A stretch of DNA of 64,000 nt from Algibacter amylolyticus (lineage in GTDB: Bacteria; Bacteroidota; Bacteroidia; Flavobacteriales; Flavobacteriaceae). The stretch covers positions 663,320-727,319 of the forward strand of contig NZ_JACHGE010000001.1 in assembly GCF_014202225.1 (NCBI RefSeq), written 5' to 3'. Position 1 is the first letter of the stretch; each line of letters starts with the position of its first letter. This document shows positions 1 through 64,000 of this stretch, one piece after another. The notes beneath the pieces were generated by a model. The model was not told the DNA's origin. It saw only the letters and a program-made list of their open reading frames with translations, and did no database searches. Both the position numbers and the translations under genes were made by a program.

Positions 1-1238
1 TAGTGGATATTGGAAATACGTCAGGTTTTGGAAAAGTATCAAACGCAGCGCCTATAGTTGCTATGTACACTAATCATTTAGATAAAGGCGAAGGTAGTGT
101 AAACCAAACGCAAAGTATTGCTTACAGTCATGATGAGGGTAAAACGTTTACTAAATATGAAAACAACCCGGTTATTGATGCTAATTTAAAAGATTTTAGA
201 GACCCTAAAGTAACCTGGGATGCAGATAGAAATAAATGGGTCATGGTGCTTGCTGCCGATGATAAAATTATGTTTTACGACTCTAAAGATTTAAAAGAAT
301 GGAAGTTGCTTTCAGATTTTAAAAGAGAAGAAGGTTCTAAAGACGGTGTTTGGGAATGTCCAGATTTATTTAAACTACCTGTATTGGGTACAGGTGAATC
401 TAAGTGGGTGTTAATAGTAAGTATTGGTAAAGGTGGTCCAAATGGAGGTAGCGCAACCCAATATTTTATTGGAGATTTTGACGGAACTTCATTTGTAATG
501 GACAAGGATTTCGAAACAGCCAGAAATAAAGAAAATAACTTTTGGGTAGATTTTGGAAGAGATAATTATGCGGGTGTTACATGGTCTAATGCAAAAAGAA
601 AAGACGGTAGCAAACTCATGTTAGGATGGATGTCTAACTGGGATTATGCTATTAAGGTTCCTACCGAAACTTGGAGAAGTGCTATGACTATTGCTAGAGA
701 GGTAAATCTTCAAAAGGATGAAAATGGTTATAAGCTATTATTTCAACCAGTAAAAGAGCTTAACAATTACAGAAGCATCAAATATAAAAAAGAAAATATT
801 TCTATTAGGGGAGATACTAAAATTATTGATGCTTCCACTATGGATTTAGCTAGTGCCGAGATTCAATTTAATATCTCCGATGTTATAGATAAAGGATTTA
901 CTTTCAATTTAACAAATAAACAAGGGGATACGCTGGCCTTTGGATACAACAAAGCCGATAAAAACTTTTTTGTAGATAGAACAAAATCTGGAAAAACAGG
1001 CTTCTCAGAAAATTTTGCAAAAGGCGTTTCTGTTGCTAAAAGAACATCGCTTAGTCCAGATATGTCTGGTACTATCATTTTAGATAAAACATCTATAGAG
1101 CTGTTTTTTGATAATGGCGAAACTGTAATGACAGAAATATTTTTCCCAAATAAACCATATACTAAACTAAGTATAATACCCGAAGCCCAAGAATTTATTC
1201 TTGGCAGTATTGAAATGAATAAACTAAATATTAATTAA
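1..1238 (+). CDS. Glycoside hydrolase family 32 fructanase (5'-truncated by window edge)
   Basis: Hydrolyses beta-fructosidic bonds in levan, inulin or sucrose, releasing fructose, probably in the periplasm or on the cell surface. The 411 visible residues show the GH32 five-bladed propeller motifs RDPKV (about residue 66-70, transition-state stabilising Asp) and WECPDLF (about 117-123, with the acid/base Glu), followed by the C-terminal beta-sandwich. The N-terminal WMNDPNG block with the nucleophile Asp is absent because the frame is open to the left edge; the GTG at position 3 is almost certainly an internal Val. Full-length family members have about 500 residues. The gene is 12 bp upstream of susC and is probably co-transcribed with susCD. 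No type IX secretion C-terminal domain is visible. Levan versus inulin preference cannot be decided from sequence alone. Confidence 0.93.
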   Translation, partial: VDIGNTSGFGKVSNAAPIVAMYTNHLDKGEGSVNQTQSIAYSHDEGKTFTKYENNPVIDANLKDFRDPKVTWDADRNKWVMVLAADDKIMFYDSKDLKEWKLLSDFKREEGSKDGVWECPDLFKLPVLGTGESKWVLIVSIGKGGPNGGSATQYFIGDFDGTSFVMDKDFETARNKENNFWVDFGRDNYAGVTWSNAKRKDGSKLMLGWMSNWDYAIKVPTETWRSAMTIAREVNLQKDENGYKLLFQPVKELNNYRSIKYKKENISIRGDTKIIDASTMDLASAEIQFNISDVIDKGFTFNLTNKQGDTLAFGYNKADKNFFVDRTKSGKTGFSENFAKGVSVAKRTSLSPDMSGTIILDKTSIELFFDNGETVMTEIFFPNKPYTKLSIIPEAQEFILGSIEMNKLNIN

Positions 1239-1250
1239 TTCTAACTAATT

Positions 1251-4200
1251 ATGAAATTTAAACAACTATTTTTTATGCCCGTTTTCGCTTTAATGAGCTT
1301 ATGGGTGCAAGCGCAGGTTACAGGTACTGTTACCTCGCTGGAAGATGGTATGCCTTTGCCAGGTGTATCAGTAATTGTAAGTGGTACAACGCAAGGTGCT
1401 GCCACAGATTTTGATGGAAACTATGTATTGGATAATGTCGATTCTAACGGGACATTAGTGTTTAGTTACGTAGGTTATAAAACTCAAGAAATTCAAATTA
1501 ACGGACGTTCTGTAATTAATGTAGTACTAACAGAAGATGCAGCTTCGCTTGACGAAATTATTGTTACAGGATATGCAAGAGAAAGAAAAGTAGATGTTAC
1601 TGGAGCAATTACGGTTGTAGAGCTAGGACCAACCGAAGGTGCTAGTATGAGTTCTGGTAGTGCTATTCAAGGTTTACAAGGTCGAGTGCCAGGTGTTTAT
1701 ATTGAAAAATCTGGAGACCCTACAGGAGCTAGTAGTAACATATTAATTCGTGGTGCTACAACATTAGGTAATAACGATCCTTTGTTTGTTATTGATGGTG
1801 TTCCAACAGTGAGACAAGATGTTTTTTCTAGTATTAACCCAAGCACAATAGAGTCTGTGCAAGTACTTAAAGATGCCTCGGCATCATCACTTTATGGTGC
1901 TCGTGCTGGTAATGGAGTAATTATCGTTACTACTAAAAATAGCGCTAGAGCTGCTGGTGGTGAAAAATTTAAAGTAAGCATAAATTCAAATATATCGGTG
2001 CTTTCTGAGAAGAAACAACGTTATGATATGCTTAACGCTCAGCAAAGGGGAGAAATACTATGGCAAGCTTCAGTAAATGATAATTCAGACCCTAATGGTG
2101 GATATGGCCAAATTTATAATTTTGACTGGAATGGCGATTTTAACAACCCAATTTTAAACGGAGTAACCGTACAGCCATTTGTAGGTGGCGATACTAGCAT
2201 ACCTGCTGGTGATACAGATTGGCAAAATGAAACTTATCAAACAGGTTATGTTTATAATAATGAAATATCGGTTTCTGGAGGTACAGATAACTCGTTTCAC
2301 CTACTTAATGTTGGACATTTAAGAAATACAGGAATTCTAAAGTACACAGGTTACGAAAGGATTTCTGCAAAATTAAATTCTAATTTTCATTTATTTGATA
2401 ATAGATTAAGACTTGGAGTTAATACACAAATGTTTACATCAGATGAAACTTTGGCGTCTACAGATATAGGTAGCGCGCCAACACCAGGTTTAGCTATTGG
2501 GTTGGCTCCAACTTTACCAGTTTATGATGCTAATGGTGGTTTTGCTGGACCTTTAGGTGCTGGATATTCTGATAGAAATAACGCCGTTTTAATACAATAT
2601 TTAAATCGCTGGGACAATACTGATAGAACAACTGTCTTTGGTAATATTTGGGGTGAATTCGATATTATTGAAAATTTAACATTCAGAACAAGTTTAGGTT
2701 TAGATTTTAGCGATTATAAAAGAAAAGATATTGAACCGATAGTACGTAATGGTTCAGTTAATAGAGATAATAACAGGTTAATACTAGACACTAATAAGTT
2801 TACGAGTTTGGTTTTTACAAATACATTAAGTTATCAACTAGAACTTAATGAAAAACATAAAATAAATGTATTATTAGGAGTAGAATCTATAAAAGACACC
2901 TTTGATGAGATTTACGCTCAGGGTGATGGGTTTAACACTGAAACTGAAGATTATTTTGTGCTAAAAGAAGCAACCCAAGGAACAATTAGTAATGGGGCTT
3001 CAACAGGAAGTAGAATGCAATCTCAATTTGGTAAAATTAGTTATGGTTTCGACGATAGATACTTAGCGTCTTTTACATTGCGTCGTGATGGGTCTTCAAG
3101 ATTTGGAGCAGATAACAGATATGGTGTTTTTCCTGCGGCTACTGTTGGTTGGAGAATTAGTAACGAAGAATTTTGGAAAGATAATGATATTGTGAATTCA
3201 TTAAAATTTAGAGCAGGTTATGGAGAGGTAGGAAATCAAACTATTGGAGATGTGGCACGTTTTGGTTTGTTTTCATCAAAATATGGACAAAACCAACTAC
3301 AAGCAACAGGAGATAATTTCTTCTTTAATACCTTTTATAATGTGGGAACCGCTTACGATTTAAATGGTGTAAACTCAGGGCAGTTACCATCAGGTTTTGC
3401 TTCTGTTCAAGCAGGAAATCCTGCTTTAAAATGGGAAACCACAAAAGAAATTAACCTTGGTTTAGATTTTACATTATTTAATAATAATGTAGTTGGATCT
3501 TTTGACTATTTCACAAGAGAAACTTCAGATATTTTAACCATACCTCCAATTGCATCGGCAATAGGTGAAGGTCAATTACGTACATTAAATGGAGCAACTA
3601 CTCAAGTTAAAGGTTGGGAATTAGCTTTAGGATATTCTAAAACATTAGATAATGGTTTATCATTTACAGTAGCAACAAACTTTGGTGCTTTTAAAGATGA
3701 GATTACCGAATTACCCGCCGAAGTTGTTTCCTCTTTTCCTGGAACCGTAGAAAACTCTATTATTGGCCATTCACAGTTTTCAATTTATGGATATAAATAC
3801 GATGGTATTTTTCAAAATCAAGCAGAAGTAGATGCTAGTCCTACACAAGTGCCAGCAGGAAGAGTAGGTGGACAAAAATTTAAAGATTTAAGCGGTAATG
3901 GAAGCGTAGGTGTAGAGGATAGAGATTTCCTTGGAACTACTTTGCCAGACCTAGAGTATGGTATTAGAATTGATATGGCATATAAAGATTTCGACTTGTC
4001 ATTATTTGGCTCTGGGGTAGCAGGAAGAATAGGACAAGATCCTTATATTGTAACAAATAATTTTGTTCAAGGTAGAGATAATGGGGGAGTTGGAGTATTA
4101 AATGCATGGACTCCAACCAACACAAATACAGATGTTCCTGCATTAACTCTTGCAAATAACGATAATAGAATTTCTGATTATTTATTTAGAAACAACTCTT

Positions 4201-4415
4201 ATTTCAAATTAAGAAACCTTCAATTTGGATATTCTCTTCCTGAAGAATTAGCAAATAAATTAGGAGGAATGACTAGCTGTAGAGTTTACTTCCAAGGTGA
4301 GAATTTATTTTGGATTACGCCTAGCGATTACATAGGTTCAGATCCTGAGCGTACGGATACAAATAGAATTCCAGTACCTACAACGCTTTCATTAGGACTT
4401 AATATTAACTTTTAA
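1251..4415 (+). CDS. susC: SusC/RagA-family TonB-linked outer-membrane transporter
   Basis: Outer-membrane beta-barrel that imports oligosaccharides with its SusD lid, energised by TonB. The 1054-residue protein begins with a signal peptide ending in VQAQ (about residue 22), then a carboxypeptidase-regulatory-like domain (about 24-105), the SLDEIIVTGYA segment typical of the SusC TonB-box region, a plug domain with the SSLYGARAGNGVI motif, and a long barrel ending in an aromatic C-terminus (LNINF). It sits between the GH32 gene and susD, which points to fructan oligosaccharides as substrate. The start is the first ATG giving a complete signal peptide. Confidence 0.96.
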   Translation: MKFKQLFFMPVFALMSLWVQAQVTGTVTSLEDGMPLPGVSVIVSGTTQGAATDFDGNYVLDNVDSNGTLVFSYVGYKTQEIQINGRSVINVVLTEDAASLDEIIVTGYARERKVDVTGAITVVELGPTEGASMSSGSAIQGLQGRVPGVYIEKSGDPTGASSNILIRGATTLGNNDPLFVIDGVPTVRQDVFSSINPSTIESVQVLKDASASSLYGARAGNGVIIVTTKNSARAAGGEKFKVSINSNISVLSEKKQRYDMLNAQQRGEILWQASVNDNSDPNGGYGQIYNFDWNGDFNNPILNGVTVQPFVGGDTSIPAGDTDWQNETYQTGYVYNNEISVSGGTDNSFHLLNVGHLRNTGILKYTGYERISAKLNSNFHLFDNRLRLGVNTQMFTSDETLASTDIGSAPTPGLAIGLAPTLPVYDANGGFAGPLGAGYSDRNNAVLIQYLNRWDNTDRTTVFGNIWGEFDIIENLTFRTSLGLDFSDYKRKDIEPIVRNGSVNRDNNRLILDTNKFTSLVFTNTLSYQLELNEKHKINVLLGVESIKDTFDEIYAQGDGFNTETEDYFVLKEATQGTISNGASTGSRMQSQFGKISYGFDDRYLASFTLRRDGSSRFGADNRYGVFPAATVGWRISNEEFWKDNDIVNSLKFRAGYGEVGNQTIGDVARFGLFSSKYGQNQLQATGDNFFFNTFYNVGTAYDLNGVNSGQLPSGFASVQAGNPALKWETTKEINLGLDFTLFNNNVVGSFDYFTRETSDILTIPPIASAIGEGQLRTLNGATTQVKGWELALGYSKTLDNGLSFTVATNFGAFKDEITELPAEVVSSFPGTVENSIIGHSQFSIYGYKYDGIFQNQAEVDASPTQVPAGRVGGQKFKDLSGNGSVGVEDRDFLGTTLPDLEYGIRIDMAYKDFDLSLFGSGVAGRIGQDPYIVTNNFVQGRDNGGVGVLNAWTPTNTNTDVPALTLANNDNRISDYLFRNNSYFKLRNLQFGYSLPEELANKLGGMTSCRVYFQGENLFWITPSDYIGSDPERTDTNRIPVPTTLSLGLNINF

Positions 4416-4416
4416 A

Positions 4417-6174
4417 ATGGTAAACATGAAAAAATATATAAAAACAATATGTACAGGAATTATGGCAACAATGGTGTTGTTTGCTTGTTCCGATGATTTT
4501 TTAGAATACGAACCAGAGGGGTTTTTATCTGCTGAGGATGCAGCAACGGCCGAAAATGCAGAAGCCTTAGTGGTAGCTGCCTATGCAGGAATTGCTAACG
4601 ATGATATGGTTGGGCCATTAACAAGTATGTGGGTATACGGTAGTGTACGTTCAGATGATGCATATAAAGGCGGCGGTGGTCGTGGAGATGTAGATGTTGT
4701 AGATAGATACGAGCAATATAACTTAACTATTGCTGATGACCCGTTAGATTGGATGGCTCCAAGAACCTGGACAAATTATTACGCAGCTATTTCAAGGGCA
4801 AATCTTGCTTTGAATGTAGTTAATCAGATCCCAGACGCAGATTTTGAAAATAAAACATTAAGACAAGCAGAGCTTAGATTCCTAAGAGCGCATTCTCATT
4901 TTGTTTTAAAAACATTGTTTAAAAAAGTCCCTTATATCACAGAGGGTTTAACGCAAGAAGAAATTTTACAAATTGATAACCGTTTAGATAATGATGCCTT
5001 ATGGAATACTATAGCAGACGATTTCTTATTTGCATATAATAATTTACCACAATCGCAAGAGCAGGTAGGTAGAGCAGATAAAAATGCAGCAGCGGCATAT
5101 TTAGCTAAACTACGTTTGTATCAGGCTTACGAGCAAAATGATACACATCAAGTTACTAATATTAACATGTCTCGTTTACAAGAGGTTGTAGATTATGCAG
5201 ATGATGTTACTGGTGCTCTAGAGGCAGATTACGGTAATAATTATTTGGATGGTTTTGATAATGGTTCAGAATCTATTTGGGCAGCACAATTTTCAATAAA
5301 CGATGGTACAACAGTTGGTAGAGTTAGTTTTGTAACAGGATTAAACTCACCTCACGGAACAGGTTTATACGGGTGTTGTGGTTTTCACTTAGCAAGTCAT
5401 AACATGGTAAATGCATTTAAAACAGATGCTGATGGTTTACCTATGTTCGATACTTTTAATGACACAAATATTTTTGCTGTGGTTGATGCTGATGGTGAAA
5501 CGCCTTTAGAAGCAGGAATTACTTTAGATCCAAGAATTGATCATACCGTTGGAATACCTGGTCGTCCTTTTAAATATCGTAATACCCTTAATGAGGCTGG
5601 AGATATGATTTACAACTTTAGTTGGGCTAGAGATCCGGGAGTATATGGGTATTTTGGAAACATGAAAGAGCAACAAGCTCCAGACTGTTCATGTTATGTT
5701 AAAGAGGGACCATTTGTAGGTACTTCTAAAAACATAGAGTTTATTAGATATGCCGATGTACTTTTATTTAAGGCAGAAGCTTTAATACAAATGAACCAAG
5801 TAGATGATGGTATTAGTATTATTAATGAAGTAAGAAGACGTGCAGCAGCAAGTACACAAAGACAAATGGATGCAGGAGCATCTGATGTTTATAACATTGG
5901 CGAGTACCCAATGGGAATGTCTAAAGAAGATGGTATTAAAGCCTTAATGTTTGAAAGACGTTTAGAGTTTGGTATGGAAGGACCAAGATTTTTCGACCTA
6001 GTACGTTGGGGAATTGCAGAGCCTGTACTTAATGCTTATTTAGATGTTGAAAAAACTAGAAAAGACTTTTTATCTAATGCTAAATTTACAGCAGGTAGAG
6101 ATGAGTATTACCCTATTCCACAAAGAGAAATTGATTTCACAGGTGGTTTATACGACCAAAACCCTGGTTATTAA
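4417..6174 (+). CDS. susD: SusD/RagB-family glycan-binding lipoprotein
   Basis: Surface lipoprotein that caps the SusC barrel and binds the glycan. It has 585 residues with a lipoprotein signal and a lipobox around VLFAC (Cys24), an N-terminal TPR-rich SusD-like region, and the conserved C-terminal motifs GPRFFDLVRWG and EYYPIPQREID. The first ATG lies one base after the susC stop; a second in-frame ATG nine bases later (4426) leaves a better signal peptide beginning MKKYIKT and may be the real start. A strong terminator follows, closing the GH32-susC-susD unit. Confidence 0.95.
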   Translation: MVNMKKYIKTICTGIMATMVLFACSDDFLEYEPEGFLSAEDAATAENAEALVVAAYAGIANDDMVGPLTSMWVYGSVRSDDAYKGGGGRGDVDVVDRYEQYNLTIADDPLDWMAPRTWTNYYAAISRANLALNVVNQIPDADFENKTLRQAELRFLRAHSHFVLKTLFKKVPYITEGLTQEEILQIDNRLDNDALWNTIADDFLFAYNNLPQSQEQVGRADKNAAAAYLAKLRLYQAYEQNDTHQVTNINMSRLQEVVDYADDVTGALEADYGNNYLDGFDNGSESIWAAQFSINDGTTVGRVSFVTGLNSPHGTGLYGCCGFHLASHNMVNAFKTDADGLPMFDTFNDTNIFAVVDADGETPLEAGITLDPRIDHTVGIPGRPFKYRNTLNEAGDMIYNFSWARDPGVYGYFGNMKEQQAPDCSCYVKEGPFVGTSKNIEFIRYADVLLFKAEALIQMNQVDDGISIINEVRRRAAASTQRQMDAGASDVYNIGEYPMGMSKEDGIKALMFERRLEFGMEGPRFFDLVRWGIAEPVLNAYLDVEKTRKDFLSNAKFTAGRDEYYPIPQREIDFTGGLYDQNPGY

Positions 6175-6272
6175 TAAAAGTAATTAGTTTGAGTTAGTTA
6201 CTACTAGTTTAAGTCATTAATTTGGTTGATTCTTTATTTAGTTAATTTTGTTTTAATCAGTTTTTGATTTTA

Positions 6273-6302
6273 GAGGGAGTTTTACAAAACTCCCTCTTTT
6301 TT
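6273..6302 (+). terminator. Rho-independent terminator after susD
   Basis: A perfect stem gagggagttt/aaactccctc with a very small loop is followed directly by a run of six T. It lies 99 bp after the susD stop and 20 bp before the fructokinase start, so it separates the polysaccharide-capture genes from the kinase or attenuates read-through. Confidence 0.9.
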
Positions 6303-6322
6303 AATTTTATAAAATAAAAAAT

Positions 6323-7207
6323 ATGTCTAAAATTGTTTGTTTTGGAGAAGTATTATGGGATGTGTTTCCTACACATAAAAAAATAGGTGGTGCACCATTA
6401 AACGTAGCTAGCAGGTTGCAATCTTTTAATCACGATGTTACTATGGTTAGTGCTATTGGAAAAGGTAAAAGTGGCGCAGAAATTATGCAATACCTTAAGG
6501 GTTGTGGTGTAAATACAAGTTGTGTACAAGTTAATCCAGAGTATAAAACAGGTAAAGTAAAAGTCATGCTTAACGCTCAAGGCTCGGCATCTTACGATAT
6601 TAAATACCCAAGAGCTTGGGATAAAATAAGGCTAACCGAAGTAAATAAAAAAGCGGTTAAAAGTTCCGATGCGTTTGTTTTTGGTAGTTTAGTGGCAAGA
6701 GATGATAATTCTAGAGATACCTTATACGCACTAATTGAACTAGCTAAATATAAAATTTTCGATCTAAATTTAAGGCCGCCTTACTACACCAAAGATGTTT
6801 TGTTTCACTTAATGGATAAAGCCAATTTTATTAAATTTAATGATGATGAACTTTATGAAGTATGCGAATATATGGGTTCTAAATATAAATCATTAGAGCA
6901 GAACCTAATGTTTATTTCAGAAAAAACAAACACAAAGCATATTTGTGTTACCAAAGGATCGCACGGTGCTGTATTACTTTATAATGGGAAGTTGTTTTAT
7001 AATAGTGGTTTTCTAATTAAAGTGATTGATACTGTTGGAGCAGGAGATTCTTTTTTAGGAACTTTAATTAGCCAATTATTAAATAATGTTAACCCGCAAG
7101 AAGCTGTAGATTATGCTTGTGCAGTAGGTGCTTTAGTGGCTCAAAGTGAAGGTGCTAACCCTAAATTATCTAGTTCTGAAATTGATGTGTTTATTAATCC
7201 GTATTAA
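6323..7207 (+). CDS. PfkB-family fructokinase (first copy)
   Basis: Cytoplasmic sugar kinase, by context phosphorylating fructose released by GH32 to fructose-6-phosphate. It has 294 residues of the ribokinase/PfkB fold: an N-terminal substrate segment with GGAPLNVA (about 22-29) and the C-terminal signature DTVGAGDSF, in which Asp242 is the expected catalytic base. It follows the susD terminator by 20 bp and is convergent with the lacI-type gene, 10 bp away. The second PfkB protein of the locus (13024-13950) differs clearly in sequence, so this is not a recent duplication. Exact sugar specificity is inferred from context. Confidence 0.88.
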   Translation: MSKIVCFGEVLWDVFPTHKKIGGAPLNVASRLQSFNHDVTMVSAIGKGKSGAEIMQYLKGCGVNTSCVQVNPEYKTGKVKVMLNAQGSASYDIKYPRAWDKIRLTEVNKKAVKSSDAFVFGSLVARDDNSRDTLYALIELAKYKIFDLNLRPPYYTKDVLFHLMDKANFIKFNDDELYEVCEYMGSKYKSLEQNLMFISEKTNTKHICVTKGSHGAVLLYNGKLFYNSGFLIKVIDTVGAGDSFLGTLISQLLNNVNPQEAVDYACAVGALVAQSEGANPKLSSSEIDVFINPY

Positions 7208-7217
7208 TTAAGGTAAT

Positions 7218-8246
7218 CTAACTTTTAGTAGATTCTCTTTTAATTAATTCGGTTTCTAGTGTAATGATTTTTGGTTTTTTTGGCTTTTTATTTTTAATAG
7301 CATTCATTTCTTTAAAAAGTTGCTTAAAAGCCGTTTTACCCATTTTATAACCAGGTTGGTCAATCGTTGTTAACGTTGGAGATATTACCGAAGACATAAA
7401 CCAATTACTAAATCCAACAATTTTAATATCCTCTGGAATTTTAACACCTAGAGCTTTAAATTCTGTCATGGCACCAATAGCAACCAAATCAGTGTTTATA
7501 AAAATGCCATCAACATCGTCATGATCCTGTAATAACTGTCTCGCGTTTTGTTTACCTTCTTCAAAACTTTTATCACCAAGTTCACAGATATAAACTAAAG
7601 TTGGGTCGTAAGGCATATTATTGTCTATTAAAGCTTGTTTGTAGCCTAAAAATCTATCAATAGAATTTTGAGGTAAAAGGGCACCTCTAAAATGTGCAAT
7701 ACGTTTGCAACCAATATCTATTAAATGTTGCGTAGCGGTGTAAGCAGCCTTTCTATCATCAATAATAATTTTTGAACATTTTACAAGTTTAGCAATTTTA
7801 TCAAACATGACTATGGGCTTCTCTTGCGCTATAACTTCGTTTAAGTGATTAAAATCTGCGGTTCCGTTAGCAATAGAAATTATTAAACCATCTACACGCT
7901 GACTCAATAATAAATCAATTTGTTTTTTTTCTAACTCATAAGACTCATTAGATTGAAGAATGATAACTAAATAGCCTTTTTTTTCTGCTTGCGATATAAT
8001 ACCTTTTATAACATTCGAAAAAAAATGATGAACGATTACCGGTATAACCAAGCCTATAGTTTTAGATTCTTTGGTTCTTAGGTTAACAGCAAACGTATTT
8101 GGCTTATAGTTTAATGTTTTTGCCAATTCCCTTACTAACCCTCTTGTTTTTTTACTTACATCCGGATAGTCTTTTAAGGCTTTTGAAACTGTGGTAACAG
8201 AAATATTTAATTGTTCGGCGATGTCTTTTAAAGTTACAGGTTTCAT
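7218..8246 (-). CDS. LacI-family transcriptional regulator of the fructan/sucrose locus
   Basis: DNA-binding regulator, 342 residues. The N-terminal helix-turn-helix (about residues 4-55) carries TLKDIAEQLNISVTTVSKAL and the hinge-helix region follows; residues 60-330 form a periplasmic-binding-protein-like effector domain starting TIGLVIPVI. It is transcribed divergently from the TonB receptor at 8415. The 168-bp gap between them holds two palindromic operators of the LacI/CcpA type (8291-8306 and 8313-8326), the obvious binding sites. A weak -7-like element (TATATTTA on the minus strand near 8266-8275) places the operators over its own -33 region, so autoregulation is likely. The effector is probably fructose or a small fructan or sucrose derivative (inference). 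Confidence 0.93.
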   Translation of the reverse strand: MKPVTLKDIAEQLNISVTTVSKALKDYPDVSKKTRGLVRELAKTLNYKPNTFAVNLRTKESKTIGLVIPVIVHHFFSNVIKGIISQAEKKGYLVIILQSNESYELEKKQIDLLLSQRVDGLIISIANGTADFNHLNEVIAQEKPIVMFDKIAKLVKCSKIIIDDRKAAYTATQHLIDIGCKRIAHFRGALLPQNSIDRFLGYKQALIDNNMPYDPTLVYICELGDKSFEEGKQNARQLLQDHDDVDGIFINTDLVAIGAMTEFKALGVKIPEDIKIVGFSNWFMSSVISPTLTTIDQPGYKMGKTAFKQLFKEMNAIKNKKPKKPKIITLETELIKRESTKS

Positions 8247-8290
8247 AAGAAGGTTTTTTTAAAGCATAAATATAATAATTAAAAAACATC

Positions 8291-8306
8291 CCGAAAACGT
8301 TTTCGG
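8291..8306. promoter_or_regulatory. LacI-type operator, site 1
   Basis: Perfect 16-bp palindrome CCGAAAACGTTTTCGG with the central CG typical of LacI/GalR operators. It is 45 bp upstream of the regulator start and 109 bp upstream of the TonB-receptor start, and its centre is 21 bp from that of site 2. Confidence 0.9.
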
Positions 8307-8312
8307 TAAAAA

Positions 8313-8326
8313 CGAAAACGTTTTCG
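8313..8326. promoter_or_regulatory. LacI-type operator, site 2
   Basis: Perfect 14-bp palindrome CGAAAACGTTTTCG, identical to the core of site 1. The 21-bp centre-to-centre distance is two helical turns, so two dimers would sit on the same face of the DNA. Confidence 0.9.
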
Positions 8327-8360
8327 ATGCTAAATAATGATTTTTATATGTGTTTTGGTA

Positions 8361-8368
8361 TAGATTTG
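8361..8368 (+). promoter_or_regulatory. Promoter -7 box of the TonB-receptor gene at 8415
   Basis: TAGATTTG matches the Bacteroidota -7 consensus TAnnTTTG, 47 bp before the start codon. No clear -33 TTG is present. Both operators lie upstream of this box rather than over it, so the regulator may act there as an activator or through looping (inference). Confidence 0.55.
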
Positions 8369-8414
8369 ATAAAAATTAACTAAATAAATTATCAATTAAT
8401 CTAAATTAAGACAA

Positions 8415-11138
8415 ATGAATTCAATTAAAAAAAATGGAATTTTGTTGTTATTGTTGCTGTTTTCGGTGGGTAATGCCGTGGCTCAATCAATATCAGGAAA
8501 CGTAAAAGACAAAACAGGGATACCTTTACCAGGTGTTAATGTTATTGTAGATGGCACTACTAAAGGTGCTGTTACAGATTTTGATGGCAATTATGCTATT
8601 AGTAATCTGGAAAATGGTGCGTATACTTTATCTGCCACTTTTATTGGGTATGCAAAAACATCAAAAACTGTTACCATTGATGGAGGTGATCTTGTAGTCG
8701 ATTTTACTATGGAGGAAGATGCACAATCTTTGGACGAAATTATTGTAACAGGAGTTGTAAACCCTAAGTCTAGGCTAGAATCTAGTGTCTCTGTTTCTAC
8801 AATGGGCGCTAAGCTAATTGAGCAAGCTGCACCACGAAGTGCTGGTGAACTTTTTAGAAATGTACCAGGTATACGTGCTGAGTCTTCGGGTGGTGAAGGT
8901 AACGCTAACTTTAATGTACGTGGTGTACCAGTATCTTCTGGGGGATCAAGATATTTCCAAATTCAAGAAGATGGTTTACCATTAAACTTATTTGGTGATA
9001 CTTCTTTTGGAAATGCCGATAACTTTCTAAGAATCGATTCTAACATTGGTAGAGTTGAAGCTATAAGAGGTGGTTCTGCATCTACACAAACATCAAATGG
9101 TCCAGCAGGTATCATTAATATGATTAGTAAAACAGGTGCTACAGAAGGTGGGTCTCTTGCAACAACGTTTGGTTTAGACTATCAAACAACAAGATTAGAT
9201 TTTGAATATGGAACGCCATTAGGAAATGGTTTATCTTACCATATTGGTGGATTTATGAGAACTGGCGAAGGGCCAAGAGAAATAGGTTACCAAGGAAATA
9301 AAGGTGGGCAATTTAAAGCTAATCTTACTAAGAAATTTGAAAACGGCTACGTGCGTACATACGTTAAGTTTTTAAACGATAAATCTGTAATGTATATGCC
9401 AATGCCAATGCGTTTAGAGGGCGATAATTCAAACCCTACATATTCTAACTTACCAGGATTTGATATTACTTCGGATGCAACACACTCTGCTTATTTACAA
9501 CAAAGTGCTGGAACATCTCCTTTTTCTGGAGAAAGACATGTAAACGATGTTAGAAATGGTAATAACCCAATTTCAAAAGCATTAGGAGCTGAGTTTTCTT
9601 TCGATTTAGGTGAAGGTTGGAAAGTAACAGGTAAAGGTAGATACTCTAATAATAGTGGAGAATGGGTTGCACCATTTACAGCAGCTGTTGGTACGGTTTC
9701 TGAAATTGAAGGAATGTTAACGGCTGATAATGATGTAGATGATCCAGATAGATTAGATGAAGATGGAAATCCAGACCCTTATACAGGTAAAGCAGGTGTG
9801 CAATCACATATAGGTGAGTTTGCTACAGCTGGAGATGTACCATCATTGGTTTATGCAAATGGAGATAGAGAAGCTTTTGCTCCGTCAAACGGATTAGCTC
9901 AAGTTATTCATATGTTTGATGTTTCAATAGAAGATTTAAGTAACTTTTTTGGAGATATTAAAATAAGCAAGAAAGTAAGTGATAATGTTGGAGTTACAGC
10001 AGGTTTATTCACAGCAACTCAAAACACTAAAATTGGATGGCAATGGAATTCTTTTCTGTCTGAAGTTAAAGGTGATGGAGAAGCAAGATTAGCAGATTTT
10101 GACGGTGTGTCTAGAAGTGGTCAATACTCTTATGGAACTCCAGTTTGGGGTAACTGTTGTCAACGTAAATACAACACAGTGCATAGTGTGAATTCTCCTT
10201 ATGTAGGTGTTGATGCAGATATTAACGATAAGTTAAACTTTGATGGTAGTGTGCGTTTTGAAAATGTTCGTGTAAACGGTAATATACAAGGTGGACCAAC
10301 AAGTCAAGGTAATTTTGACTATGATGGAAATGGAACGATTGAAAGTATTGAGGAGACTGTACCATTAATTATTGGTAATGCAGGTCAGCCTTTAAATGAT
10401 GATTATAATTTTGTTTCTTATTCATTAGGTCTTAACTACAAGTTAAATGATGGAGCAGCAGTATTTGGTAGATATAGTTCTGGTGCTTCTGGTAGAGCTG
10501 CCGATAGAAATAATTATGGAACTAATGGTTTAGCAGATGTTCAATATGATGAGTTATCTCAACTAGAAGTTGGTTTCAAGAAAAGATTGAATAACGGTAC
10601 GCTTAACTTAACTGGTTTTAGTAGTAGAACAGATGAAGGTTTAAGTAATGAGTTAAACAGATCGGTTGGAAATCCATTTAAAGCTTTAGGTTTAGAGGCA
10701 GAAACGGCTTTAGCTTTTGGCGAAAACTTTAACTTTAATGGTTCTTTTACTTGGACTAAAGCAGAAATTGATGGTGGTGCTAACAAAGGAAACACTCCAA
10801 GAAGACAAGCAGATTTAGTTTATAACTTATCTCCGGCTTACAATTTTGGAGCAGATAGAGAGCATAGCGTTGCTTTAAGTGTATTAGGTACTTCAAAATC
10901 TTACGCACAAGATGATAACGATTTAGTAATGCCTGCTTACGCTTACTTCAATTTAATTGGAAGAGCTGGTTTAACTAAAGGACTTTCTGTAGTGTTAAGT
11001 ATAAACAATCTTTTTGATACTGTTGGTATTACAGAAGTTGAAGGAAATGGCGATGGTGCTTTTGGTAATGATCGTTTAGTAAGAGCTAGATCAATTAGTG
11101 GTCGTTCTTCAACATTATCTTTACAATATAAATTTTAA
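8415..11138 (+). CDS. TonB-dependent receptor of the sucrose/fructan locus
   Basis: Outer-membrane active transporter, 907 residues, without an adjacent SusD partner. It has a signal peptide ending in AVAQ (about residue 24), a carboxypeptidase-regulatory-like domain (about 25-110), SLDEIIVTGVV, a plug domain (about 125-230) and a beta-barrel that ends LSLQYKF. It is the first gene to the right of the operator pair and is followed by a terminator before the downstream genes. With a LacI regulator, an MFS sugar transporter and a GH13 enzyme it parallels the Xanthomonas sux sucrose locus, so sucrose or short fructans are likely substrates (inference). Confidence 0.9.
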   Translation: MNSIKKNGILLLLLLFSVGNAVAQSISGNVKDKTGIPLPGVNVIVDGTTKGAVTDFDGNYAISNLENGAYTLSATFIGYAKTSKTVTIDGGDLVVDFTMEEDAQSLDEIIVTGVVNPKSRLESSVSVSTMGAKLIEQAAPRSAGELFRNVPGIRAESSGGEGNANFNVRGVPVSSGGSRYFQIQEDGLPLNLFGDTSFGNADNFLRIDSNIGRVEAIRGGSASTQTSNGPAGIINMISKTGATEGGSLATTFGLDYQTTRLDFEYGTPLGNGLSYHIGGFMRTGEGPREIGYQGNKGGQFKANLTKKFENGYVRTYVKFLNDKSVMYMPMPMRLEGDNSNPTYSNLPGFDITSDATHSAYLQQSAGTSPFSGERHVNDVRNGNNPISKALGAEFSFDLGEGWKVTGKGRYSNNSGEWVAPFTAAVGTVSEIEGMLTADNDVDDPDRLDEDGNPDPYTGKAGVQSHIGEFATAGDVPSLVYANGDREAFAPSNGLAQVIHMFDVSIEDLSNFFGDIKISKKVSDNVGVTAGLFTATQNTKIGWQWNSFLSEVKGDGEARLADFDGVSRSGQYSYGTPVWGNCCQRKYNTVHSVNSPYVGVDADINDKLNFDGSVRFENVRVNGNIQGGPTSQGNFDYDGNGTIESIEETVPLIIGNAGQPLNDDYNFVSYSLGLNYKLNDGAAVFGRYSSGASGRAADRNNYGTNGLADVQYDELSQLEVGFKKRLNNGTLNLTGFSSRTDEGLSNELNRSVGNPFKALGLEAETALAFGENFNFNGSFTWTKAEIDGGANKGNTPRRQADLVYNLSPAYNFGADREHSVALSVLGTSKSYAQDDNDLVMPAYAYFNLIGRAGLTKGLSVVLSINNLFDTVGITEVEGNGDGAFGNDRLVRARSISGRSSTLSLQYKF

Positions 11139-11171
11139 TAAAATAGTTTAGTTTGATTTGAGTTTGTTACT

Positions 11172-11210
11172 AAAAGAGTTGGGGTTTGTTTTAAGTTCCA
11201 GCTCTTTTTA
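11172..11210 (+). terminator. Terminator after TonB receptor
   Basis: The stem aaagagttgg/ccagctcttt (one G-T pair) is followed by T residues, 35 bp after the receptor stop. It separates the receptor from the glutaredoxin-like gene. Confidence 0.75.
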
Positions 11211-11273
11211 TTTAAAGTTTAATTGCATGAATAGCTTCATAATTCAAATCAAAAACAAAAAAAATATAAACAG

Positions 11274-11648
11274 ATGAAAGCTTTTATTTTTTCAATATTA
11301 TTAATCATTACTTTAGGAGAAGATTGCTTAGCTCAAAAAACAGAACCGGGTTTAAATGGCAGCTTAACTGCTAAAGAAAATTTGAAAAAAATAATTGTGT
11401 ACGGCAGTGATACTTGCCATTATTGCATCGATACTAAAGCTTACTTAAAAAGTAAAAAGATAGACTTTACATATTACGATGTAGATGTAAACCTTTTAAA
11501 ACAAAGAGAAATGGTTATTAAACTTCAAAAAGCAGGCATTTCACTAGATAATTTGTCTTTACCGATAGTAGATTTATACGGTAAGCTAATTATGAATAAT
11601 ACCGATTTTGAAGATTTTCTTAAAAAACTAGACACCACAAAAAACTAG
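11274..11648 (+). CDS. Exported glutaredoxin-like protein
   Basis: Small thioredoxin-fold protein of 124 residues with an N-terminal hydrophobic export signal (about 1-20, ending CLAQ). The redox motif CHYC is at residues 48-51 and a cis-proline segment LSLPIVD follows about 50 residues later, as in glutaredoxins. It probably acts in the periplasm. Its place inside a sugar-utilisation cluster, 24 bp upstream of the MFS transporter, is odd. A 17-bp tandem duplication (11624-11657) covers its last codons and creates the present stop. The function within the locus is unknown. Confidence 0.72.
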   Translation: MKAFIFSILLIITLGEDCLAQKTEPGLNGSLTAKENLKKIIVYGSDTCHYCIDTKAYLKSKKIDFTYYDVDVNLLKQREMVIKLQKAGISLDNLSLPIVDLYGKLIMNNTDFEDFLKKLDTTKN

Positions 11649-11657
11649 ACACCACAA
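11624..11657. repeat. Perfect 17-bp tandem duplication across a stop codon
   Basis: The unit aaaactagacaccacaa occurs twice head to tail (11624-11640 and 11641-11657). The TAG stop of the glutaredoxin-like gene (11646-11648) is inside the second copy. Because 17 is not a multiple of three, the second copy is read in another frame, so the duplication changed the C-terminus. Confidence 0.95.
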
Positions 11658-11672
11658 AAAAACTAAACTATT

Positions 11673-13004
11673 ATGATAATAAAAAAACCAAAGTTAAGTT
11701 TCTGGCAAATATTAAATATGAATGTTGGGTTTTTCGGAATTCAATATAGTTTTGGTTTACAACAAAGTGCCGTAACACCAATTTACGATTTTTTAGGAGC
11801 AAGTCCAGATCAAATTCCAATTTTACATCTTGCTGGTCCAGTAACAGGGTTATTAGTACAACCTATTATTGGAGCATTAAGTGATAAAACATGGAGTCCA
11901 AAATTTGGAAGACGTAAGCCTTTTTTCTTAATAGGAGCCATATTATGTAGTTTAACGCTATTAGCATTTCCGTTTAGTAGTTCTTTATGGATGGCAGCTG
12001 GTTTATTGTGGGTTTTAGATGCTGGTAATAACACCGCTATGGAGCCCTACAGAGCGCTTATAGCAGATAAGTTGGATGATGAGCAACAACCTTTAGGTTT
12101 CCAAATGCAGAGCTTTTTTACGGGCTTAGGGCAGGTTTTAGCCAATTTATCATTGTTTATTTTTCCTTTAATTTTTATAGGTATGACAGGTTCGTTACCA
12201 ACCTGGGTTTATGCATCCTTTTTCTTAGGGGCGTTTTGTTCCATTGCTTCCATTTTGTGGAGTATTAGTAAAACAAAAGAAATTCCGCCAACCGAAGAGG
12301 AATTAGCAAAACTTAAAAGTGAAAAACGAAGCGTTTTAGGGCCTTTGCTAGAAATTTTCGGAGCCATTAAAGATATGCCAAAAGTAATGTGGCAATTAGC
12401 ATTGGTGTATTTGTTTCAATGGTATGCCTTGTTTTGTTATTGGCAAAATTCGTCAAAAAGTGTTGCGCTTTCAGTTTGGAACGCCACACCAGATAATAAA
12501 GAGGCGTATAGTGAGGCTGTAAGTTGGACAGGATTAGTTAACGGTTGGTACAACGTAGTTACCTTTTTAGTAGCGTTTGCCTTAGTAGGGTTTGCTAAAA
12601 AATATAGTGCCAAAAAAGTACATGCGTTCTGTTTGCTTATCGCAGCAATAGGGTTTTTAGCCTTCCCTCACATTGAAAATAAAAACTTGTTGTTTTTCGC
12701 CATTACCGGATTTGGTATTGGTTGGGCAAGTATGATGGGAATTCCATATTTAATGGTGGTTTCAGAAATACCAAAAGAACGTTATGGTGTCTATATGGGC
12801 ATTATAAATATGATGATTGTAGTACCCATGATTTTACAAACACTATCATTTGGGTTTATTTTAAAGCATTTTTTAAATAATGATCCGCGTCAGGCAATCA
12901 CCTTTGCAGGAGTACTTTTAATTATAAGCGCAATTTTAACACTGTTTATTAAATCCAAGAAATTTTCTGGAGATATAGCATCAGTGCCATCATCGGCGCA
13001 CTAA
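11673..13004 (+). CDS. MFS sugar transporter (sucrose/maltose permease type)
   Basis: Inner-membrane proton-coupled sugar transporter, 443 residues, with about twelve hydrophobic segments. The loop after TM2-3 contains GALSDKTW and KFGRRKP, the MFS A-like motif as seen in the sucrose-transporter (SUC/SLC45-like) branch. The short N-terminus begins KPKLSFWQILNMNVGFFGIQ, common in flavobacterial sugar transporters of this group. It is followed 19 bp later by the second PfkB kinase and then the GH13 enzyme, so it probably brings sucrose or a short fructan into the cytoplasm. The substrate assignment is inference from neighbours. Confidence 0.85.
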   Translation: MIIKKPKLSFWQILNMNVGFFGIQYSFGLQQSAVTPIYDFLGASPDQIPILHLAGPVTGLLVQPIIGALSDKTWSPKFGRRKPFFLIGAILCSLTLLAFPFSSSLWMAAGLLWVLDAGNNTAMEPYRALIADKLDDEQQPLGFQMQSFFTGLGQVLANLSLFIFPLIFIGMTGSLPTWVYASFFLGAFCSIASILWSISKTKEIPPTEEELAKLKSEKRSVLGPLLEIFGAIKDMPKVMWQLALVYLFQWYALFCYWQNSSKSVALSVWNATPDNKEAYSEAVSWTGLVNGWYNVVTFLVAFALVGFAKKYSAKKVHAFCLLIAAIGFLAFPHIENKNLLFFAITGFGIGWASMMGIPYLMVVSEIPKERYGVYMGIINMMIVVPMILQTLSFGFILKHFLNNDPRQAITFAGVLLIISAILTLFIKSKKFSGDIASVPSSAH

Positions 13005-13023
13005 ATTTTAATATTTATTTTTT

Positions 13024-13950
13024 ATGAAAAACATAGACATTCTATGTGTTGGCGAAGTACTTGTCGACTTTATTGGACATCAAACCGAAGTGTTAATCAA
13101 CAACACAAGAGATTATCATAGGTATTTGGGAGGCTCTCCAGCAAATGTAGCAATGAATTCTGCTAGATTAGGCTTAAACTCTGTAATGGTAGCAACCGTT
13201 GGTAGAGATGGTTTTGGCGAATATATTTTTGAAAGGTTAAGTGAAATTGGAGTTGTTATCGATAATGTTAAAATGATTGATAATAAGCCTACTAGTGTAA
13301 TATTTGTTTCTAGAACAGACGGTACGCCAGATTTCATCCCTTTTAGAGAGGCTGATTCTTGTATATCAGAAGATCAAATTTCTAAAGAAACACTATCAAA
13401 TTCTAAAGTGTATCACACAACCTGTTTTGCATTAAGTAAAAATCCTGCGCAGTCAACTATTTTAAATAAAGCTAAAGAAGCTTTTAATTTAGGGTGTAAA
13501 CTAAGTATAGATGTAAATTATGCTAAAAAACTTTGGGATAGCCAAGAGGAAGCCCTTAAAGTCATTAAAGCATATTGTAAATTTAACCCACTTGTAAAGG
13601 TTAGTGAGGATGATATGTCTAGACTTTTTGAGCAAGATTTACCTCATGAAAACATATTTGAATTTTTCCATAACGAAGGGGTCGATACAGTCTGTTTAAC
13701 TTTGGGTAGTAAAGGCGTAAAATTAGCTCAAAAAGGTAAAGCAATTATAGAATTACCAGCCATAAAAATAGATGTAGTTATGGATGCTACAGGTGCAGGC
13801 GATGCTTTTTGGTCTGGCTTTTTATTTGCTCACATAAAAGAAAAACCTGTTGAAGAATGCTTGCAAATTGCATTAAAATTAGCAGCTTTAAAACTTCAAA
13901 ACGTAGGGAGACTGCCCGATAACATTAATATTTTATCAGAACTTTTGTAA
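13024..13950 (+). CDS. PfkB-family sugar kinase (second copy, fructokinase-like)
   Basis: Cytoplasmic carbohydrate kinase, 308 residues. It has GGSPANVAMN (about 36-45) for sugar binding and the signature DATGAGDAF with the expected catalytic Asp260. The GGSPANVA form and length fit bacterial fructokinases and 2-keto-3-deoxygluconate-type kinases; the context of a sucrose-phosphorylase-like enzyme 11 bp downstream favours fructose. It may handle the fructose set free inside the cell by phosphorolysis, while the copy at 6323 serves periplasm-derived fructose; that split is inference. Confidence 0.85.
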   Translation: MKNIDILCVGEVLVDFIGHQTEVLINNTRDYHRYLGGSPANVAMNSARLGLNSVMVATVGRDGFGEYIFERLSEIGVVIDNVKMIDNKPTSVIFVSRTDGTPDFIPFREADSCISEDQISKETLSNSKVYHTTCFALSKNPAQSTILNKAKEAFNLGCKLSIDVNYAKKLWDSQEEALKVIKAYCKFNPLVKVSEDDMSRLFEQDLPHENIFEFFHNEGVDTVCLTLGSKGVKLAQKGKAIIELPAIKIDVVMDATGAGDAFWSGFLFAHIKEKPVEECLQIALKLAALKLQNVGRLPDNINILSELL

Positions 13951-13961
13951 ACTTAAAAACA

Positions 13962-15695
13962 ATGTCGAAAGAAAATAAAATAACCAATGGTGTAATGCTT
14001 AATGCTTACCCAGATAGTATAGGTGTGAATTTAAAGGATACCATTACTATGTTGAAAATGCCAGAATTCAAGGATGTTTTCTCTTTGTTTTATGTGCTTC
14101 CAACGTTTTTTAATAGCGATTTAGATAGAGGGTTTTCGGTAATTGATTATAACATCAATAAAGATTTAGTTTCAGAAGATGATTTAGCAGATTTAGAAAA
14201 GCTAAATATTCAATTAAAGTTTGATATTGTTTTAAATCATTTATCTGTAGCCTCACCTCAGTTTAAAGATTTATTAAAGCATGGTGGAAACTCTAAATAC
14301 AAAGATTTTTTTATCAATTGGAATACCTTTTGGGAAGGACAAGGTGAAATGGGAGATAATGGTGTAATTGTTCCTAAAGAAGAATTTCTCAATAAACTAT
14401 TTATGAGGAAATCGGGTTTGCCAATATTAAAAGTGCCTTTTCCCGATGGTACAGAAAAACCATATTGGAATACCTTTTATCAGCAAATTACGGTTAATAA
14501 AATAGATGTCCAAGATTTACAAAGTATAGCGGGTTTAAACCAGAAGCAGGCTACTTTCATTGTAAAAAAAGTGAATGTTGCCATAGAAGCAAAGCAAGAA
14601 TTGACTCAAGTAGATTTTGAAGATTGTAACCCATTTAAAAAGGAAATCATTCAAATTGTACGTCAAAAATGCACGTATTTAGGCCAAATGGATGTGAATG
14701 CTAATTCGCCTTTGGTTTGGGACTTTTATGAAGAAACCCTAAAAAAAGTAAGCGGATTTGGTGGTAAAATTTTAAGGTTAGATGCCTTTGCGTATTTACA
14801 CAAAGAAATAGGGCAAACTAACTTTTTTAATAAACCCGGAACTTGGCAGCATTTAGAGGCTATCAAGAAAATAGCACAAAAGAATGATTTAATGGTGTTA
14901 CCAGAAATTCATGCGGAATATGGTTTGCATTTACACGATGAGGTTGCAAACGAAGGCTATTATATTTACGATTTTTTTCTTCCAGGATTAACCATTCATA
15001 CTATTGAAACAGGTAATAGTAGCGCACTAATTAAATGGGCTAACGAAATTATAGATAAAGGATATAAAACCGTAAATATGCTTGGTTGTCATGATGGTAT
15101 TCCTGTTTTAGATTTAAAAGGAAAAGATGTTAATGGTGTTTACAACAAAGGTTTACTGCAAGATGAAGAAATAGAGGGTATCATGACTAAAATCATGGAT
15201 CGTGGCGGACGCGTAAAAAATCTTTACGGACCATCGGGTAAAAAAATATCTTACTATCAAGTTAATGCTACGTTTTTTAGTGCATTGGGTGAAGATGAGC
15301 AGAAGCTATTATTGGCACGAGCTATTCAAATATTCATGCCAGGGATTCCTCAAATTTGGTACTTAGATATTTTTGCAGGTATAAATGATTATGAGGCTGC
15401 AGACAAAGGTGGAGATGCAGGACATAAGGAAATAAACAGAACTACTTTAACTATGCAGGACGTAGAAAACGGTCTTAAAAAACCTGTAGTACTTAATCAA
15501 CTAGAGCTTCTTAAGTTAAGAAATACATCTAAAGCTTTTTCTGGAACGGTTAAAATAACTGAAACTTCTCATGAAGAAATGGATTTTAAATGGCACAATG
15601 AAAATGAATTTACGCAGTTAAAAGCAAATTTAAAAACAGGTTCGTTTAGTATTAATTATTCCGAAGGAGGCGTTGTTAAAACAATGAAATTCTAG
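13962..15695 (+). CDS. GH13 subfamily 18-like sucrose phosphorylase family enzyme
   Basis: Probably splits sucrose (or a phosphorylated or glycosyl relative) with phosphate to glucose-1-phosphate and the acceptor sugar in the cytoplasm. It has 577 residues and no signal peptide. The GH13 catalytic residues are visible: Asp274 in KILRLDAFAY (nucleophile), Glu315 in MVLPEIH (acid/base) and Asp378 in GCHDG. The family length is usually 480-560; the extra residues include an insertion around 178-235 between PYWNTFYQQI and LGQMDVN, part of which (DLQSIAGLNQKQATFIVKK) looks like a helix-hairpin-helix. Alternatives within the subfamily are sucrose-6-phosphate and glucosylglycerate phosphorylase. It is the last gene of the sugar locus and is followed by a terminator. 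Confidence 0.82.
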   Translation: MSKENKITNGVMLNAYPDSIGVNLKDTITMLKMPEFKDVFSLFYVLPTFFNSDLDRGFSVIDYNINKDLVSEDDLADLEKLNIQLKFDIVLNHLSVASPQFKDLLKHGGNSKYKDFFINWNTFWEGQGEMGDNGVIVPKEEFLNKLFMRKSGLPILKVPFPDGTEKPYWNTFYQQITVNKIDVQDLQSIAGLNQKQATFIVKKVNVAIEAKQELTQVDFEDCNPFKKEIIQIVRQKCTYLGQMDVNANSPLVWDFYEETLKKVSGFGGKILRLDAFAYLHKEIGQTNFFNKPGTWQHLEAIKKIAQKNDLMVLPEIHAEYGLHLHDEVANEGYYIYDFFLPGLTIHTIETGNSSALIKWANEIIDKGYKTVNMLGCHDGIPVLDLKGKDVNGVYNKGLLQDEEIEGIMTKIMDRGGRVKNLYGPSGKKISYYQVNATFFSALGEDEQKLLLARAIQIFMPGIPQIWYLDIFAGINDYEAADKGGDAGHKEINRTTLTMQDVENGLKKPVVLNQLELLKLRNTSKAFSGTVKITETSHEEMDFKWHNENEFTQLKANLKTGSFSINYSEGGVVKTMKF

Positions 15696-15751
15696 GCTTT
15701 AATCCTTAAATGTGTTTGTAAATCATTAAAGCTTTTATGATAATAATTGAG

Positions 15752-15786
15752 AATTGATATTTCTTAAAAAGAAATATCAATTTTTC
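15752..15786 (+). terminator. Terminator closing the sugar locus
   Basis: A perfect 14-bp AT-rich stem (15752-15765 with 15769-15782, three-base loop) runs into a T tract, 57 bp after the GH13 stop. Confidence 0.85.
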
Positions 15787-15818
15787 ATTAGAATAGGTGT
15801 ATGCTTTCATAGGATTAT

Positions 15819-15826
15819 TATCTTTG
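15819..15826 (+). promoter_or_regulatory. Promoter -7 box for malic enzyme
   Basis: TATCTTTG matches TAnnTTTG, 25 bp before the ATG at 15851. No clear -33 TTG is present at the expected spacing. Confidence 0.6.
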
Positions 15827-15850
15827 TTCGTTTAGTTAATTAACCATATT

Positions 15851-18145
15851 ATGAGCGAAGAAAGCAAACGTAGAGAAGCCCTTATATACCACGCAAAACC
15901 AACTCCTGGAAAAATTGCAGTGGTGCCAACCAAAAAATATGCAAGTCAAAGAGATTTATCTTTAGCGTATTCACCTGGTGTTGCAGAACCTTGTTTAGAA
16001 ATTGAAAAAGATAAAGAAAATGCATACCGCTATACATCTAAAGGGAATTTAGTTGCTGTAATTTCTAACGGTACTGCCGTTTTAGGTTTAGGGAACATTG
16101 GTGCTTTGGCGGGGAAACCTGTTATGGAGGGAAAAGGGTTGCTTTTCAAGATTTTCGCGGATATCGATGTGTTTGATATTGAAGTTGATACTGAAAATGT
16201 TGAAGAATTCATTCAAACTGTAAAAAATATTGCGCCAACTTTTGGTGGTATTAATCTTGAAGATATTAAAGCGCCTGAAGCTTTTGAAATTGAAAGACGT
16301 TTAAAGGAAGAGCTGGATATTCCGGTAATGCATGACGACCAGCATGGTACTGCCATAATTTCGGCGGCAGCCTTATTAAATGCTGTAGAGTTATCAGAGA
16401 AAAAAATTGAAGACGTAAAAATAGTAATTAGCGGTGCTGGGGCTGCTGCTATTTCATGTTCTCGTTTATATCAAGCTTTTGGTGCCAAAGGTGAAAATAT
16501 GGTAATGCTGGATAGTAAAGGCGTTATTAGAAAAGATAGAGGAAACTTATCTTCTCAAAAAGCAGAATTTGCTACCGATAGAAAAATAGATACACTAGAT
16601 GAAGCTATGAAAGATGCCGATGTTTTTATCGGACTTTCTATGGCAGATATTGTTACTCCAGAGATGTTACTAAGCATGGCTAAAAACCCTATCGTTTTTG
16701 CTATGGCTAATCCAAATCCTGAAATTAAATACGATTTAGCAATTGCTACTCGTAAGGATATTATAATGGCAACAGGAAGAAGTGACCATCCTAATCAAGT
16801 AAATAATGTTTTAGGTTTCCCGTTTATATTTAGAGGAGCCTTGGATGTTCGCGCAACTGGTATTAACGAAGCCATGAAAATGGCAGCAGTAAAAGCTTTG
16901 GTTAAGTTAGCTAAAGAGCCTGTGCCAGAGCAAGTAAATATTGCCTATGGTGAAACGCGATTAACTTTTGGTAAAAATTATATTATTCCAAAACCGTTCG
17001 ATCCGCGTTTAATTGCCGAAATCCCACCAGCGGTGGCAAAAGCAGCTATGGATAGTGGTATTGCAAAATACCCTATTACCGATTGGGTGAAGTATGAAGA
17101 TACTTTAAGAGAACGTTTAGGTTCCGATAATAAGTTAATTAGATTATTATTAAATCGTGCGAAACTTAACCCTAAGCGTGTTGTTTTTGCCGAAGCAGAC
17201 CAATTAGATGTTTTAAAAGCAGCACAAATAGTGCATGAAGATGGTGTTGCAATGCCAATTCTTTTAGGTAGAAAGGAAACTATTGAAGCCTTAATGAAAG
17301 AAATTGAATTTGACGCAGATATTCCTATTATAGATCCTAAAACAGAAGAAGAAAACGAACGTAAAAATAAATATGCTAAAGTTTATTGGGAGCAACGTAA
17401 ACGCAGAGGTGTAACCTACTATTCGGCGCAACGATTAATGCGTGAGCGTAATTATTTTGCAGCTATGATGGTTAATGAAGGCGATGCAGATGCTGTTGTT
17501 TCTGGATATTCTCGTAATTACCCAACGGTTCTTAAACCTATGTTAGAGCTTATTGGTCTTATGCCAGGAGTGAGTAGAGCGGCAACTACCAATTTAATGA
17601 TGACAAAAAGAGGGCCTTTATTTTTAAGTGATACCTCAATTAATATAGATCCAGATGCTAAGACATTAGCTAAAATTACTCAAATGACCGATAGAGTAAT
17701 TAAAATGTTTGGCTTAAATCCAGTATTAGCTATGGTGTCTTATTCTAACTTTGGGTCGTCCATTAGTGAAAAAGCATCAAAAGTAAGAGAGGCTGTTTCT
17801 ATGTTGCATAGAAATTATCCGGAGATGATTGTAGATGGTGAATTACAGGCAGATTTTGCTTTAAACGACGAGATGCTTCAGGAGCGTTTTCCGTTTTCAA
17901 AACTGGCTGGTAAAAAAGTAAATGCACTTATTTTTCCAAATCTAGATTCAGCAAATATTACTTATAAGTTACTTAAAGAATTGTACGAAGCAGATTCAAT
18001 AGGTCCAATTATGATGGGTATGCGCAAGCCCGTCCATATCCTTCAATTAGGAGCAAGTGTTGATGAAATTGTAAATATGGCTGCCATTGCAGTTATTGAT
18101 GCTCAGAACAAGGAAAAATGGGAAAAAGAAAACCCGGGGTTGTAG
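15851..18145 (+). CDS. maeB: Malic enzyme fused to phosphotransacetylase-like domain (MaeB type)
   Basis: NADP-dependent decarboxylation of malate to pyruvate and CO2 in the cytoplasm. The 764-residue protein has the malic enzyme N-terminal domain (about 15-150, with YSPGVAEPC and GNIGALAGKPVMEGK), the NAD(P)-binding domain (about 160-400, with HDDQHGTAI and the Rossmann stretch IVISGAGAAA), and a C-terminal phosphate acetyl/butyryltransferase-like domain (about 430-760). In MaeB proteins the last domain usually binds acetyl-CoA as an allosteric sensor rather than acting as an enzyme. It is monocistronic, with its own promoter box. Confidence 0.95.
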   Translation: MSEESKRREALIYHAKPTPGKIAVVPTKKYASQRDLSLAYSPGVAEPCLEIEKDKENAYRYTSKGNLVAVISNGTAVLGLGNIGALAGKPVMEGKGLLFKIFADIDVFDIEVDTENVEEFIQTVKNIAPTFGGINLEDIKAPEAFEIERRLKEELDIPVMHDDQHGTAIISAAALLNAVELSEKKIEDVKIVISGAGAAAISCSRLYQAFGAKGENMVMLDSKGVIRKDRGNLSSQKAEFATDRKIDTLDEAMKDADVFIGLSMADIVTPEMLLSMAKNPIVFAMANPNPEIKYDLAIATRKDIIMATGRSDHPNQVNNVLGFPFIFRGALDVRATGINEAMKMAAVKALVKLAKEPVPEQVNIAYGETRLTFGKNYIIPKPFDPRLIAEIPPAVAKAAMDSGIAKYPITDWVKYEDTLRERLGSDNKLIRLLLNRAKLNPKRVVFAEADQLDVLKAAQIVHEDGVAMPILLGRKETIEALMKEIEFDADIPIIDPKTEEENERKNKYAKVYWEQRKRRGVTYYSAQRLMRERNYFAAMMVNEGDADAVVSGYSRNYPTVLKPMLELIGLMPGVSRAATTNLMMTKRGPLFLSDTSINIDPDAKTLAKITQMTDRVIKMFGLNPVLAMVSYSNFGSSISEKASKVREAVSMLHRNYPEMIVDGELQADFALNDEMLQERFPFSKLAGKKVNALIFPNLDSANITYKLLKELYEADSIGPIMMGMRKPVHILQLGASVDEIVNMAAIAVIDAQNKEKWEKENPGL

Positions 18146-18248
18146 GACTAACAAGTAATTACGTTAAAAGCTAAATAGAAAATCAGCTAATTTATTGCTG
18201 GAATGTCGATTAGTAAATAGGATATAAATTAAATGTTAATAATTTTAT

Positions 18249-18256
18249 TACATTTG
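18249..18256 (+). promoter_or_regulatory. Promoter -7 box for ruvA-sprA
   Basis: TACATTTG matches TAnnTTTG, 21 bp before the ruvA ATG, giving a very short leader. It probably also drives sprA, which starts 6 bp after ruvA. Confidence 0.55.
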
Positions 18257-18277
18257 GGGGTTAACGATTAACATTTT

Positions 18278-18859
18278 ATGATAACACATATTCAAGGAAA
18301 GCTTACCGAAAAAAATCCAACACATGTTGTTATTGATTGTAATGGCGTAGGGTATATGCTAAACATATCATTGCATACCTATTCTCAACTTCCAGATGGC
18401 GAGCTTTTAAAATTATATACACATTTACAGGTTAAAGAGGACTCTCATACATTATATGGGTTTTCTTCTATTGGTGAACGCGAGGTTTTTAGATTACTAA
18501 TTTCTGTAAGTGGTATTGGTTCTAGTATTGCCCGTACTATGTTATCATCATTAACTCCAAAACAATTGCGAGAAGGTATCGCTAGTGGAGATGTAGCATT
18601 AATTCAATCTGTAAAAGGTATTGGAGCTAAAACCGCGCAACGTGTTATTTTAGATTTAAAAGATAAAATCTTAAAGATTTACGATATTGACGATGTTTCT
18701 ATGCCTCAAGGCAATACCAACAAAGATGAAGCGTTATCTGCTTTAGAAGTGCTTGGTTTTGTTAAAAAACAAGCAGAACGTGTTGTGGATAAAATTATGA
18801 TAGGACACCCAGATGCCGATGTAGAAACTATTATAAAGCAGGCCTTAAAAAATTTATAA
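18278..18859 (+). CDS. ruvA: Holliday junction branch migration protein RuvA
   Basis: Subunit that binds four-way DNA junctions and loads the RuvB helicase during recombinational repair. It has 193 residues with the three RuvA domains in order: an OB-fold starting MITHIQGKL, tandem helix-hairpin-helix motifs (about 70-130, SGIGSSIARTML and VKGIGAKTAQRVI), and the C-terminal UBA-like domain that contacts RuvB (about 145-193, DEALSALEVLGF). ruvA immediately upstream of sprA is a common flavobacterial arrangement. Confidence 0.96.
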   Translation: MITHIQGKLTEKNPTHVVIDCNGVGYMLNISLHTYSQLPDGELLKLYTHLQVKEDSHTLYGFSSIGEREVFRLLISVSGIGSSIARTMLSSLTPKQLREGIASGDVALIQSVKGIGAKTAQRVILDLKDKILKIYDIDDVSMPQGNTNKDEALSALEVLGFVKKQAERVVDKIMIGHPDADVETIIKQALKNL

Positions 18860-18865
18860 TATATT

Positions 18866-21800
18866 TTGAACCAAACTAACTATAAACTTACTAAACAAAC
18901 ATTCCTATTAGCATTTCTGCTTTGTTATTCTTTTGTTGCTTGGTCTCAACAACCAGAACAAGACTCTGTACAAACTGGATTTAGTTTAGGGAAAATAAAA
19001 GTGCCTAATCCTAATAGTGTGGAGTCTAAATATACTTACGACCCCATAACGGATAGGTATATTTATACCGAAAAAATAGGTAGTTTTAATATTAATTATC
19101 CGGTTATACTTACGCCAAAAGAGTACTACGCGTTAGTTGCTAAAGAAAATTTACGAAGCTACTACAAAGAGAAAATTGATGCTTTTGAAGGTAAAAAGGA
19201 AGGTTCAGAAGAAACTCAGAAAAACTTACTGCCCGAATTCTATGTAAAATCAGATTTTTTCACCAGTATTTTTGGAAGTGACGTTATCGAGGTTATTCCG
19301 CAAGGATCGGTAGAAATGGATTTAGGTGTTCTTTTTTCAAAACAAGATAATCCATCGTTTTCACCACGAAATAGAAGTAATTTTACTTTCGATTTCGACC
19401 AGCGTATCAGTTTAAGTTTATTAGGTAAAGTCGGTACAAGGCTTCAGGTTAATGCTAATTACGACACACAATCTACATTTGATTTTCAGCAACTTATAAA
19501 ATTAGAATACACACCAACTGAAGATGATATTCTTCAAAAAATTGAAGTTGGTAATGTAAGTATGCCTTTAAATAGCTCTTTAATTACAGGAGCGCAAAGT
19601 TTATTTGGTGTAAAGGCACAATTACAATTCGGAAAAACAACCGTAACAGGTGTGTTTTCCGAACAAAAATCGCAAGCCAATACCGTGGTAGCTCAAGGTG
19701 GAGGGACGCTAGAAGATTTTGAGTTTTTTATTAGAGAATACGATGAAAACAGGCACTTCTTCCTAGCACAATACTTTAGAGATACATACGATTCGGCTTT
19801 GGCAAACTACCCTTTTGTAAACAATAAAGGTTTACAAATTACAAGATTGGAAGTTTGGGTGACTAATAGAAGTAACAGAACAGAAAATGTTAGAAATATT
19901 GTAGCGCTTCAAGATATTGGAGAGAGCGATAAAACCTATTCTACATCGGTACCTATATCTGCTGCTCCAGGGGCTTTTCCAGATAATGGTAATAATGGAT
20001 TTAATCCATTAACAATTACAACTGGTGGTTCAGTTTTAACCCAACAAATTAGAGATATTTCTACAGCAGATCAGGGTTTTGGGACTTTAAATAATGAAGT
20101 TGATGAAGGAGCTGATTATGCTAAACTTGAAAATGCAAGAAAATTAATTAGCGGTCAAGAATATACATTAAATACAGAGCTAGGTTACATTTCATTAAGT
20201 CAAAGACTTAGTAATGATGAGGTTTTAGCGGTGGCATATCAATACACCGTTGGTGGTAAGGTTTATCAAGTAGGTGAATTTGCTAACGATGGTTTGGAGG
20301 CTACAGAAGTGGAAACTAACGCCGATAACCAGGTGACTTCGGTAGTAAATACCGCCTTGGTTTTAAAAATGTTAAAGAGTAGTATTACCAATGTGAAGCA
20401 GCCTATTTGGGATTTAATGATGAAAAATATCTATGATACGGGTGCTTACAACTTGAGTCAAGATGATTTTACATTAAACATTTTTTATAACGAAGCTTCT
20501 CCGCTTAACTTTATTACGCCTGTTGGTGCTAGTTTCGAGTTAGATATTAACGGAAACCCTGTTACTACAAATACACCAAGTGACGATCTTATTGAAAACT
20601 CACCATTACTAAGGGTTTTCAACTTAGATAAATTAAACTTTAATAACGATCCGCAATCTCGAGGCGATGGTTTTTTCGATTTTGTATCGGGCATCACCGT
20701 TATTCCTCAAAACGGAAAAATTGTGTTTACAAGCGCTGAGCCTTTTGGAGAGTATTTATATAATGTTTTAGGTGGTGGTACTAAATATGACGATGAAGAT
20801 AATGGGGGATTTAATGAGGATCAGAAAAAATACGTGTACGATGTGCTTTATAAAAGTACAAAAACAGCTGCTTTAGAGGAAGCTGAAAAAAATAAATTCA
20901 AATTAAAAGGGCGCTATAAATCTTCTGGAGGAGGCGATGGTATTCCTATAGGAGCATTTAATGTTCCAAGAGGATCTGTCCGCGTAACTGCTGGTGGGCG
21001 TGTATTAGTTGAAGGTATCGACTATACCGTAAATTATCAACTAGGTAGGGTTCAAATTTTAGATGCATCTTTAGAAGCATCAAATACACCAATTCAAGTA
21101 TCAACCGAAAATAATGCCGTATTCGGGCAACAAACTAAACGTTTTACCGGAATAAATGTAGAACATAAATTCAACGAAAATTTTCTTTTAGGAGCTACAT
21201 TATTAAACCTAAACGAACGACCAATAACACAGAAAGCCAATTACGGTTCAGAATCAATAAACAATACCATTTTTGGTTTAAATGGAAACTTTTCTACCAA
21301 AGTACCTTTTTTAACTCGTTTGGCTAATAAATTGCCAAATATCGATACCGATGTGGAGTCTAACTTATCCCTTCGTGGCGAGTTTGCATATTTAGCTCCA
21401 GGAGCACCAAAAGGAACAGATTTAGAAGGCGAAGCCACATCGTATATTGACGATTTTGAAGGCTCGCAAAATAGCATCGATTTAACCTCGCAACAATCTT
21501 GGTTTTTATCTAGTAGACCGCTAGATATTGATGGCGATGGCGACGACAGTGAGCTTGAAGATCAAGCAGGTATTCAGAATGGTTATAACAGAGCCTTGTT
21601 AAATTGGTATACTATCGATCCTATATTTTATAGCTCGCAAAGACCAGATGAAATTTCAGATGAAGATGTATCTAGTTTATATACAAGTCGTGTATTTATA
21701 AATGAATTATTCCCTAATCAAGACTTAGTTCAAGGGCAAAACTCAGTAATTTATACTTTAGATTTAGCTTACTATCCAGAAGAGCGTGGACCTTATAACT

Positions 21801-24800
21801 TCCAGACCACCAATATTAATAATGAAATGCTTACTACTCCTCAAGATTCATGGGCAGGTATTACAAGGCAATTAACCTCTACCGATTTTGAGCAACAAAA
21901 TGTAGAATATATCGATTTCTGGTTACAAGATCCGTTTCAAGATAACCCATCAAATCCGGGAGGTAAATTAGTATTTAACCTAGGTAATATTTCAGAAGAT
22001 ATTATTAAGGATGGAAAAAAACTATATGAAAACGGCTTACCAAAAGATGGCGATATTAGTTTGTTAAACGAAACATCTTGGGGTACTGTTGTTCCTCAAA
22101 ACCAATCGTTACTTTATACCTTTGATAGTACTGGTGATGAACGAACTAATCAAGATGTTGGATACGATGGTTATAATGATGCGGATGAGATAGCAAAATT
22201 TGGATCGCAATTTGGAGAGGATCCTGCAAAGGATAATTACTCGTATTTTTTAAATACTAGTGGAGATATTTTCGAGCGTTATAAAAGGTATAATGGTGTA
22301 GAAGGTAATACACCTGATACGTTTTCAGATACCGATAGAGCAGCCAATACACAACCAGATGTAGAGGATATAAATCGTGATAACACCATGAACACGATTG
22401 ATAGTTATTACGAATATGAATTAGATCTTAATAGAACTAATTTACCTCAGAGTCAAGCCGATTTCGATAATATTCCTAATGGAAATCCTTTAAAGGAATT
22501 TTTAAGAGATTTTAAAGATCAACCACGTACACTTCCCAATGGCGAATCTGTTAACGTAAGATGGTATCAATTTAGAATTCCTGTAGAAGGTAGTCATGTT
22601 AAGGCTGTAGGTGGAATAAGTGATTTACGTTCGGTAAGGTTTGCTAGAATTTACCTTAAAGATTTTCAAGAAGCTACTATTTTTCGTTTTGGTACTTTAG
22701 ATTTAGTTCGAAGTGATTGGAGACGTTATACCCAGTCGTTAGAATTTAATGATGATGATCCAGATGATGATAATACCGATTTCTCAGTTGGTGTAATTGG
22801 TACAATTGAAAACGAAGGAAGTTACCAAAGACCTCCAGGAATTGAGCCAGAAGAGCTGTATAATAACAACACAGTGGTTAGCCAAAACGAGCAATCTTTA
22901 GTAGTTAAGGTTTGTAATTTAGAAACTGAAGATTCAAGAGCAGTATACAAAAACATAAATCTAGACATGCGTCAATATAAACGTATGCGAATGTTTATGC
23001 ATGCCGAAGATGGCGAGTCTGGTATAGGTACTTTATCAGATAAAGAATTGGTTGGTTTTATTAGAATGGGTAATGATTTAACCGAAAATTATTATCAAAT
23101 AGAAATTCCCTTAGAAGTTTCAACATCCACCTTATGGCCAACATCAAATGAGATTAATTTACCTGTAGATATTTTAGGGAAAATTAAAGCCCAAGGTATT
23201 TCAGATATGACATTAAGCAACGAAGACCCTACGTTTTATGATGTGATAGATGGAGAAATTGTTCTGGTAGCAGATCCTTTTGATGGTTATGAAATTGGGC
23301 AACACCGTGTAGGAATAAAAGGAAATCCTAATTTTGGAGATATTAGAACACTTATGGTTGGTGTTAAGAATGCAACATCAAGTGACGATGTTTGTGCTGA
23401 GGTTTGGTTTAATGAGTTGCGCTTATCCGATTTGGATAACGAAGGTGGTTGGGCTGCTGTAGTAAGTATGGATACTAATATTGCAGACTTTGCTAGCATT
23501 AGTGCTACGGGAAGACAAAGCACCTCTGGTTTTGGATCTATAGAACAAGGACCAAGTCAACGTAGTTTGGAAGATGTGAAACAATATGATGTGGTTACCA
23601 ATATAAATGTTGGTCAATTATTACCAAAAAAATGGGGTATACAGGTGCCATTTAATTATTCGCAAAGCGAAGAGTTAGTAACACCAAAATACGATCAATT
23701 TTATGAGGATTTAACTCTAGATTCTCGTATAGATGCTGCAGAAACCGAACAAGAAAAAGAAACCATAAGACAGCAATCTGAAGATTACACAAAACGCCAA
23801 AGTATTAACTTTATAGGCGTAAGAAAAACCAGAACTACAGATAAGAAACCGCGTTTTTACGATGTAGAAAATGTAACGTTAAACTATTCCTATAACAAAG
23901 TACAACACCGAGATTTCGAGATTGAGAACTCGGTTAGTAAAACGTTACGTGTTGGTGCTAATTATGCACACAATTTTAATCCTATTACTATTGAGCCTTT
24001 CAAGAAAAACGATTCGCTTTTTACTGGTAAATACTGGAAAATATTAAAGGAGTTTAATTTTAATTTATTACCAACAAGCTTTACAATTAATACGGATATT
24101 AATAGACAGTTTAATCGTCAAAAGTTTAGAGAAATAGATTTAACTGCAGATAGTGGTAATATTGGTATTGAAGAGTTATTCAGAAGAAATTATACATTTG
24201 ATTTTCAATACGCTATCAATTATAATTTAACCAGATCGTTACAATTCAATTTTACTGCGGCTAATAATAATATTGTTAGAAATTATTTTAAAGACAATGA
24301 TTTAATTGCAGGTGAACAGGACGATGAATTAGATGTTTGGGATGGTTTAATGGATATTGGAGACCCTAACAGGCAAACGCAAAATTTAGGGGTTACTTAC
24401 CAATTACCACTTAATAAATTACCAATGTTTAGCTTTATTGATGCCACGTATCAATATACAGGTAGTTTTCAATGGCAAAAAGGCTCAGATTTATATGGTA
24501 GTTTAGAGGTTGATGGTGTGACTTACGATTTAGGAAACACGGTACAAAATTCAAACGTTCATAATATCAACACCTCGTTGGATATGAATCGCTTTTACAA
24601 GTATATAGGTTTGGTTAAAAAACCAATTAGACGTGTAAGAACTAGAACAACTCCAGGCGGGGCACCTCCGGGAGGCGATGCGAAAGACACTAAAAAGAAG
24701 ACGTCTAGAGTTAAAAACCAAAGCCTTACCAAATTGTTAAATGCTGGTGTAGATATTTTAACAAGTGTAAAAAGAATTCAAGTTAACTACTCCGAGAATA

Positions 24801-26131
24801 ATGGTATGTATTTACCAGGATATTTAAACACTCCAGGATTTGTAGGGACCTTAAAACCAACAGTTGGTTTTACATTTGGTAGCCAAAGCGATGTTAGGTA
24901 TTTAGCTGCAAGACGTGGTTGGCTAACAACTTTCGATGAGTTTAACCAACAATTTACATCTACAAACACAAAACAATTAGATATTTCGGCAAGTTTACAA
25001 CCTGTTAAAGATTTAAAAATTGATATTGTGGGTAACAGAGCGTATTACGAAAATTTTACAGAGAACTACAGAGTTGATAATGGTATATACAACCCATTAA
25101 CACCAAATACCTTTGGTAACTTTAATATATCGACGGTTTTAATTAAAACAGCCTTTAGCCAAAGTGATGAATTACGATCGGATGCTTTTGATGATTTTAG
25201 AGCAAACAGATTAAAAGTAGCAGAACGACTAGCCGAAGAGTTTTATGGCACAACCACTTATGATAGAGATCCGGAAACTAACTTTCCTTTAGGTTTTGGT
25301 AAAAACAACCAGAAAGTATTGTTGCCAGCCTTTTTAGCAGCGTATTCTGGTCAAGATGCTAATAAAGTACAAACAGGAGCTTTTAGAGATATTCCAATTC
25401 CTAACTGGGATTTAAAATATACAGGATTCATGAAGTTTGGTTGGTTTAAAAAGCGTTTTAAACGTTTTTCTTTAACGCATGGTTACCGTTCGGCTTACAC
25501 TATAAATCAGTTTAGCACCAATTTAAATATAGATCCAAACGGGTTAGGTAATGAGGCACCACCAACGCCAGGTGTTGCTTATGCAGATCAATCGGATGCA
25601 TCAAAAGATCAATCTGGTAATTTTAAAAACGAAAGACTGTTTAGTAATATTAACTTAACAGAATTGTTTAGTCCGTTGGTTAGAATTGATATGGAAATGA
25701 ATAATTCGGTTAGGGTACAAGCTGAAATTAAAAAAGATAGAATGTTGTCTTTAAGTTTTGATAACAACCTGTTAACAGAGGTACAAGGCAACGAGTACAT
25801 TTTTGGTTTAGGGTATAGGATTAAAGATTTACGTATTAGATCGAAATTAGCAGGACCAAAAAAACGTATTGTTAGCGATTTAAATATGAAGGCAGATATT
25901 TCGGTAAGAGATAATAAAACCATAATTAGATATTTAGATTTAGAAAATAATCAAATTACATCGGGTCAAACTATTTGGGGCTTAAAATACTCGGCAGATT
26001 ATGCCTTTAGTAAAAACCTAACTGGTATTTTTTATTTTGATTATACGTTCTCTGATTATGCTATATCTACTGCCTTCCCGCAAACTACTATTCGATCTGG
26101 GTTTACAGTACGTTATAACTTTGGGAACTAA
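18866..26131 (+). CDS. sprA: SprA, type IX secretion outer-membrane translocon and gliding protein
   Basis: Forms the very large single-chain beta-barrel channel through which type IX secretion cargo crosses the outer membrane, and is needed for gliding. It has 2421 residues, the usual size for SprA (Sov in Porphyromonas). The N-terminal signal peptide ends near FVAWSQQ (about residue 29); the early SprA regions (IPQGSVEMDLGVLFSK, LLGKVGTRLQVNANYDTQ) are readable, and the C-terminus ends in an aromatic-rich strand (GFTVRYNFGN). The start is TTG, six bases after ruvA; no in-frame ATG gives an intact signal peptide. No cargo with a type IX C-terminal domain was seen in the window. Confidence 0.96.
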   Translation: MNQTNYKLTKQTFLLAFLLCYSFVAWSQQPEQDSVQTGFSLGKIKVPNPNSVESKYTYDPITDRYIYTEKIGSFNINYPVILTPKEYYALVAKENLRSYYKEKIDAFEGKKEGSEETQKNLLPEFYVKSDFFTSIFGSDVIEVIPQGSVEMDLGVLFSKQDNPSFSPRNRSNFTFDFDQRISLSLLGKVGTRLQVNANYDTQSTFDFQQLIKLEYTPTEDDILQKIEVGNVSMPLNSSLITGAQSLFGVKAQLQFGKTTVTGVFSEQKSQANTVVAQGGGTLEDFEFFIREYDENRHFFLAQYFRDTYDSALANYPFVNNKGLQITRLEVWVTNRSNRTENVRNIVALQDIGESDKTYSTSVPISAAPGAFPDNGNNGFNPLTITTGGSVLTQQIRDISTADQGFGTLNNEVDEGADYAKLENARKLISGQEYTLNTELGYISLSQRLSNDEVLAVAYQYTVGGKVYQVGEFANDGLEATEVETNADNQVTSVVNTALVLKMLKSSITNVKQPIWDLMMKNIYDTGAYNLSQDDFTLNIFYNEASPLNFITPVGASFELDINGNPVTTNTPSDDLIENSPLLRVFNLDKLNFNNDPQSRGDGFFDFVSGITVIPQNGKIVFTSAEPFGEYLYNVLGGGTKYDDEDNGGFNEDQKKYVYDVLYKSTKTAALEEAEKNKFKLKGRYKSSGGGDGIPIGAFNVPRGSVRVTAGGRVLVEGIDYTVNYQLGRVQILDASLEASNTPIQVSTENNAVFGQQTKRFTGINVEHKFNENFLLGATLLNLNERPITQKANYGSESINNTIFGLNGNFSTKVPFLTRLANKLPNIDTDVESNLSLRGEFAYLAPGAPKGTDLEGEATSYIDDFEGSQNSIDLTSQQSWFLSSRPLDIDGDGDDSELEDQAGIQNGYNRALLNWYTIDPIFYSSQRPDEISDEDVSSLYTSRVFINELFPNQDLVQGQNSVIYTLDLAYYPEERGPYNFQTTNINNEMLTTPQDSWAGITRQLTSTDFEQQNVEYIDFWLQDPFQDNPSNPGGKLVFNLGNISEDIIKDGKKLYENGLPKDGDISLLNETSWGTVVPQNQSLLYTFDSTGDERTNQDVGYDGYNDADEIAKFGSQFGEDPAKDNYSYFLNTSGDIFERYKRYNGVEGNTPDTFSDTDRAANTQPDVEDINRDNTMNTIDSYYEYELDLNRTNLPQSQADFDNIPNGNPLKEFLRDFKDQPRTLPNGESVNVRWYQFRIPVEGSHVKAVGGISDLRSVRFARIYLKDFQEATIFRFGTLDLVRSDWRRYTQSLEFNDDDPDDDNTDFSVGVIGTIENEGSYQRPPGIEPEELYNNNTVVSQNEQSLVVKVCNLETEDSRAVYKNINLDMRQYKRMRMFMHAEDGESGIGTLSDKELVGFIRMGNDLTENYYQIEIPLEVSTSTLWPTSNEINLPVDILGKIKAQGISDMTLSNEDPTFYDVIDGEIVLVADPFDGYEIGQHRVGIKGNPNFGDIRTLMVGVKNATSSDDVCAEVWFNELRLSDLDNEGGWAAVVSMDTNIADFASISATGRQSTSGFGSIEQGPSQRSLEDVKQYDVVTNINVGQLLPKKWGIQVPFNYSQSEELVTPKYDQFYEDLTLDSRIDAAETEQEKETIRQQSEDYTKRQSINFIGVRKTRTTDKKPRFYDVENVTLNYSYNKVQHRDFEIENSVSKTLRVGANYAHNFNPITIEPFKKNDSLFTGKYWKILKEFNFNLLPTSFTINTDINRQFNRQKFREIDLTADSGNIGIEELFRRNYTFDFQYAINYNLTRSLQFNFTAANNNIVRNYFKDNDLIAGEQDDELDVWDGLMDIGDPNRQTQNLGVTYQLPLNKLPMFSFIDATYQYTGSFQWQKGSDLYGSLEVDGVTYDLGNTVQNSNVHNINTSLDMNRFYKYIGLVKKPIRRVRTRTTPGGAPPGGDAKDTKKKTSRVKNQSLTKLLNAGVDILTSVKRIQVNYSENNGMYLPGYLNTPGFVGTLKPTVGFTFGSQSDVRYLAARRGWLTTFDEFNQQFTSTNTKQLDISASLQPVKDLKIDIVGNRAYYENFTENYRVDNGIYNPLTPNTFGNFNISTVLIKTAFSQSDELRSDAFDDFRANRLKVAERLAEEFYGTTTYDRDPETNFPLGFGKNNQKVLLPAFLAAYSGQDANKVQTGAFRDIPIPNWDLKYTGFMKFGWFKKRFKRFSLTHGYRSAYTINQFSTNLNIDPNGLGNEAPPTPGVAYADQSDASKDQSGNFKNERLFSNINLTELFSPLVRIDMEMNNSVRVQAEIKKDRMLSLSFDNNLLTEVQGNEYIFGLGYRIKDLRIRSKLAGPKKRIVSDLNMKADISVRDNKTIIRYLDLENNQITSGQTIWGLKYSADYAFSKNLTGIFYFDYTFSDYAISTAFPQTTIRSGFTVRYNFGN

Positions 26132-26197
26132 TTAAGGTATACCAAGTAACACAAAAGTCTTTTTATTTAGTATTAGTTACTATATTTAAGGTTTTCC

Positions 26198-26293
26198 CCG
26201 CGCTAGGGATAGTAAAGGAAAGCCCACAGCCCGACGAAGGAGGTGCGAGGACTTGTATTGGATAGCCCGACCCTAGTGGTAGCGCCCAAAAAA
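26198..26293 (+). repeat. Dispersed intergenic repeat, copy A
   Basis: GC-richer island (about 96 bp) between sprA and gcvH. It opens with GCGCTAGGGAT and ends with GCCCGACCC, a short spacer and GTAGCGCCCAAAAA. The left GCGCTA can pair with the right TAGCGC. It shares a 24-bp exact block (26219-26242) with copy D and its 3' end with copy C. It lies upstream of the gcvH promoter. Confidence 0.8.
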
Positions 26294-26320
26294 ATAAGCT
26301 TGTTAATTACCGGTTTGAGG

Positions 26321-26351
26321 TTTGAAAAGTGATTGCGAATAAATACATTTG
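26321..26351 (+). promoter_or_regulatory. Promoter of gcvH
   Basis: TTTG at 26321-26324, then 19 bp, then TACATTTG at 26344-26351: a full match to the Bacteroidota -33/-7 promoter with ideal spacing, 26 bp upstream of the gcvH ATG. Confidence 0.8.
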
Positions 26352-26377
26352 TTAAATAAATATATTAAAATTATAAA

Positions 26378-26758
26378 ATGAATATTCCTGCTGAATTAAA
26401 ATACACGAAAGACCACGAATGGGTTAAGTTAGTTGGCGACGTTGCTACCATTGGAATTACCGATTTTGCACAAAGTGAATTAGGTGATATTGTTTATGTT
26501 GAGGTTGAAACTGTTGATGAAACTTTAGAAGCCGATGAGGTTTTTGGAACTGTTGAAGCGGTTAAAACGGTATCTGATTTATTTTTACCATTAACTGGTG
26601 AGATTACTGAGTTTAATGAAGGTTTAGAGGATGAACCAGAAGTGGTAAACTCGGATCCTTATGGAGCAGGTTGGATGATAAAATTAAAATGTTCGGATTT
26701 ATCGCAAGCAGAAGGATTATTATCTGCCGATGATTATAAAGCCTTAATTGGTGCTTAA
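26378..26758 (+). CDS. gcvH: Glycine cleavage system H protein
   Basis: Lipoyl carrier that shuttles the aminomethyl group between P, T and L proteins of the glycine cleavage complex in the cytoplasm. It has 126 residues, the standard length, with the lipoyl-domain fold; the lipoylated Lys63 is in TVEAVKTVSD. The 3' end overlaps the VanZ-like gene by a few bases. The other gcv genes are not in the window. Confidence 0.97.
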   Translation: MNIPAELKYTKDHEWVKLVGDVATIGITDFAQSELGDIVYVEVETVDETLEADEVFGTVEAVKTVSDLFLPLTGEITEFNEGLEDEPEVVNSDPYGAGWMIKLKCSDLSQAEGLLSADDYKALIGA

Positions 26759-27131
26759 AAAAGCAACTTTTATTGTAGCCTTAGTATATGCCATTGCATT
26801 AGCAGTAGTAAGCTTAATTAATTTAGATGGTCGCCTTCCAGATTTAGAAATATCTTTTGGCGATAAAATATTTCATTTTTTAGCTTACAGTCTTTTTGCT
26901 GTATTATGGTATTTTGCCTTGTATTTTACCTTTAATTTTAAAAAAAGGAAAGCTTTAATTTATGCTTTTATTTTCGCCGTTTTATTTGGCATAGTTATTG
27001 AGATTTTACAAGGAACAATGACAGCTTCAAGAGCCTTAGATGTTTACGATGCCTTAGCTAATACTTTAGGAGCCTTAATTGCGGCAACCGTATTGTGGTT
27101 TAAAAACCAATTACATATTAAAAACTCTTAA
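26751..27131 (+). CDS. VanZ-like small membrane protein
   Basis: Integral membrane protein of about 126 residues with four hydrophobic segments. It contains the VanZ-family features KIFHFLAYSLFAVLWY and EILQGTMTASRALDVYDALANTLGA (a signature of the family given here by its position, about residues 84-108). The start is GTG at 26751 or TTG at 26748, overlapping the end of gcvH, which implies translational coupling. The cellular role of these stand-alone VanZ-like proteins is not known; resistance to teicoplanin is known only for the enterococcal namesake. Confidence 0.85.
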   Translation: MLKKATFIVALVYAIALAVVSLINLDGRLPDLEISFGDKIFHFLAYSLFAVLWYFALYFTFNFKKRKALIYAFIFAVLFGIVIEILQGTMTASRALDVYDALANTLGALIAATVLWFKNQLHIKNS

Positions 27132-27191
27132 AGGCTTGCTTTTTTGATAAATAAATAGTTATTTTAGCAATCTTGATAAACGATTTAAATT

Positions 27192-27911
27192 ATGGAACCT
27201 AAAAAAAATCCCCAAGCAAATGTTGGACGTAACAGTTCACTTTACTTCGCAATTGGATTAGCGTTAATGTTGTTCTTAACAAATTACGCAATCAATTACA
27301 AAACTTATGATAAAGTTGAAATAGATATAGGACAATTAGATCTTGAAGAAATTGAGGATGAAGAAATCCCAATTACTGAACAATTACAAACACCTCCACC
27401 ACCTCCACCACCACCTGCAGCGCCAGAAGTGATCGAGATTGTTGAAGATGAAGTAGAAATTGAAGAAACAGTAATCGAATCTACAGAGGTTGATCAAGAA
27501 ACAGAAATTGTTGAGGTTGAAGAAGTAGAGGTTGCAGAGATAGAGGAAGATATTGATGTACCATTTTCAGTTATTGAAAACGTACCAGTTTTTCCAGGAT
27601 GTGAAAAAGGAAGCAATACTCAAAAGAGAGATTGTATGTCTAAAAAAATATCTCAGTTTGTAAATAAAAAGTTTAATACTGAGTTGGCTAGCGACTTAGG
27701 TTTATCTGGAAGACAGCGTATAAACGTTATCTTTAAAATTGATAAAACAGGTACAGTTACAGGTATTCGTGCAAGAGCACCACACCCAGGTTTAGAGAAG
27801 GAAGCAAAAAGAGTAATTGGATTGCTACCACAAATGAAACCAGGAAAACAACGTGGTAAGCCGGTAAACGTTCCATATTCGTTACCAATTATTTTCCAAG
27901 TACAAGATTAA
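27192..27911 (+). CDS. tonB: Energy transducer TonB (first)
   Basis: Inner-membrane-anchored periplasm-spanning protein that transmits proton-motive force to TonB-dependent receptors. It has 239 residues: a short cytoplasmic N-terminus, one transmembrane helix (about 15-38), a proline run followed by a Glu/Val-rich linker (about 65-125), and the TonB C-terminal domain (about 130-239) with NVPVFPGCEKG and the final YSLPIIFQV. No ExbB or ExbD gene is adjacent. It is followed by its own terminator and then a second TonB. Confidence 0.92.
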   Translation: MEPKKNPQANVGRNSSLYFAIGLALMLFLTNYAINYKTYDKVEIDIGQLDLEEIEDEEIPITEQLQTPPPPPPPPAAPEVIEIVEDEVEIEETVIESTEVDQETEIVEVEEVEVAEIEEDIDVPFSVIENVPVFPGCEKGSNTQKRDCMSKKISQFVNKKFNTELASDLGLSGRQRINVIFKIDKTGTVTGIRARAPHPGLEKEAKRVIGLLPQMKPGKQRGKPVNVPYSLPIIFQVQD

Positions 27912-27937
27912 GAAAACATAAGTTTTACTTATATATT

Positions 27938-27969
27938 AAAAACCTCGAAGCTAACTTCGAGGTTTTTTT
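27938..27969 (+). terminator. Terminator after first tonB
   Basis: Perfect stem aaaaacctcgaag/cttcgaggttttt with loop ctaa, ending in a T run, 26 bp after the stop. Confidence 0.92.
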
Positions 27970-28019
27970 GTTTTTAGAGGTATTGAAAACAGTGCGTTCT
28001 TTTAACTCATTTTAATATA

Positions 28020-28055
28020 AAATCCCGTTACAAAACTGTAACGGGATTTCTTTTT
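28020..28055 (+). terminator. Second hairpin-T-tract between the two tonB genes
   Basis: Perfect 12-bp stem aaatcccgttac/gtaacgggattt, loop aaaact, then a T run. It is 50 bp beyond the first terminator and 54 bp before the second tonB start. It may be a backup terminator or a leader attenuator of the downstream gene. Confidence 0.8.
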
Positions 28056-28108
28056 GGTATGCTTATTGTGACTTTAGCATAATATTAACATTTTAAATTC
28101 TAATTATT

Positions 28109-28903
28109 ATGAGTAATCAAAAGAAAACTCACGATCTCATTCGGCAAAATGAGAAAATCGTGGAAAAATCACAAAAGCATGATGCAAATTTACAAAAAAA
28201 CTCAACCCTTTATTTTCAAATTGGGTTAATTGTATGTTTGCTAATTTCCTTTGGGTTGTTGGAAATGAAATTCGAGACTACAATACCCACAGTGGTGCAG
28301 TTAATGCCTCCAGATATTCCTGAGGAAATTTCAATTAACAATATTAAAATTGAAGAATTGCTAAAACCAGAGGTAAAACCACAGCCTAAAAAGAAAGTTG
28401 TTTTTATTAATAAAATTAAAAAGGTTGACGATGATGTTACTTTAGAAGAAGCACTAGAACTCGTTACCGAAGAACAGAAACCCATAACGCCTGTAGTAGA
28501 TCCTGGAGCGGTTGTGGTTGACGACAACCCAGAAAATGAGGAGCCTGTTTCTATTGTTTTTGTACAGAAAGTACCAATCTATCCGGGTTGCGAAAAATCT
28601 AAGAACAATACCGAACGTAAAAAGTGTATGTCTGATAAAATTGGAAAGCTAATTCAACGAAAATTTGATGGTGGCGATATCGCTGCGCAATACGGCTTGG
28701 AAGGAAAACAAAAAATAGATGTGCAGTTTACCATCGATAAAACTGGTAAAGTCACCAATGTTAAAACTCGAGCAGATCATGATAAATTAAAAGAGGAAGC
28801 TGCAAGGGTCATTAATTTTATACCAGAAATGATTCCTGGTAAACAGAATAATAAAAATATTGGGGTTATTTACACACTACCTATAATATTCTATGCACAA
28901 TAA
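28109..28903 (+). CDS. Energy transducer TonB (second)
   Basis: Paralogue of the preceding TonB, 264 residues: a hydrophilic Lys-rich N-terminus of about 38 residues, a transmembrane helix (about 42-60), a linker with PEVKPQPKKKV and acidic stretches, and the TonB C-terminal domain (about 150-264) beginning VPIYPGCEKSKNN and ending YTLPIIFYAQ. Unlike the first copy it lacks a long proline run. The hairpin at 28020-28055 lies in its upstream region. It probably serves a different receptor set or condition (inference). Confidence 0.88.
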   Translation: MSNQKKTHDLIRQNEKIVEKSQKHDANLQKNSTLYFQIGLIVCLLISFGLLEMKFETTIPTVVQLMPPDIPEEISINNIKIEELLKPEVKPQPKKKVVFINKIKKVDDDVTLEEALELVTEEQKPITPVVDPGAVVVDDNPENEEPVSIVFVQKVPIYPGCEKSKNNTERKKCMSDKIGKLIQRKFDGGDIAAQYGLEGKQKIDVQFTIDKTGKVTNVKTRADHDKLKEEAARVINFIPEMIPGKQNNKNIGVIYTLPIIFYAQ

Positions 28904-28931
28904 GTAATACCAAATTATAATTTCGTGCTTT

Positions 28932-28967
28932 AAAAACCGTTGTTACTTATGTAATAGCGGTTTTATT
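28932..28967 (+). terminator. Terminator after second tonB
   Basis: Imperfect stem aaaaccgttgttac/gtaatagcggtttt (one or two wobble positions) followed by T-rich sequence, 30 bp after the stop. Confidence 0.6.
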
Positions 28968-29106
28968 TTAATACTAATTTGTGCCTAATAGTTATTTTAT
29001 AACTCCTATTTTTAGAAGTACTTATCGAGGTATAAATGGGACTAGAATCTAAAAATATAGTATCTTTCGGCAGTAATACGTTTTAATTAACCCATAATTC
29101 TTAAAC

Positions 29107-31221
29107 ATGAAGCAATTCATTGTACTAGTCCTACTTTTAGTTCAATATAATTTTTATGCTCAAGATGCTTTTTCTGTTGAAAAGCCACCAGTATTCCCTA
29201 ATTGCGAAGAGGTAGCTATTTCCGACTTACAAAGCTGTTTTAATACCCAAGTATATAACGAAATTCACAACAATTTTAAGGTGCCCACAAACCTTACCGA
29301 AGCCGGTTTTAAAGGCGAAGTCGTTGTTGTTTTTGAGGTTGATACCACAGGGCAGTTTAAAATTGTATATACAGATGCTATTTACAGTGAGTTAAAGGAC
29401 GAGGCAAAACGTGTTTTTTCAGAATTTCCAAAAGTACAACCTGCAACCTATAATGGTAAAAGTACCTTTAAGCAATATTCCTTACCTATAAAAATACCTT
29501 TAGTAAATCAGGCTGAAGGGGTAAATAATACTACTAGCGCTAATGTCAATGCTACCAAAGCAATTAGTCCATTAGAGTTGGCTGCTAAAAAAGAATATGA
29601 TAATGTAAATAAAGAATTAAAAGATTTTGAAAACCAAGCGTTTAAAAGTCAATTAAATATTCAATTTACACATAGTGACTATGCTCGTTTTGATAGACAA
29701 ATGAATATGGTTGGTACAAATAGTCATACCGCATCAAAACCATTTTTGTATGAAGAAGTATCGAAATATTTCGATTTTGAAGCCGAACAAAAAGAACTAT
29801 ATAAAGACACCGAAACTTGGTTGGGTAAAAAGTTTTGGAACGAACATTTAGTCCAATTACAGAGCGACGATTATTGGTTTACAGTCGATCCTATTTTAGA
29901 TTTACAAGTAGGGGCAGACTCTAATTTAGACGCCGGAACTACATATAATAACACGAGAGGGTTTTTAATTCAAGGTGGGTTAGGTAAAAAATTAAATTTC
30001 TATGCTTCGGTGTTTGAAAGTCAAGGACGCTTTGCCGATTATGTAAATAGATATGCGGAAAGTTTAAAAGCCTTTGGTCCAGATCCAGCTATAATTCCTG
30101 GGCGTGGTATTGCCAAACGTTTTAAAACCGATTCTTATGATTATCCGGTGGCCGAAGCGTATTTATCTTATGCGCCTGCTAAGTTTATAAACTTGCAATT
30201 TGGGCATGGTAAAAACTTTATTGGCGACGGTTACAGATCGTTATTGCTAAGTGATGTGGCGAGTCCGCATCCGTTTTTAAAATTAAATACCAAGTTTTGG
30301 AAAATAAAATACACCAATACCTGGATGTGGTTAAAAGATGTTAGAGACGCTGTTGAAGTGGATAATGCTTTCTTAACAAAATACATTGCTAACCATTATT
30401 TAAGCTGGAATGCTAGTAAGCGTTTAAATATAGGGTTGTTTGAGTCGGTTTTATGGACAAACTCCAACGACCGTGGTTTTGATGTTAATTACCTAAATCC
30501 TATTATATTTTACAGAGCTATAGAGTTTGAAACTGGTCAAGGTGCCGGAAATGCGCTAATGGGTGCAACTGCAAAATATAAATGGAACGATGATGTAAAC
30601 TTATATAGTCAGTTTATTTTAGATGAATTCTCTCTAGGCGATGTAAAAGCAGGCGAGAAAAGCTGGAAAAACAAGTTTGGTTACCAACTAGGTGTTAAAT
30701 ATTATAACGCGTTTAAGGTTGATAATTTATTGCTGCAGTTTGAGTATAACCGCGTGCGTCCTTATACCTATTCGCATAATACCGTAGTGTTAAACTATGC
30801 ACACAATAACCAATCTATGGCGCATTTATGGGGCGCAAACTTTAGTGAGGCCGTAATAATTGGTCGTTATCGTTACAAACGTTGGTTTGGCGATGCTAAA
30901 TTTATTTTTGGAACGCGCGGATTAGATTTTAATGATGGTACCGACGATTTTAGTTACGGTGGCGATATCTATAGAAATTACAACGAACGCCCTTTCGATA
31001 CGGGAGTAGAAGTTGGTCAAGGTATAAAAACAACAACCTTTAACGGTAATATACAAGCAGGCTACGTGTTAAACCCGGCAACAAACCTAAAATTGTTTAC
31101 CGATATAACCGTTAGGAATTTTAATCCAGAAGCGACAACTGCCACTACCTTTAAAAATAATACTGTATGGTTTAATTTTGGCCTTAGAACCGATTTGTTT
31201 AATTGGTATTTCGATAACTAA
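29107..31221 (+). CDS. RemB-like gliding/outer-membrane protein with N-terminal TonB-C-like domain
   Basis: 704 residues with a signal peptide (about 1-18, ending NFYAQ). Residues about 25-130 resemble the TonB C-terminal domain of the two preceding genes: KPPVFPNCEE, the strand EVVVVFEVDTTG and the end QYSLPIKIPL. After a short linker the remainder (about 190-704) is beta-strand-rich and ends with an aromatic strand (LFNWYFDN), consistent with an outer-membrane barrel. The overall form, including GHGKNFIGDGYRSLLLSDV, fits proteins annotated as gliding motility protein RemB in flavobacteria, as I recall them. It has no transmembrane anchor, so the TonB-like domain would sit in the periplasm next to the barrel. 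The gene is monocistronic with a terminator. Confidence 0.6.
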   Translation: MKQFIVLVLLLVQYNFYAQDAFSVEKPPVFPNCEEVAISDLQSCFNTQVYNEIHNNFKVPTNLTEAGFKGEVVVVFEVDTTGQFKIVYTDAIYSELKDEAKRVFSEFPKVQPATYNGKSTFKQYSLPIKIPLVNQAEGVNNTTSANVNATKAISPLELAAKKEYDNVNKELKDFENQAFKSQLNIQFTHSDYARFDRQMNMVGTNSHTASKPFLYEEVSKYFDFEAEQKELYKDTETWLGKKFWNEHLVQLQSDDYWFTVDPILDLQVGADSNLDAGTTYNNTRGFLIQGGLGKKLNFYASVFESQGRFADYVNRYAESLKAFGPDPAIIPGRGIAKRFKTDSYDYPVAEAYLSYAPAKFINLQFGHGKNFIGDGYRSLLLSDVASPHPFLKLNTKFWKIKYTNTWMWLKDVRDAVEVDNAFLTKYIANHYLSWNASKRLNIGLFESVLWTNSNDRGFDVNYLNPIIFYRAIEFETGQGAGNALMGATAKYKWNDDVNLYSQFILDEFSLGDVKAGEKSWKNKFGYQLGVKYYNAFKVDNLLLQFEYNRVRPYTYSHNTVVLNYAHNNQSMAHLWGANFSEAVIIGRYRYKRWFGDAKFIFGTRGLDFNDGTDDFSYGGDIYRNYNERPFDTGVEVGQGIKTTTFNGNIQAGYVLNPATNLKLFTDITVRNFNPEATTATTFKNNTVWFNFGLRTDLFNWYFDN

Positions 31222-31274
31222 CACATTCCTGTATAGGTGTGAATCTCATAACTACTATAAGTTGCAAATAAAAT

Positions 31275-31308
31275 TAAAAACCCCAATGGAAACTATTGGG
31301 TTTTTTTG
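31275..31308 (+). terminator. Terminator after remB-like gene
   Basis: Stem cccaat/attggg with an A-T extension around one bulged C, loop ggaaact, followed by seven T, 60 bp after the stop. Confidence 0.75.
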
Positions 31309-31427
31309 TGAAAATTTATTTATATTTATAGAATAACAGTTATAAAAAACTAATTGTAACCTGAGTTGTTGGAGGGATGTGAAATGTAAAAGTGATTTTA
31401 TAGCGGGTTTGGCACAATTTAAATATC

Positions 31428-31444
31428 TTAAACGAAACGTTTAA
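31428..31444. promoter_or_regulatory. Candidate operator upstream of amidohydrolase
   Basis: Inverted repeat TTAAACG-aaa-CGTTTAA, 38 bp before the amidohydrolase start. It resembles a regulator dimer site, but no regulator gene is adjacent and no second copy was found. Confidence 0.35.
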
Positions 31445-31482
31445 ACAAGTCTAAGAATCATGAATTCCAAAATAAACTCACA

Positions 31483-33198
31483 ATGAAACTAACTCCATTA
31501 TTTCTTTTCTTTTTACTTATAAGTGTAAACTCAAAGGCACAAACCATTGAAGTTGGCACATTCGCAGATCAAATTTATTTTAACGGAGAGATTTATACAA
31601 TGGACGATAACCGGCCAATGGTGGAAGCTGTAGCCGTAAAAGCCGATTCAATTCTATCTGTAGGCAGTAAGGAAGGTATCATGAAGTTAAAAGGGGATAA
31701 AACCCAACTTTTTGATTTAAAGGGCAAGACTATGGTTCCTGGTTTAATAGAGGGGCATGCCCATTTGTTTAGTATTGGAAATGAATTATTGGCAGTTGAC
31801 TTAGGAGGAACTAAGAGTTATGAGGAGGCCATTAAAAAAGTTGCCGAAAAAGCAAAAAGCACGCCAAAAGGAGAGTGGGTTATAGCTACTGGTTGGCATC
31901 ATGATAAGTGGATTACACAACCTACATTAATCAATGGGTATCCTACAAATAAGTTATTGTCTGCTGCTGTGCCAGATCATCCTGTTATTCTTGTACATGC
32001 TTCTGGACATATTATAATTATAAACCATAAAGCGATGGATATTGCAGGGATCAACTCCAAGACTCCTCAACCAGATGGAGGCGAAATAGTTTTAGATTTA
32101 AATGGTGAACCAACCGGAATTCTTAATGAAACTGCAGGAGATTTAGTGTACAAGTATTTACCTGAACCTACAAAGGAAAATGTAAAAGAAGCAATAATTT
32201 TATCTTTAGAAGAATGCTTTAAAAATGGTATCACCGGATTTCATGATGCAGGTTCAGGTGGCTACATGGTAAACCTTTATGAAGAAATGGCCTCACAAAA
32301 CCTAATTAAATTAAGGCTGTATGTTATGCTTCGCGGAACACAACCTGAACTTCTAGAATATTGTTTTAAGAAAGGTATTCAAGAGAACTTATACGACAAT
32401 CAACTAACCATCCGTTCTATTAAACTAATGGCAGATGGGGCTTTAGGTTCAAGAGGTGCCTGGTTATTGGAAGAATATACGGATGCACCCGGAGAGCATG
32501 GTCATAATGTTACACCGTTAGAGGATATTAATAAAATTGTCAATAACGCCTACAAAAATGGTTTTCAAGTGGGTATACATGCCATAGGCGACAGAGCAAC
32601 TCGTGAGGTTTTGGATATTTATGAGAGCACATTTAAAACTGAATCTACAAATAGTTCAAAAGACGCAAGATTTAGAATAGAACATGCCCAACATTTTGAC
32701 CCAGCGGACATTCTTAGGGTTGCTGAATTGGATGTTATTCTAGCAATGCAGGCTATTCATATGTCATCGGATAGACCTTGGGCCATTGATCGTCTAGGAG
32801 AGAAACGTATTACGGAAGGTGCCTATATATGGCAGACCTTATTAAAGTCTGGGGCAAAGATTGTGAACGGAACCGATGCACCCGTAGAACCCCTTAATCC
32901 TATGGCTGGCTTTTATGCGTCAGTATCCAGAAAAACTCTAGAAGGAATGCCTGATGGTGGTTACGAGCCTCTGCAGAAAATGACACGGAATCAAGCGCTC
33001 AGATCTTATACATTGGATGCTGCCTATGCGGCATTTCAAGAAAATGACAAAGGGAGTATAGAAGTTGGGAAATGGGCAGATTTCACCATACTTGACAGAA
33101 ATATTATGACAATTCCGGAAAATCAAATATTAGAAACTAAGGTCGTTATGACAATTATTGGAGGAGAAATAGTTTTTGATGATAAAAAGGCTGATTAA
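31483..33198 (+). CDS. Exported amidohydrolase (YtcJ-like)
   Basis: Metal-dependent hydrolase of the amidohydrolase superfamily, 571 residues, with a signal peptide (about 1-20, ending SKAQ) that places it in the periplasm. Metal ligands are visible: the HxH pair at His92/His94 in GLIEGHAHLF, later GIHAIGDRA and IEHAQHFDP, and GTDAPVEPLNP near the C-terminus. The motif MADGALGSRGAWL is characteristic of the YtcJ group, whose substrates are mostly unknown. It is flanked by a terminator on the left and a REP doublet on the right and looks monocistronic. An eight-codon reading frame ends in an ATGA overlap at its start. Confidence 0.9.
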   Translation: MKLTPLFLFFLLISVNSKAQTIEVGTFADQIYFNGEIYTMDDNRPMVEAVAVKADSILSVGSKEGIMKLKGDKTQLFDLKGKTMVPGLIEGHAHLFSIGNELLAVDLGGTKSYEEAIKKVAEKAKSTPKGEWVIATGWHHDKWITQPTLINGYPTNKLLSAAVPDHPVILVHASGHIIIINHKAMDIAGINSKTPQPDGGEIVLDLNGEPTGILNETAGDLVYKYLPEPTKENVKEAIILSLEECFKNGITGFHDAGSGGYMVNLYEEMASQNLIKLRLYVMLRGTQPELLEYCFKKGIQENLYDNQLTIRSIKLMADGALGSRGAWLLEEYTDAPGEHGHNVTPLEDINKIVNNAYKNGFQVGIHAIGDRATREVLDIYESTFKTESTNSSKDARFRIEHAQHFDPADILRVAELDVILAMQAIHMSSDRPWAIDRLGEKRITEGAYIWQTLLKSGAKIVNGTDAPVEPLNPMAGFYASVSRKTLEGMPDGGYEPLQKMTRNQALRSYTLDAAYAAFQENDKGSIEVGKWADFTILDRNIMTIPENQILETKVVMTIIGGEIVFDDKKAD

Positions 33199-33256
33199 AT
33201 AGTCTCTAATAGATTTTTCTGAAATTATATAGAATGAAAACCTAACTAAACATTCT

Positions 33257-33380
33257 CCTCTGCTAGCGCGAGCGTCCCGCTCGTGCCCTCATGAGCGAGT
33301 AAAATTTAGGTTTTATTGTTAAAATAAAGTTGAGGGTTAATTTATTGACGGCACAAGCAAGATGCTTGCGCTAGCTGAGG
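33257..33380. repeat. REP-type inverted doublet (BIME-like element)
   Basis: Two 31-bp arms (33257-33287 and 33350-33380) are inverted relative to each other, 25 of 31 positions matching, separated by 62 bp of AT-rich DNA. Each arm starts with a GCTAGCGC block and contains its own hairpin: CGAGCG-tcc-CGCTCG in the left arm and CAAGCA-tct-TGCTTG in the right-arm complement. Four of the six differences are paired compensatory changes that keep the stem. Such elements are usually moved by REP-associated tyrosine transposases, none of which is in the window. Confidence 0.85.
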
Positions 33381-33425
33381 CAAAGATAAAACAAACAAAA
33401 AGGGAATGAAAATGAACGTACGGCA

Positions 33426-33927
33426 ATGAAATCAACTTTGATATTTGCTTTTCTTTATCTATTAGTTTGGAGTTTAATACTCTTTGTGACACCGAAAGAT
33501 GTTTTTTATTCTGGAGAAGGAATTATAAGATGGGTGATTTTTGGAGCAATATTTTTTTTACTTCCATATCTTTTGTACAAAGCCATCGAGAATACGGCAT
33601 TAGCCAACAGAGTAAAAAAAAAGAGTAGCTTATTTGTCTGTATTTTTAGGAATACCATTTGGGCTTTTTCTGAGTTTTCAAAGTGAATGTGAATTGGAAG
33701 AGTATGGGAAAATGACTTACGGAATAATCGATGAAGCCTGGTTATTTATCAGAAAAAGTAGGACTGATGTATGGTCTGTTCGTGCAAAGTATAAGGTAGG
33801 AAATAAAACATTTTATACATCGACAAAAGAAAACTCTGAAAAAACTTTTTTTGAGGGAGACACTATTACAATAATTTATTCGGAAAAAACCCCGCAAATG
33901 AGTGAAATAGTTGAATTAAAAAAATAA
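33426..33927 (+). pseudogene. Small membrane protein gene split by a frameshift at an A9 run
   Basis: Two overlapping frames form one gene. The first (33426-33686) reads two hydrophobic helices and IENTALANRVKK; the second (open from about 33616 to 33927) continues with a third helix LSVFLGIPFGLFLSF and a soluble tail ending VELKK. Removing one A from the run of nine at 33614-33622 joins them into a protein of about 166 residues with a continuous helix. The tail (AKYKVGNKTFYTSTKEN, FEGDTITIIYSEKTP) resembles DUF3592-like extracytoplasmic domains, but the match is by eye. It may be a real mutation, transcriptional slippage, or a sequencing error in the homopolymer. Confidence 0.7.
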
Positions 33928-33982
33928 TTTCCAGTGCCAATATTTATATAAAACAAATAATTATTTTATTTATAACCAAACA

Positions 33983-34849
33983 CTACTCCTTCAACCCCTT
34001 ATAAAACGTACGTCTAATTTTTTCGGAAGAAATAAAGCAACAGCCATAATTAAGGTCGTCGTAGGTTTTGGTAAGCGCGCTATTTGCCGCCACTTCGTCT
34101 TCGGTTTTCCCTTGGCTAATTTCGATTTCAATGGTACTTTTTAAACTTTCCATCATATTTAAAAAGGTGCTGTATTCGGCTTTATTAGATAAGTTGCCAT
34201 GCCCAGGAATAATTTTAGTCTCCTCGTCAATTAAAATAAGAGCACTTTTTACAGCGTTGATATAGCCATTAATAGATCCGCCAGAATTTAAATCGATGTA
34301 AGGATAACGTTCGTTGAAAAAGGTGTCTCCTGTATGTAGCACGTTGCTTTTTGTAAAATATAGCATAGCGTCGCCATCGGTATGTGCATTATCCACATGA
34401 AAAATAAGCACCTGCTCGCCGTTTATATATAAACTTAGTTTATCATTAAAGGTTATTACAGGCAACGATGCATCGTTTTGTTTCGGGTTATCTTTAATGC
34501 GTCTATACACATTGTCGTGTGCAATAATAGGTGTTTGTAGTTTGGCAATGTTTTCGTTTCCGCCGGTATGGTCGCCATGGTGGTGTGTATTAGCTAAATA
34601 GGCAATAGGTTTATCGCTTAGTCTTTTTATGGCCGCTAAAATTTTGGGTGTTAAGGGAGCAAATTGGCTATCGATCATTAAAACACCATCTTCGCCAATA
34701 GAAATTCCAATATTTCCACCTTGGCCTTCAAGCATATAAATGTTGTTGGTAAGTTGGTGCGTGGTAATGGTAAACTCTTTTTTTTGTGCAGAACCTACAA
34801 AGGCCATACCAAATATGGCGATGCTAATAACTGATTTTATAAATCTCAT
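33983..34849 (-). CDS. Exported metallo-beta-lactamase-fold hydrolase
   Basis: 288 residues with a signal peptide (about 1-21, ending GSAQ). The zinc-binding motif HxHxDH is His89-x-His91-x-Asp93-His94 in NTHHHGDHTGG, with further ligands in DNAHTDGDA, HTGDTFF and the C-terminal GHG. This exported group includes SoxH-like and quinoprotein-associated enzymes and some subclass B beta-lactamases; resistance cannot be inferred from the sequence. It is transcribed divergently from heme O synthase. Confidence 0.88.
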   Translation of the reverse strand: MRFIKSVISIAIFGMAFVGSAQKKEFTITTHQLTNNIYMLEGQGGNIGISIGEDGVLMIDSQFAPLTPKILAAIKRLSDKPIAYLANTHHHGDHTGGNENIAKLQTPIIAHDNVYRRIKDNPKQNDASLPVITFNDKLSLYINGEQVLIFHVDNAHTDGDAMLYFTKSNVLHTGDTFFNERYPYIDLNSGGSINGYINAVKSALILIDEETKIIPGHGNLSNKAEYSTFLNMMESLKSTIEIEISQGKTEDEVAANSALTKTYDDLNYGCCFISSEKIRRTFYKGLKE

Positions 34850-34929
34850 TTCTAAGCGGTTTTTTTAGATTACTAAAAATACAACTTTTTAGGTGAGTAT
34901 GGTTTGTTTTAATTTACCATTAAAAACCA

Positions 34930-34960
34930 TTGGTGAAATTGCTTTTATAGAGTATCTTTG
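34930..34960 (+). promoter_or_regulatory. Promoter of the heme O synthase/coxIII operon
   Basis: TTG at 34930-34932 and TATCTTTG at 34953-34960 with 20 bp between them fit the Bacteroidota -33/-7 promoter, 36 bp upstream of the TTG start codon. Confidence 0.75.
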
Positions 34961-34996
34961 CACTCGCAATATTAAAGCCGTCAAGGATATAGACCA

Positions 34997-35890
34997 TTGA
35001 GCAAGTCGAAAACTACAATAGCAAAACCTTCTGTACTATCAGATTTTAAAGAAATCACGAAAATGCGATTGGCATTAAGTGTGGTGTTTTCGTCGCTTGC
35101 GGGGTATTTACTTGGTGTAGAAACGGTCGATTTTAAAACCTTAACCCTACTAGCTTTTGGTGGGTATTTTATGGTTGGTGCATCAAACGCATTTAATCAA
35201 ATTATAGAAAAAGATCTAGATGCTTTAATGGATAGGACTAAAAACAGACCTATTCCTGCAGGCCACATGTCGGTAAACACCGCGTTTATAATTGCAACGC
35301 TTTTTACAATTTTAGGTATTGGTATTTTGTACACCATAAATAAGCAAACCGCTATGTTTGGTGCTATATCTATTTTTATTTATACCTGTATGTATACGCC
35401 TTTAAAAACAAAAACACCTATTGCGGTATTTGTTGGGGCTATACCGGGCGCTATTCCGTTTATGTTAGGTTGGGTAGCAGCTACTAACGATTTTGGTATA
35501 GAACCAGGAACCTTATTTGCTTTACAGTTTTTTTGGCAGTTTCCTCATTTTTGGGCTATTGGTTGGTTTTTGTACGATGATTATAAAAAAGGAGGCTTTT
35601 TTATGCTTCCAACAGGAAAACAAGATAAAGGAACCGCTGTACAATGTATTATGTACACCATATGGACCATATTAGTATCTATCGTTCCAGTGTTTGGGTT
35701 TACGGGTAGGTTACAACTATCTGTTGTAGCCATGGTATTGGTGTTACTAGCAGGCTTATGGATGCTGTATTATGCTATTGGCTTATTTAAAAAAATGACC
35801 GAAAAAGCTGCTAAACAATTAATGCTAGTAAGTGTATCTTATATTACACTGGTGCAAATTATTTATGTGGTAGATAAATTTATTAGATAA
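34997..35890 (+). CDS. cyoE: Protoheme IX farnesyltransferase (heme O synthase)
   Basis: Inner-membrane prenyltransferase that attaches a farnesyl group to heme B, giving heme O for heme-copper oxidases. It has 297 residues, the normal length, and multiple transmembrane helices. The UbiA-family aspartate-rich motif runs from Asn67 through Asp73, Asp75 and Asp79 (NQIIEKDLDALMDRTKNRP). The start is TTG; the first ATG (residue 23) would remove conserved N-terminal sequence. It is the first gene of the cytochrome oxidase cluster, 3 bp upstream of a subunit III gene. Confidence 0.95.
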   Translation: MSKSKTTIAKPSVLSDFKEITKMRLALSVVFSSLAGYLLGVETVDFKTLTLLAFGGYFMVGASNAFNQIIEKDLDALMDRTKNRPIPAGHMSVNTAFIIATLFTILGIGILYTINKQTAMFGAISIFIYTCMYTPLKTKTPIAVFVGAIPGAIPFMLGWVAATNDFGIEPGTLFALQFFWQFPHFWAIGWFLYDDYKKGGFFMLPTGKQDKGTAVQCIMYTIWTILVSIVPVFGFTGRLQLSVVAMVLVLLAGLWMLYYAIGLFKKMTEKAAKQLMLVSVSYITLVQIIYVVDKFIR

Positions 35891-35893
35891 ATT

Positions 35894-36475
35894 ATGGATT
35901 TAACTCAAGGAACACGCGAAGAGAAAAATAGCAGAGCCAAAAAAATGATGCTTTGGTTTGGTATTGTGTCACTTATTATGTCGTTTGCAGGCTGGACAAG
36001 TGCTTTTGTAGTGAGTAGTTCTAGACCAGATTGGTTAAAAGATTTTGTTTTACCCAATGCATTTATAATTAGTACGGTTGTTATAATAATTAGTAGTATC
36101 ACTTTTATTTTAGCTAAACGCGCTTTAAAGAGTGGTAACCATAAAGCAACTATGCTATGGTTGGTAGCAACTTTAATTTTAGGCTGTGTATTTATTTTTA
36201 ACCAGTTTTCTGGTTTTAGACAAATTATAGATTTAGGGTATAATTTTACTGGACCAACCAGTAATGTAACCATGTCTTACATTTATTTAATTGCTATTGT
36301 GCATATTTTGCACGTGGTTGTAGGATTAATTTGTTTATTGGTTGTAATTTATAATCATTTTAAACAAAAGTATACTAAAGATAAAATGTTGGGACTAGAA
36401 TTAGCAGGGACGTTTTGGCATTTTATAGATATTTTGTGGGTTTACCTATTTTTATTTTTATACTTTGTAAGATAA
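35894..36475 (+). CDS. Cytochrome c oxidase subunit III family protein (short form)
   Basis: Integral membrane subunit of a heme-copper oxidase, 193 residues with five hydrophobic helices. Conserved subunit III features are IYLIAIVHILHVVVGL and the C-terminal GTFWHFIDILWVYLFLFLY. It is tightly spaced after cyoE. A second, longer subunit III gene follows 293 bp downstream, so the two probably act in the same complex or in alternative forms. Oxidase subunits I and II are outside the window. Confidence 0.9.
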   Translation: MDLTQGTREEKNSRAKKMMLWFGIVSLIMSFAGWTSAFVVSSSRPDWLKDFVLPNAFIISTVVIIISSITFILAKRALKSGNHKATMLWLVATLILGCVFIFNQFSGFRQIIDLGYNFTGPTSNVTMSYIYLIAIVHILHVVVGLICLLVVIYNHFKQKYTKDKMLGLELAGTFWHFIDILWVYLFLFLYFVR

Positions 36476-36531
36476 TTGAGTTAAGGGTATGCCTTTAATT
36501 AGTTGTGTTTTAAAGGTTTTAACGGATAGTT

Positions 36532-36659
36532 GCGTTAGGGATTGAGGCTTTGTTGAAGCTCGCCGACGTAGGAGGAAGCGACTGCCGAAAGCCCGACTTT
36601 TTGTGTTCCTAATAGGTTTTTTAAACCGTAAAGCTTGTAACAAAAAGGAACGCCCAAAG
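36532..36659 (+). repeat. Dispersed intergenic repeat, copy B
   Basis: Begins GCGTTAGGGATTG (36532) and ends AGGAACGCCCAAAG. An internal GCCCGAC is followed by GTTCCT, which can pair with the terminal AGGAAC. A central segment CGCCGACGTAGGAGG resembles the 24-bp block shared by copies A and D. It fills most of the 293-bp gap between the two subunit III genes; nothing else is seen there except the downstream promoter box. Confidence 0.75.
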
Positions 36660-36731
36660 TATTTTTAGTAGCGATTACTTTTAAGTGATTAATTTTTAAA
36701 GCATGATGTTTTATTAGATGAATAAAATGAT

Positions 36732-36739
36732 TATTTTTG
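36732..36739 (+). promoter_or_regulatory. Promoter -7 box for the long coxIII gene
   Basis: TATTTTTG matches TAnnTTTG, 29 bp before the ATG at 36769. It lies downstream of repeat copy B, so coxIII-coxIV can be transcribed independently of cyoE. Confidence 0.5.
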
Positions 36740-36768
36740 TCCAACTTTATAAATAACAACCATTATAT

Positions 36769-37761
36769 ATGAGTACAGCAGTAGCAGAAGGCAAAACTTG
36801 GGAAGGCGGAAACGCGCCACTTAAAGTAAGTTACGGTAAAATGATGATGTGGTTTTTCATCGTATCGGATGCCTTAACATTCTCTGGGTTTTTAGCAGCC
36901 TACGGATTTTCAAGATTTAAATTTATTGATGCATGGCCAATTGCAGATGAGGTGTTTACTCACTTCCCGTTTTTTCACGGTGTAGATGCGCCAATGTATT
37001 ACGTGGCTTTTATGACGTTTATTTTAATTATATCGTCTGTAACTATGGTACTAGCGGTTGATGCTGGACACCATTTAAATAAAAGCAAAGTAACTATTTA
37101 CATGTTTTTAACCATTATTTTTGGTTTAATATTCGTAGGATCTCAAGCTTGGGAATGGAACACCTTTATTAATGGCGATTATGGTGCTGTACAAACTAAA
37201 GGTGGTAACATTTTACAGTTTGGACATTATGTAGATAAAGATGGCGAGCAAGTTTTTAAACGTGTAGCTGTTAGAGATTTTGCTGTAACTGCAGCACACC
37301 AAGATAGAACTCAACACGAAAACAGAAATGGTATTTGGTTTGCTAGCGAAGGTGCTTTGCCTGCTTATACCATGGACGAGGTTATACACGGTTTACAAGC
37401 CAATAAAGATGTTTTAGTACGTACTCAAATTATTAACGAGCACGGTGAAAAAACAGTATTATCTAGAGAAGAGTCTATAAATCAAATCATGAAAAACGGT
37501 AAGTTATACGTTGAGGGTGCTAACCTTCATGTAAACGAATATGGATCGCCGCTTTTTGCAGATTTCTTTTTCTTTATTACAGGATTTCACGGGTTTCACG
37601 TATTCTCAGGTGTGTTAATTAACATTATTATTTTCTTTAATGTTGTATTAGGAACATACGAAAGACGTGGAAGCTACGAAATGGTAGAGAAAGTTGGTCT
37701 TTACTGGCACTTTGTAGATTTAGTTTGGGTATTTGTATTTACATTCTTCTACCTAGTATAA
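36769..37761 (+). CDS. Cytochrome c oxidase subunit III (long form with hydrophilic insert)
   Basis: Membrane subunit of the terminal oxidase, 330 residues. The N-terminal half (KMMMWFFIVSDALTFSGF) and the C-terminal part (ITGFHGFHVFSGVLINI, GLYWHFVDLVWVFVFTFFYLV) are typical subunit III. Between the helices, residues about 130-262 form a long hydrophilic segment absent from canonical subunit III of about 200-270 residues. It is followed 54 bp later by the subunit IV gene, and the pair is bracketed by repeat copies B and C. Confidence 0.93.
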   Translation: MSTAVAEGKTWEGGNAPLKVSYGKMMMWFFIVSDALTFSGFLAAYGFSRFKFIDAWPIADEVFTHFPFFHGVDAPMYYVAFMTFILIISSVTMVLAVDAGHHLNKSKVTIYMFLTIIFGLIFVGSQAWEWNTFINGDYGAVQTKGGNILQFGHYVDKDGEQVFKRVAVRDFAVTAAHQDRTQHENRNGIWFASEGALPAYTMDEVIHGLQANKDVLVRTQIINEHGEKTVLSREESINQIMKNGKLYVEGANLHVNEYGSPLFADFFFFITGFHGFHVFSGVLINIIIFFNVVLGTYERRGSYEMVEKVGLYWHFVDLVWVFVFTFFYLV

Positions 37762-37815
37762 TAAATAATTTTTTTCATTTCCTTTAAGAAGGAAATCTTT
37801 TAAATCAAAGAAAAA

Positions 37816-38196
37816 ATGGCACAAGAACATAAATTAGAAATATTTAGAGGACTTTGGAAATTTAAGTCTAACACTCAAAAAATTTGGGGTGTATTATTAT
37901 TCCTTTCAATAGTAACAACAGTAGAGGTTGCTTTAGGTATCATTAAGCCAGAATGGTCAATGGGACACGTATTAGGAATGAAAATATTAAACTGGATATT
38001 CATTATATTAACCATCGTAAAAGCCTATTACATTACTTGGGATTTTATGCACATGCGCGACGAAACTAGCGGATTAAGACGTGCCGTGGTTTGGACAGCA
38101 ATATTTTTAATCCTTTACCTAATCTTCATCTTATTACAAGAAGGTGGTTACGTATTTGAGGTTTACGATAACGGATATATTAAGCGCGATTTTTAA
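37816..38196 (+). CDS. Cytochrome c oxidase subunit IV (caa3-type)
   Basis: Small membrane subunit of the heme-copper oxidase, 126 residues, with three hydrophobic helices (for example VWTAIFLILYLIFILLQEG) as in the COX4_pro/caa3-type subunit IV family. It lies directly downstream of the long subunit III gene and is closed by a strong terminator. Confidence 0.85.
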   Translation: MAQEHKLEIFRGLWKFKSNTQKIWGVLLFLSIVTTVEVALGIIKPEWSMGHVLGMKILNWIFIILTIVKAYYITWDFMHMRDETSGLRRAVVWTAIFLILYLIFILLQEGGYVFEVYDNGYIKRDF

Positions 38197-38217
38197 GCGT
38201 AACAACACATAAAAACT

Positions 38218-38246
38218 AATCCTGCCAATTGGCGGGATTTTTTTTG
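38218..38246 (+). terminator. Terminator of the coxIII-coxIV unit
   Basis: Stem aatcctgcc/ggcgggatt (one G-T pair) with loop aatt and eight T, 21 bp after the subunit IV stop. Confidence 0.9.
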
Positions 38247-38255
38247 CCATAAAAA

Positions 38256-38410
38256 GTTTTTGGGCGCTACCACAAGGGTCGGGCTTTTCGCTGTATCTTT
38301 TTAAAAGGTTTTGGTTAAGAGCGAGCAACATAGCAATTGGTTAGCTTTTTGTTAGCAACAGCTTTTGTTTTATAAAGTTTTAAAAAGGATGCCGCTGCAA
38401 TCCCTAGCGC
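38256..38410 (-). repeat. Dispersed intergenic repeat, copy C (inverted relative to A and B)
   Basis: Read on the minus strand it starts GCGCTAGGGATTG (38410 downward), then GCGGCATCCTTTTT, an AT-rich variable middle of about 80 bp, AAAAAGATACAGC, GCCCGACCC, a spacer and GTAGCGCCCAAAAA (ending near 38256). The CCTTTTT and AAAAAGAT blocks form an inner stem. It is the fullest copy in the window. It occupies about half of the 330-bp gene-free stretch 38197-38526, which otherwise holds a terminator and a promoter box. Confidence 0.82.
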
Positions 38411-38482
38411 ACACATCTGCCAAGGTTGTTGTAATACTAAGTTAAATAATAGAATATGAGCGGTTATTACCTGCGCTTTTTT

Positions 38483-38490
38483 TATTTTTG
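38483..38490 (+). promoter_or_regulatory. Promoter -7 box for the SCO-region operon
   Basis: TATTTTTG matches TAnnTTTG, 36 bp before the ATG at 38527, after repeat copy C. Confidence 0.5.
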
Positions 38491-38526
38491 CAACTCAAAT
38501 AAAAACAATATAAATTTAGGTTTTTA

Positions 38527-39246
38527 ATGGATTACAAAAAGGTAAGTCGGTATGTAGTTTTAGGAATATTATTCTTTCTTCCTGTAACGTTTTTACTGTT
38601 TTTATATCCAGCTACACATAACTACACGCCATTAGATATTGTTAACGAATCGATTTTAGATATCGAAGCCTTTACTTCAGATATCGACGACCCAATTCTA
38701 TTAAAAGATCATATAACCGTTCTCGGTTTTTTTGGCGATAATCCAGAACAAAGTAGCACCATAGCTTTAAATTTAAAGGAATTGGTTTACGATAAATTTA
38801 AAGGCTTTAAACGTTTTCAAGTGGTTGTGCTTATGCCAAAAGGTAGCGAGGAAGCCGTAAAAGTTTTAAAAGCCGAAATTAGTTCGTATCAAGATTTAAG
38901 ATTTTGGCACTTTGTGTATGGAGAACCTGCCGATATTAAACGCGTATATTTTAGTTTAAAAACTAAAGAAAATTTATCTAACAATTTAACAAGCAACCAA
39001 GTTTTTGTAGTCGATAAAGATTTAAACCAACGCGGACGATTGGATGATAGAACAGATAGCGAATTAGAAAAAGACAAAGCCGTTTACGGTCTTTATGGAT
39101 ACAATTGTATTGAAGTAAGCGAAATAAAAAATAAAATGAGCGACGATTTGCGTATTCTATTTACCGAGTACAGGCAAAAACGAAAAGGCGATTTCGATCC
39201 TAGTTCTTCAAGAACTGAGGATATAAGTGTGGAAAAGAAAAAATAA
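38527..39246 (+). CDS. Membrane-anchored SCO-like/thioredoxin-fold protein lacking the CxxxC motif
   Basis: 239 residues with one N-terminal transmembrane helix (about 10-28) and a periplasmic domain. The pattern of strands (HITVLGFFGDNPEQ, FQVVVLMP, NQVFVVDKDLNQRGR) follows the SCO/thioredoxin fold of the next gene, but where SCO has its CxxxC the sequence reads GFFGDNPEQ, and the only cysteine is near residue 197. It therefore cannot bind copper in the usual way. It is 35 bp upstream of the true SCO gene and probably helps oxidase assembly (inference). The family name is not recognised. Confidence 0.65.
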   Translation: MDYKKVSRYVVLGILFFLPVTFLLFLYPATHNYTPLDIVNESILDIEAFTSDIDDPILLKDHITVLGFFGDNPEQSSTIALNLKELVYDKFKGFKRFQVVVLMPKGSEEAVKVLKAEISSYQDLRFWHFVYGEPADIKRVYFSLKTKENLSNNLTSNQVFVVDKDLNQRGRLDDRTDSELEKDKAVYGLYGYNCIEVSEIKNKMSDDLRILFTEYRQKRKGDFDPSSSRTEDISVEKKK

Positions 39247-39281
39247 GATTCTCCTATTAAGGGAATGATATATAGTTAAAA

Positions 39282-40022
39282 ATGAAAAAAACGAATTATT
39301 CATACATAGGTATTGCGTTTACCATTCTTATTTTCGGAATAATTTTTATTCCTAGAATAGTCGATAGAATTTCTAAAGGCGATATTTCAAGGCAAGAAAG
39401 CAGAAGCGATCAACCTAAAGCGGTAGCAGAAAAAAAATCTGATTTAGTATTTATACAAAACAATGGTGTAAACCGTAAGGTGCCAGATTTTTCGTTTACA
39501 AATCAGAATGGAAAAACCATTACCAATAAGGATTTTGAAGGCAAAGTGTATGTTATAGAATTCTTTTTTACAACATGCCCAACCATTTGCCCTAGGATGA
39601 ATAGTAACTTGGTTCAAATTCAAAACGAGTTTGAAGGTTTTGAAGATTTTGGAGTGGCTTCGTTTACTATTAATCCAGAACATGATACGCCCGAAGTATT
39701 AAAAACCTATGCCGAAAAGTATGGCATTACAAACCCAAATTGGCATTTATTAACGGGAAGTAAAGAGGCTATTTACGAGTTAGCAAATAAAGGTTTTTAT
39801 ATTTATACAGCCGAAAACCCAGATGTTCAAGGTGGTTTTGAGCACTCTGGAAATTTTGCTTTAATCGATAAAAACGGCTTTGTACGTAGCAGAGAAATGC
39901 AAGGAAATCCAATAATTTATTATAATGGTATTACCTCGGAATCTGAAAAAACAGACGAAGATGGTAAGCTAGAAGAAATAAGTGCCTTAAAAGAAGATAT
40001 TAAAAAGTTGCTAAATGAGTAA
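39282..40022 (+). CDS. SCO1/SenC-family copper chaperone
   Basis: Delivers copper to, or reduces, the CuA site of cytochrome oxidase subunit II in the periplasm. It has 246 residues with an N-terminal membrane anchor (about 8-28) and a thioredoxin-like domain with the copper ligands Cys99 and Cys103 (FTTCPTICPRM) and His188 (GGFEHSGNF). The 3' end overlaps the DUF420 gene by 8 bp. Its place after the oxidase subunit genes fits the function. Confidence 0.94.
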   Translation: MKKTNYSYIGIAFTILIFGIIFIPRIVDRISKGDISRQESRSDQPKAVAEKKSDLVFIQNNGVNRKVPDFSFTNQNGKTITNKDFEGKVYVIEFFFTTCPTICPRMNSNLVQIQNEFEGFEDFGVASFTINPEHDTPEVLKTYAEKYGITNPNWHLLTGSKEAIYELANKGFYIYTAENPDVQGGFEHSGNFALIDKNGFVRSREMQGNPIIYYNGITSESEKTDEDGKLEEISALKEDIKKLLNE

Positions 40023-40548
40023 TACAGAAAACACCATAGACGATAAAAAGTATAATAAACTAATTGTAATACTTTCGGTAGTGATACCCGTTGCGGTAGC
40101 TGCGCTTTTTGGAATTAAAATAGATGTAGAATTGCCTGTTTTTTTACCACCAATTTACGCGAGCACTAATGCGCTAACAGCTTTAGTTTTGGTATTAGCA
40201 TTTATTGCCATCCAAAAGAAAAAAATAAAACTGCACGAAAGGTTAATTAAAGTAGCCATAGGTTTGTCGGTTTTGTTTTTACTAATGTATATCGCTTATC
40301 ATATGACTAGCGATTCTACACCGTTTGGTGGAGAAGGTGGTGCTAAATATTTTTATTATTTTATATTATTAACGCATATTGTACTATCCATTATTGTTAT
40401 TCCGTTTGTATTAATAACCTATGTTAGAGCAATTACTAATAATATTGAGAAACATAAAAAAATAGCTAAAATCACCTTTCCTTTATGGCTTTATGTAGCT
40501 ATAACAGGAGTTGTAGTTTTTATAATGATTTCCCCTTATTACGCCTAA
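40015..40548 (+). CDS. DUF420 membrane protein
   Basis: Integral membrane protein, 177 residues, with five hydrophobic helices. Conserved DUF420 features include histidines in IKLHERLIK, MYIAYHMTS and LLTHIVLSI, and the end LWLYVAITGVVVFIMI. DUF420 proteins are repeatedly found beside SCO and cytochrome oxidase genes and are thought to help oxidase assembly. It overlaps the SCO gene, implying translational coupling. Confidence 0.9.
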   Translation: MSNTENTIDDKKYNKLIVILSVVIPVAVAALFGIKIDVELPVFLPPIYASTNALTALVLVLAFIAIQKKKIKLHERLIKVAIGLSVLFLLMYIAYHMTSDSTPFGGEGGAKYFYYFILLTHIVLSIIVIPFVLITYVRAITNNIEKHKKIAKITFPLWLYVAITGVVVFIMISPYYA

Positions 40549-40551
40549 AAA

Positions 40552-40773
40552 ATGAAACGTAAAATTATATTTTTTCTTTTTTCACTTTTGTTTGTAATTA
40601 AAACAAATGCGCAATGTGCTATGTGTCGCGCCGTGTTAGAAAGTGAGGCAGGACAAACAACAGCCGAGGGAATAAACGATGGAATAGTGTATTTAATGGC
40701 TGTGCCTTATATACTTGTTGCAGGACTTGGTTACTTTATTTACAGGAAATACAATTCCAAAAAAAGTATTTAA
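40552..40773 (+). CDS. Small membrane protein with N-terminal CAMC motif
   Basis: 73 residues: a signal-like helix (about 1-21) ending TNAQ, immediately followed by Cys22-Ala-Met-Cys25, then a second helix (about 47-66) and a basic tail. If the signal is cleaved after Gln21, the mature protein starts with the CxMC pair, a possible copper- or redox-binding site facing the periplasm. It is 3 bp downstream of DUF420 in the same operon as SCO. I recall similar small proteins in flavobacterial SCO clusters but no described function. Confidence 0.75.
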   Translation: MKRKIIFFLFSLLFVIKTNAQCAMCRAVLESEAGQTTAEGINDGIVYLMAVPYILVAGLGYFIYRKYNSKKSI

Positions 40774-40862
40774 AACATTTTTAAGTTTTGGTGTAACATT
40801 TCTTGTAGTGGGTAGTCTTATTTAATATGCGCTATTTAATAGTGTACTAAATCAATCCAAAT

Positions 40863-41564
40863 ATGTTAAAAATACATCAGCTTCATAAATCTTATCCTAT
40901 TGGAGATTCTAGTCTACATGTTTTAAAAGGCATAGATCTTAATGTAGAAGAAGGCGAAATGGTTGCCATTATGGGCTCTTCGGGTTCGGGTAAATCTACG
41001 TTGCTTAATATTATAGGCATGCTAGACGAAGCAGACTCTGGCGAATATATTTTGGATGGTCTTCCTATTAAAAATCTAACCGAAAAAAAAGCAGCTGTTT
41101 ACAGAAATAAGTTTTTGGGCTTTATTTTTCAGTCTTTCAATTTAATAAATTATAAAAATGCTGTCGAAAATGTTGCATTGCCGTTATACTATCAAGGTGT
41201 AAAGCGTAAGGAACGTCAAGAGCAAGCCATGTTTCATTTAGGTAAAGTAGGTTTAGCAGATTGGGCTAAACATTTGCCAAAAGAACTTTCTGGCGGGCAA
41301 AAACAGCGTGTTGCTATTGCTAGAGCCTTAGCTGCAAATCCTAAATTATTATTAGCCGATGAGCCAACGGGCGCTTTAGACACCAAAACTTCGCATGATA
41401 TTATGGCGTTTATTCAGCAATTAAACGACGAAGGCAAAACTATTTTAATGGTAACCCACGAAGAGGATATTGCTAATATGTGTAAACGTATTGTGCGCCT
41501 TAAAGATGGTGTTATTATGGAAGATGTTAAGGTAACTCAAGATAGAGCCGAAAATTATGTTTGA
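40863..41564 (+). CDS. ABC transporter ATP-binding protein (MacB/LolD-like)
   Basis: ATPase of a tripartite export system, 233 residues. Walker A is GSSGSGKST (about 38-46), the Q-loop is Gln90, the signature LSGGQ about 142-146, Walker B LLLADE about 162-167 and the switch His199. The characteristic EPTGALD form marks the MacB/LolD/FtsE group. It overlaps the first permease gene by 8 bp and starts the exporter operon. The substrate is unknown. Confidence 0.93.
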   Translation: MLKIHQLHKSYPIGDSSLHVLKGIDLNVEEGEMVAIMGSSGSGKSTLLNIIGMLDEADSGEYILDGLPIKNLTEKKAAVYRNKFLGFIFQSFNLINYKNAVENVALPLYYQGVKRKERQEQAMFHLGKVGLADWAKHLPKELSGGQKQRVAIARALAANPKLLLADEPTGALDTKTSHDIMAFIQQLNDEGKTILMVTHEEDIANMCKRIVRLKDGVIMEDVKVTQDRAENYV

Positions 41565-42786
41565 TTTAGACCTTTGGCGCGAAATATTTCAGAGTATTAA
41601 TATGAACAGGACCAGGAGTCTTCTCTCTGGTTTTACTGTGGCGTTTGCTATCTTATTATTTACTATACTTTTCGGTATTGCTAATGGACTTGAAAATACT
41701 TTTAAAGAAGCCTTTGGTACCGATGCTAATAATTCTATTGTTATTTATCCAGGAAAAACAACAAAAGGATATAAAGGTCTTCAAGCTGGTAGGCAAATAC
41801 AGTTTAAAAATGAAGATCATGAATATGTACTTGACAAATTTGGTGATAAAGTTCAATACATCACATCCAAAGTAAATAGAAACGTTATTGCTTCTTTTAA
41901 AAATGAAAAAAATAGTTATCAGCTAAGAGCAGTTCATCCAGAATATATGTTTATTGAAAACAATAAGATCAGTGAAGGGCGTTATATTAATCAAAATGAT
42001 TTAAAGAATAAAACTAAAGTTGCTGTTATAGGTAGAATTGTTAACGATCAATTGTTTACAAAGGAAAGTGCTATTGGTAAATACGTTAACCTAAGTGGAA
42101 TTCCTTATAAAGTTGTTGGTGTTTTTACTGATGATGAAGGAGATAATGAAGAGCGTGTTATTTATATTCCCATTACTACGGCGCAGCTTGTATATGGAAA
42201 CAATGACTTTATAGACTTTATGCATTTAACTTATAATCCCGAAATGAATAGTGATCAAGCACTTTCTTTTGGCACATTAATTACTAAAAGCTTAAAGGAG
42301 CGATTTTCGGTTGCGCGAAGCGACCAAAGAGCTATTCGTGTTCGTAACATGGCACAAAGTACAAAGCAAGTTGATATGTTAACTTCGGGCTTAACTGTTA
42401 TTATATTAGTAATTGGCTTTGGAACTCTAATAGCTGGTATTGTTGGTATTAGTAATATTATGATTTTTATTGTTAAGGAGCGTACCAAAGAAATTGGTAT
42501 TAGAAAAGCCTTGGGAGCATCTCCAAAATCTATAATAGCTATTATACTTATCGAGTCTATAATAATAACCACAATTGCCGGATATGTAGGTTTATTAATT
42601 GGTGTTGGAGTCTTAGAATGGATCGGGCCTAGTTTAGAAAAATACTTTATAACAAGCCCTGGTGTTAGCAATAGCCTTGTTATTGGAGCGACCATTACTT
42701 TAATTTTAGCGGGAGCTATAGCAGGTTATTTACCCGCAAAAAAAGCGTCAGAAATTAAACCCATTGTTGCTTTAAGAAACGATTAA
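41557..42786 (+). CDS. MacB-like ABC transporter permease (first)
   Basis: Inner-membrane permease of 409 residues with the MacB topology: one helix near the N-terminus (about 22-44), a large periplasmic MacB_PCD domain (about 50-270) and three C-terminal helices of the FtsX domain (about 285-405) with ERTKEIGIRKALGASPKSI. It acts with the second permease as a heterodimer on the ATPase encoded just upstream. Confidence 0.92.
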   Translation: MFDLDLWREIFQSINMNRTRSLLSGFTVAFAILLFTILFGIANGLENTFKEAFGTDANNSIVIYPGKTTKGYKGLQAGRQIQFKNEDHEYVLDKFGDKVQYITSKVNRNVIASFKNEKNSYQLRAVHPEYMFIENNKISEGRYINQNDLKNKTKVAVIGRIVNDQLFTKESAIGKYVNLSGIPYKVVGVFTDDEGDNEERVIYIPITTAQLVYGNNDFIDFMHLTYNPEMNSDQALSFGTLITKSLKERFSVARSDQRAIRVRNMAQSTKQVDMLTSGLTVIILVIGFGTLIAGIVGISNIMIFIVKERTKEIGIRKALGASPKSIIAIILIESIIITTIAGYVGLLIGVGVLEWIGPSLEKYFITSPGVSNSLVIGATITLILAGAIAGYLPAKKASEIKPIVALRND

Positions 42787-42788
42787 TT

Positions 42789-44033
42789 ATGTTTAGATTT
42801 TTATTCGATAGAGATACATGGCAAGAAGTAATAGACAGCTTTAGCAAAAACAAGCTAAGGTCTATTTTAACTATGGTTGGTGTATGGTGGGGAATCTTAC
42901 TGCTTATTGGGTTATTAGGTTCAGCAAGAGGTCTAGAAAATTCGTTTAATCGTTTATTTGGGGATTTTGCAACAAACAGTGTATTCTTTATGGGAAACAC
43001 CACTGGTATGCCATTTAAGGGGTTTCAAGAAGGAAGACGTATTCAGTTAACCATACCTCATATTAAAAAAGTAGAAGATAATATTGAAGGCATTGAATTT
43101 GTAGTACCCAGAAATATGAATCCTGTGCTTGTTACTAAAAATTTTTTATCTGGAACCTTTAATATTTTTGGTGATTACCCTTTGTTAGACAAAGTTCAAA
43201 AAAAGAAACTAATTCATGGTCGGTTCATAAACCAAAATGATATTGATGACACTAAAAAAGTTGCGGTAATCTCAGAAAGTATCTACAAGCAATTATTCGA
43301 GAAAGATGAAATAGCCGTTGGTACATACATTCAAATAAATAAAATCAATTATACCGTTATTGGTGTTTACGACCCTGGTAATGTTAATTTTGGACCAAGT
43401 GAAGATATTCATATTCCCTTTACTACATTTCAAAAGGTATACAATAAAGGTGATAAAATTGGATTTATGATGATTACAGGAAAGCCAGAATACGATATTG
43501 TCCAAATTCAAAGAGATGCCGAATTAATGCTTAAAAACCTCAATAATGTGCATCCAAAAGATAACCGTGCTTTTCGCAGTTTTAATTTAGGAAAAGAATT
43601 CGCAAAATTTACTGGATTTTTATCAGGTATGCAGTTTTTAACTTGGTTTGTAGGTATTGCTACCTTAATTGCAGGTGTTTTTGCTATTGGAAATATTTTA
43701 TTAATTACTGTTAAAGAACGAACCAAAGAAATAGGCGTTAGACGCGCATTAGGCGCCACCCCTTTTGAAATAAAAAGACAAATAGTTGTAGAGGCGGTAT
43801 TTTTAACCTTAGTGGCTGGTTTATTTGGAATTATTTCGGGCGGATGGGTTTTAATTGCCTTAAATTATAAGTTTGGACAAGGAGCCGAGGCTACTTTGGT
43901 AAATCCATCTGTATCGATTGGTGTAGTATTTATATCCTTAATAATATTAATTGTATTAGGGACTTTAATAGGCTTAATTCCCGCCTTTAAAGCAACCAGC
44001 ATCAAACCAATAGAAGCATTAAGAGAAGAATAA
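42789..44033 (+). CDS. MacB-like ABC transporter permease (second)
   Basis: Paralogue of the preceding permease, 414 residues, with the same order of an N-terminal helix (about 25-45), periplasmic MacB_PCD domain and C-terminal FtsX helices. The conserved cytoplasmic loop reads KERTKEIGVRRALGATPFEI. It starts two bases after the first permease stop. Two different half-permeases suggest a heterodimeric exporter. Confidence 0.92.
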   Translation: MFRFLFDRDTWQEVIDSFSKNKLRSILTMVGVWWGILLLIGLLGSARGLENSFNRLFGDFATNSVFFMGNTTGMPFKGFQEGRRIQLTIPHIKKVEDNIEGIEFVVPRNMNPVLVTKNFLSGTFNIFGDYPLLDKVQKKKLIHGRFINQNDIDDTKKVAVISESIYKQLFEKDEIAVGTYIQINKINYTVIGVYDPGNVNFGPSEDIHIPFTTFQKVYNKGDKIGFMMITGKPEYDIVQIQRDAELMLKNLNNVHPKDNRAFRSFNLGKEFAKFTGFLSGMQFLTWFVGIATLIAGVFAIGNILLITVKERTKEIGVRRALGATPFEIKRQIVVEAVFLTLVAGLFGIISGGWVLIALNYKFGQGAEATLVNPSVSIGVVFISLIILIVLGTLIGLIPAFKATSIKPIEALREE

Positions 44034-44135
44034 AGAATTAAAAAAAAGTGAACCTTCTATAGCGTTAAACTGATTTTCTGTAGTCACTAAATATAGAATA
44101 GCAGGTAACAAAATAGAAATAATACCAACAATCAA

Positions 44136-45251
44136 ATGAATAAAACAGTAAAAATAATTTTAATATTAGTTGCCATTATTGCACTAGTTTGGGTGTTAAA
44201 GTATTTTAAAGATGCCAATTCTAAAGACGTGGTAGATTATAAAGTAGAAGAACCTTTTTACAGTTCTATTAATACCAAGGCTGTAGCAACAGGTAAATTA
44301 AACCCAGAGGAAGAGATTGAATTAAAACCTCAAATTTCGGGTATTGTTGATAAGGTTCTTGTTGAAGAAGGCGATGTCGTTAAAAAAGGGGATCTTATTG
44401 CAACGATAAGAGTGGTACCAAACGAACAAAACTTGGTAAGCGCAAAAAGTAGAATTTCAACAGCTAAACTATCGTACGATAATGCCAAAGTGCTTTTTGA
44501 AAGAAACAAAACCTTATTTGAAAAGGGTGTGATTTCTCAGCAAGATTTTGAAAATAGCCAATTGACTTTCAATCAGGCTAAAGAGTCATTAAACCAAACG
44601 CAAAACGATTATCAAATTATAAAGCGAGGTTCTATTTCCGGAGGAAATTCAGCAAATACTAATATCATTGCTCAAATAGCAGGTACGATTCTAGAAATAC
44701 CAGTTAGGGAAGGCGACCAAGTTATTGAAAGTAATAATTTTAACGCAGGTACAACTATTGCTACCATTGCCGATATGAGTCTTATGATTTTTGAAGGTAA
44801 ACTAGATGAATCTGAAGTTGGAAAAGTACAAGAAGGCAAAGAAATTAAAGTGATTCTTGGCGCTATTCGTAATAAAGAATTCCCTGCAAAACTAACCTTT
44901 GTTGCTCCTAAAGGTATCGAGGAAAATGGTGCTGTACAATTTACTATTAAAGCCGATGTTACTATCGATTCAACCACAAATATTAGAGCTGGTTATAGCG
45001 CTAATGCGGAAATAGATATCGAAGCTAGAGATAGTGTTTTGGTAATTAGAGAAGCCTTATTACAATACAATAGACTTACCGAAAAACCTTTTGTGGAGAT
45101 CTTAAATGGAGATAATAAGTTTGATAAAAAAGATGTGGAGTTAGGACTTTCTGATGGTATTAATGTTGAAATTACCGAAGGTGTTAGCGAAGGCGATAAA
45201 ATTAAAGTATGGAATAAAGCATCAAAAGATAATGAAGATGAAGAAGAATAA
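44136..45251 (+). CDS. Membrane fusion protein (HlyD/MacA-like periplasmic adaptor)
   Basis: Links the ABC permeases to the TolC-type channel across the periplasm. It has 371 residues: an N-terminal membrane anchor (about 5-24), a first half of the lipoyl/barrel-sandwich domain (IVDKVLVEEGDVVKKGDLIA), a coiled-coil hairpin (about 105-175), a second lipoyl half (AGTILEIPVREGDQV) and a beta-barrel. The end is highly acidic (NEDEEE). The last 14 bases overlap the TolC gene. Confidence 0.93.
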   Translation: MNKTVKIILILVAIIALVWVLKYFKDANSKDVVDYKVEEPFYSSINTKAVATGKLNPEEEIELKPQISGIVDKVLVEEGDVVKKGDLIATIRVVPNEQNLVSAKSRISTAKLSYDNAKVLFERNKTLFEKGVISQQDFENSQLTFNQAKESLNQTQNDYQIIKRGSISGGNSANTNIIAQIAGTILEIPVREGDQVIESNNFNAGTTIATIADMSLMIFEGKLDESEVGKVQEGKEIKVILGAIRNKEFPAKLTFVAPKGIEENGAVQFTIKADVTIDSTTNIRAGYSANAEIDIEARDSVLVIREALLQYNRLTEKPFVEILNGDNKFDKKDVELGLSDGINVEITEGVSEGDKIKVWNKASKDNEDEEE

Positions 45252-46572
45252 TATAAAACAAACCGTTATAGTTTTTGCGTTAGTATGTACTGTCTTTACT
45301 TTTGCTCAACAAAAAAAATGGACCTTACAGGAGTGTGTTAATCATGCATTAGAGAATAATATTACTATACGACAAAGTAAAAACGGATTGCTTGATAACG
45401 AACAGGACATTATTGCGTCTAAAGGTGCTTTTTTGCCATCTGTAAACGCAAATATGAATCATACCTTATCTATTGGTAGCAGAGAATTATTTCCAGGGCA
45501 GTTTGTAGATAGAACAGATAATGGAACTAGTATTGGAATAGGTGTAAATCAAACTATTTTTGATGGATTTAGGTTAACTAACCTATACAAACAATCTCAA
45601 CTAAGATTAGAAACAAATCAATTAGAGCTTGAAAGAATTAAAGATGACATTTCATTAAATGTAGTTAACTCATACTTAAATGTGCTTTTTAATAAAGAAC
45701 GTTTTGAAACCGCCGAAGCTCAATATCAATTTAGTGAAAAGCAACTAGAACAAGTGCAAGAGTTGGTAGATGCTGGCGTACAACCTAAAGTAAATATTTA
45801 TGATGCTGAGGCTACCTTAAGTAGAGATGCTCAACAAGTTACATTAGCAGAGAATAATTACAATTTAGCCTTATTAACCTTATCACAATTATTACAAATT
45901 TCTTATGATGGATTTAATGTGCAAATTATCGATATAAATACACCTACTGAAGCATTACTGTATGAAAATATTCGTCCAATACTAAAGTTTGCTTTTGAAA
46001 ACAGAAACGAAATTAAAGTAGCAGAAAAGAATATAGAAAATGCGGTATTAGGTACGGAAATTTCTAAAAGTGGTTTTTACCCAACACTTTCAGCGAGTTA
46101 TGGTTATGGTTCAAATGTGTTTTTTACAAATTTAATTGATACTGAAGAGGATTTCTTTACACAGTTAAATCAGCAAAAAGGTCACCGATTTAGTTTAAGC
46201 TTAGACATCCCAATTTTTTCAAGATTTCAGAATAAAACAGCAGTGGCAAAATCTAAAATCCAAGAAGATAATAGTAAGCTTAATTTAGAACAAGCTAAGT
46301 TAAACTTAGAAGCCAATATACAGCGTGCTTTCACCGATGCTCAAGCCGCATTTAAGGCTTTTGAGGCTGCAAAAAAAACGTTAGAATCTCAAAGTTTATC
46401 TTTTAATAACTCGAAAGAACGTTTTGATATTGGTGTAATGACAGCCTTCGATTTAGAGCAAGCTAGGGTACAACTAATAAATGCAGAATCTTCATTAATT
46501 AATGCTAAGTACGATTTTGTTTTTAAAACTAAAGTTTTAGATTTTTATATGGGAAAATCGTTAACTGAATAA
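45238..46572 (+). CDS. TolC-family outer-membrane efflux channel
   Basis: Outer-membrane factor completing the tripartite exporter, 444 residues from the chosen start. The signal peptide begins MKKNNIKQTVIVFALVC and ends TFAQ, followed by the TolC repeat structure: WTLQECVNHALENNITI, then LNVVNSYLNVLFNKERFE, and the second repeat with RAFTDAQAAFKAFEAA. The reading frame is open further up to 45154, but the ATG at 45238 (or 45232) gives a proper signal peptide and a small overlap with the adaptor gene. Confidence 0.93.
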   Translation: MKKNNIKQTVIVFALVCTVFTFAQQKKWTLQECVNHALENNITIRQSKNGLLDNEQDIIASKGAFLPSVNANMNHTLSIGSRELFPGQFVDRTDNGTSIGIGVNQTIFDGFRLTNLYKQSQLRLETNQLELERIKDDISLNVVNSYLNVLFNKERFETAEAQYQFSEKQLEQVQELVDAGVQPKVNIYDAEATLSRDAQQVTLAENNYNLALLTLSQLLQISYDGFNVQIIDINTPTEALLYENIRPILKFAFENRNEIKVAEKNIENAVLGTEISKSGFYPTLSASYGYGSNVFFTNLIDTEEDFFTQLNQQKGHRFSLSLDIPIFSRFQNKTAVAKSKIQEDNSKLNLEQAKLNLEANIQRAFTDAQAAFKAFEAAKKTLESQSLSFNNSKERFDIGVMTAFDLEQARVQLINAESSLINAKYDFVFKTKVLDFYMGKSLTE

Positions 46573-46595
46573 TTCATTTTTAATACTTTTATAAA

Positions 46596-47087
46596 ATGAA
46601 AAAGTTTGGAGCTTTAGTAATGGTTTTGTTTTGTATGACGGTTTGTGGGCAAGAAAAACAACTTTGGGCAAAATCATTTTTAAATAAAAAAGCACCAACT
46701 TTTAGTGTTGAAAAATGGCTTTCTGAAAAACCAGATTTAAAAGGTAAATTTGTATTAGTAGACTTTTGGGCAACATGGTGCGGACCATGTATAAAGGCAA
46801 TACCAGAACTTAATCGATATCATTATGAATTTAAAGACGATTTAATAGTTATTGGTATTTCAGACGAATCAAAAACTAAAGTTAACAAGATGAAATCTCC
46901 GGTTATGGAATACTATAGTGCCATTGATACTAAAGAACGACTAAAAAGCAGCTATGAAGTTAAAGGGATTCCTCATTGCGTACTGATTGATCCAAATGGC
47001 ATTGTACGTTGGGAAGGTTATCCTGGTCTTCAAGGTTTCGAATTGGATTCTTTTGTTATTGGAGATATCATTGAAAAATATAAATAA
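46596..47087 (+). CDS. TlpA-like exported thioredoxin
   Basis: Periplasmic thiol-disulfide oxidoreductase, 163 residues, with a signal peptide (about 1-19) and the thioredoxin active site WCGPC (Cys62, Cys65) in VDFWATWCGPCIKAIPEL; the cis-Pro is in VKGIPHCVLID. It lies 23 bp after the TolC gene and 2 bp before tsaB, so it is probably co-transcribed with both. It may be a disulfide reductase or isomerase for envelope proteins. Confidence 0.9.
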   Translation: MKKFGALVMVLFCMTVCGQEKQLWAKSFLNKKAPTFSVEKWLSEKPDLKGKFVLVDFWATWCGPCIKAIPELNRYHYEFKDDLIVIGISDESKTKVNKMKSPVMEYYSAIDTKERLKSSYEVKGIPHCVLIDPNGIVRWEGYPGLQGFELDSFVIGDIIEKYK

Positions 47088-47089
47088 TT

Positions 47090-47764
47090 TTGAGTTTAAT
47101 TTTAAACCTAGAAACCGCAACGACAAATTGTTCGGTTTCCTTATCAAAAGATGGTAAAACCATTGTTTTAAAAGAAGATAATGATAAAAGCTATTCGCAT
47201 GCCGAAAGGTTGCATGTCTATATCGATGCTGTTTTAAAGGAAGCCAATATCACGTCAAACGATTTAGATGCCATAGCCGTTAGCAAAGGTCCAGGTTCTT
47301 ATACGGGTTTACGTATTGGAGTTTCAGCTGCTAAAGGGCTCTGTTTTGCATTAAATAAGCCTTTAATAGCTATTCCTACTCTAGATGCCTTAGCGCACCA
47401 AATTAAAATGGAAAAAGGTATAGTTGTATCTATGTTAGATGCGAGACGGATGGAAGTATACTCTGCAATTTACGATTCAGATTTTAAGCAAATTCGAGAA
47501 ACACAAGCCGAAATACTTGATGAGACGTCATTTAAAAACTACTTAGAGCAAGGAAAGGTTTATTTTATTGGTAATGGTGTAGAAAAAACAAAAACGTTAA
47601 TTAATCATCCTAACGCTATTTTTGTAGATGATAAACTTCCTTCTGCTAACGACATGAGCGCTTTAGCTTTCAAAAAATATAAAGAAAATAACTTTGAAGA
47701 TGTCGCTTATTTCGAACCGTATTACTTAAAAGATTTTGTGGCTTTAAAGCCGAAAGCCAAATAA
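47090..47764 (+). CDS. tsaB: tRNA threonylcarbamoyladenosine biosynthesis protein TsaB
   Basis: Essential partner of TsaD in making the t6A modification at position 37 of ANN-decoding tRNAs. It has 224 residues and an ASKHA fold beginning ILNLETATTNCSVSL with the family motif SKGPGSYTGLRIGVSAAKGL (about 65-84). The start codon is TTG two bases after the thioredoxin stop; no nearby ATG preserves the first strand. Confidence 0.94.
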   Translation: MSLILNLETATTNCSVSLSKDGKTIVLKEDNDKSYSHAERLHVYIDAVLKEANITSNDLDAIAVSKGPGSYTGLRIGVSAAKGLCFALNKPLIAIPTLDALAHQIKMEKGIVVSMLDARRMEVYSAIYDSDFKQIRETQAEILDETSFKNYLEQGKVYFIGNGVEKTKTLINHPNAIFVDDKLPSANDMSALAFKKYKENNFEDVAYFEPYYLKDFVALKPKAK

Positions 47765-47812
47765 TAAAAAAAAGACCCTTCAAATTTTAAATCTGAAGGG
47801 TCTCTTAGTTTA
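47762..47812 (-). terminator. Bidirectional terminator between tsaB and mscS-like gene
   Basis: Stem agacccttca/tgaagggtct with an 11-base loop. On the minus strand it runs into eight T, terminating the MscS gene; on the plus strand the following T content is weaker but may also end tsaB. Confidence 0.85.
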
Positions 47813-47826
47813 TAAAATTAGGTGTT

Positions 47827-48642
47827 TTATCCTTTCTTTTGTATTTCAACTTGATGTGGGTAAGGAATTTCAATTCCAGCCGCATCAAGTGCTTCTTTTA
47901 CATCCTCGGTAATACCAAAGTAAACTGCCCAATAATCATCAGTTGTACTCCATGGTCTTACAGCAAAATTAATAGAACTATCTGCTAACTCAGAAACATT
48001 AACTGATGGTGCAGGCTCTTTTAAAACTTTAGGATGCGATGTTAATACGTTCATTAACACTTCTTTTGTCTTTTTAATATCAGAATCATAACCAACTCCA
48101 AACGTTAAATCCACACGACGTGTGCCTTCAGTGGTATAATTAATAATATTTCCGTTTGATAATGAACCGTTAGGAATAATAATTTCTCTATTAGAAAGTC
48201 CAGTTAATTTAGTAGTAAAGATTTCAATTTCTTTTACAACACCAATTTCACCTTGCGCTTCAATTAAATCACCAATTTTAAATGGTTTGAAAATCATTAT
48301 TAAAACGCCACCAGCAAAGTTACCTAAAGAACCTTGTAAAGCTAAACCAATAGCTAAACCAGCAGCAGCTAAAATAGCAGCAAACGATGTGGTTTCTACG
48401 CCAACAGTACCAAGTACAACAACGATTAGTATAATTTTTAAAATCCAACCTAATAGGTTTAATAAAAACTTTTGAAGGCTTTCATCGTAGTTTTGTTTGG
48501 ACATTAAATTTTTAGATGTTTTTAATATCTTTTTAATAACCCAAGATCCAATAATCCAAATAGCTATAGCTCCAAGAATTTTTAAGCCATAATCTAATCC
48601 TAATTGTAGCCACTTTTCTGTGTCGATGTTTTCTAAATTCAT
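47827..48642 (-). CDS. Small-conductance mechanosensitive channel (MscS family)
   Basis: Inner-membrane channel that opens on membrane tension to release solutes during osmotic downshock. It has 271 residues with three N-terminal helices (about 15-38, 60-80 and the Ala/Gly-rich pore helix FAAILAAAGLAIGLALQG about 88-105) and the cytoplasmic MscS beta-domain (GNFAGGVLIMIFKPFKIGDLI, IIIPNGSLSNGNIINYT). The length is close to E. coli MscS (286). Confidence 0.95.
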   Translation of the reverse strand: MNLENIDTEKWLQLGLDYGLKILGAIAIWIIGSWVIKKILKTSKNLMSKQNYDESLQKFLLNLLGWILKIILIVVVLGTVGVETTSFAAILAAAGLAIGLALQGSLGNFAGGVLIMIFKPFKIGDLIEAQGEIGVVKEIEIFTTKLTGLSNREIIIPNGSLSNGNIINYTTEGTRRVDLTFGVGYDSDIKKTKEVLMNVLTSHPKVLKEPAPSVNVSELADSSINFAVRPWSTTDDYWAVYFGITEDVKEALDAAGIEIPYPHQVEIQKKG

Positions 48643-48667
48643 AATTTTTTAAAAGTTTAAGTAAGTG

Positions 48668-48675
48668 CAAAAGTA
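48668..48675 (-). promoter_or_regulatory. Promoter -7 box for mscS-like gene
   Basis: On the minus strand TACTTTTG matches TAnnTTTG, 26 bp before the start codon. Confidence 0.5.
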
Positions 48676-48719
48676 AAAACTAAACCTTAGTTTTTACGGG
48701 TTAAAATGTTTAATTAATG

Positions 48720-49073
48720 TTAAACAAAGCAAAAAATTAGCGCAATAATAGCCGGAACCGATTGTACATAAAATAACTTTATTTGCTTTGTAGAGTAAGA
48801 CCCGTAAATGCCCGCTATAGTCACACAAATAAGTAGGAATATAGCAAGTTTTATGTCTTGGTTAATAATAGAAAACACCAATGTAGCGGCCAAAATACCA
48901 TTGTATAGACCTTGGTTTGCAGCTAATACTTTGGTGTCTTGTGCAAATTGTTTCGATTTTAACCCAAAAGCTTTTATGGTTTTAGGCGTGGTCCACATAA
49001 ACATTTCTAAAACTAAAAAATAGAAATGTAAAACGGCTATAAAAGCTATAAGTATAGTTGATATAAGTGTCAT
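48720..49073 (-). CDS. DUF1304 membrane protein
   Basis: Membrane protein, 117 residues, with four hydrophobic segments. It matches the DUF1304 pattern: an N-terminal helix with ALIAVLHFYFLVLEMFMW-like sequence, then AANQGLYNGILAA. The function is not known. It has its own -7 promoter element and appears monocistronic. Confidence 0.85.
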   Translation of the reverse strand: MTLISTILIAFIAVLHFYFLVLEMFMWTTPKTIKAFGLKSKQFAQDTKVLAANQGLYNGILAATLVFSIINQDIKLAIFLLICVTIAGIYGSYSTKQIKLFYVQSVPAIIALIFCFV

Positions 49074-49096
49074 AGTTTAAATGAGTTTTGCTCAAT

Positions 49097-49104
49097 CAAA
49101 GTTA
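49097..49104 (-). promoter_or_regulatory. Promoter -7 box for DUF1304 gene
   Basis: On the minus strand TAACTTTG matches TAnnTTTG, 24 bp before the ATG. Confidence 0.5.
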
Positions 49105-49117
49105 GCGATTATAAGCC

Positions 49118-49149
49118 ATAAAAAAAGCGTTCAGAATATGAACGCTTTA
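49118..49149 (-). terminator. Terminator after dodecin gene
   Basis: Stem aaagcgttc/gaacgcttt with loop agaatat; on the minus strand it runs into a T tract, 22 bp after the dodecin stop. Confidence 0.85.
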
Positions 49150-49170
49150 TATATTATTTTCAATCGGGAT

Positions 49171-49371
49171 TTATTCGACTTCAAAAGTGATTTTTAAGTT
49201 CACTCTAAAATCTGAAACTTCACCGTCTTTTACACTAGCACTTTGATCTTGAACATATACAGAACGTATGTTTTTAAGACTTTTTGATGCGTGTTTTACT
49301 GCTTTTTTTGTAGCGTCTTCCCAACTTTTTTCAGAATTTGCTAAAATTTCAATTACTTTTAATACTGCCAT
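49171..49371 (-). CDS. Dodecin family flavin-binding protein
   Basis: Small cytoplasmic protein, 66 residues, that forms a hollow dodecamer binding and storing riboflavin or related flavins. It matches the dodecin fold from the start (VLKVIEILANSEKSWEDATKKA) through the flavin-stacking region (VYVQDQSASVKDGEVSDFRVN) to the terminal strand LKITFEVE. The open frame extends 27 codons further upstream, but those residues are not dodecin-like, so the ATG at 49371 is chosen. It is 87 bp downstream of the Nfu gene in the same direction. Confidence 0.93.
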   Translation of the reverse strand: MAVLKVIEILANSEKSWEDATKKAVKHASKSLKNIRSVYVQDQSASVKDGEVSDFRVNLKITFEVE

Positions 49372-49458
49372 GATTTTATGTTTTAAGTTGTTAATAACAA
49401 TTACTTCTTGTAATGTAGTGATTTTTTGACACTTAAAATATAAAAAAGTCACATGGGT

Positions 49459-50361
49459 TTATCCATTTATGGCTTCGACAGTTTCAATTTTCCCTGGTAA
49501 CATTTCTTTAAGCATATTCTCAATACCGCTTTTTAAGGTGTAAGTTGAAGACGGACATCCACTACAAGCTCCTTGAAGCATTACACTTACGTTTTTACTT
49601 GCTGAATCGTAAGAAATAAATTGAATATTACCACCATCACTAGCAACTGCTGGTTTAACATATTCTTCTAGAATGTTTACAATTTCTTTTGAAACATCAT
49701 CTAAAGATTCAAAATGGCTATCAACTTGTTTAGTGGATTTTTTTAATTTTTCTACAGCTTCTGGTAATACAACGTCTTTTCCTTTTTCGATATAATCCTT
49801 AATGAATTCACGAAGCTGGACTGTAATATCCTGCCATTCTGTAATATCATATTTTGTTATAGAAACATAATTTTCATCAAGAAATACGCTCTTTACAAAC
49901 GGAAAATGAAATAACTCTGTAGCCAAAGGCGATAGTTTAGCTTCTTCGATAGATGTAAACTCAAAAAGAGCCGCAACCATTTTTTTGTTGGCTACAAATT
50001 TCATTACAGATGGGTTAGGTGTACTCTCTGCATAAACCGTTACCGCTACTTTTTTAGCGGTTGCAGATTCTTCAACAACAACGCCACCATCGTTTAGGTA
50101 GGTTTCAATTTGTTCGCTAACTTCATCTTGTACGTCATTCCATTGTACGATATCATAACGTTCTACAGCAATAAAATTTCCAGATATATATACTTTTTTT
50201 ACAAAAGGTAAGTAGAATAATTGTTGTGCTAATGGTGCATTTTTAGCCTCGTCAATATTATTAAATTCAAAACTTTGATGTTTTGTAATAAATTGATTGA
50301 CTTCGAATTTTACTATAGCATTATTGGATGTTTCTTGCACAGAAACCTTGAAAGTGTTCAT
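49459..50361 (-). CDS. Nfu/NifU-type iron-sulfur cluster carrier with duplicated N-terminal domain
   Basis: Cytoplasmic protein, 300 residues, that holds and transfers Fe-S clusters. The C-terminal NifU-like domain (about 222-300) has the cluster-binding CxxC Cys266-Ser-Gly-Cys269 in LQGACSGCPSS. Before it are two tandem Nfu N-terminal domains: about 1-92 (LPFVKKVYISGNFIAVERYD) and about 106-195 (TPNPSVMKFVANK, FPFVKSVFLDENYVSITKYD). Standard Nfu proteins have one. It has its own -7 promoter box. Confidence 0.92.
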   Translation of the reverse strand: MNTFKVSVQETSNNAIVKFEVNQFITKHQSFEFNNIDEAKNAPLAQQLFYLPFVKKVYISGNFIAVERYDIVQWNDVQDEVSEQIETYLNDGGVVVEESATAKKVAVTVYAESTPNPSVMKFVANKKMVAALFEFTSIEEAKLSPLATELFHFPFVKSVFLDENYVSITKYDITEWQDITVQLREFIKDYIEKGKDVVLPEAVEKLKKSTKQVDSHFESLDDVSKEIVNILEEYVKPAVASDGGNIQFISYDSASKNVSVMLQGACSGCPSSTYTLKSGIENMLKEMLPGKIETVEAING

Positions 50362-50377
50362 TTTAGCTAATTTTTTA

Positions 50378-50385
50378 CAAAAATA
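50378..50385 (-). promoter_or_regulatory. Promoter -7 box for Nfu gene
   Basis: On the minus strand TATTTTTG matches TAnnTTTG, 17 bp before the start codon. Confidence 0.5.
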
Positions 50386-50537
50386 CTAAAAGAAAACTTT
50401 AGTTATCCATATATTTGAGTTTTGTTGCCTGCAATAATAAGGCTAGAAAGGTAAAGCTTGATTTTGTCTTTTTTATGTGTAATTTTTTAATAATCAAGAC
50501 GTTTGTATTAAACTAAACTTACTTCCTAATAGAGTTT

Positions 50538-51545
50538 ATGAATTTTAGAACTATCATTTTAGTGGCAATAACAGCTGTTTTTTCAAACATAGCAACAGCT
50601 CAAGAGGGTTTGCCAATTTATACAGATTATTTAACGGATAATTATTATTTAATTCATCCATCCATGGCTGGTATTGCTAATTGCTCTAAAGTTAGATTAA
50701 CAGGAAGGCAACAATGGTTTGGTCATGATGATGCACCTAAACTTACTACACTTAGTGTTAATGGCAGAATAGGGGAATCTCAATCTGCTATTGGAGGTAT
50801 TGTATATGCAGATAATAACGGGTATCATTCGCAAAAAGGTGCCTATTTAACCTATGCGCATCACCTTATGTTTTCTAGAAGTGAAGCCGATTTAAACATG
50901 CTTTCTTTTGGTTTAAGTGCTGGTTTTATTCAATACCAATTAGATGAAACAACATTTTTAGATGGTACACCTATTCCAGATCCAATAATTGATGGTGTTG
51001 TGCAAAATGAAACTAATTTTAATGTGGATTTAGGATTTTCATACCACTATCTAGATTTTTACGCACATGGTACGGTAAAGAATTTATTAAATAACTCTGG
51101 TGTTAATAGCGATTTAGAAATTACAAGTAACCTTAGACGTTATTTGTTTTCGGTTGGAAATGTATTTAGTAGGTTTGGTAGCGATTGGAGCTACGAACCA
51201 TCTGTAATGTTTCAATATAGAGATTTAACTAAAGAGTCTAGCATCGATTTTAATGGTAAAGTTTATAAAGAGATGGAGTATGGTAAATTATGGGGAGGTG
51301 CTTCGTACAGACAAAGTTTAGATGGTGCCGAATATTTAGACGGTAGCAGTGTAAATAGCCAAAAACTAAACCAAGTAACAGGAATTATTGGTGCAAACTA
51401 TAACAATTATATGTTTGCTTACACGTATACATATCAAACCAATCCTATAGTATTTACAAGTGGTGGTTTTCATCAAATAACGTTAGGATATAACTTTGGT
51501 TGTCGCCGTAAAAAATATGCGTGTAACTGTCCAGCAGTTAACTAA
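50538..51545 (+). CDS. PorP/SprF-family type IX secretion membrane protein
   Basis: Outer-membrane beta-barrel related to PorP and SprF, which attach type IX cargo to the cell surface. It has 335 residues, a signal peptide (about 1-21, ending IATAQ), the family opening GLPIYTDYLTDNYYLIHPSMAG (about 24-45) with the NPAxAG-like position read as HPSMAG, and LTGRQQWFG. The end is Cys-rich (CRRKKYACNC). SprF-like genes usually follow a giant adhesin gene; here the upstream neighbour is the divergent Nfu gene, so this is an orphan copy. A TATATTTG box at 50410-50417 may be its promoter, with a leader of over 100 bases. Confidence 0.9.
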   Translation: MNFRTIILVAITAVFSNIATAQEGLPIYTDYLTDNYYLIHPSMAGIANCSKVRLTGRQQWFGHDDAPKLTTLSVNGRIGESQSAIGGIVYADNNGYHSQKGAYLTYAHHLMFSRSEADLNMLSFGLSAGFIQYQLDETTFLDGTPIPDPIIDGVVQNETNFNVDLGFSYHYLDFYAHGTVKNLLNNSGVNSDLEITSNLRRYLFSVGNVFSRFGSDWSYEPSVMFQYRDLTKESSIDFNGKVYKEMEYGKLWGGASYRQSLDGAEYLDGSSVNSQKLNQVTGIIGANYNNYMFAYTYTYQTNPIVFTSGGFHQITLGYNFGCRRKKYACNCPAVN

Positions 51546-51567
51546 CACTCGTCATAAATAAATAAAT

Positions 51568-51600
51568 AAAAATCCCGCTACTAAGCGGGATTTTTATTTT
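51568..51600 (+). terminator. Bidirectional terminator between PorP/SprF and VWA genes
   Basis: Perfect stem aaaaatcccgct/agcgggattttt with a four-base loop, T-rich on the plus side and A-rich on the left, so it can end both convergent genes. Confidence 0.9.
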
Positions 51601-51618
51601 GAATTTATTTTTAAGTGT

Positions 51619-52779
51619 TTATTTCCAAGTATACTTTTTTCGTTTTGCTTGTTCTTTTATGGCATTAGTCATAGCATTTTCTAAGTTGTTGGTTTGTTCA
51701 CTTTTTTGCTTAGATATATATACTACACGTTTAGCGTTTAAATCTGCAATTTCATTTTGAATGTGTTCTCGTTCTTTGCTTTTGGTGTTAACATAGGCCT
51801 TAATTTCAGATTTCGACTTGCCTTTTAATTCTGTAGGTAACTCATCGTCATTAATAGTTTCAATAACAACTTCTTCCTGCTCTACAGCATCCACTAAATC
51901 CCAACTTTTATTTTTATATAAATGCGAACTTTTACTTACTGTTCTCTTTACAGCATTGGCTTTACTGTAGCCACTTGCATTCATGTCTTGTTCTGCTTGT
52001 AATGCCATTTTTCTGCTGCCTTTTGCACCATAGGCCACATACGTTTTGTTTAATTTTTTATTTAAAATTAAAATAGCGTCATCGTAAGGCGATGCTATAT
52101 GTACGGTTGCTTTATCTTGATTTATAGCCATATAATCACCATTTGTTAATTGCGCGCCATCTTTCCAATGGCTAGAAACACCTTGGTTGTAATTGCCACA
52201 AAAAATAGTGTTTACGGTAACATCCTTTTCATTTGCATTTGCTGTAGCATCTTTATAATTTACTTTTCCTTGTGTAAAAGGTTCGTTTCCTGCAATAAAT
52301 ATGAGTTTTAAATCGTCTGCGTTTTTACCCCAATTTAGTTGGTTTAATGAGGTTTGAATTACTTGTCCGCAATATTCCTCGCCACCATTTGTGGTTAACG
52401 AAAAAAGCTCTTTTGATATATCATCTAAATCGTCACTAAAGGCTAAAACCTGACGAATATAGCCTTCGTTTCCGTTAAGTCTATCATTGCCATATTCATA
52501 TAAAGCAATTTCTAAATTGGGTTTGCTAGTGCCACATTTGGCATAAGATAGTTCGTTTACAATATCCCAAAGTTGAGCTTTTGCCTGGTCTATTAAACCA
52601 TCCATACTATTGCTAGTATCTAATAATAAAGCCACCTTAATAAATTGTTTGTTAGGTTCTGGATGATTGGTTTTAGTTTCGTTTAGTGCTATCGTTTCTT
52701 TTTTGTTTTCTGCTTTGCAAGAAGTAGTGAATGCCGCTAAAGTTGCGCAAAGTAAAACGGTTTTAAAATACGTTTTCAT
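51619..52779 (-). CDS. VWA-domain lipoprotein
   Basis: Exported lipoprotein, 386 residues, with lipobox TTSC (Cys21). The von Willebrand A domain (about 45-240) has the MIDAS metal site DTSNS (Asp54, Ser56, Ser58) in VALLLDTSNSMDGLIDQAK. The C-terminal third is charged and helical (about 300-386), rich in Lys and Glu, suggesting a coiled coil. It probably mediates metal-dependent protein contacts in the envelope; the partner is unknown. Confidence 0.85.
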   Translation of the reverse strand: MKTYFKTVLLCATLAAFTTSCKAENKKETIALNETKTNHPEPNKQFIKVALLLDTSNSMDGLIDQAKAQLWDIVNELSYAKCGTSKPNLEIALYEYGNDRLNGNEGYIRQVLAFSDDLDDISKELFSLTTNGGEEYCGQVIQTSLNQLNWGKNADDLKLIFIAGNEPFTQGKVNYKDATANANEKDVTVNTIFCGNYNQGVSSHWKDGAQLTNGDYMAINQDKATVHIASPYDDAILILNKKLNKTYVAYGAKGSRKMALQAEQDMNASGYSKANAVKRTVSKSSHLYKNKSWDLVDAVEQEEVVIETINDDELPTELKGKSKSEIKAYVNTKSKEREHIQNEIADLNAKRVVYISKQKSEQTNNLENAMTNAIKEQAKRKKYTWK

Positions 52780-53027
52780 GGTTTTTCGTTTTAAGATTAA
52801 TGAGTATTATTAATCGCCCTATTTTGGACGTATTGATCTACAACGTAAAACTATGCCCAACATAATTCTTATAAAATGAAGAATGAGTTAAAGGGCTTTT
52901 TTAATGAGTAAACAAACCCACTAAATTCGTAAAGCCTAATTTTTAGTATTGTAAATACACGGTTTTGTTAAACACACATTTTCTTAAACCAAGTAAAGTA
53001 CGTAAGTTTAGCTACTTAAAATAAAGT

Positions 53028-55211
53028 ATGCAGTCGGTTATTAAATATATAAGTATAACATATTTTGTGTTGTGTGGCCTGTTTTTGCAAGCTCAAAACA
53101 CACGCGACGGATTAAACCAAGGACCTAAGTTTACAGTACGTGGTTCGGTGGTGGAGAGTGATACCCAAAAACCTATTCGCGATGTTAATATTGAAGTAAA
53201 TGGTGGTGGTTATGCGGCTACCGATATTCATGGCGAATTTAGAATTGAAGCTAGAGAAGGCGACGAGTTAACTATAAGACATAAAGATTTTGAAACCGTA
53301 TTTTATGTTATTAAAAGTAGCGAGCGTATTCGGGTAGAAGTAGAGCCAAATTACGAGGAAGAATCAAAATTATCTAAGTTTAAATCTATTTCTAGAAACC
53401 AAAAAGAATTATTTACGCCGTTAATAGATTCGGCAGAAGTATATTTAAAAAAGGACGCAAAAAAAAGTATTCAATTTATTGCCGATGCGCTTTCTGAAGC
53501 TAGTTCAACAAAACAAAATAGTGAAGCCTACGAGGTTTTAGGCGATATTTATATGTATTGGAAACAATACGATTTAGCAGTTTCTAATTATAGAATTAGT
53601 TTGCAAAATAGAAGTTCAAACGAGGTTTCGTTAAAGCTGGCCAAGGCTTATAAACTCAATAAAAACTATCAAGAAAGTTTACAAGTATACAATGGTATTA
53701 ATAAAAGTAGTTTAACAAATTGGCAGCTAACCAATTTATATGAAGGCTTAGGCGATGTGTACCTTTTAACCAAGTCGTACAACTTATCTGTTGGTGCTTA
53801 CGAAGATGGCTTGCAAGTAGCGAAAAAGCATTTAATAACGCCTAAAATAACCGATTTAAACTCTAAGTTAGGTCAGGCTTTCAACGCCCAAGGTGAAACA
53901 CAAAAAGCACAGGGCTTTTTTAATAAATCTTTAAAGTTAGCCAATAACGAAAACAAAAAACGAGCCGTCGAGGAACAAATTAAAGTAGCCGATTTTCAAA
54001 ATGAAACTAATAATTATTCAGATGAAATTCAGCTAAGAAAGGACGCTCTTAATACCATTAGTGAAATTGAAAGTGAAGCCGACGATATTGATAACAAAAG
54101 CCCATTAACACCGCAAAAGCAGAACTATAAAATCGGTAACGCTTATGCATCTCAAAAAGATTATAATAGCGCCATTCCGTATTTAGAACGCAGTATTGAA
54201 GAGGCTGGTAGTAAAGCCGATTTAGTGGTTCAAAAAGATGCTACCAGAAAACTTTCAGAAGTGTACAGAGATGCAGGGCAGTTTAATAAAGCTTTGTTAG
54301 CCTATCAAGATTATGTGGAACTGGTTGATAAATTATATTCCAAGAAAGAGCAAGAAATATCGCAAGCAGCAAGGTTTAGTAAAGATATTGTAAGTAAACA
54401 AAACCGCATCTCTAGTCTGGAAAGCGACAGGCAATTATCCGAAAGTAAATATCAATTATCCATAGAGCAGGCCAAACGCCAAAAACTTATTATTTACTCC
54501 TTAATTGGTGGGTTAATCCTCTTATTAATAGGAGCCTTTTTAATGTTTAAATACATTAAGCAACAACGACTAGCAAATAATTTATTGGCGCTTAAAAGTT
54601 TGAGAAGTCAAATGAATCCGCATTTTATATTCAATGCCTTAAACTCTGTTAATAGCTTTATAGCATCAAACGATGAGCGTACAGCAAATAAATATTTAAC
54701 CGATTTTTCTTTGCTAATGCGAGCCGTTTTAGAAAATAGTGAAGAAGATTTTATCCCATTAGAAAAAGAGCTAAAACTTATTGAGCTCTATACCAAACTA
54801 GAACATTTTAGGTTTAAAGATAAATTTGAATATACTATAAATGTAGATGAAAATATCGTTGTAAAAGACTTTGTAATACCGCCAATGTTACTGCAGCCGT
54901 ACATAGAAAATGCCGTTTGGCACGGTTTAAGGTATAAAAAAACCAAGGGAATGCTTAATATTAGTATTGCTCAAACCAAGCCCGACGAGATTAAAATTAC
55001 CATTACAGATAACGGTATAGGACGCGAAAAATCTAAGGCGTTAAAAACCGAAAATCAGCAGAAACAAAACTCAAAAGGTATGGGTAATATTAAAAAACGA
55101 GTGTCTATTTTAAACGAAATGTATAAGGATAAGGTAGATGTTTTAGTTGACGATTTTCAAGCCGAAGAGGACGCGGGAACCAAAGTAGTTGTAACCCTAA
55201 AAAAAGATTAA
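53028..55211 (+). CDS. LytS-type sensor histidine kinase with carboxypeptidase-regulatory-like and TPR sensor
   Basis: Membrane sensor kinase, 727 residues. Domains in order: signal peptide (about 1-22), carboxypeptidase-regulatory-like beta-sandwich (about 34-105, VRGSVVESDTQKPIRDVNIEV), a TPR array (about 125-450), a transmembrane helix (about 485-507), the His_kinase domain with phospho-acceptor His532 in MNPHFIFNALNSVNSFI, and an ATPase domain with the N-box YIENAVWHGL. The LytTR response regulator gene follows 75 bp downstream. The sensory half would lie in the periplasm. Confidence 0.92.
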   Translation: MQSVIKYISITYFVLCGLFLQAQNTRDGLNQGPKFTVRGSVVESDTQKPIRDVNIEVNGGGYAATDIHGEFRIEAREGDELTIRHKDFETVFYVIKSSERIRVEVEPNYEEESKLSKFKSISRNQKELFTPLIDSAEVYLKKDAKKSIQFIADALSEASSTKQNSEAYEVLGDIYMYWKQYDLAVSNYRISLQNRSSNEVSLKLAKAYKLNKNYQESLQVYNGINKSSLTNWQLTNLYEGLGDVYLLTKSYNLSVGAYEDGLQVAKKHLITPKITDLNSKLGQAFNAQGETQKAQGFFNKSLKLANNENKKRAVEEQIKVADFQNETNNYSDEIQLRKDALNTISEIESEADDIDNKSPLTPQKQNYKIGNAYASQKDYNSAIPYLERSIEEAGSKADLVVQKDATRKLSEVYRDAGQFNKALLAYQDYVELVDKLYSKKEQEISQAARFSKDIVSKQNRISSLESDRQLSESKYQLSIEQAKRQKLIIYSLIGGLILLLIGAFLMFKYIKQQRLANNLLALKSLRSQMNPHFIFNALNSVNSFIASNDERTANKYLTDFSLLMRAVLENSEEDFIPLEKELKLIELYTKLEHFRFKDKFEYTINVDENIVVKDFVIPPMLLQPYIENAVWHGLRYKKTKGMLNISIAQTKPDEIKITITDNGIGREKSKALKTENQQKQNSKGMGNIKKRVSILNEMYKDKVDVLVDDFQAEEDAGTKVVVTLKKD

Positions 55212-55286
55212 AAAAGAGCTCACGTTAGGAGTAATAAGCGGAAATTTTGCTTCTTACCTTCAACTTTAGGCTTTAAATATATAAAT

Positions 55287-56021
55287 ATGAAATTAACCTC
55301 CATAATAGTCGAAGACGAAGAAACCAGTAGAGAAATCCTAAAAAATTACCTTAAAAAATACTGTCCAAACGTTACTGTTTTAGGTGAAGCAGCAAATGTA
55401 GATGAGGCTTTGGTTTTAATTCGAAATCATGATTTAGATCTAGTGTTTTTAGATGTTGAAATGCCGTATGGTAACGCCTTCGATTTGTTAGATAAGGTGG
55501 GCGACATCAATTTCGAAACTATTTTTGTAACCGCCTATAACCATTATGCTATCGATGCGCTAAACGCCCATGCTAGCTACTATTTAATGAAACCCATTTC
55601 TATAGACGAGCTTATAAAAGCCGTAGATTATGTAACCGAAATAAAAACAAAGGAAGACGCACTGCAAGATCAAATTCTTGTGCCTAAAACTAATATGGTG
55701 GCAGGTAAAATTACCATTCCGCAATTAGATGGTTTCGAGATTTTAAATACAGCGGACATTCTTTATTGTAAGGCCGACGATAATTACACCGAGATTTACC
55801 TAAACAACAATAAAAAGAAAATAGTAAGCAAAACGCTTAAGTATTTTGAAGAAGCTTTAGGCAATTCAAGCTTTTCCAGAGTTCATAAATCCTATTTAGT
55901 AAACGTAAACGAGGTTGTTAAATATGTAAAAGGAAAAGGAGGAAGCGTAGTACTTAGTAACGGAAAACAAGTTATGGTTTCGGCATCTAAGAAATCAGAC
56001 TTATTGTCTTATTTTAAATAA
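55287..56021 (+). CDS. LytTR-family response regulator
   Basis: Cytoplasmic regulator, 244 residues: an N-terminal receiver (about 1-120) with phospho-acceptor Asp56 in LVFLDVEMP and acidic Glu9/Asp10, and a C-terminal LytTR DNA-binding domain (about 142-244) with ADDNYTEIYL and FSRVHKSYLVN. It is paired with the upstream sensor kinase. Confidence 0.95.
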   Translation: MKLTSIIVEDEETSREILKNYLKKYCPNVTVLGEAANVDEALVLIRNHDLDLVFLDVEMPYGNAFDLLDKVGDINFETIFVTAYNHYAIDALNAHASYYLMKPISIDELIKAVDYVTEIKTKEDALQDQILVPKTNMVAGKITIPQLDGFEILNTADILYCKADDNYTEIYLNNNKKKIVSKTLKYFEEALGNSSFSRVHKSYLVNVNEVVKYVKGKGGSVVLSNGKQVMVSASKKSDLLSYFK

Positions 56022-56126
56022 ATTCCCGTAAAAGCGGGAATCTCATAAATTGAATCGAAATCTTTAATTTTACGATTAGCAAAACGAATTTCGAACGTAG
56101 CAAGAGAAACAATATACAAACAAACT

Positions 56127-56162
56127 AAAAGGAACTCAAAATTATAAGACTCCTTTTTTTAA
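56127..56162 (+). terminator. Probable terminator after response regulator
   Basis: Stem aaagga/tccttt with an extended, partly mismatched top (ctc/gac), followed by a T run, ending 12 bp before the carbonic anhydrase ATG. Confidence 0.5.
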
Positions 56163-56173
56163 AGACATTATCT

Positions 56174-56689
56174 ATGCCAGCAATAAAAACAGTAAGAGGC
56201 AACACGCCTGTAATACCAGACAATTGTTTTATAGCCGAAAATGCTACCATAGTAGGCGAGGTTACCATGGGTAGCCAATGTAGCGTATGGTTTAGCGCCG
56301 TAGTGCGTGGCGATGTAAACTTTATAAAAATGGGTAATAAAGTAAATATCCAAGATGGTGCCGTTATACATGGTACCTATCAAAAAGCGGGTACAACCAT
56401 TGGTAATAACGTGTCTGTAGGGCATAATGCTTTGGTGCATGGGTGTACCATTCACGACAATGTTTTAGTAGGTATGGGCAGTATTATTATGGATGGCTGC
56501 GTTATAGAAAGCAATAGTATAGTAGCAGCAGGCGCGGTAATTACGCAAAACACGGTTGTAGAGTCGGGGAGTATTTACGCAGGTGTACCAGCAAAAAAAG
56601 TTAAAAACGTAAGCGAAGCACATGTATTGGGCGAAATTAACCGAATTGCCGACGCTTATATAAAATACTCCAGTTGGTTTAAAGAGTGA
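56174..56689 (+). CDS. Gamma-carbonic-anhydrase-family protein
   Basis: Left-handed beta-helix protein, 171 residues, built of hexapeptide repeats (for example IVGEVT, VVRGDV, SVGHNA). The metal-binding histidines are visible in DGAVIHGTY and in SVGHNALVHGC. Members are trimers that hydrate CO2 or carry out related zinc or iron chemistry; many bacterial homologues (PaaY/YrdA-like) have weak or no anhydrase activity. The stop overlaps the GTG start of the next gene. Confidence 0.92.
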   Translation: MPAIKTVRGNTPVIPDNCFIAENATIVGEVTMGSQCSVWFSAVVRGDVNFIKMGNKVNIQDGAVIHGTYQKAGTTIGNNVSVGHNALVHGCTIHDNVLVGMGSIIMDGCVIESNSIVAAGAVITQNTVVESGSIYAGVPAKKVKNVSEAHVLGEINRIADAYIKYSSWFKE

Positions 56690-57342
56690 TTAGTTTAATG
56701 GCATTTGATGTGAACAATACCCGAATTGAGATGATAAAAGAAAAGTTTTTGAATTTGATGACAAAGTATTCGGATAATGAAAAGTACAATTTGGAATGTT
56801 GGAGTGAAATTGAGAAGCATTATACATCCAAATCCAGACACTATCATAATCTTGAGCATTTGGAAAATATGCTGATTGAACTGGAAAATGTTAAATCACA
56901 AATCAGGAATTTAGACACCCTTTTGTTCTCAATATATTATCATGATATTGTTTATAAAGCAACAAGAAGTGATAATGAGCACCAAAGTGCTATAGTATTT
57001 GAAAAAAGAATTAATAAAACATCATTTGATGGTATTATTGATTGTATGAATCAAATTGAAGCCACTAAAGAACATAAACACTCAACTGATAATGATACTA
57101 ATATTCTCTTGGATCTAGATCTTTCGGTTTTAGGAAAAAGTACTGAAGAATATTCAAAGTATTCTAAAAACATAAGAAAGGAATATCGTGTTTATCCGGA
57201 TTTCATGTATCGAAAAGGGAGGAAGAAAGCCTTAAAAAATATTATAGAATTAAACTCAATATTTAAAACTGATTATTTTATAAGTAAATATGAAAGTCAA
57301 GCTAAAGAAAATTTAAAATTCGAATTAGAACAATTAAGTTAA
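56686..57342 (+). CDS. Predicted HD-superfamily metal-dependent phosphohydrolase
   Basis: 218 residues. The family motif YHNLEH (about 53-58) and HDIVY (about 86-90) supply the predicted metal ligands, and a further Asp pair is in LLDLDLSVLG. Such proteins are annotated as predicted metal-dependent HD phosphohydrolases with unknown substrate. The GTG start at 56686 overlaps the preceding TGA in a GTGA arrangement; an ATG at 56698 is the alternative. It is followed by repeat copy D. Confidence 0.85.
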   Translation: MISLMAFDVNNTRIEMIKEKFLNLMTKYSDNEKYNLECWSEIEKHYTSKSRHYHNLEHLENMLIELENVKSQIRNLDTLLFSIYYHDIVYKATRSDNEHQSAIVFEKRINKTSFDGIIDCMNQIEATKEHKHSTDNDTNILLDLDLSVLGKSTEEYSKYSKNIRKEYRVYPDFMYRKGRKKALKNIIELNSIFKTDYFISKYESQAKENLKFELEQLS

Positions 57343-57461
57343 TTATAATTTAAGCACTACTCAAAACCAAGAGTATTCTTTATTTCTTAGAGTTTTACTA
57401 ACATCGCGCTTGGTACTAATTTTTGCTTCACTCAGTTTCCAACTAACATGTAATACCTAAA

Positions 57462-57576
57462 CGATAGGCTGCAAGTTTTTGCTACTCCTTCGTCGGGCTG
57501 TGGGCTTTTATTTATGCCTTTTTAATTCATATTAATATATACATGAACATACATGTTTCTTTGCAATCCCTTACGC
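57462..57576 (-). repeat. Dispersed intergenic repeat, copy D (3'-degenerate)
   Basis: Read on the minus strand from 57576 it starts GCGTAAGGGATTGCAAAG, has an AT-rich middle with a small palindrome around catgtatgttcatg, then the block at 57508-57485 that is identical over 24 bp to copy A. The GTAGCGCCCAAAAA end is missing, so the copy is truncated or decayed. It fills most of the gap 57343-57590. Confidence 0.75.
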
Positions 57577-57590
57577 AAAACAAAAGGTTA

Positions 57591-57860
57591 TTAATCAACC
57601 ATATCCTCTTCAAAATACCACCATAAACTAGAGTCTATCGATTTTTTCATCTTACTAATATCGGCATCATCTTTTAAAAATACAGTAATGTTTTCTCCAA
57701 CACGATTTTGCCCAATACTTTCTGTAAGTTCAATTTCTTCTATTTCATTAAAGTGCTCTAAATGTTTTTTAATTTTAGCATCTAAAGATTCATCACTTAA
57801 ATAAATCTTTATAGTTGACCTACTAGGCGAGTTTCTAATTTCAGATCTAAATGGTAGCAT
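57591..57860 (-). CDS. Hypothetical small protein
   Basis: 89 residues from the ATG at 57860 (the frame extends to 57905, but the extra residues look like a translated leader). It has no signal peptide or membrane helix, is acidic at the C-terminus (WWYFEEDMVD), and shows a beta-alpha-beta pattern (TIKIYLSDESLDAKIKKHL, ENITVFLKDDADISKM). No family was recognised. It is divergent from the DUF1569 gene. Confidence 0.55.
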   Translation of the reverse strand: MLPFRSEIRNSPSRSTIKIYLSDESLDAKIKKHLEHFNEIEEIELTESIGQNRVGENITVFLKDDADISKMKKSIDSSLWWYFEEDMVD

Positions 57861-57952
57861 AATTATAGAATTAAAAATTAAACAATAGATAAATTGCAAA
57901 TGCAATACTTTAAAGTTAAGGATTTTATTAATACTTTTAAAATAATTTTCTT

Positions 57953-58426
57953 ATGGCAGATAAATCGATAAATAAATTAACAGCTCAGTTAGCAAAAATA
58001 GAAGGACTTATACCTAAAAAGGAGGTAAAAAATCCTTCGGTTTCCAAAGCTAGTATTGGTTGGCAACTAGACCATGCTCTAAAAGTATTTAATGCGGTTA
58101 GCGAATGGACAGAAAACTCGAATCCTAACGAGTATCAATATAAATTTAACCTTATGCGTACTGTATTATTTCCGTTAGGTTATTTTCCTCGAGGTAAGGT
58201 TAAGGCGCCAAAATACGTTATACCTCCAGAGATTATTAATGTTGAAGATTTAAAAAGCCAAATACAAACTGCAAAATCTCATATTGAAAAACTGCAAGTA
58301 TTGCCTAAAAACGCCTTTTACAAACATTTTATTTTTGGAAAGTTGCCTAAAACAAAAACCCTTCGTTTTTTATATATGCATACCAACCATCATTTAAAAA
58401 TTGTAAACGATATTTTGAATAAATAA
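57953..58426 (+). CDS. DUF1569 (DinB-like) protein
   Basis: 157 residues, a four-helix-bundle protein of the DinB/DUF1569 group. It shows histidines at the expected metal-site positions: WQLDHALKVF near residue 40 and MHTNHHLKIVNDI near the C-terminus, separated by the PRGKVKAPKYVIPP segment. Function unknown; DinB-like proteins often act as thiol-dependent transferases. Confidence 0.82.
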   Translation: MADKSINKLTAQLAKIEGLIPKKEVKNPSVSKASIGWQLDHALKVFNAVSEWTENSNPNEYQYKFNLMRTVLFPLGYFPRGKVKAPKYVIPPEIINVEDLKSQIQTAKSHIEKLQVLPKNAFYKHFIFGKLPKTKTLRFLYMHTNHHLKIVNDILNK

Positions 58427-58472
58427 AGGTTTCAATACTTTGGTGTAGTCATGCTTTAGTTATGGCTATAAT

Positions 58473-58506
58473 TAAAAAAGCTCTTTCTGTAAAAAGAAAG
58501 AGCTTC
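58473..58506 (-). terminator. Terminator of the phytase operon
   Basis: Stem aagctctttct/agaaagagctt with loop gtaaaa; on the minus strand it runs into a T tract, 25 bp after the phytase stop. Confidence 0.88.
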
Positions 58507-58530
58507 AACAACAATTAACTTCAAAAAAAA

Positions 58531-59538
58531 TTAATCTAGTTCTAGTAGTGCTAAATCATGAAAAAAGAAATTCTTTTCATCGTTCATAGAAACAAATAAA
58601 CCGTTAGGGAACTTATTACCTAAAGCTGCAGTTGTAACATCGCAACCATCAGTTTCGATAGTGCCTAAATTAAGTTCTTTTATAAATGCATTGGTTTTTA
58701 AATCGAAAATATTAAAACTGTGGGCTTGTTGGTTAGATACTATTAAAAAGCCTTTGTCTTTATATTTTGCTATAGCAATACCTTCAATATCATATGTGAA
58801 ATATTCGCCGCCAAAACAGCTTAATTCTTCGTTGCCCATACTTGGTTCGGCATAATATTTTCGAATGCAATGGCCTTCATCAGAATAATACACAATGCCA
58901 TTTTCGTTATCGACGGCTATGGCTTCAATTTCTTTTTTACCACTAAAGTTTCCAAACTTTCTTACCAAATTGGCGTGCACACCTAAGCTATCTGAAACCA
59001 ATTCATATTGATATAAATATCCTGTTTTTGGTCCCGATTTTCTGCCAACAATGGCATAGACAGTTTCGGTTTTGGCCGATTTGTATAGCGCAATTCCCAT
59101 GGGTGCATTGTGCTCTAGTTCTGTTGCATCGGTAAAAACTTTAAAACCACCGCCATCTAAAGGTTTCATATCTGGTATAGAAAACACACGAATTTGCTGC
59201 AGTTCTCGTTCGGTAAACGCAATAATATCGGTTTGTGTAGAATCGTTTAGTTTAAAACCGTATTCTAAGTCGACATTATTTGGACGTTGAATGTTTGTTA
59301 TACTTTTTTCATGGATAAATTTTCCATCCAAATCAAAAGCATAAACCCCACCGTTAGTTTTTTTATCGGTACCAAAAACAATACTTTTTGAGGCATCTTT
59401 AGGGTTTACCCAAATTGCTGGATCGTCTGTGTCGTTTGGTGTTTTTTCTGTAATAACCGTAGGTTTAATAACTGGTAACTGTTTTTTACAAGACCCCAAA
59501 AGGGCTATTAAACTAAACGTATATAATAATTTTTTCAT
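58531..59538 (-). CDS. Beta-propeller phytase lipoprotein
   Basis: Hydrolyses phytate (inositol hexakisphosphate) to lower inositol phosphates and phosphate using calcium. It has 335 residues with lipobox LLGSC (Cys17), so it is membrane-anchored, probably facing outside or the periplasm. Beta-propeller phytase motifs are present: DTDDPAIWVNP (about 36-46), RPNNVDLEYGF, EIEAIAVDNENG, YYSDEG and YDIEGIAI, which supply the Asp/Glu calcium ligands. It starts three bases after the TonB receptor stop and so is in one operon with it. Confidence 0.93.
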   Translation of the reverse strand: MKKLLYTFSLIALLGSCKKQLPVIKPTVITEKTPNDTDDPAIWVNPKDASKSIVFGTDKKTNGGVYAFDLDGKFIHEKSITNIQRPNNVDLEYGFKLNDSTQTDIIAFTERELQQIRVFSIPDMKPLDGGGFKVFTDATELEHNAPMGIALYKSAKTETVYAIVGRKSGPKTGYLYQYELVSDSLGVHANLVRKFGNFSGKKEIEAIAVDNENGIVYYSDEGHCIRKYYAEPSMGNEELSCFGGEYFTYDIEGIAIAKYKDKGFLIVSNQQAHSFNIFDLKTNAFIKELNLGTIETDGCDVTTAALGNKFPNGLFVSMNDEKNFFFHDLALLELD

Positions 59539-59541
59539 TTT

Positions 59542-62424
59542 TTATTTTTTAAATAAATCGTATTTTAAACCTATAGTAAAACGTTGACCATAGTACTCAC
59601 TTTGCATGGTACGGCTACTTACACCTTGGTAAAAACGTAATGGTTGGTTAGTAATATTGTTTAAACTTGTATAAGCGCTTAAACCGTTACCAAAGGTATA
59701 GTTAGCATTAAAGTCTAAGAAAAATTGTTTGTCGTAGTAACGATCTTCAAAGGCATTACCTCCAATTTCATCAATATAAGAGTCCGAGAAGTTACTTGAA
59801 AGGCGAACGCTAAGCTTTTTATTTGCATATGCTAATGAGGCATTAAACATATTTGGAGCAGTGTTTGGTAAGCCCAAATCGTCGCGTTCGTCGCCATCTT
59901 CGTTTCTAATACCATTAGCATTAGAAGTAAGGTGCGTGTAGTTTAAATAAATACTTAAATCTTTAGCAAAACCTGGTAAGAAATCTAGTTTTCTTTGGAA
60001 AGCAAACTCGAAGCCTAAAACCGAAGCGTCATCGCCGTTTAAAGGCTGGTACACTTCGTAACCAGTAGTATCATCGCCATAAGTGTTATCGGTTGTTTCG
60101 GTTTGGTAGGTGTAAATAAAGTCGTTTATTTTTTTATAGAATACACCTCCAGATAAAATACCTACAGATTTAAAATAGTGTTCTGCCATAACATCAAAAT
60201 TCATAGATGTTGTTGGGTCTAAATCTGGGTTACCAAGTACAATTTCGCTGTCTTCATTAATTATTTCTGCTCTAGGAATTAGGTCTGCGTAGTTTGGTCG
60301 CGCTAAGGTATTGGTCCATGCAAAACGAAAAACTGTATTATCGTTTAAATCATATTTAAAATGTAAGCCCGGTAAAATGTTAACGTAAGAGTTTGTTTCT
60401 TTAACGGCTTCAACAATAATGTCTTCATCAATGCCTGCATCTTCATCTTCTTCAATAAATGTTAATCTGTAACCTTCAGAATCTAAATTGGTACTTTCAA
60501 TTCTAACCCCAGCTAAAACACTTAATTTATCTGTTAATTGTTGATTAGTCATTACGTAACCAGCATAAACATTTTCGTTAACATCAAAATTTCCGCTTTG
60601 GTACTCATCTACTAAATCTTCACCTTTAAATAGTGTAGCGTCTGTAAAATTTAAACTTCCAAGAAATTCTGGAGTAGCAAAAGAGCCTACTGCATATTGT
60701 TGTCCTGCTAAAAAATCTGAGTCTGAATAATTTCTAGTAGGAAGAGTTCCTAGTAAATCGAAGGCAGCATCTTCAGGAGAATATTCGGTAAAATCATTAT
60801 CTCTGTTTTTGTTTTTAAAACGCCCACGAACACCAAATTTTAAAAAGCCATCGTTGCTATTAAATAAGTTTAATGGTAATTTAAAGTTTACAAATACATT
60901 TACATCGTTTTCTTCGGTGTATTGGTTTTCTTCGGTTAGTTCGTCAAACTCAAAATTATTATATGCGGCATCATCTGCGTTAACTGGAGTGTATAGCGGG
61001 TATTTTGAGTCGTTGTTATAATTTATGCTATACTCGCTTTCGTGAACTAAATAACGCTCGTTTAAGCGCTCCTCTGAGGCTTTTGCATACGAGGTCATCC
61101 AATCTACTTGTAAGTTTTTAATTAAATGGTTTCCGCCTAAACTGAAGTTTAACATACGTTGGTCTTCTAAACGCGTATTTTTGTTTCGGTTATTATCAAT
61201 TCCAGCTTTTGTTTCGCGTTTTGCTTCAACTGGAAACATGGTTAAGTTTCCGTTTCCATCAACTGTAAAATCGCCTGCTTCAATATCTTCACCATCTAAA
61301 ATTTCTTGTTCTAGAACAAAGCGGTTTTCGCGATCGTCTCTCCAGTTGTAAATAGATTTAAAATAGATGCTGTTGTTGTCGTTAAATTTATAATCGAAAT
61401 TGGCTGAAAAACTTCTACGAATTCGTTGCACTAAATATTGTCTTATTTCGAATACGTTTGTATACGGGTTAACATCAACTTCCTCCAGGTTATCTTCGTC
61501 GCCATTGTTATATTCAAACTCGTCGGTCCATTCGGCTTCAAAATTATCGCTTCCAAAATCGTTATCGTTTATGGATGTTGATACTAGCCATCCAAATTTT
61601 CCGTTGTCGCTTCTATCTCCTAATAAAAACGATCCATTTAAAATTCGTTTTCCTGTAATAGAATTTACCCCAGAACCTGCGGTTGCAGATAACCTGAATC
61701 CTTGAGGCGATGTGCGAGTAATTAAATTTACAGAACCACCAAGCGCATCGGCATCCATATCTGGAGTAACGGCCTTGTTAACTTCTACGGTTTGAATCAT
61801 ATCCGATGGAATTAAGTCCATTTGTACTTCTCTATTGTCTCCTTCGGCAGAAGGAATTCGGCTTCCGTTTAAGGTAACCGAGTTTAGTTGAGGTGCTAAA
61901 CCTCTAATAATAATGTTTCTTGCTTCACCTTGATCTACTTTCATGGTAATACCTGGTATACGCTTAACGGCATCTCCAATATTCGCATCTGGGAATTTGC
62001 CTATTTGATCGGTAGAAACAATGTTTGTAATGTTGGTTTTATTTTTTTGCGTATTTAATGCTCTAGCTTGACTACCAATAGAGTAGGCTGTAAGTTCAAC
62101 GGCCTCTAATTCTGTATTTTCGGCAGATAAGTGGATGTTTACCGATACCGTTTTACCTGCAGTTATTGTAATGGTTTCATTATAATCAGCATAGCCTATA
62201 TACTCGATTAGTAAGTTGTAGTTGCCCTCTGGAATATCTACTAAAGTAAATTTACCATCAAAATTAGAAACCGCACCTTTTTTAAGCTCTGAAATGACCA
62301 CTGTTGCTCCTGGTACTGTAATACCATTACTATCTGTTATAACACCTTGTACATTTCCGCTTTGCGAAAAGACATAAGAGGTTATTAACATGGTTAAAAA
62401 TGTTATAAAATGAAATTTTCTCAT
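59542..62424 (-). CDS. TonB-dependent receptor linked to phytase
   Basis: Outer-membrane transporter, 960 residues: signal peptide (about 1-20, ending YVFSQ), carboxypeptidase-regulatory-like domain (about 23-108), plug (about 130-245, with IPGITMKVDQGEARNIIIRG and DALGGSVNLITR), and a barrel of about 700 residues ending FTIGLKYDLFKK. It belongs to the TonB receptor group first described in Caulobacter-type oligotrophs. Operon pairing with phytase suggests import of phytate, its breakdown products or their metal complexes (inference). No SusD gene is present. Confidence 0.92.
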   Translation of the reverse strand: MRKFHFITFLTMLITSYVFSQSGNVQGVITDSNGITVPGATVVISELKKGAVSNFDGKFTLVDIPEGNYNLLIEYIGYADYNETITITAGKTVSVNIHLSAENTELEAVELTAYSIGSQARALNTQKNKTNITNIVSTDQIGKFPDANIGDAVKRIPGITMKVDQGEARNIIIRGLAPQLNSVTLNGSRIPSAEGDNREVQMDLIPSDMIQTVEVNKAVTPDMDADALGGSVNLITRTSPQGFRLSATAGSGVNSITGKRILNGSFLLGDRSDNGKFGWLVSTSINDNDFGSDNFEAEWTDEFEYNNGDEDNLEEVDVNPYTNVFEIRQYLVQRIRRSFSANFDYKFNDNNSIYFKSIYNWRDDRENRFVLEQEILDGEDIEAGDFTVDGNGNLTMFPVEAKRETKAGIDNNRNKNTRLEDQRMLNFSLGGNHLIKNLQVDWMTSYAKASEERLNERYLVHESEYSINYNNDSKYPLYTPVNADDAAYNNFEFDELTEENQYTEENDVNVFVNFKLPLNLFNSNDGFLKFGVRGRFKNKNRDNDFTEYSPEDAAFDLLGTLPTRNYSDSDFLAGQQYAVGSFATPEFLGSLNFTDATLFKGEDLVDEYQSGNFDVNENVYAGYVMTNQQLTDKLSVLAGVRIESTNLDSEGYRLTFIEEDEDAGIDEDIIVEAVKETNSYVNILPGLHFKYDLNDNTVFRFAWTNTLARPNYADLIPRAEIINEDSEIVLGNPDLDPTTSMNFDVMAEHYFKSVGILSGGVFYKKINDFIYTYQTETTDNTYGDDTTGYEVYQPLNGDDASVLGFEFAFQRKLDFLPGFAKDLSIYLNYTHLTSNANGIRNEDGDERDDLGLPNTAPNMFNASLAYANKKLSVRLSSNFSDSYIDEIGGNAFEDRYYDKQFFLDFNANYTFGNGLSAYTSLNNITNQPLRFYQGVSSRTMQSEYYGQRFTIGLKYDLFKK

Positions 62425-62453
62425 GGTTGTTGTTAATTAATTTTGGCTTGATG

Positions 62454-62461
62454 CAAAACTA
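62454..62461 (-). promoter_or_regulatory. Promoter -7 box for the phytase operon
   Basis: On the minus strand TAGTTTTG matches TAnnTTTG, 29 bp before the receptor start. Confidence 0.5.
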
Positions 62462-62587
62462 TATGCACAACATGGCTTTAAGCTAAAATTGATGTTAACA
62501 AACGGTAATTAGTGAGTGAATACCACCTATAAATGATAGCAACATTAACATTGGGGTAATATTGACTTGATAGTTTTTTAACCTAGG

Positions 62588-64000
62588 TTAAAGGTTTAAA
62601 ATATAGGCTTGTAAGTCGTTTTTTGAAGTTATTGGCAGCTTCTTTCGCATTCTATAACGGGCTATACGAACACTATCGGGTGTAATGTTTAAAATTGAAG
62701 CTATAGCTTTTGAAGATAAGTTTAACCTAAGCAACATACATAAACGCATTTCGGAGGATGTTAACTCTTCATGAACTTGCTCTTTTAAGGTTGTAAAAAA
62801 ATTAGGGTTTATTTGGCTGAAATAAGCCATAAGTTCCGTCCATTCATTTTCTTTTGATAAATCGGAATTAATATCTTTTATAATATTGGGGAGTTTGGTT
62901 TTTACAAAGTCTCCATTTCTGGTTTTTAAATTATTAAGTGTTCTAGAAACATCGGCTAGCAGTTTATTTTTATGCGCTAAGTTTAAACTATAGTTTGTTA
63001 AGGCCGAAATTTTAATATCGATCTCTCTTTTTAACGATGCTTCTTGGGCTGTTTTAATGTTTAGATCGGCCTGCAGTAATTTCTGTTTGTATTTTAGTAG
63101 TTTCTGCTCTTGTTTTTTGCGTTTTTTTAAATGTATTAACCAAACTACAAAAACTATAATAATAGCAATACTTATTAGTGCTATGGCTATTTGTCGTGTT
63201 TCACTAATTTTATTTTGTTTGTTAAGTATAGCAACTTGAGCTTCTTTTTCCTTTACATTATAAAGTACTTCCATGGCGCTTACCAATTGCATGTTTTGGT
63301 TTTTTAAAGCTTGCTCTTGAATTGTTTTTTGTTGATTTAAGTAGGTGTATGCTTTTTCAAAATGCTGTAACTCTGCATATGTTCTAGCTAAATCTTTTAG
63401 AGCACTTTCCTCTTGTTGTTTATTATGTTCTTGTCTTGCTAACTGCAAAGCGCGTTGGGTTAATTCTAGCGCTTGCTTATATTTTTTCTGTTTTCTATTA
63501 ACATCGGATAGATTGTTAATAATATTAATTTTTAAATTAGTGGTGCTGTCTGTTTCAAAATTATAAGCTTTGGTAAAGTACTTGTATGCTAAATCAAACT
63601 GTTCTAAATCTTCATAAATACTGCCAATATTTTCGTTGGTTAGGGCTATACCTGTGCTATCGCTAAGTGTTTCAAAAATAATTAAACTTTGTTTTTGGTA
63701 GTTTAGTGCTTTATCATAATGGCCTTGCTTTTCATAAACGCTTCCAATTATAGCACTGGCACTTGCTAGTCCTTTTTGGTATGGTATTAAATTTCCAATA
63801 GAAATGCTTCTTTGTGAATACTCTAAAGCTTTATCGTACTGTTTTAAATGAAGATGAATGGAAGCAATTTTATTATTGGCATAAACATAAAGAGTATCTT
63901 TTTTTAAGTAAATATCTTGAGCTTGGTGATAGTTTCTTATGGCTTCGCTATCTAAACCTAAGTGTTTATAGAAATTAGCTAAAAAAATATAATTTCTAGC
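62588..64000 (-). CDS. TPR-containing LuxR-like transcriptional regulator (N-terminus beyond window)
   Basis: The frame is open from the stop at 62588 to the right window edge, giving at least 471 residues; the protein starts outside. The outer part consists of repeated TPR units (for example QYDKALEYSQRSI, HYDKALNYQKQSL, QFDLAYKYFTKAY, KYKQALELTQRAL). A transmembrane helix (IALISIAIIIVFVVWLI, near 63130-63190) follows, then a coiled coil, and at the C-terminus a LuxR/GerE-like helix-turn-helix (LTSSEMRLCMLLRLNLSSKA, then IASILNITPDSVRIARYRMR). Such membrane TPR-HTH proteins are common next to flavobacterial transport loci. It probably regulates the phytase operon that starts 163 bp downstream (inference). 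Confidence 0.88.
   Translation of the reverse strand, partial: ARNYIFLANFYKHLGLDSEAIRNYHQAQDIYLKKDTLYVYANNKIASIHLHLKQYDKALEYSQRSISIGNLIPYQKGLASASAIIGSVYEKQGHYDKALNYQKQSLIIFETLSDSTGIALTNENIGSIYEDLEQFDLAYKYFTKAYNFETDSTTNLKINIINNLSDVNRKQKKYKQALELTQRALQLARQEHNKQQEESALKDLARTYAELQHFEKAYTYLNQQKTIQEQALKNQNMQLVSAMEVLYNVKEKEAQVAILNKQNKISETRQIAIALISIAIIIVFVVWLIHLKKRKKQEQKLLKYKQKLLQADLNIKTAQEASLKREIDIKISALTNYSLNLAHKNKLLADVSRTLNNLKTRNGDFVKTKLPNIIKDINSDLSKENEWTELMAYFSQINPNFFTTLKEQVHEELTSSEMRLCMLLRLNLSSKAIASILNITPDSVRIARYRMRKKLPITSKNDLQAYILNL

What the first reader, a model, noticed from the sequence alone, without database searches (positions are those of the whole stretch)
33257..33380. REP doublet with compensatory stem changes
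Two inverted 31-bp arms differ at six positions. Two pairs of these differences (arm positions 14/26 and 18/22) swap G-C for A-T at paired sites of the internal hairpin, so the stem is kept in both. That is direct evidence that the hairpin itself is under selection, as expected for REP sequences recognised by REP-associated tyrosine transposases.
Basis: partly seen in the sequence, partly recalled or inferred. Interest (0 to 1): 0.6.

Follow-up and report, generated by a model that had tools for sequence, protein, structure and literature searches.

The report
Orphan REP doublet of flavobacterial RAYTs
A 124-base stretch between two genes is a pair of small DNA hairpins belonging to a family spread through the Flavobacteriaceae, where related hairpins flank the gene for a single-strand-cutting transposase; this strain keeps copies of the hairpins but seems to have lost the transposase.

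Summary
In detail: two 31-bp inverted arms (33257-33287, 33350-33380) differ at six positions, and two pairs of differences (14/26, 18/22) swap G-C for A-T at paired stem sites. Of 69 near-full-length flavobacterial RAYTs fetched by protein alone, 48 have an outward-facing hairpin of this architecture within 260 bp, 32 on both sides. The shared design is a 5' foot GCTA (variants GCTG, GTTA), a 9-bp stem whose third pair is almost always G.T, and a loop of mostly 3 nt; other stem pairs change between RAYT lineages with pairing kept. Arms avoid ORFs (4/183, against 76% of random positions). Two corrections: (i) the compensatory changes did not arise here; the doublet joins two pre-existing arm types, so they record past selection on the mobile family, not on this locus; (ii) the strain has no free-standing RAYT, so the copies look like orphans. 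Verdict: a REPIN-like element of a known, poorly described kind (RAYT group 5 / TnpA-REP subclass 2.6).

The parts
33257..33287 (+). arm 1 (a type): foot GCTA 33262-33265, stem 33266-33274 / 33278-33286, loop TCC 33275-33277, third stem pair G.T
   Evidence: near-copy with 1 mismatch on contig C11
33288..33349 (.). 62-bp spacer, shared with the orthologous doublet and with a second copy in sister genome G002; its ends resemble those of two doublets on contig C11
33350..33380 (-). arm 2 (b type): foot GCTA 33375-33372, stem 33371-33363 / 33359-33351, loop TCT, third stem pair G.T; the identical 26-mer occurs three more times in the genome
31483..33198 (+). 571-aa ORF resembling an amidohydrolase (named from its sequence by eye), upstream neighbour; its orthologues in G002 and G009 anchor the locus comparison
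33426..33927 (+). two short overlapping ORFs (33426-33686, 33634-33927) without Pfam match, downstream neighbours

Best explanation
The doublet is a REPIN-like unit (two REP hairpins in head-to-head inverted orientation with a spacer), a non-autonomous element spread in the past by a RAYT of group 5 / subclass 2.6. Proposed mechanism: the RAYT, a HuH-Y1 single-strand endonuclease, recognises each arm as a folded single strand. It reads the 5' foot GCTA as guide, uses the G.T irregularity near the stem base to tell the right strand, uses the stem sequence for specificity, and cuts and rejoins single-stranded DNA. Shown here: hairpin architecture, dispersal, extragenic position, head-to-head bias, RAYT linkage with outward-facing arms, covariation across the family. 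Inferred: cleavage, guide role, single-strand transposition, and loss of the cognate RAYT from this strain, leaving slowly decaying orphans.
For: Copies in own genome: 10 hits at E < 1e-6 plus weaker ones. Arms about 605-670 bp apart enclose a 182-aa RAYT; NF047646 E 2.4e-27, above cut-off. Of 69 RAYTs fetched by protein alone, 48 have an outward G.T hairpin with a G-initial foot on at least one side and 32 on both; GCTA is the commonest foot (30 loci), 43 of 45 GCTA hairpins carry G.T at pair 3, and 40 of 45 face outward; shuffled flanks of the whole set of 93 give 0.05 GCTA loci. Covariation at pairs not used for selection: pair 13-17 is Watson-Crick in 86 of 98 distinct arms (shuffled mean 30.7, max 48), with GC 37, TA 29, AT 11, CG 9; pairs 9-21 and 12-18 likewise. 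Extragenic: 4/183 arms in ORFs against 76% of random points. Head-to-head pairs cluster at 53-63 bp spacing. Same arm-spacer-arm unit at two loci in G002.
Against: No free-standing RAYT in this genome, and none intact with these arm types in the genus relatives sampled, so the cognate enzyme is inferred from other genera. Low copy number. No two-sided empty site was found. 21 of 69 RAYTs, mostly the more divergent ones, showed no such hairpin in the scan. Activity was not tested.
Confidence: 0.88

Rival explanations
1. The hairpins act mainly at the RNA level, as 3' mRNA stabilisers or transcription terminators of the upstream gene, and their repetition is secondary.
For: The doublet lies 59 bp after the upstream stop codon, and arms are almost always extragenic. 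A G.U pair is fine in RNA.
Against: No T-run and no terminator call. It does not explain the foot, the head-to-head units, or the placement of arms on both sides of RAYT genes. No Rfam family reaches its gathering score.
Confidence: 0.06
2. The arms are the two ends of a decayed insertion sequence of the IS200/IS605 type, or of a RAYT gene unit with an internal deletion, moved as an IS and not as a REPIN.
For: Arms flank the RAYT gene at a fairly fixed distance, and some genomes hold several RAYT copies.
Against: Arms also occur as singlets, short doublets with 53-63 bp spacing and tandem arrays without a gene. The proteins score over the REP_Tyr_transpos cut-off and under the IS200 cut-off.
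Confidence: 0.05
3. Chance palindromes or recombination hot spots without any transposase link.
For: In G002 a different ORF sits between two copies of the doublet, as recombination between repeats might give.
Against: Shuffle controls speak against chance for the structure and for its association with RAYT flanks.
Confidence: 0.01

Closest known systems
Atypical REP-like structures flanking TnpA-REP subclass 2.6 / RAYT group 5 genes of Bacteroidetes (PMC6006769)
   Same: Same phylum, RAYT motifs (WQ, YIH[QN]NP), no GT[AG]G foot, hairpins flank the gene and have copies elsewhere in the genome.
   Different: That paper calls them only atypical and weaker in the main text; its table of sequences could not be read here. 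The GCTA foot and near-invariant G.T third pair are from the present data. The HuH motif here is mostly PSH[VI]H, where the paper prints NH[LIV]H.
REPINs of Pseudomonas fluorescens (PMC3116915)
   Same: Inverted REP doublets at preferred spacing, extragenic, linked to RAYT genes.
   Different: Other REP sequences and other RAYT clades, far more copies, and excision reads were seen there.
GTAG- and CGTC-tagged REPs (PMC3733652)
   Same: Short tagged palindromes, head-head dimers common, heterodimers of two arm types known.
   Different: The foot here is GCTA. CGTC repeats were reported without flanking transposase genes, whereas these flank RAYT genes.
E. coli REP / TnpA-REP group 2 (PMC8266576)
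   Same: Tetranucleotide 5' of the hairpin and a conserved stem irregularity.
   Different: GTAG foot and a two-base AA-GC bulge in mid-stem instead of one G.T pair near the base.

Membership tests
REP (repetitive extragenic palindrome) | short palindrome repeated in the genome | tested here: met
   about a dozen arms in own genome
REP (repetitive extragenic palindrome) | extragenic position | tested here: met
   4/183 arms inside ORFs of at least 100 aa against 76% of random points
REP (repetitive extragenic palindrome) | conserved unpaired tetranucleotide at the 5' foot | tested here: met
   GCTA leads all feet next to RAYT genes: 30 of 69 loci fetched by protein alone; shuffled 0.05 of 93
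GTAG-tagged REP superfamily | GT[AG]G foot | tested here: not met
   foot is GCTA in both arms and mostly GCTA/GCTG in the family
REPIN | two inverted REPs with a spacer, at preferred spacing | tested here: met
   window spacing 88 bp; head-to-head pairs in the family peak at 53-63 bp
REPIN | moves as a unit by a RAYT in trans | tested here: inconclusive
   same arm-spacer-arm unit at two loci of G002; no two-sided empty site; no RAYT in own genome
RAYT group 5 / TnpA-REP subclass 2.6 partner | HuH-Y1 protein with WQ and YIH[QN]NP motifs, flanked by the hairpins | tested here: met
   in relatives only; assignment to the subclass is by motifs, no tree was made; HuH reads PSH[VI]H where the paper prints NH[LIV]H
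RAYT group 5 / TnpA-REP subclass 2.6 partner | RAYT present in the same strain | tested here: not met
   only a Y1 domain inside a 1302-aa restriction-modification frame
TnpA-REP substrate | strand-specific cleavage next to the hairpin | not testable with these tools
   needs biochemistry

The most novel reading that the evidence does not exclude
Flavobacterial REPs form a third tagged REP superfamily, defined by a GCTA foot and a G.T mismatch fixed at the third stem pair, whose stems diversified together with group 5 RAYTs. The many natural RAYT/hairpin pairs would show which residues read the guide, the mismatch and the stem.
Probability: 0.5. Interest if true: 0.55.

Novelty: new member of a known kind. 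Interest (0 to 1): 0.4.

Why it matters
Group 5 / subclass 2.6 RAYTs are described as flanked by atypical structures. A clear consensus (GCTA foot, G.T third pair, interchangeable stem) makes their substrate recognition testable and gives a search pattern for their REPs across Flavobacteriaceae. The window's doublet itself is an ordinary orphan copy.

Tried and rejected
The repeat finder on the region returned nothing: the arms differ too much for its seeds. Terminator and Rfam scans gave no support for an RNA element. CGTC-tagged REP membership was considered because arm 2 is followed by CCGTC; rejected because that tag is reported as the unpaired end motif of repeats that do not flank transposase genes, while here GCTA is at the foot and the arms flank RAYT genes. 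The Y1 domain in the own genome was considered as the cognate transposase and set aside: it lies inside a type IIG-like restriction-modification frame and scores far below the RAYT cut-off (36 against 80 bits). The RAYT/REP co-divergence (Mantel r 0.645) is not used as proof of recognition, because linked sequences are inherited together. The first RAYT count (71 of 93) mixed in 24 loci that had been fetched by the hairpin itself; the unbiased count is 48 of 69.

Full report
Observation. The two 31-bp arms are present at the stated coordinates and differ at six positions; 14/26 and 18/22 are base-paired positions that change together from G-C to A-T. Each arm folds as single-stranded DNA into a 9-pair stem with one G.T pair and a 3-nt loop. 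The degenerate 26-mer occurs only at these two places in the window and in none of 100 shuffles.

Own genome. Exact and near-exact arms occur on contigs C1, C6, C7 and C11; a covariance model finds 10 at E < 1e-6 and a few weaker ones. The b-type 26-mer of arm 2 is present in four identical copies, and the a-type of arm 1 recurs on C11 with one mismatch. The doublet is therefore a heterodimer of two existing arm types, and its paired differences need not have arisen at this locus. Heterodimers are known for other REP families (PMC3733652).

Relatives. In many loci two arms lie about 605-670 bp apart and enclose an ORF of about 182 aa, a REP-associated tyrosine transposase by NCBIfam (NF047646, E 2.4e-27, above cut-off) with Y1_Tnp in Pfam. 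Its WQQ and YIHNNP motifs fit subclass 2.6 / RAYT group 5 of Bacteroidetes, whose genes are said to be flanked by atypical secondary structures lacking GT[AG]G (PMC6006769).

Association test. Of 299 genomes of the family, 71 have a match to the RAYT model. Hairpins with any foot were counted in 260 bp on each side of 93 near-full-length RAYTs. Because 24 of these came from loci fetched by the hairpin pattern, the 69 fetched by protein alone are the fair sample: 48 have an outward hairpin with a G-initial foot and G.T at the third pair (one other mismatch allowed) on at least one side, 32 on both. With perfect other pairs, GCTA is the commonest foot (30 loci; next GCTG, 15), 43 of 45 GCTA hairpins have G.T as third pair, and 40 of 45 point outward. 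Shuffled flanks of all 93 give a mean of 0.05 GCTA loci. RAYTs without such a hairpin are mostly the more divergent proteins. Stems differ between RAYT lineages (GCGCGAGCG, GCGCTCGTT, GTGCTAGTT, CCGCACGAA, GCGCGGATT and others).

Covariation. To limit circularity, arms were chosen only by the foot and the outer columns, and matches of the collection scan's own pattern were left out: 98 distinct arms. All five inner pairs, which played no part in the choice, exceed every one of 1000 shuffles; pair 13-17 has GC 37, TA 29, AT 11 and CG 9. Slid registers lose the pairing. The shuffle does not remove relatedness, but four pair types at one site are hard to explain by descent alone.

Organisation. 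Arms avoid ORFs (4/183 against 76% of random positions). Among neighbouring arms under 150 bp apart, 30 pairs are head-to-head, 23 head-to-tail and 10 tail-to-tail; head-to-head pairs peak at 53-63 bp.

This locus. Sister genome G002 (91% identity in the upstream protein) has the orthologous doublet with the same spacer and a second, partly degraded copy beside the next gene, with a different ORF between them. G009 (90%) has the left flank up to about the arm boundary but no doublet; its right flank is unrelated, so insertion and loss cannot be told apart. In G002 one stem pair of arm a is broken, so nothing indicates present selection there. The spacer ends resemble those of two doublets on C11.

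RAYT status here. Two searches found no free-standing RAYT in the strain; G002 has only a degraded one, with a different hairpin type near it. The link to group 5 RAYTs for these arm types therefore rests on other genera. That the window's organism is a member of Flavobacteriaceae is inferred: a relative placed in its family has a contig of the same length (1,136,348) as a Zobellia uliginosa record.

Assessment. What it works like: a REPIN, by strong indirect evidence. Membership: REP criteria met; GTAG superfamily not met; movement by a RAYT not shown. The consensus may be new, but the supplementary table that could list it was not readable, so novelty is kept at a new member of a known kind.

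Noticed in passing
L017:7306-11211 (-), own genome contig C2: A 1302-aa frame joins Eco57I/MmeI-type methylase and TaqI_C domains with an inserted Y1_Tnp domain; a similar 1287-aa frame occurs in sister genome G002. A HuH domain inside a restriction-modification enzyme looks unusual.
   Followed up: partly
L018, around 9300-9720 (contig C6): Three b-type arms in a tandem array of about 175 bp units, with a second, different hairpin (ATTGCGAGTGTCTTACTCG-like) between them.
   Followed up: no
L187, 9600-10500 (G002): Two direct copies of the doublet flank a small ORF that differs from the ORFs at the same place in the window, as if a gene between repeats had been exchanged.
   Followed up: partly
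L019, around 12086-12115 (contig C7): A perfect palindrome GCTAGCACTCGTTTGTAACGAGTGCTAGC with a foot on both sides, next to a b-type arm.
   Followed up: no
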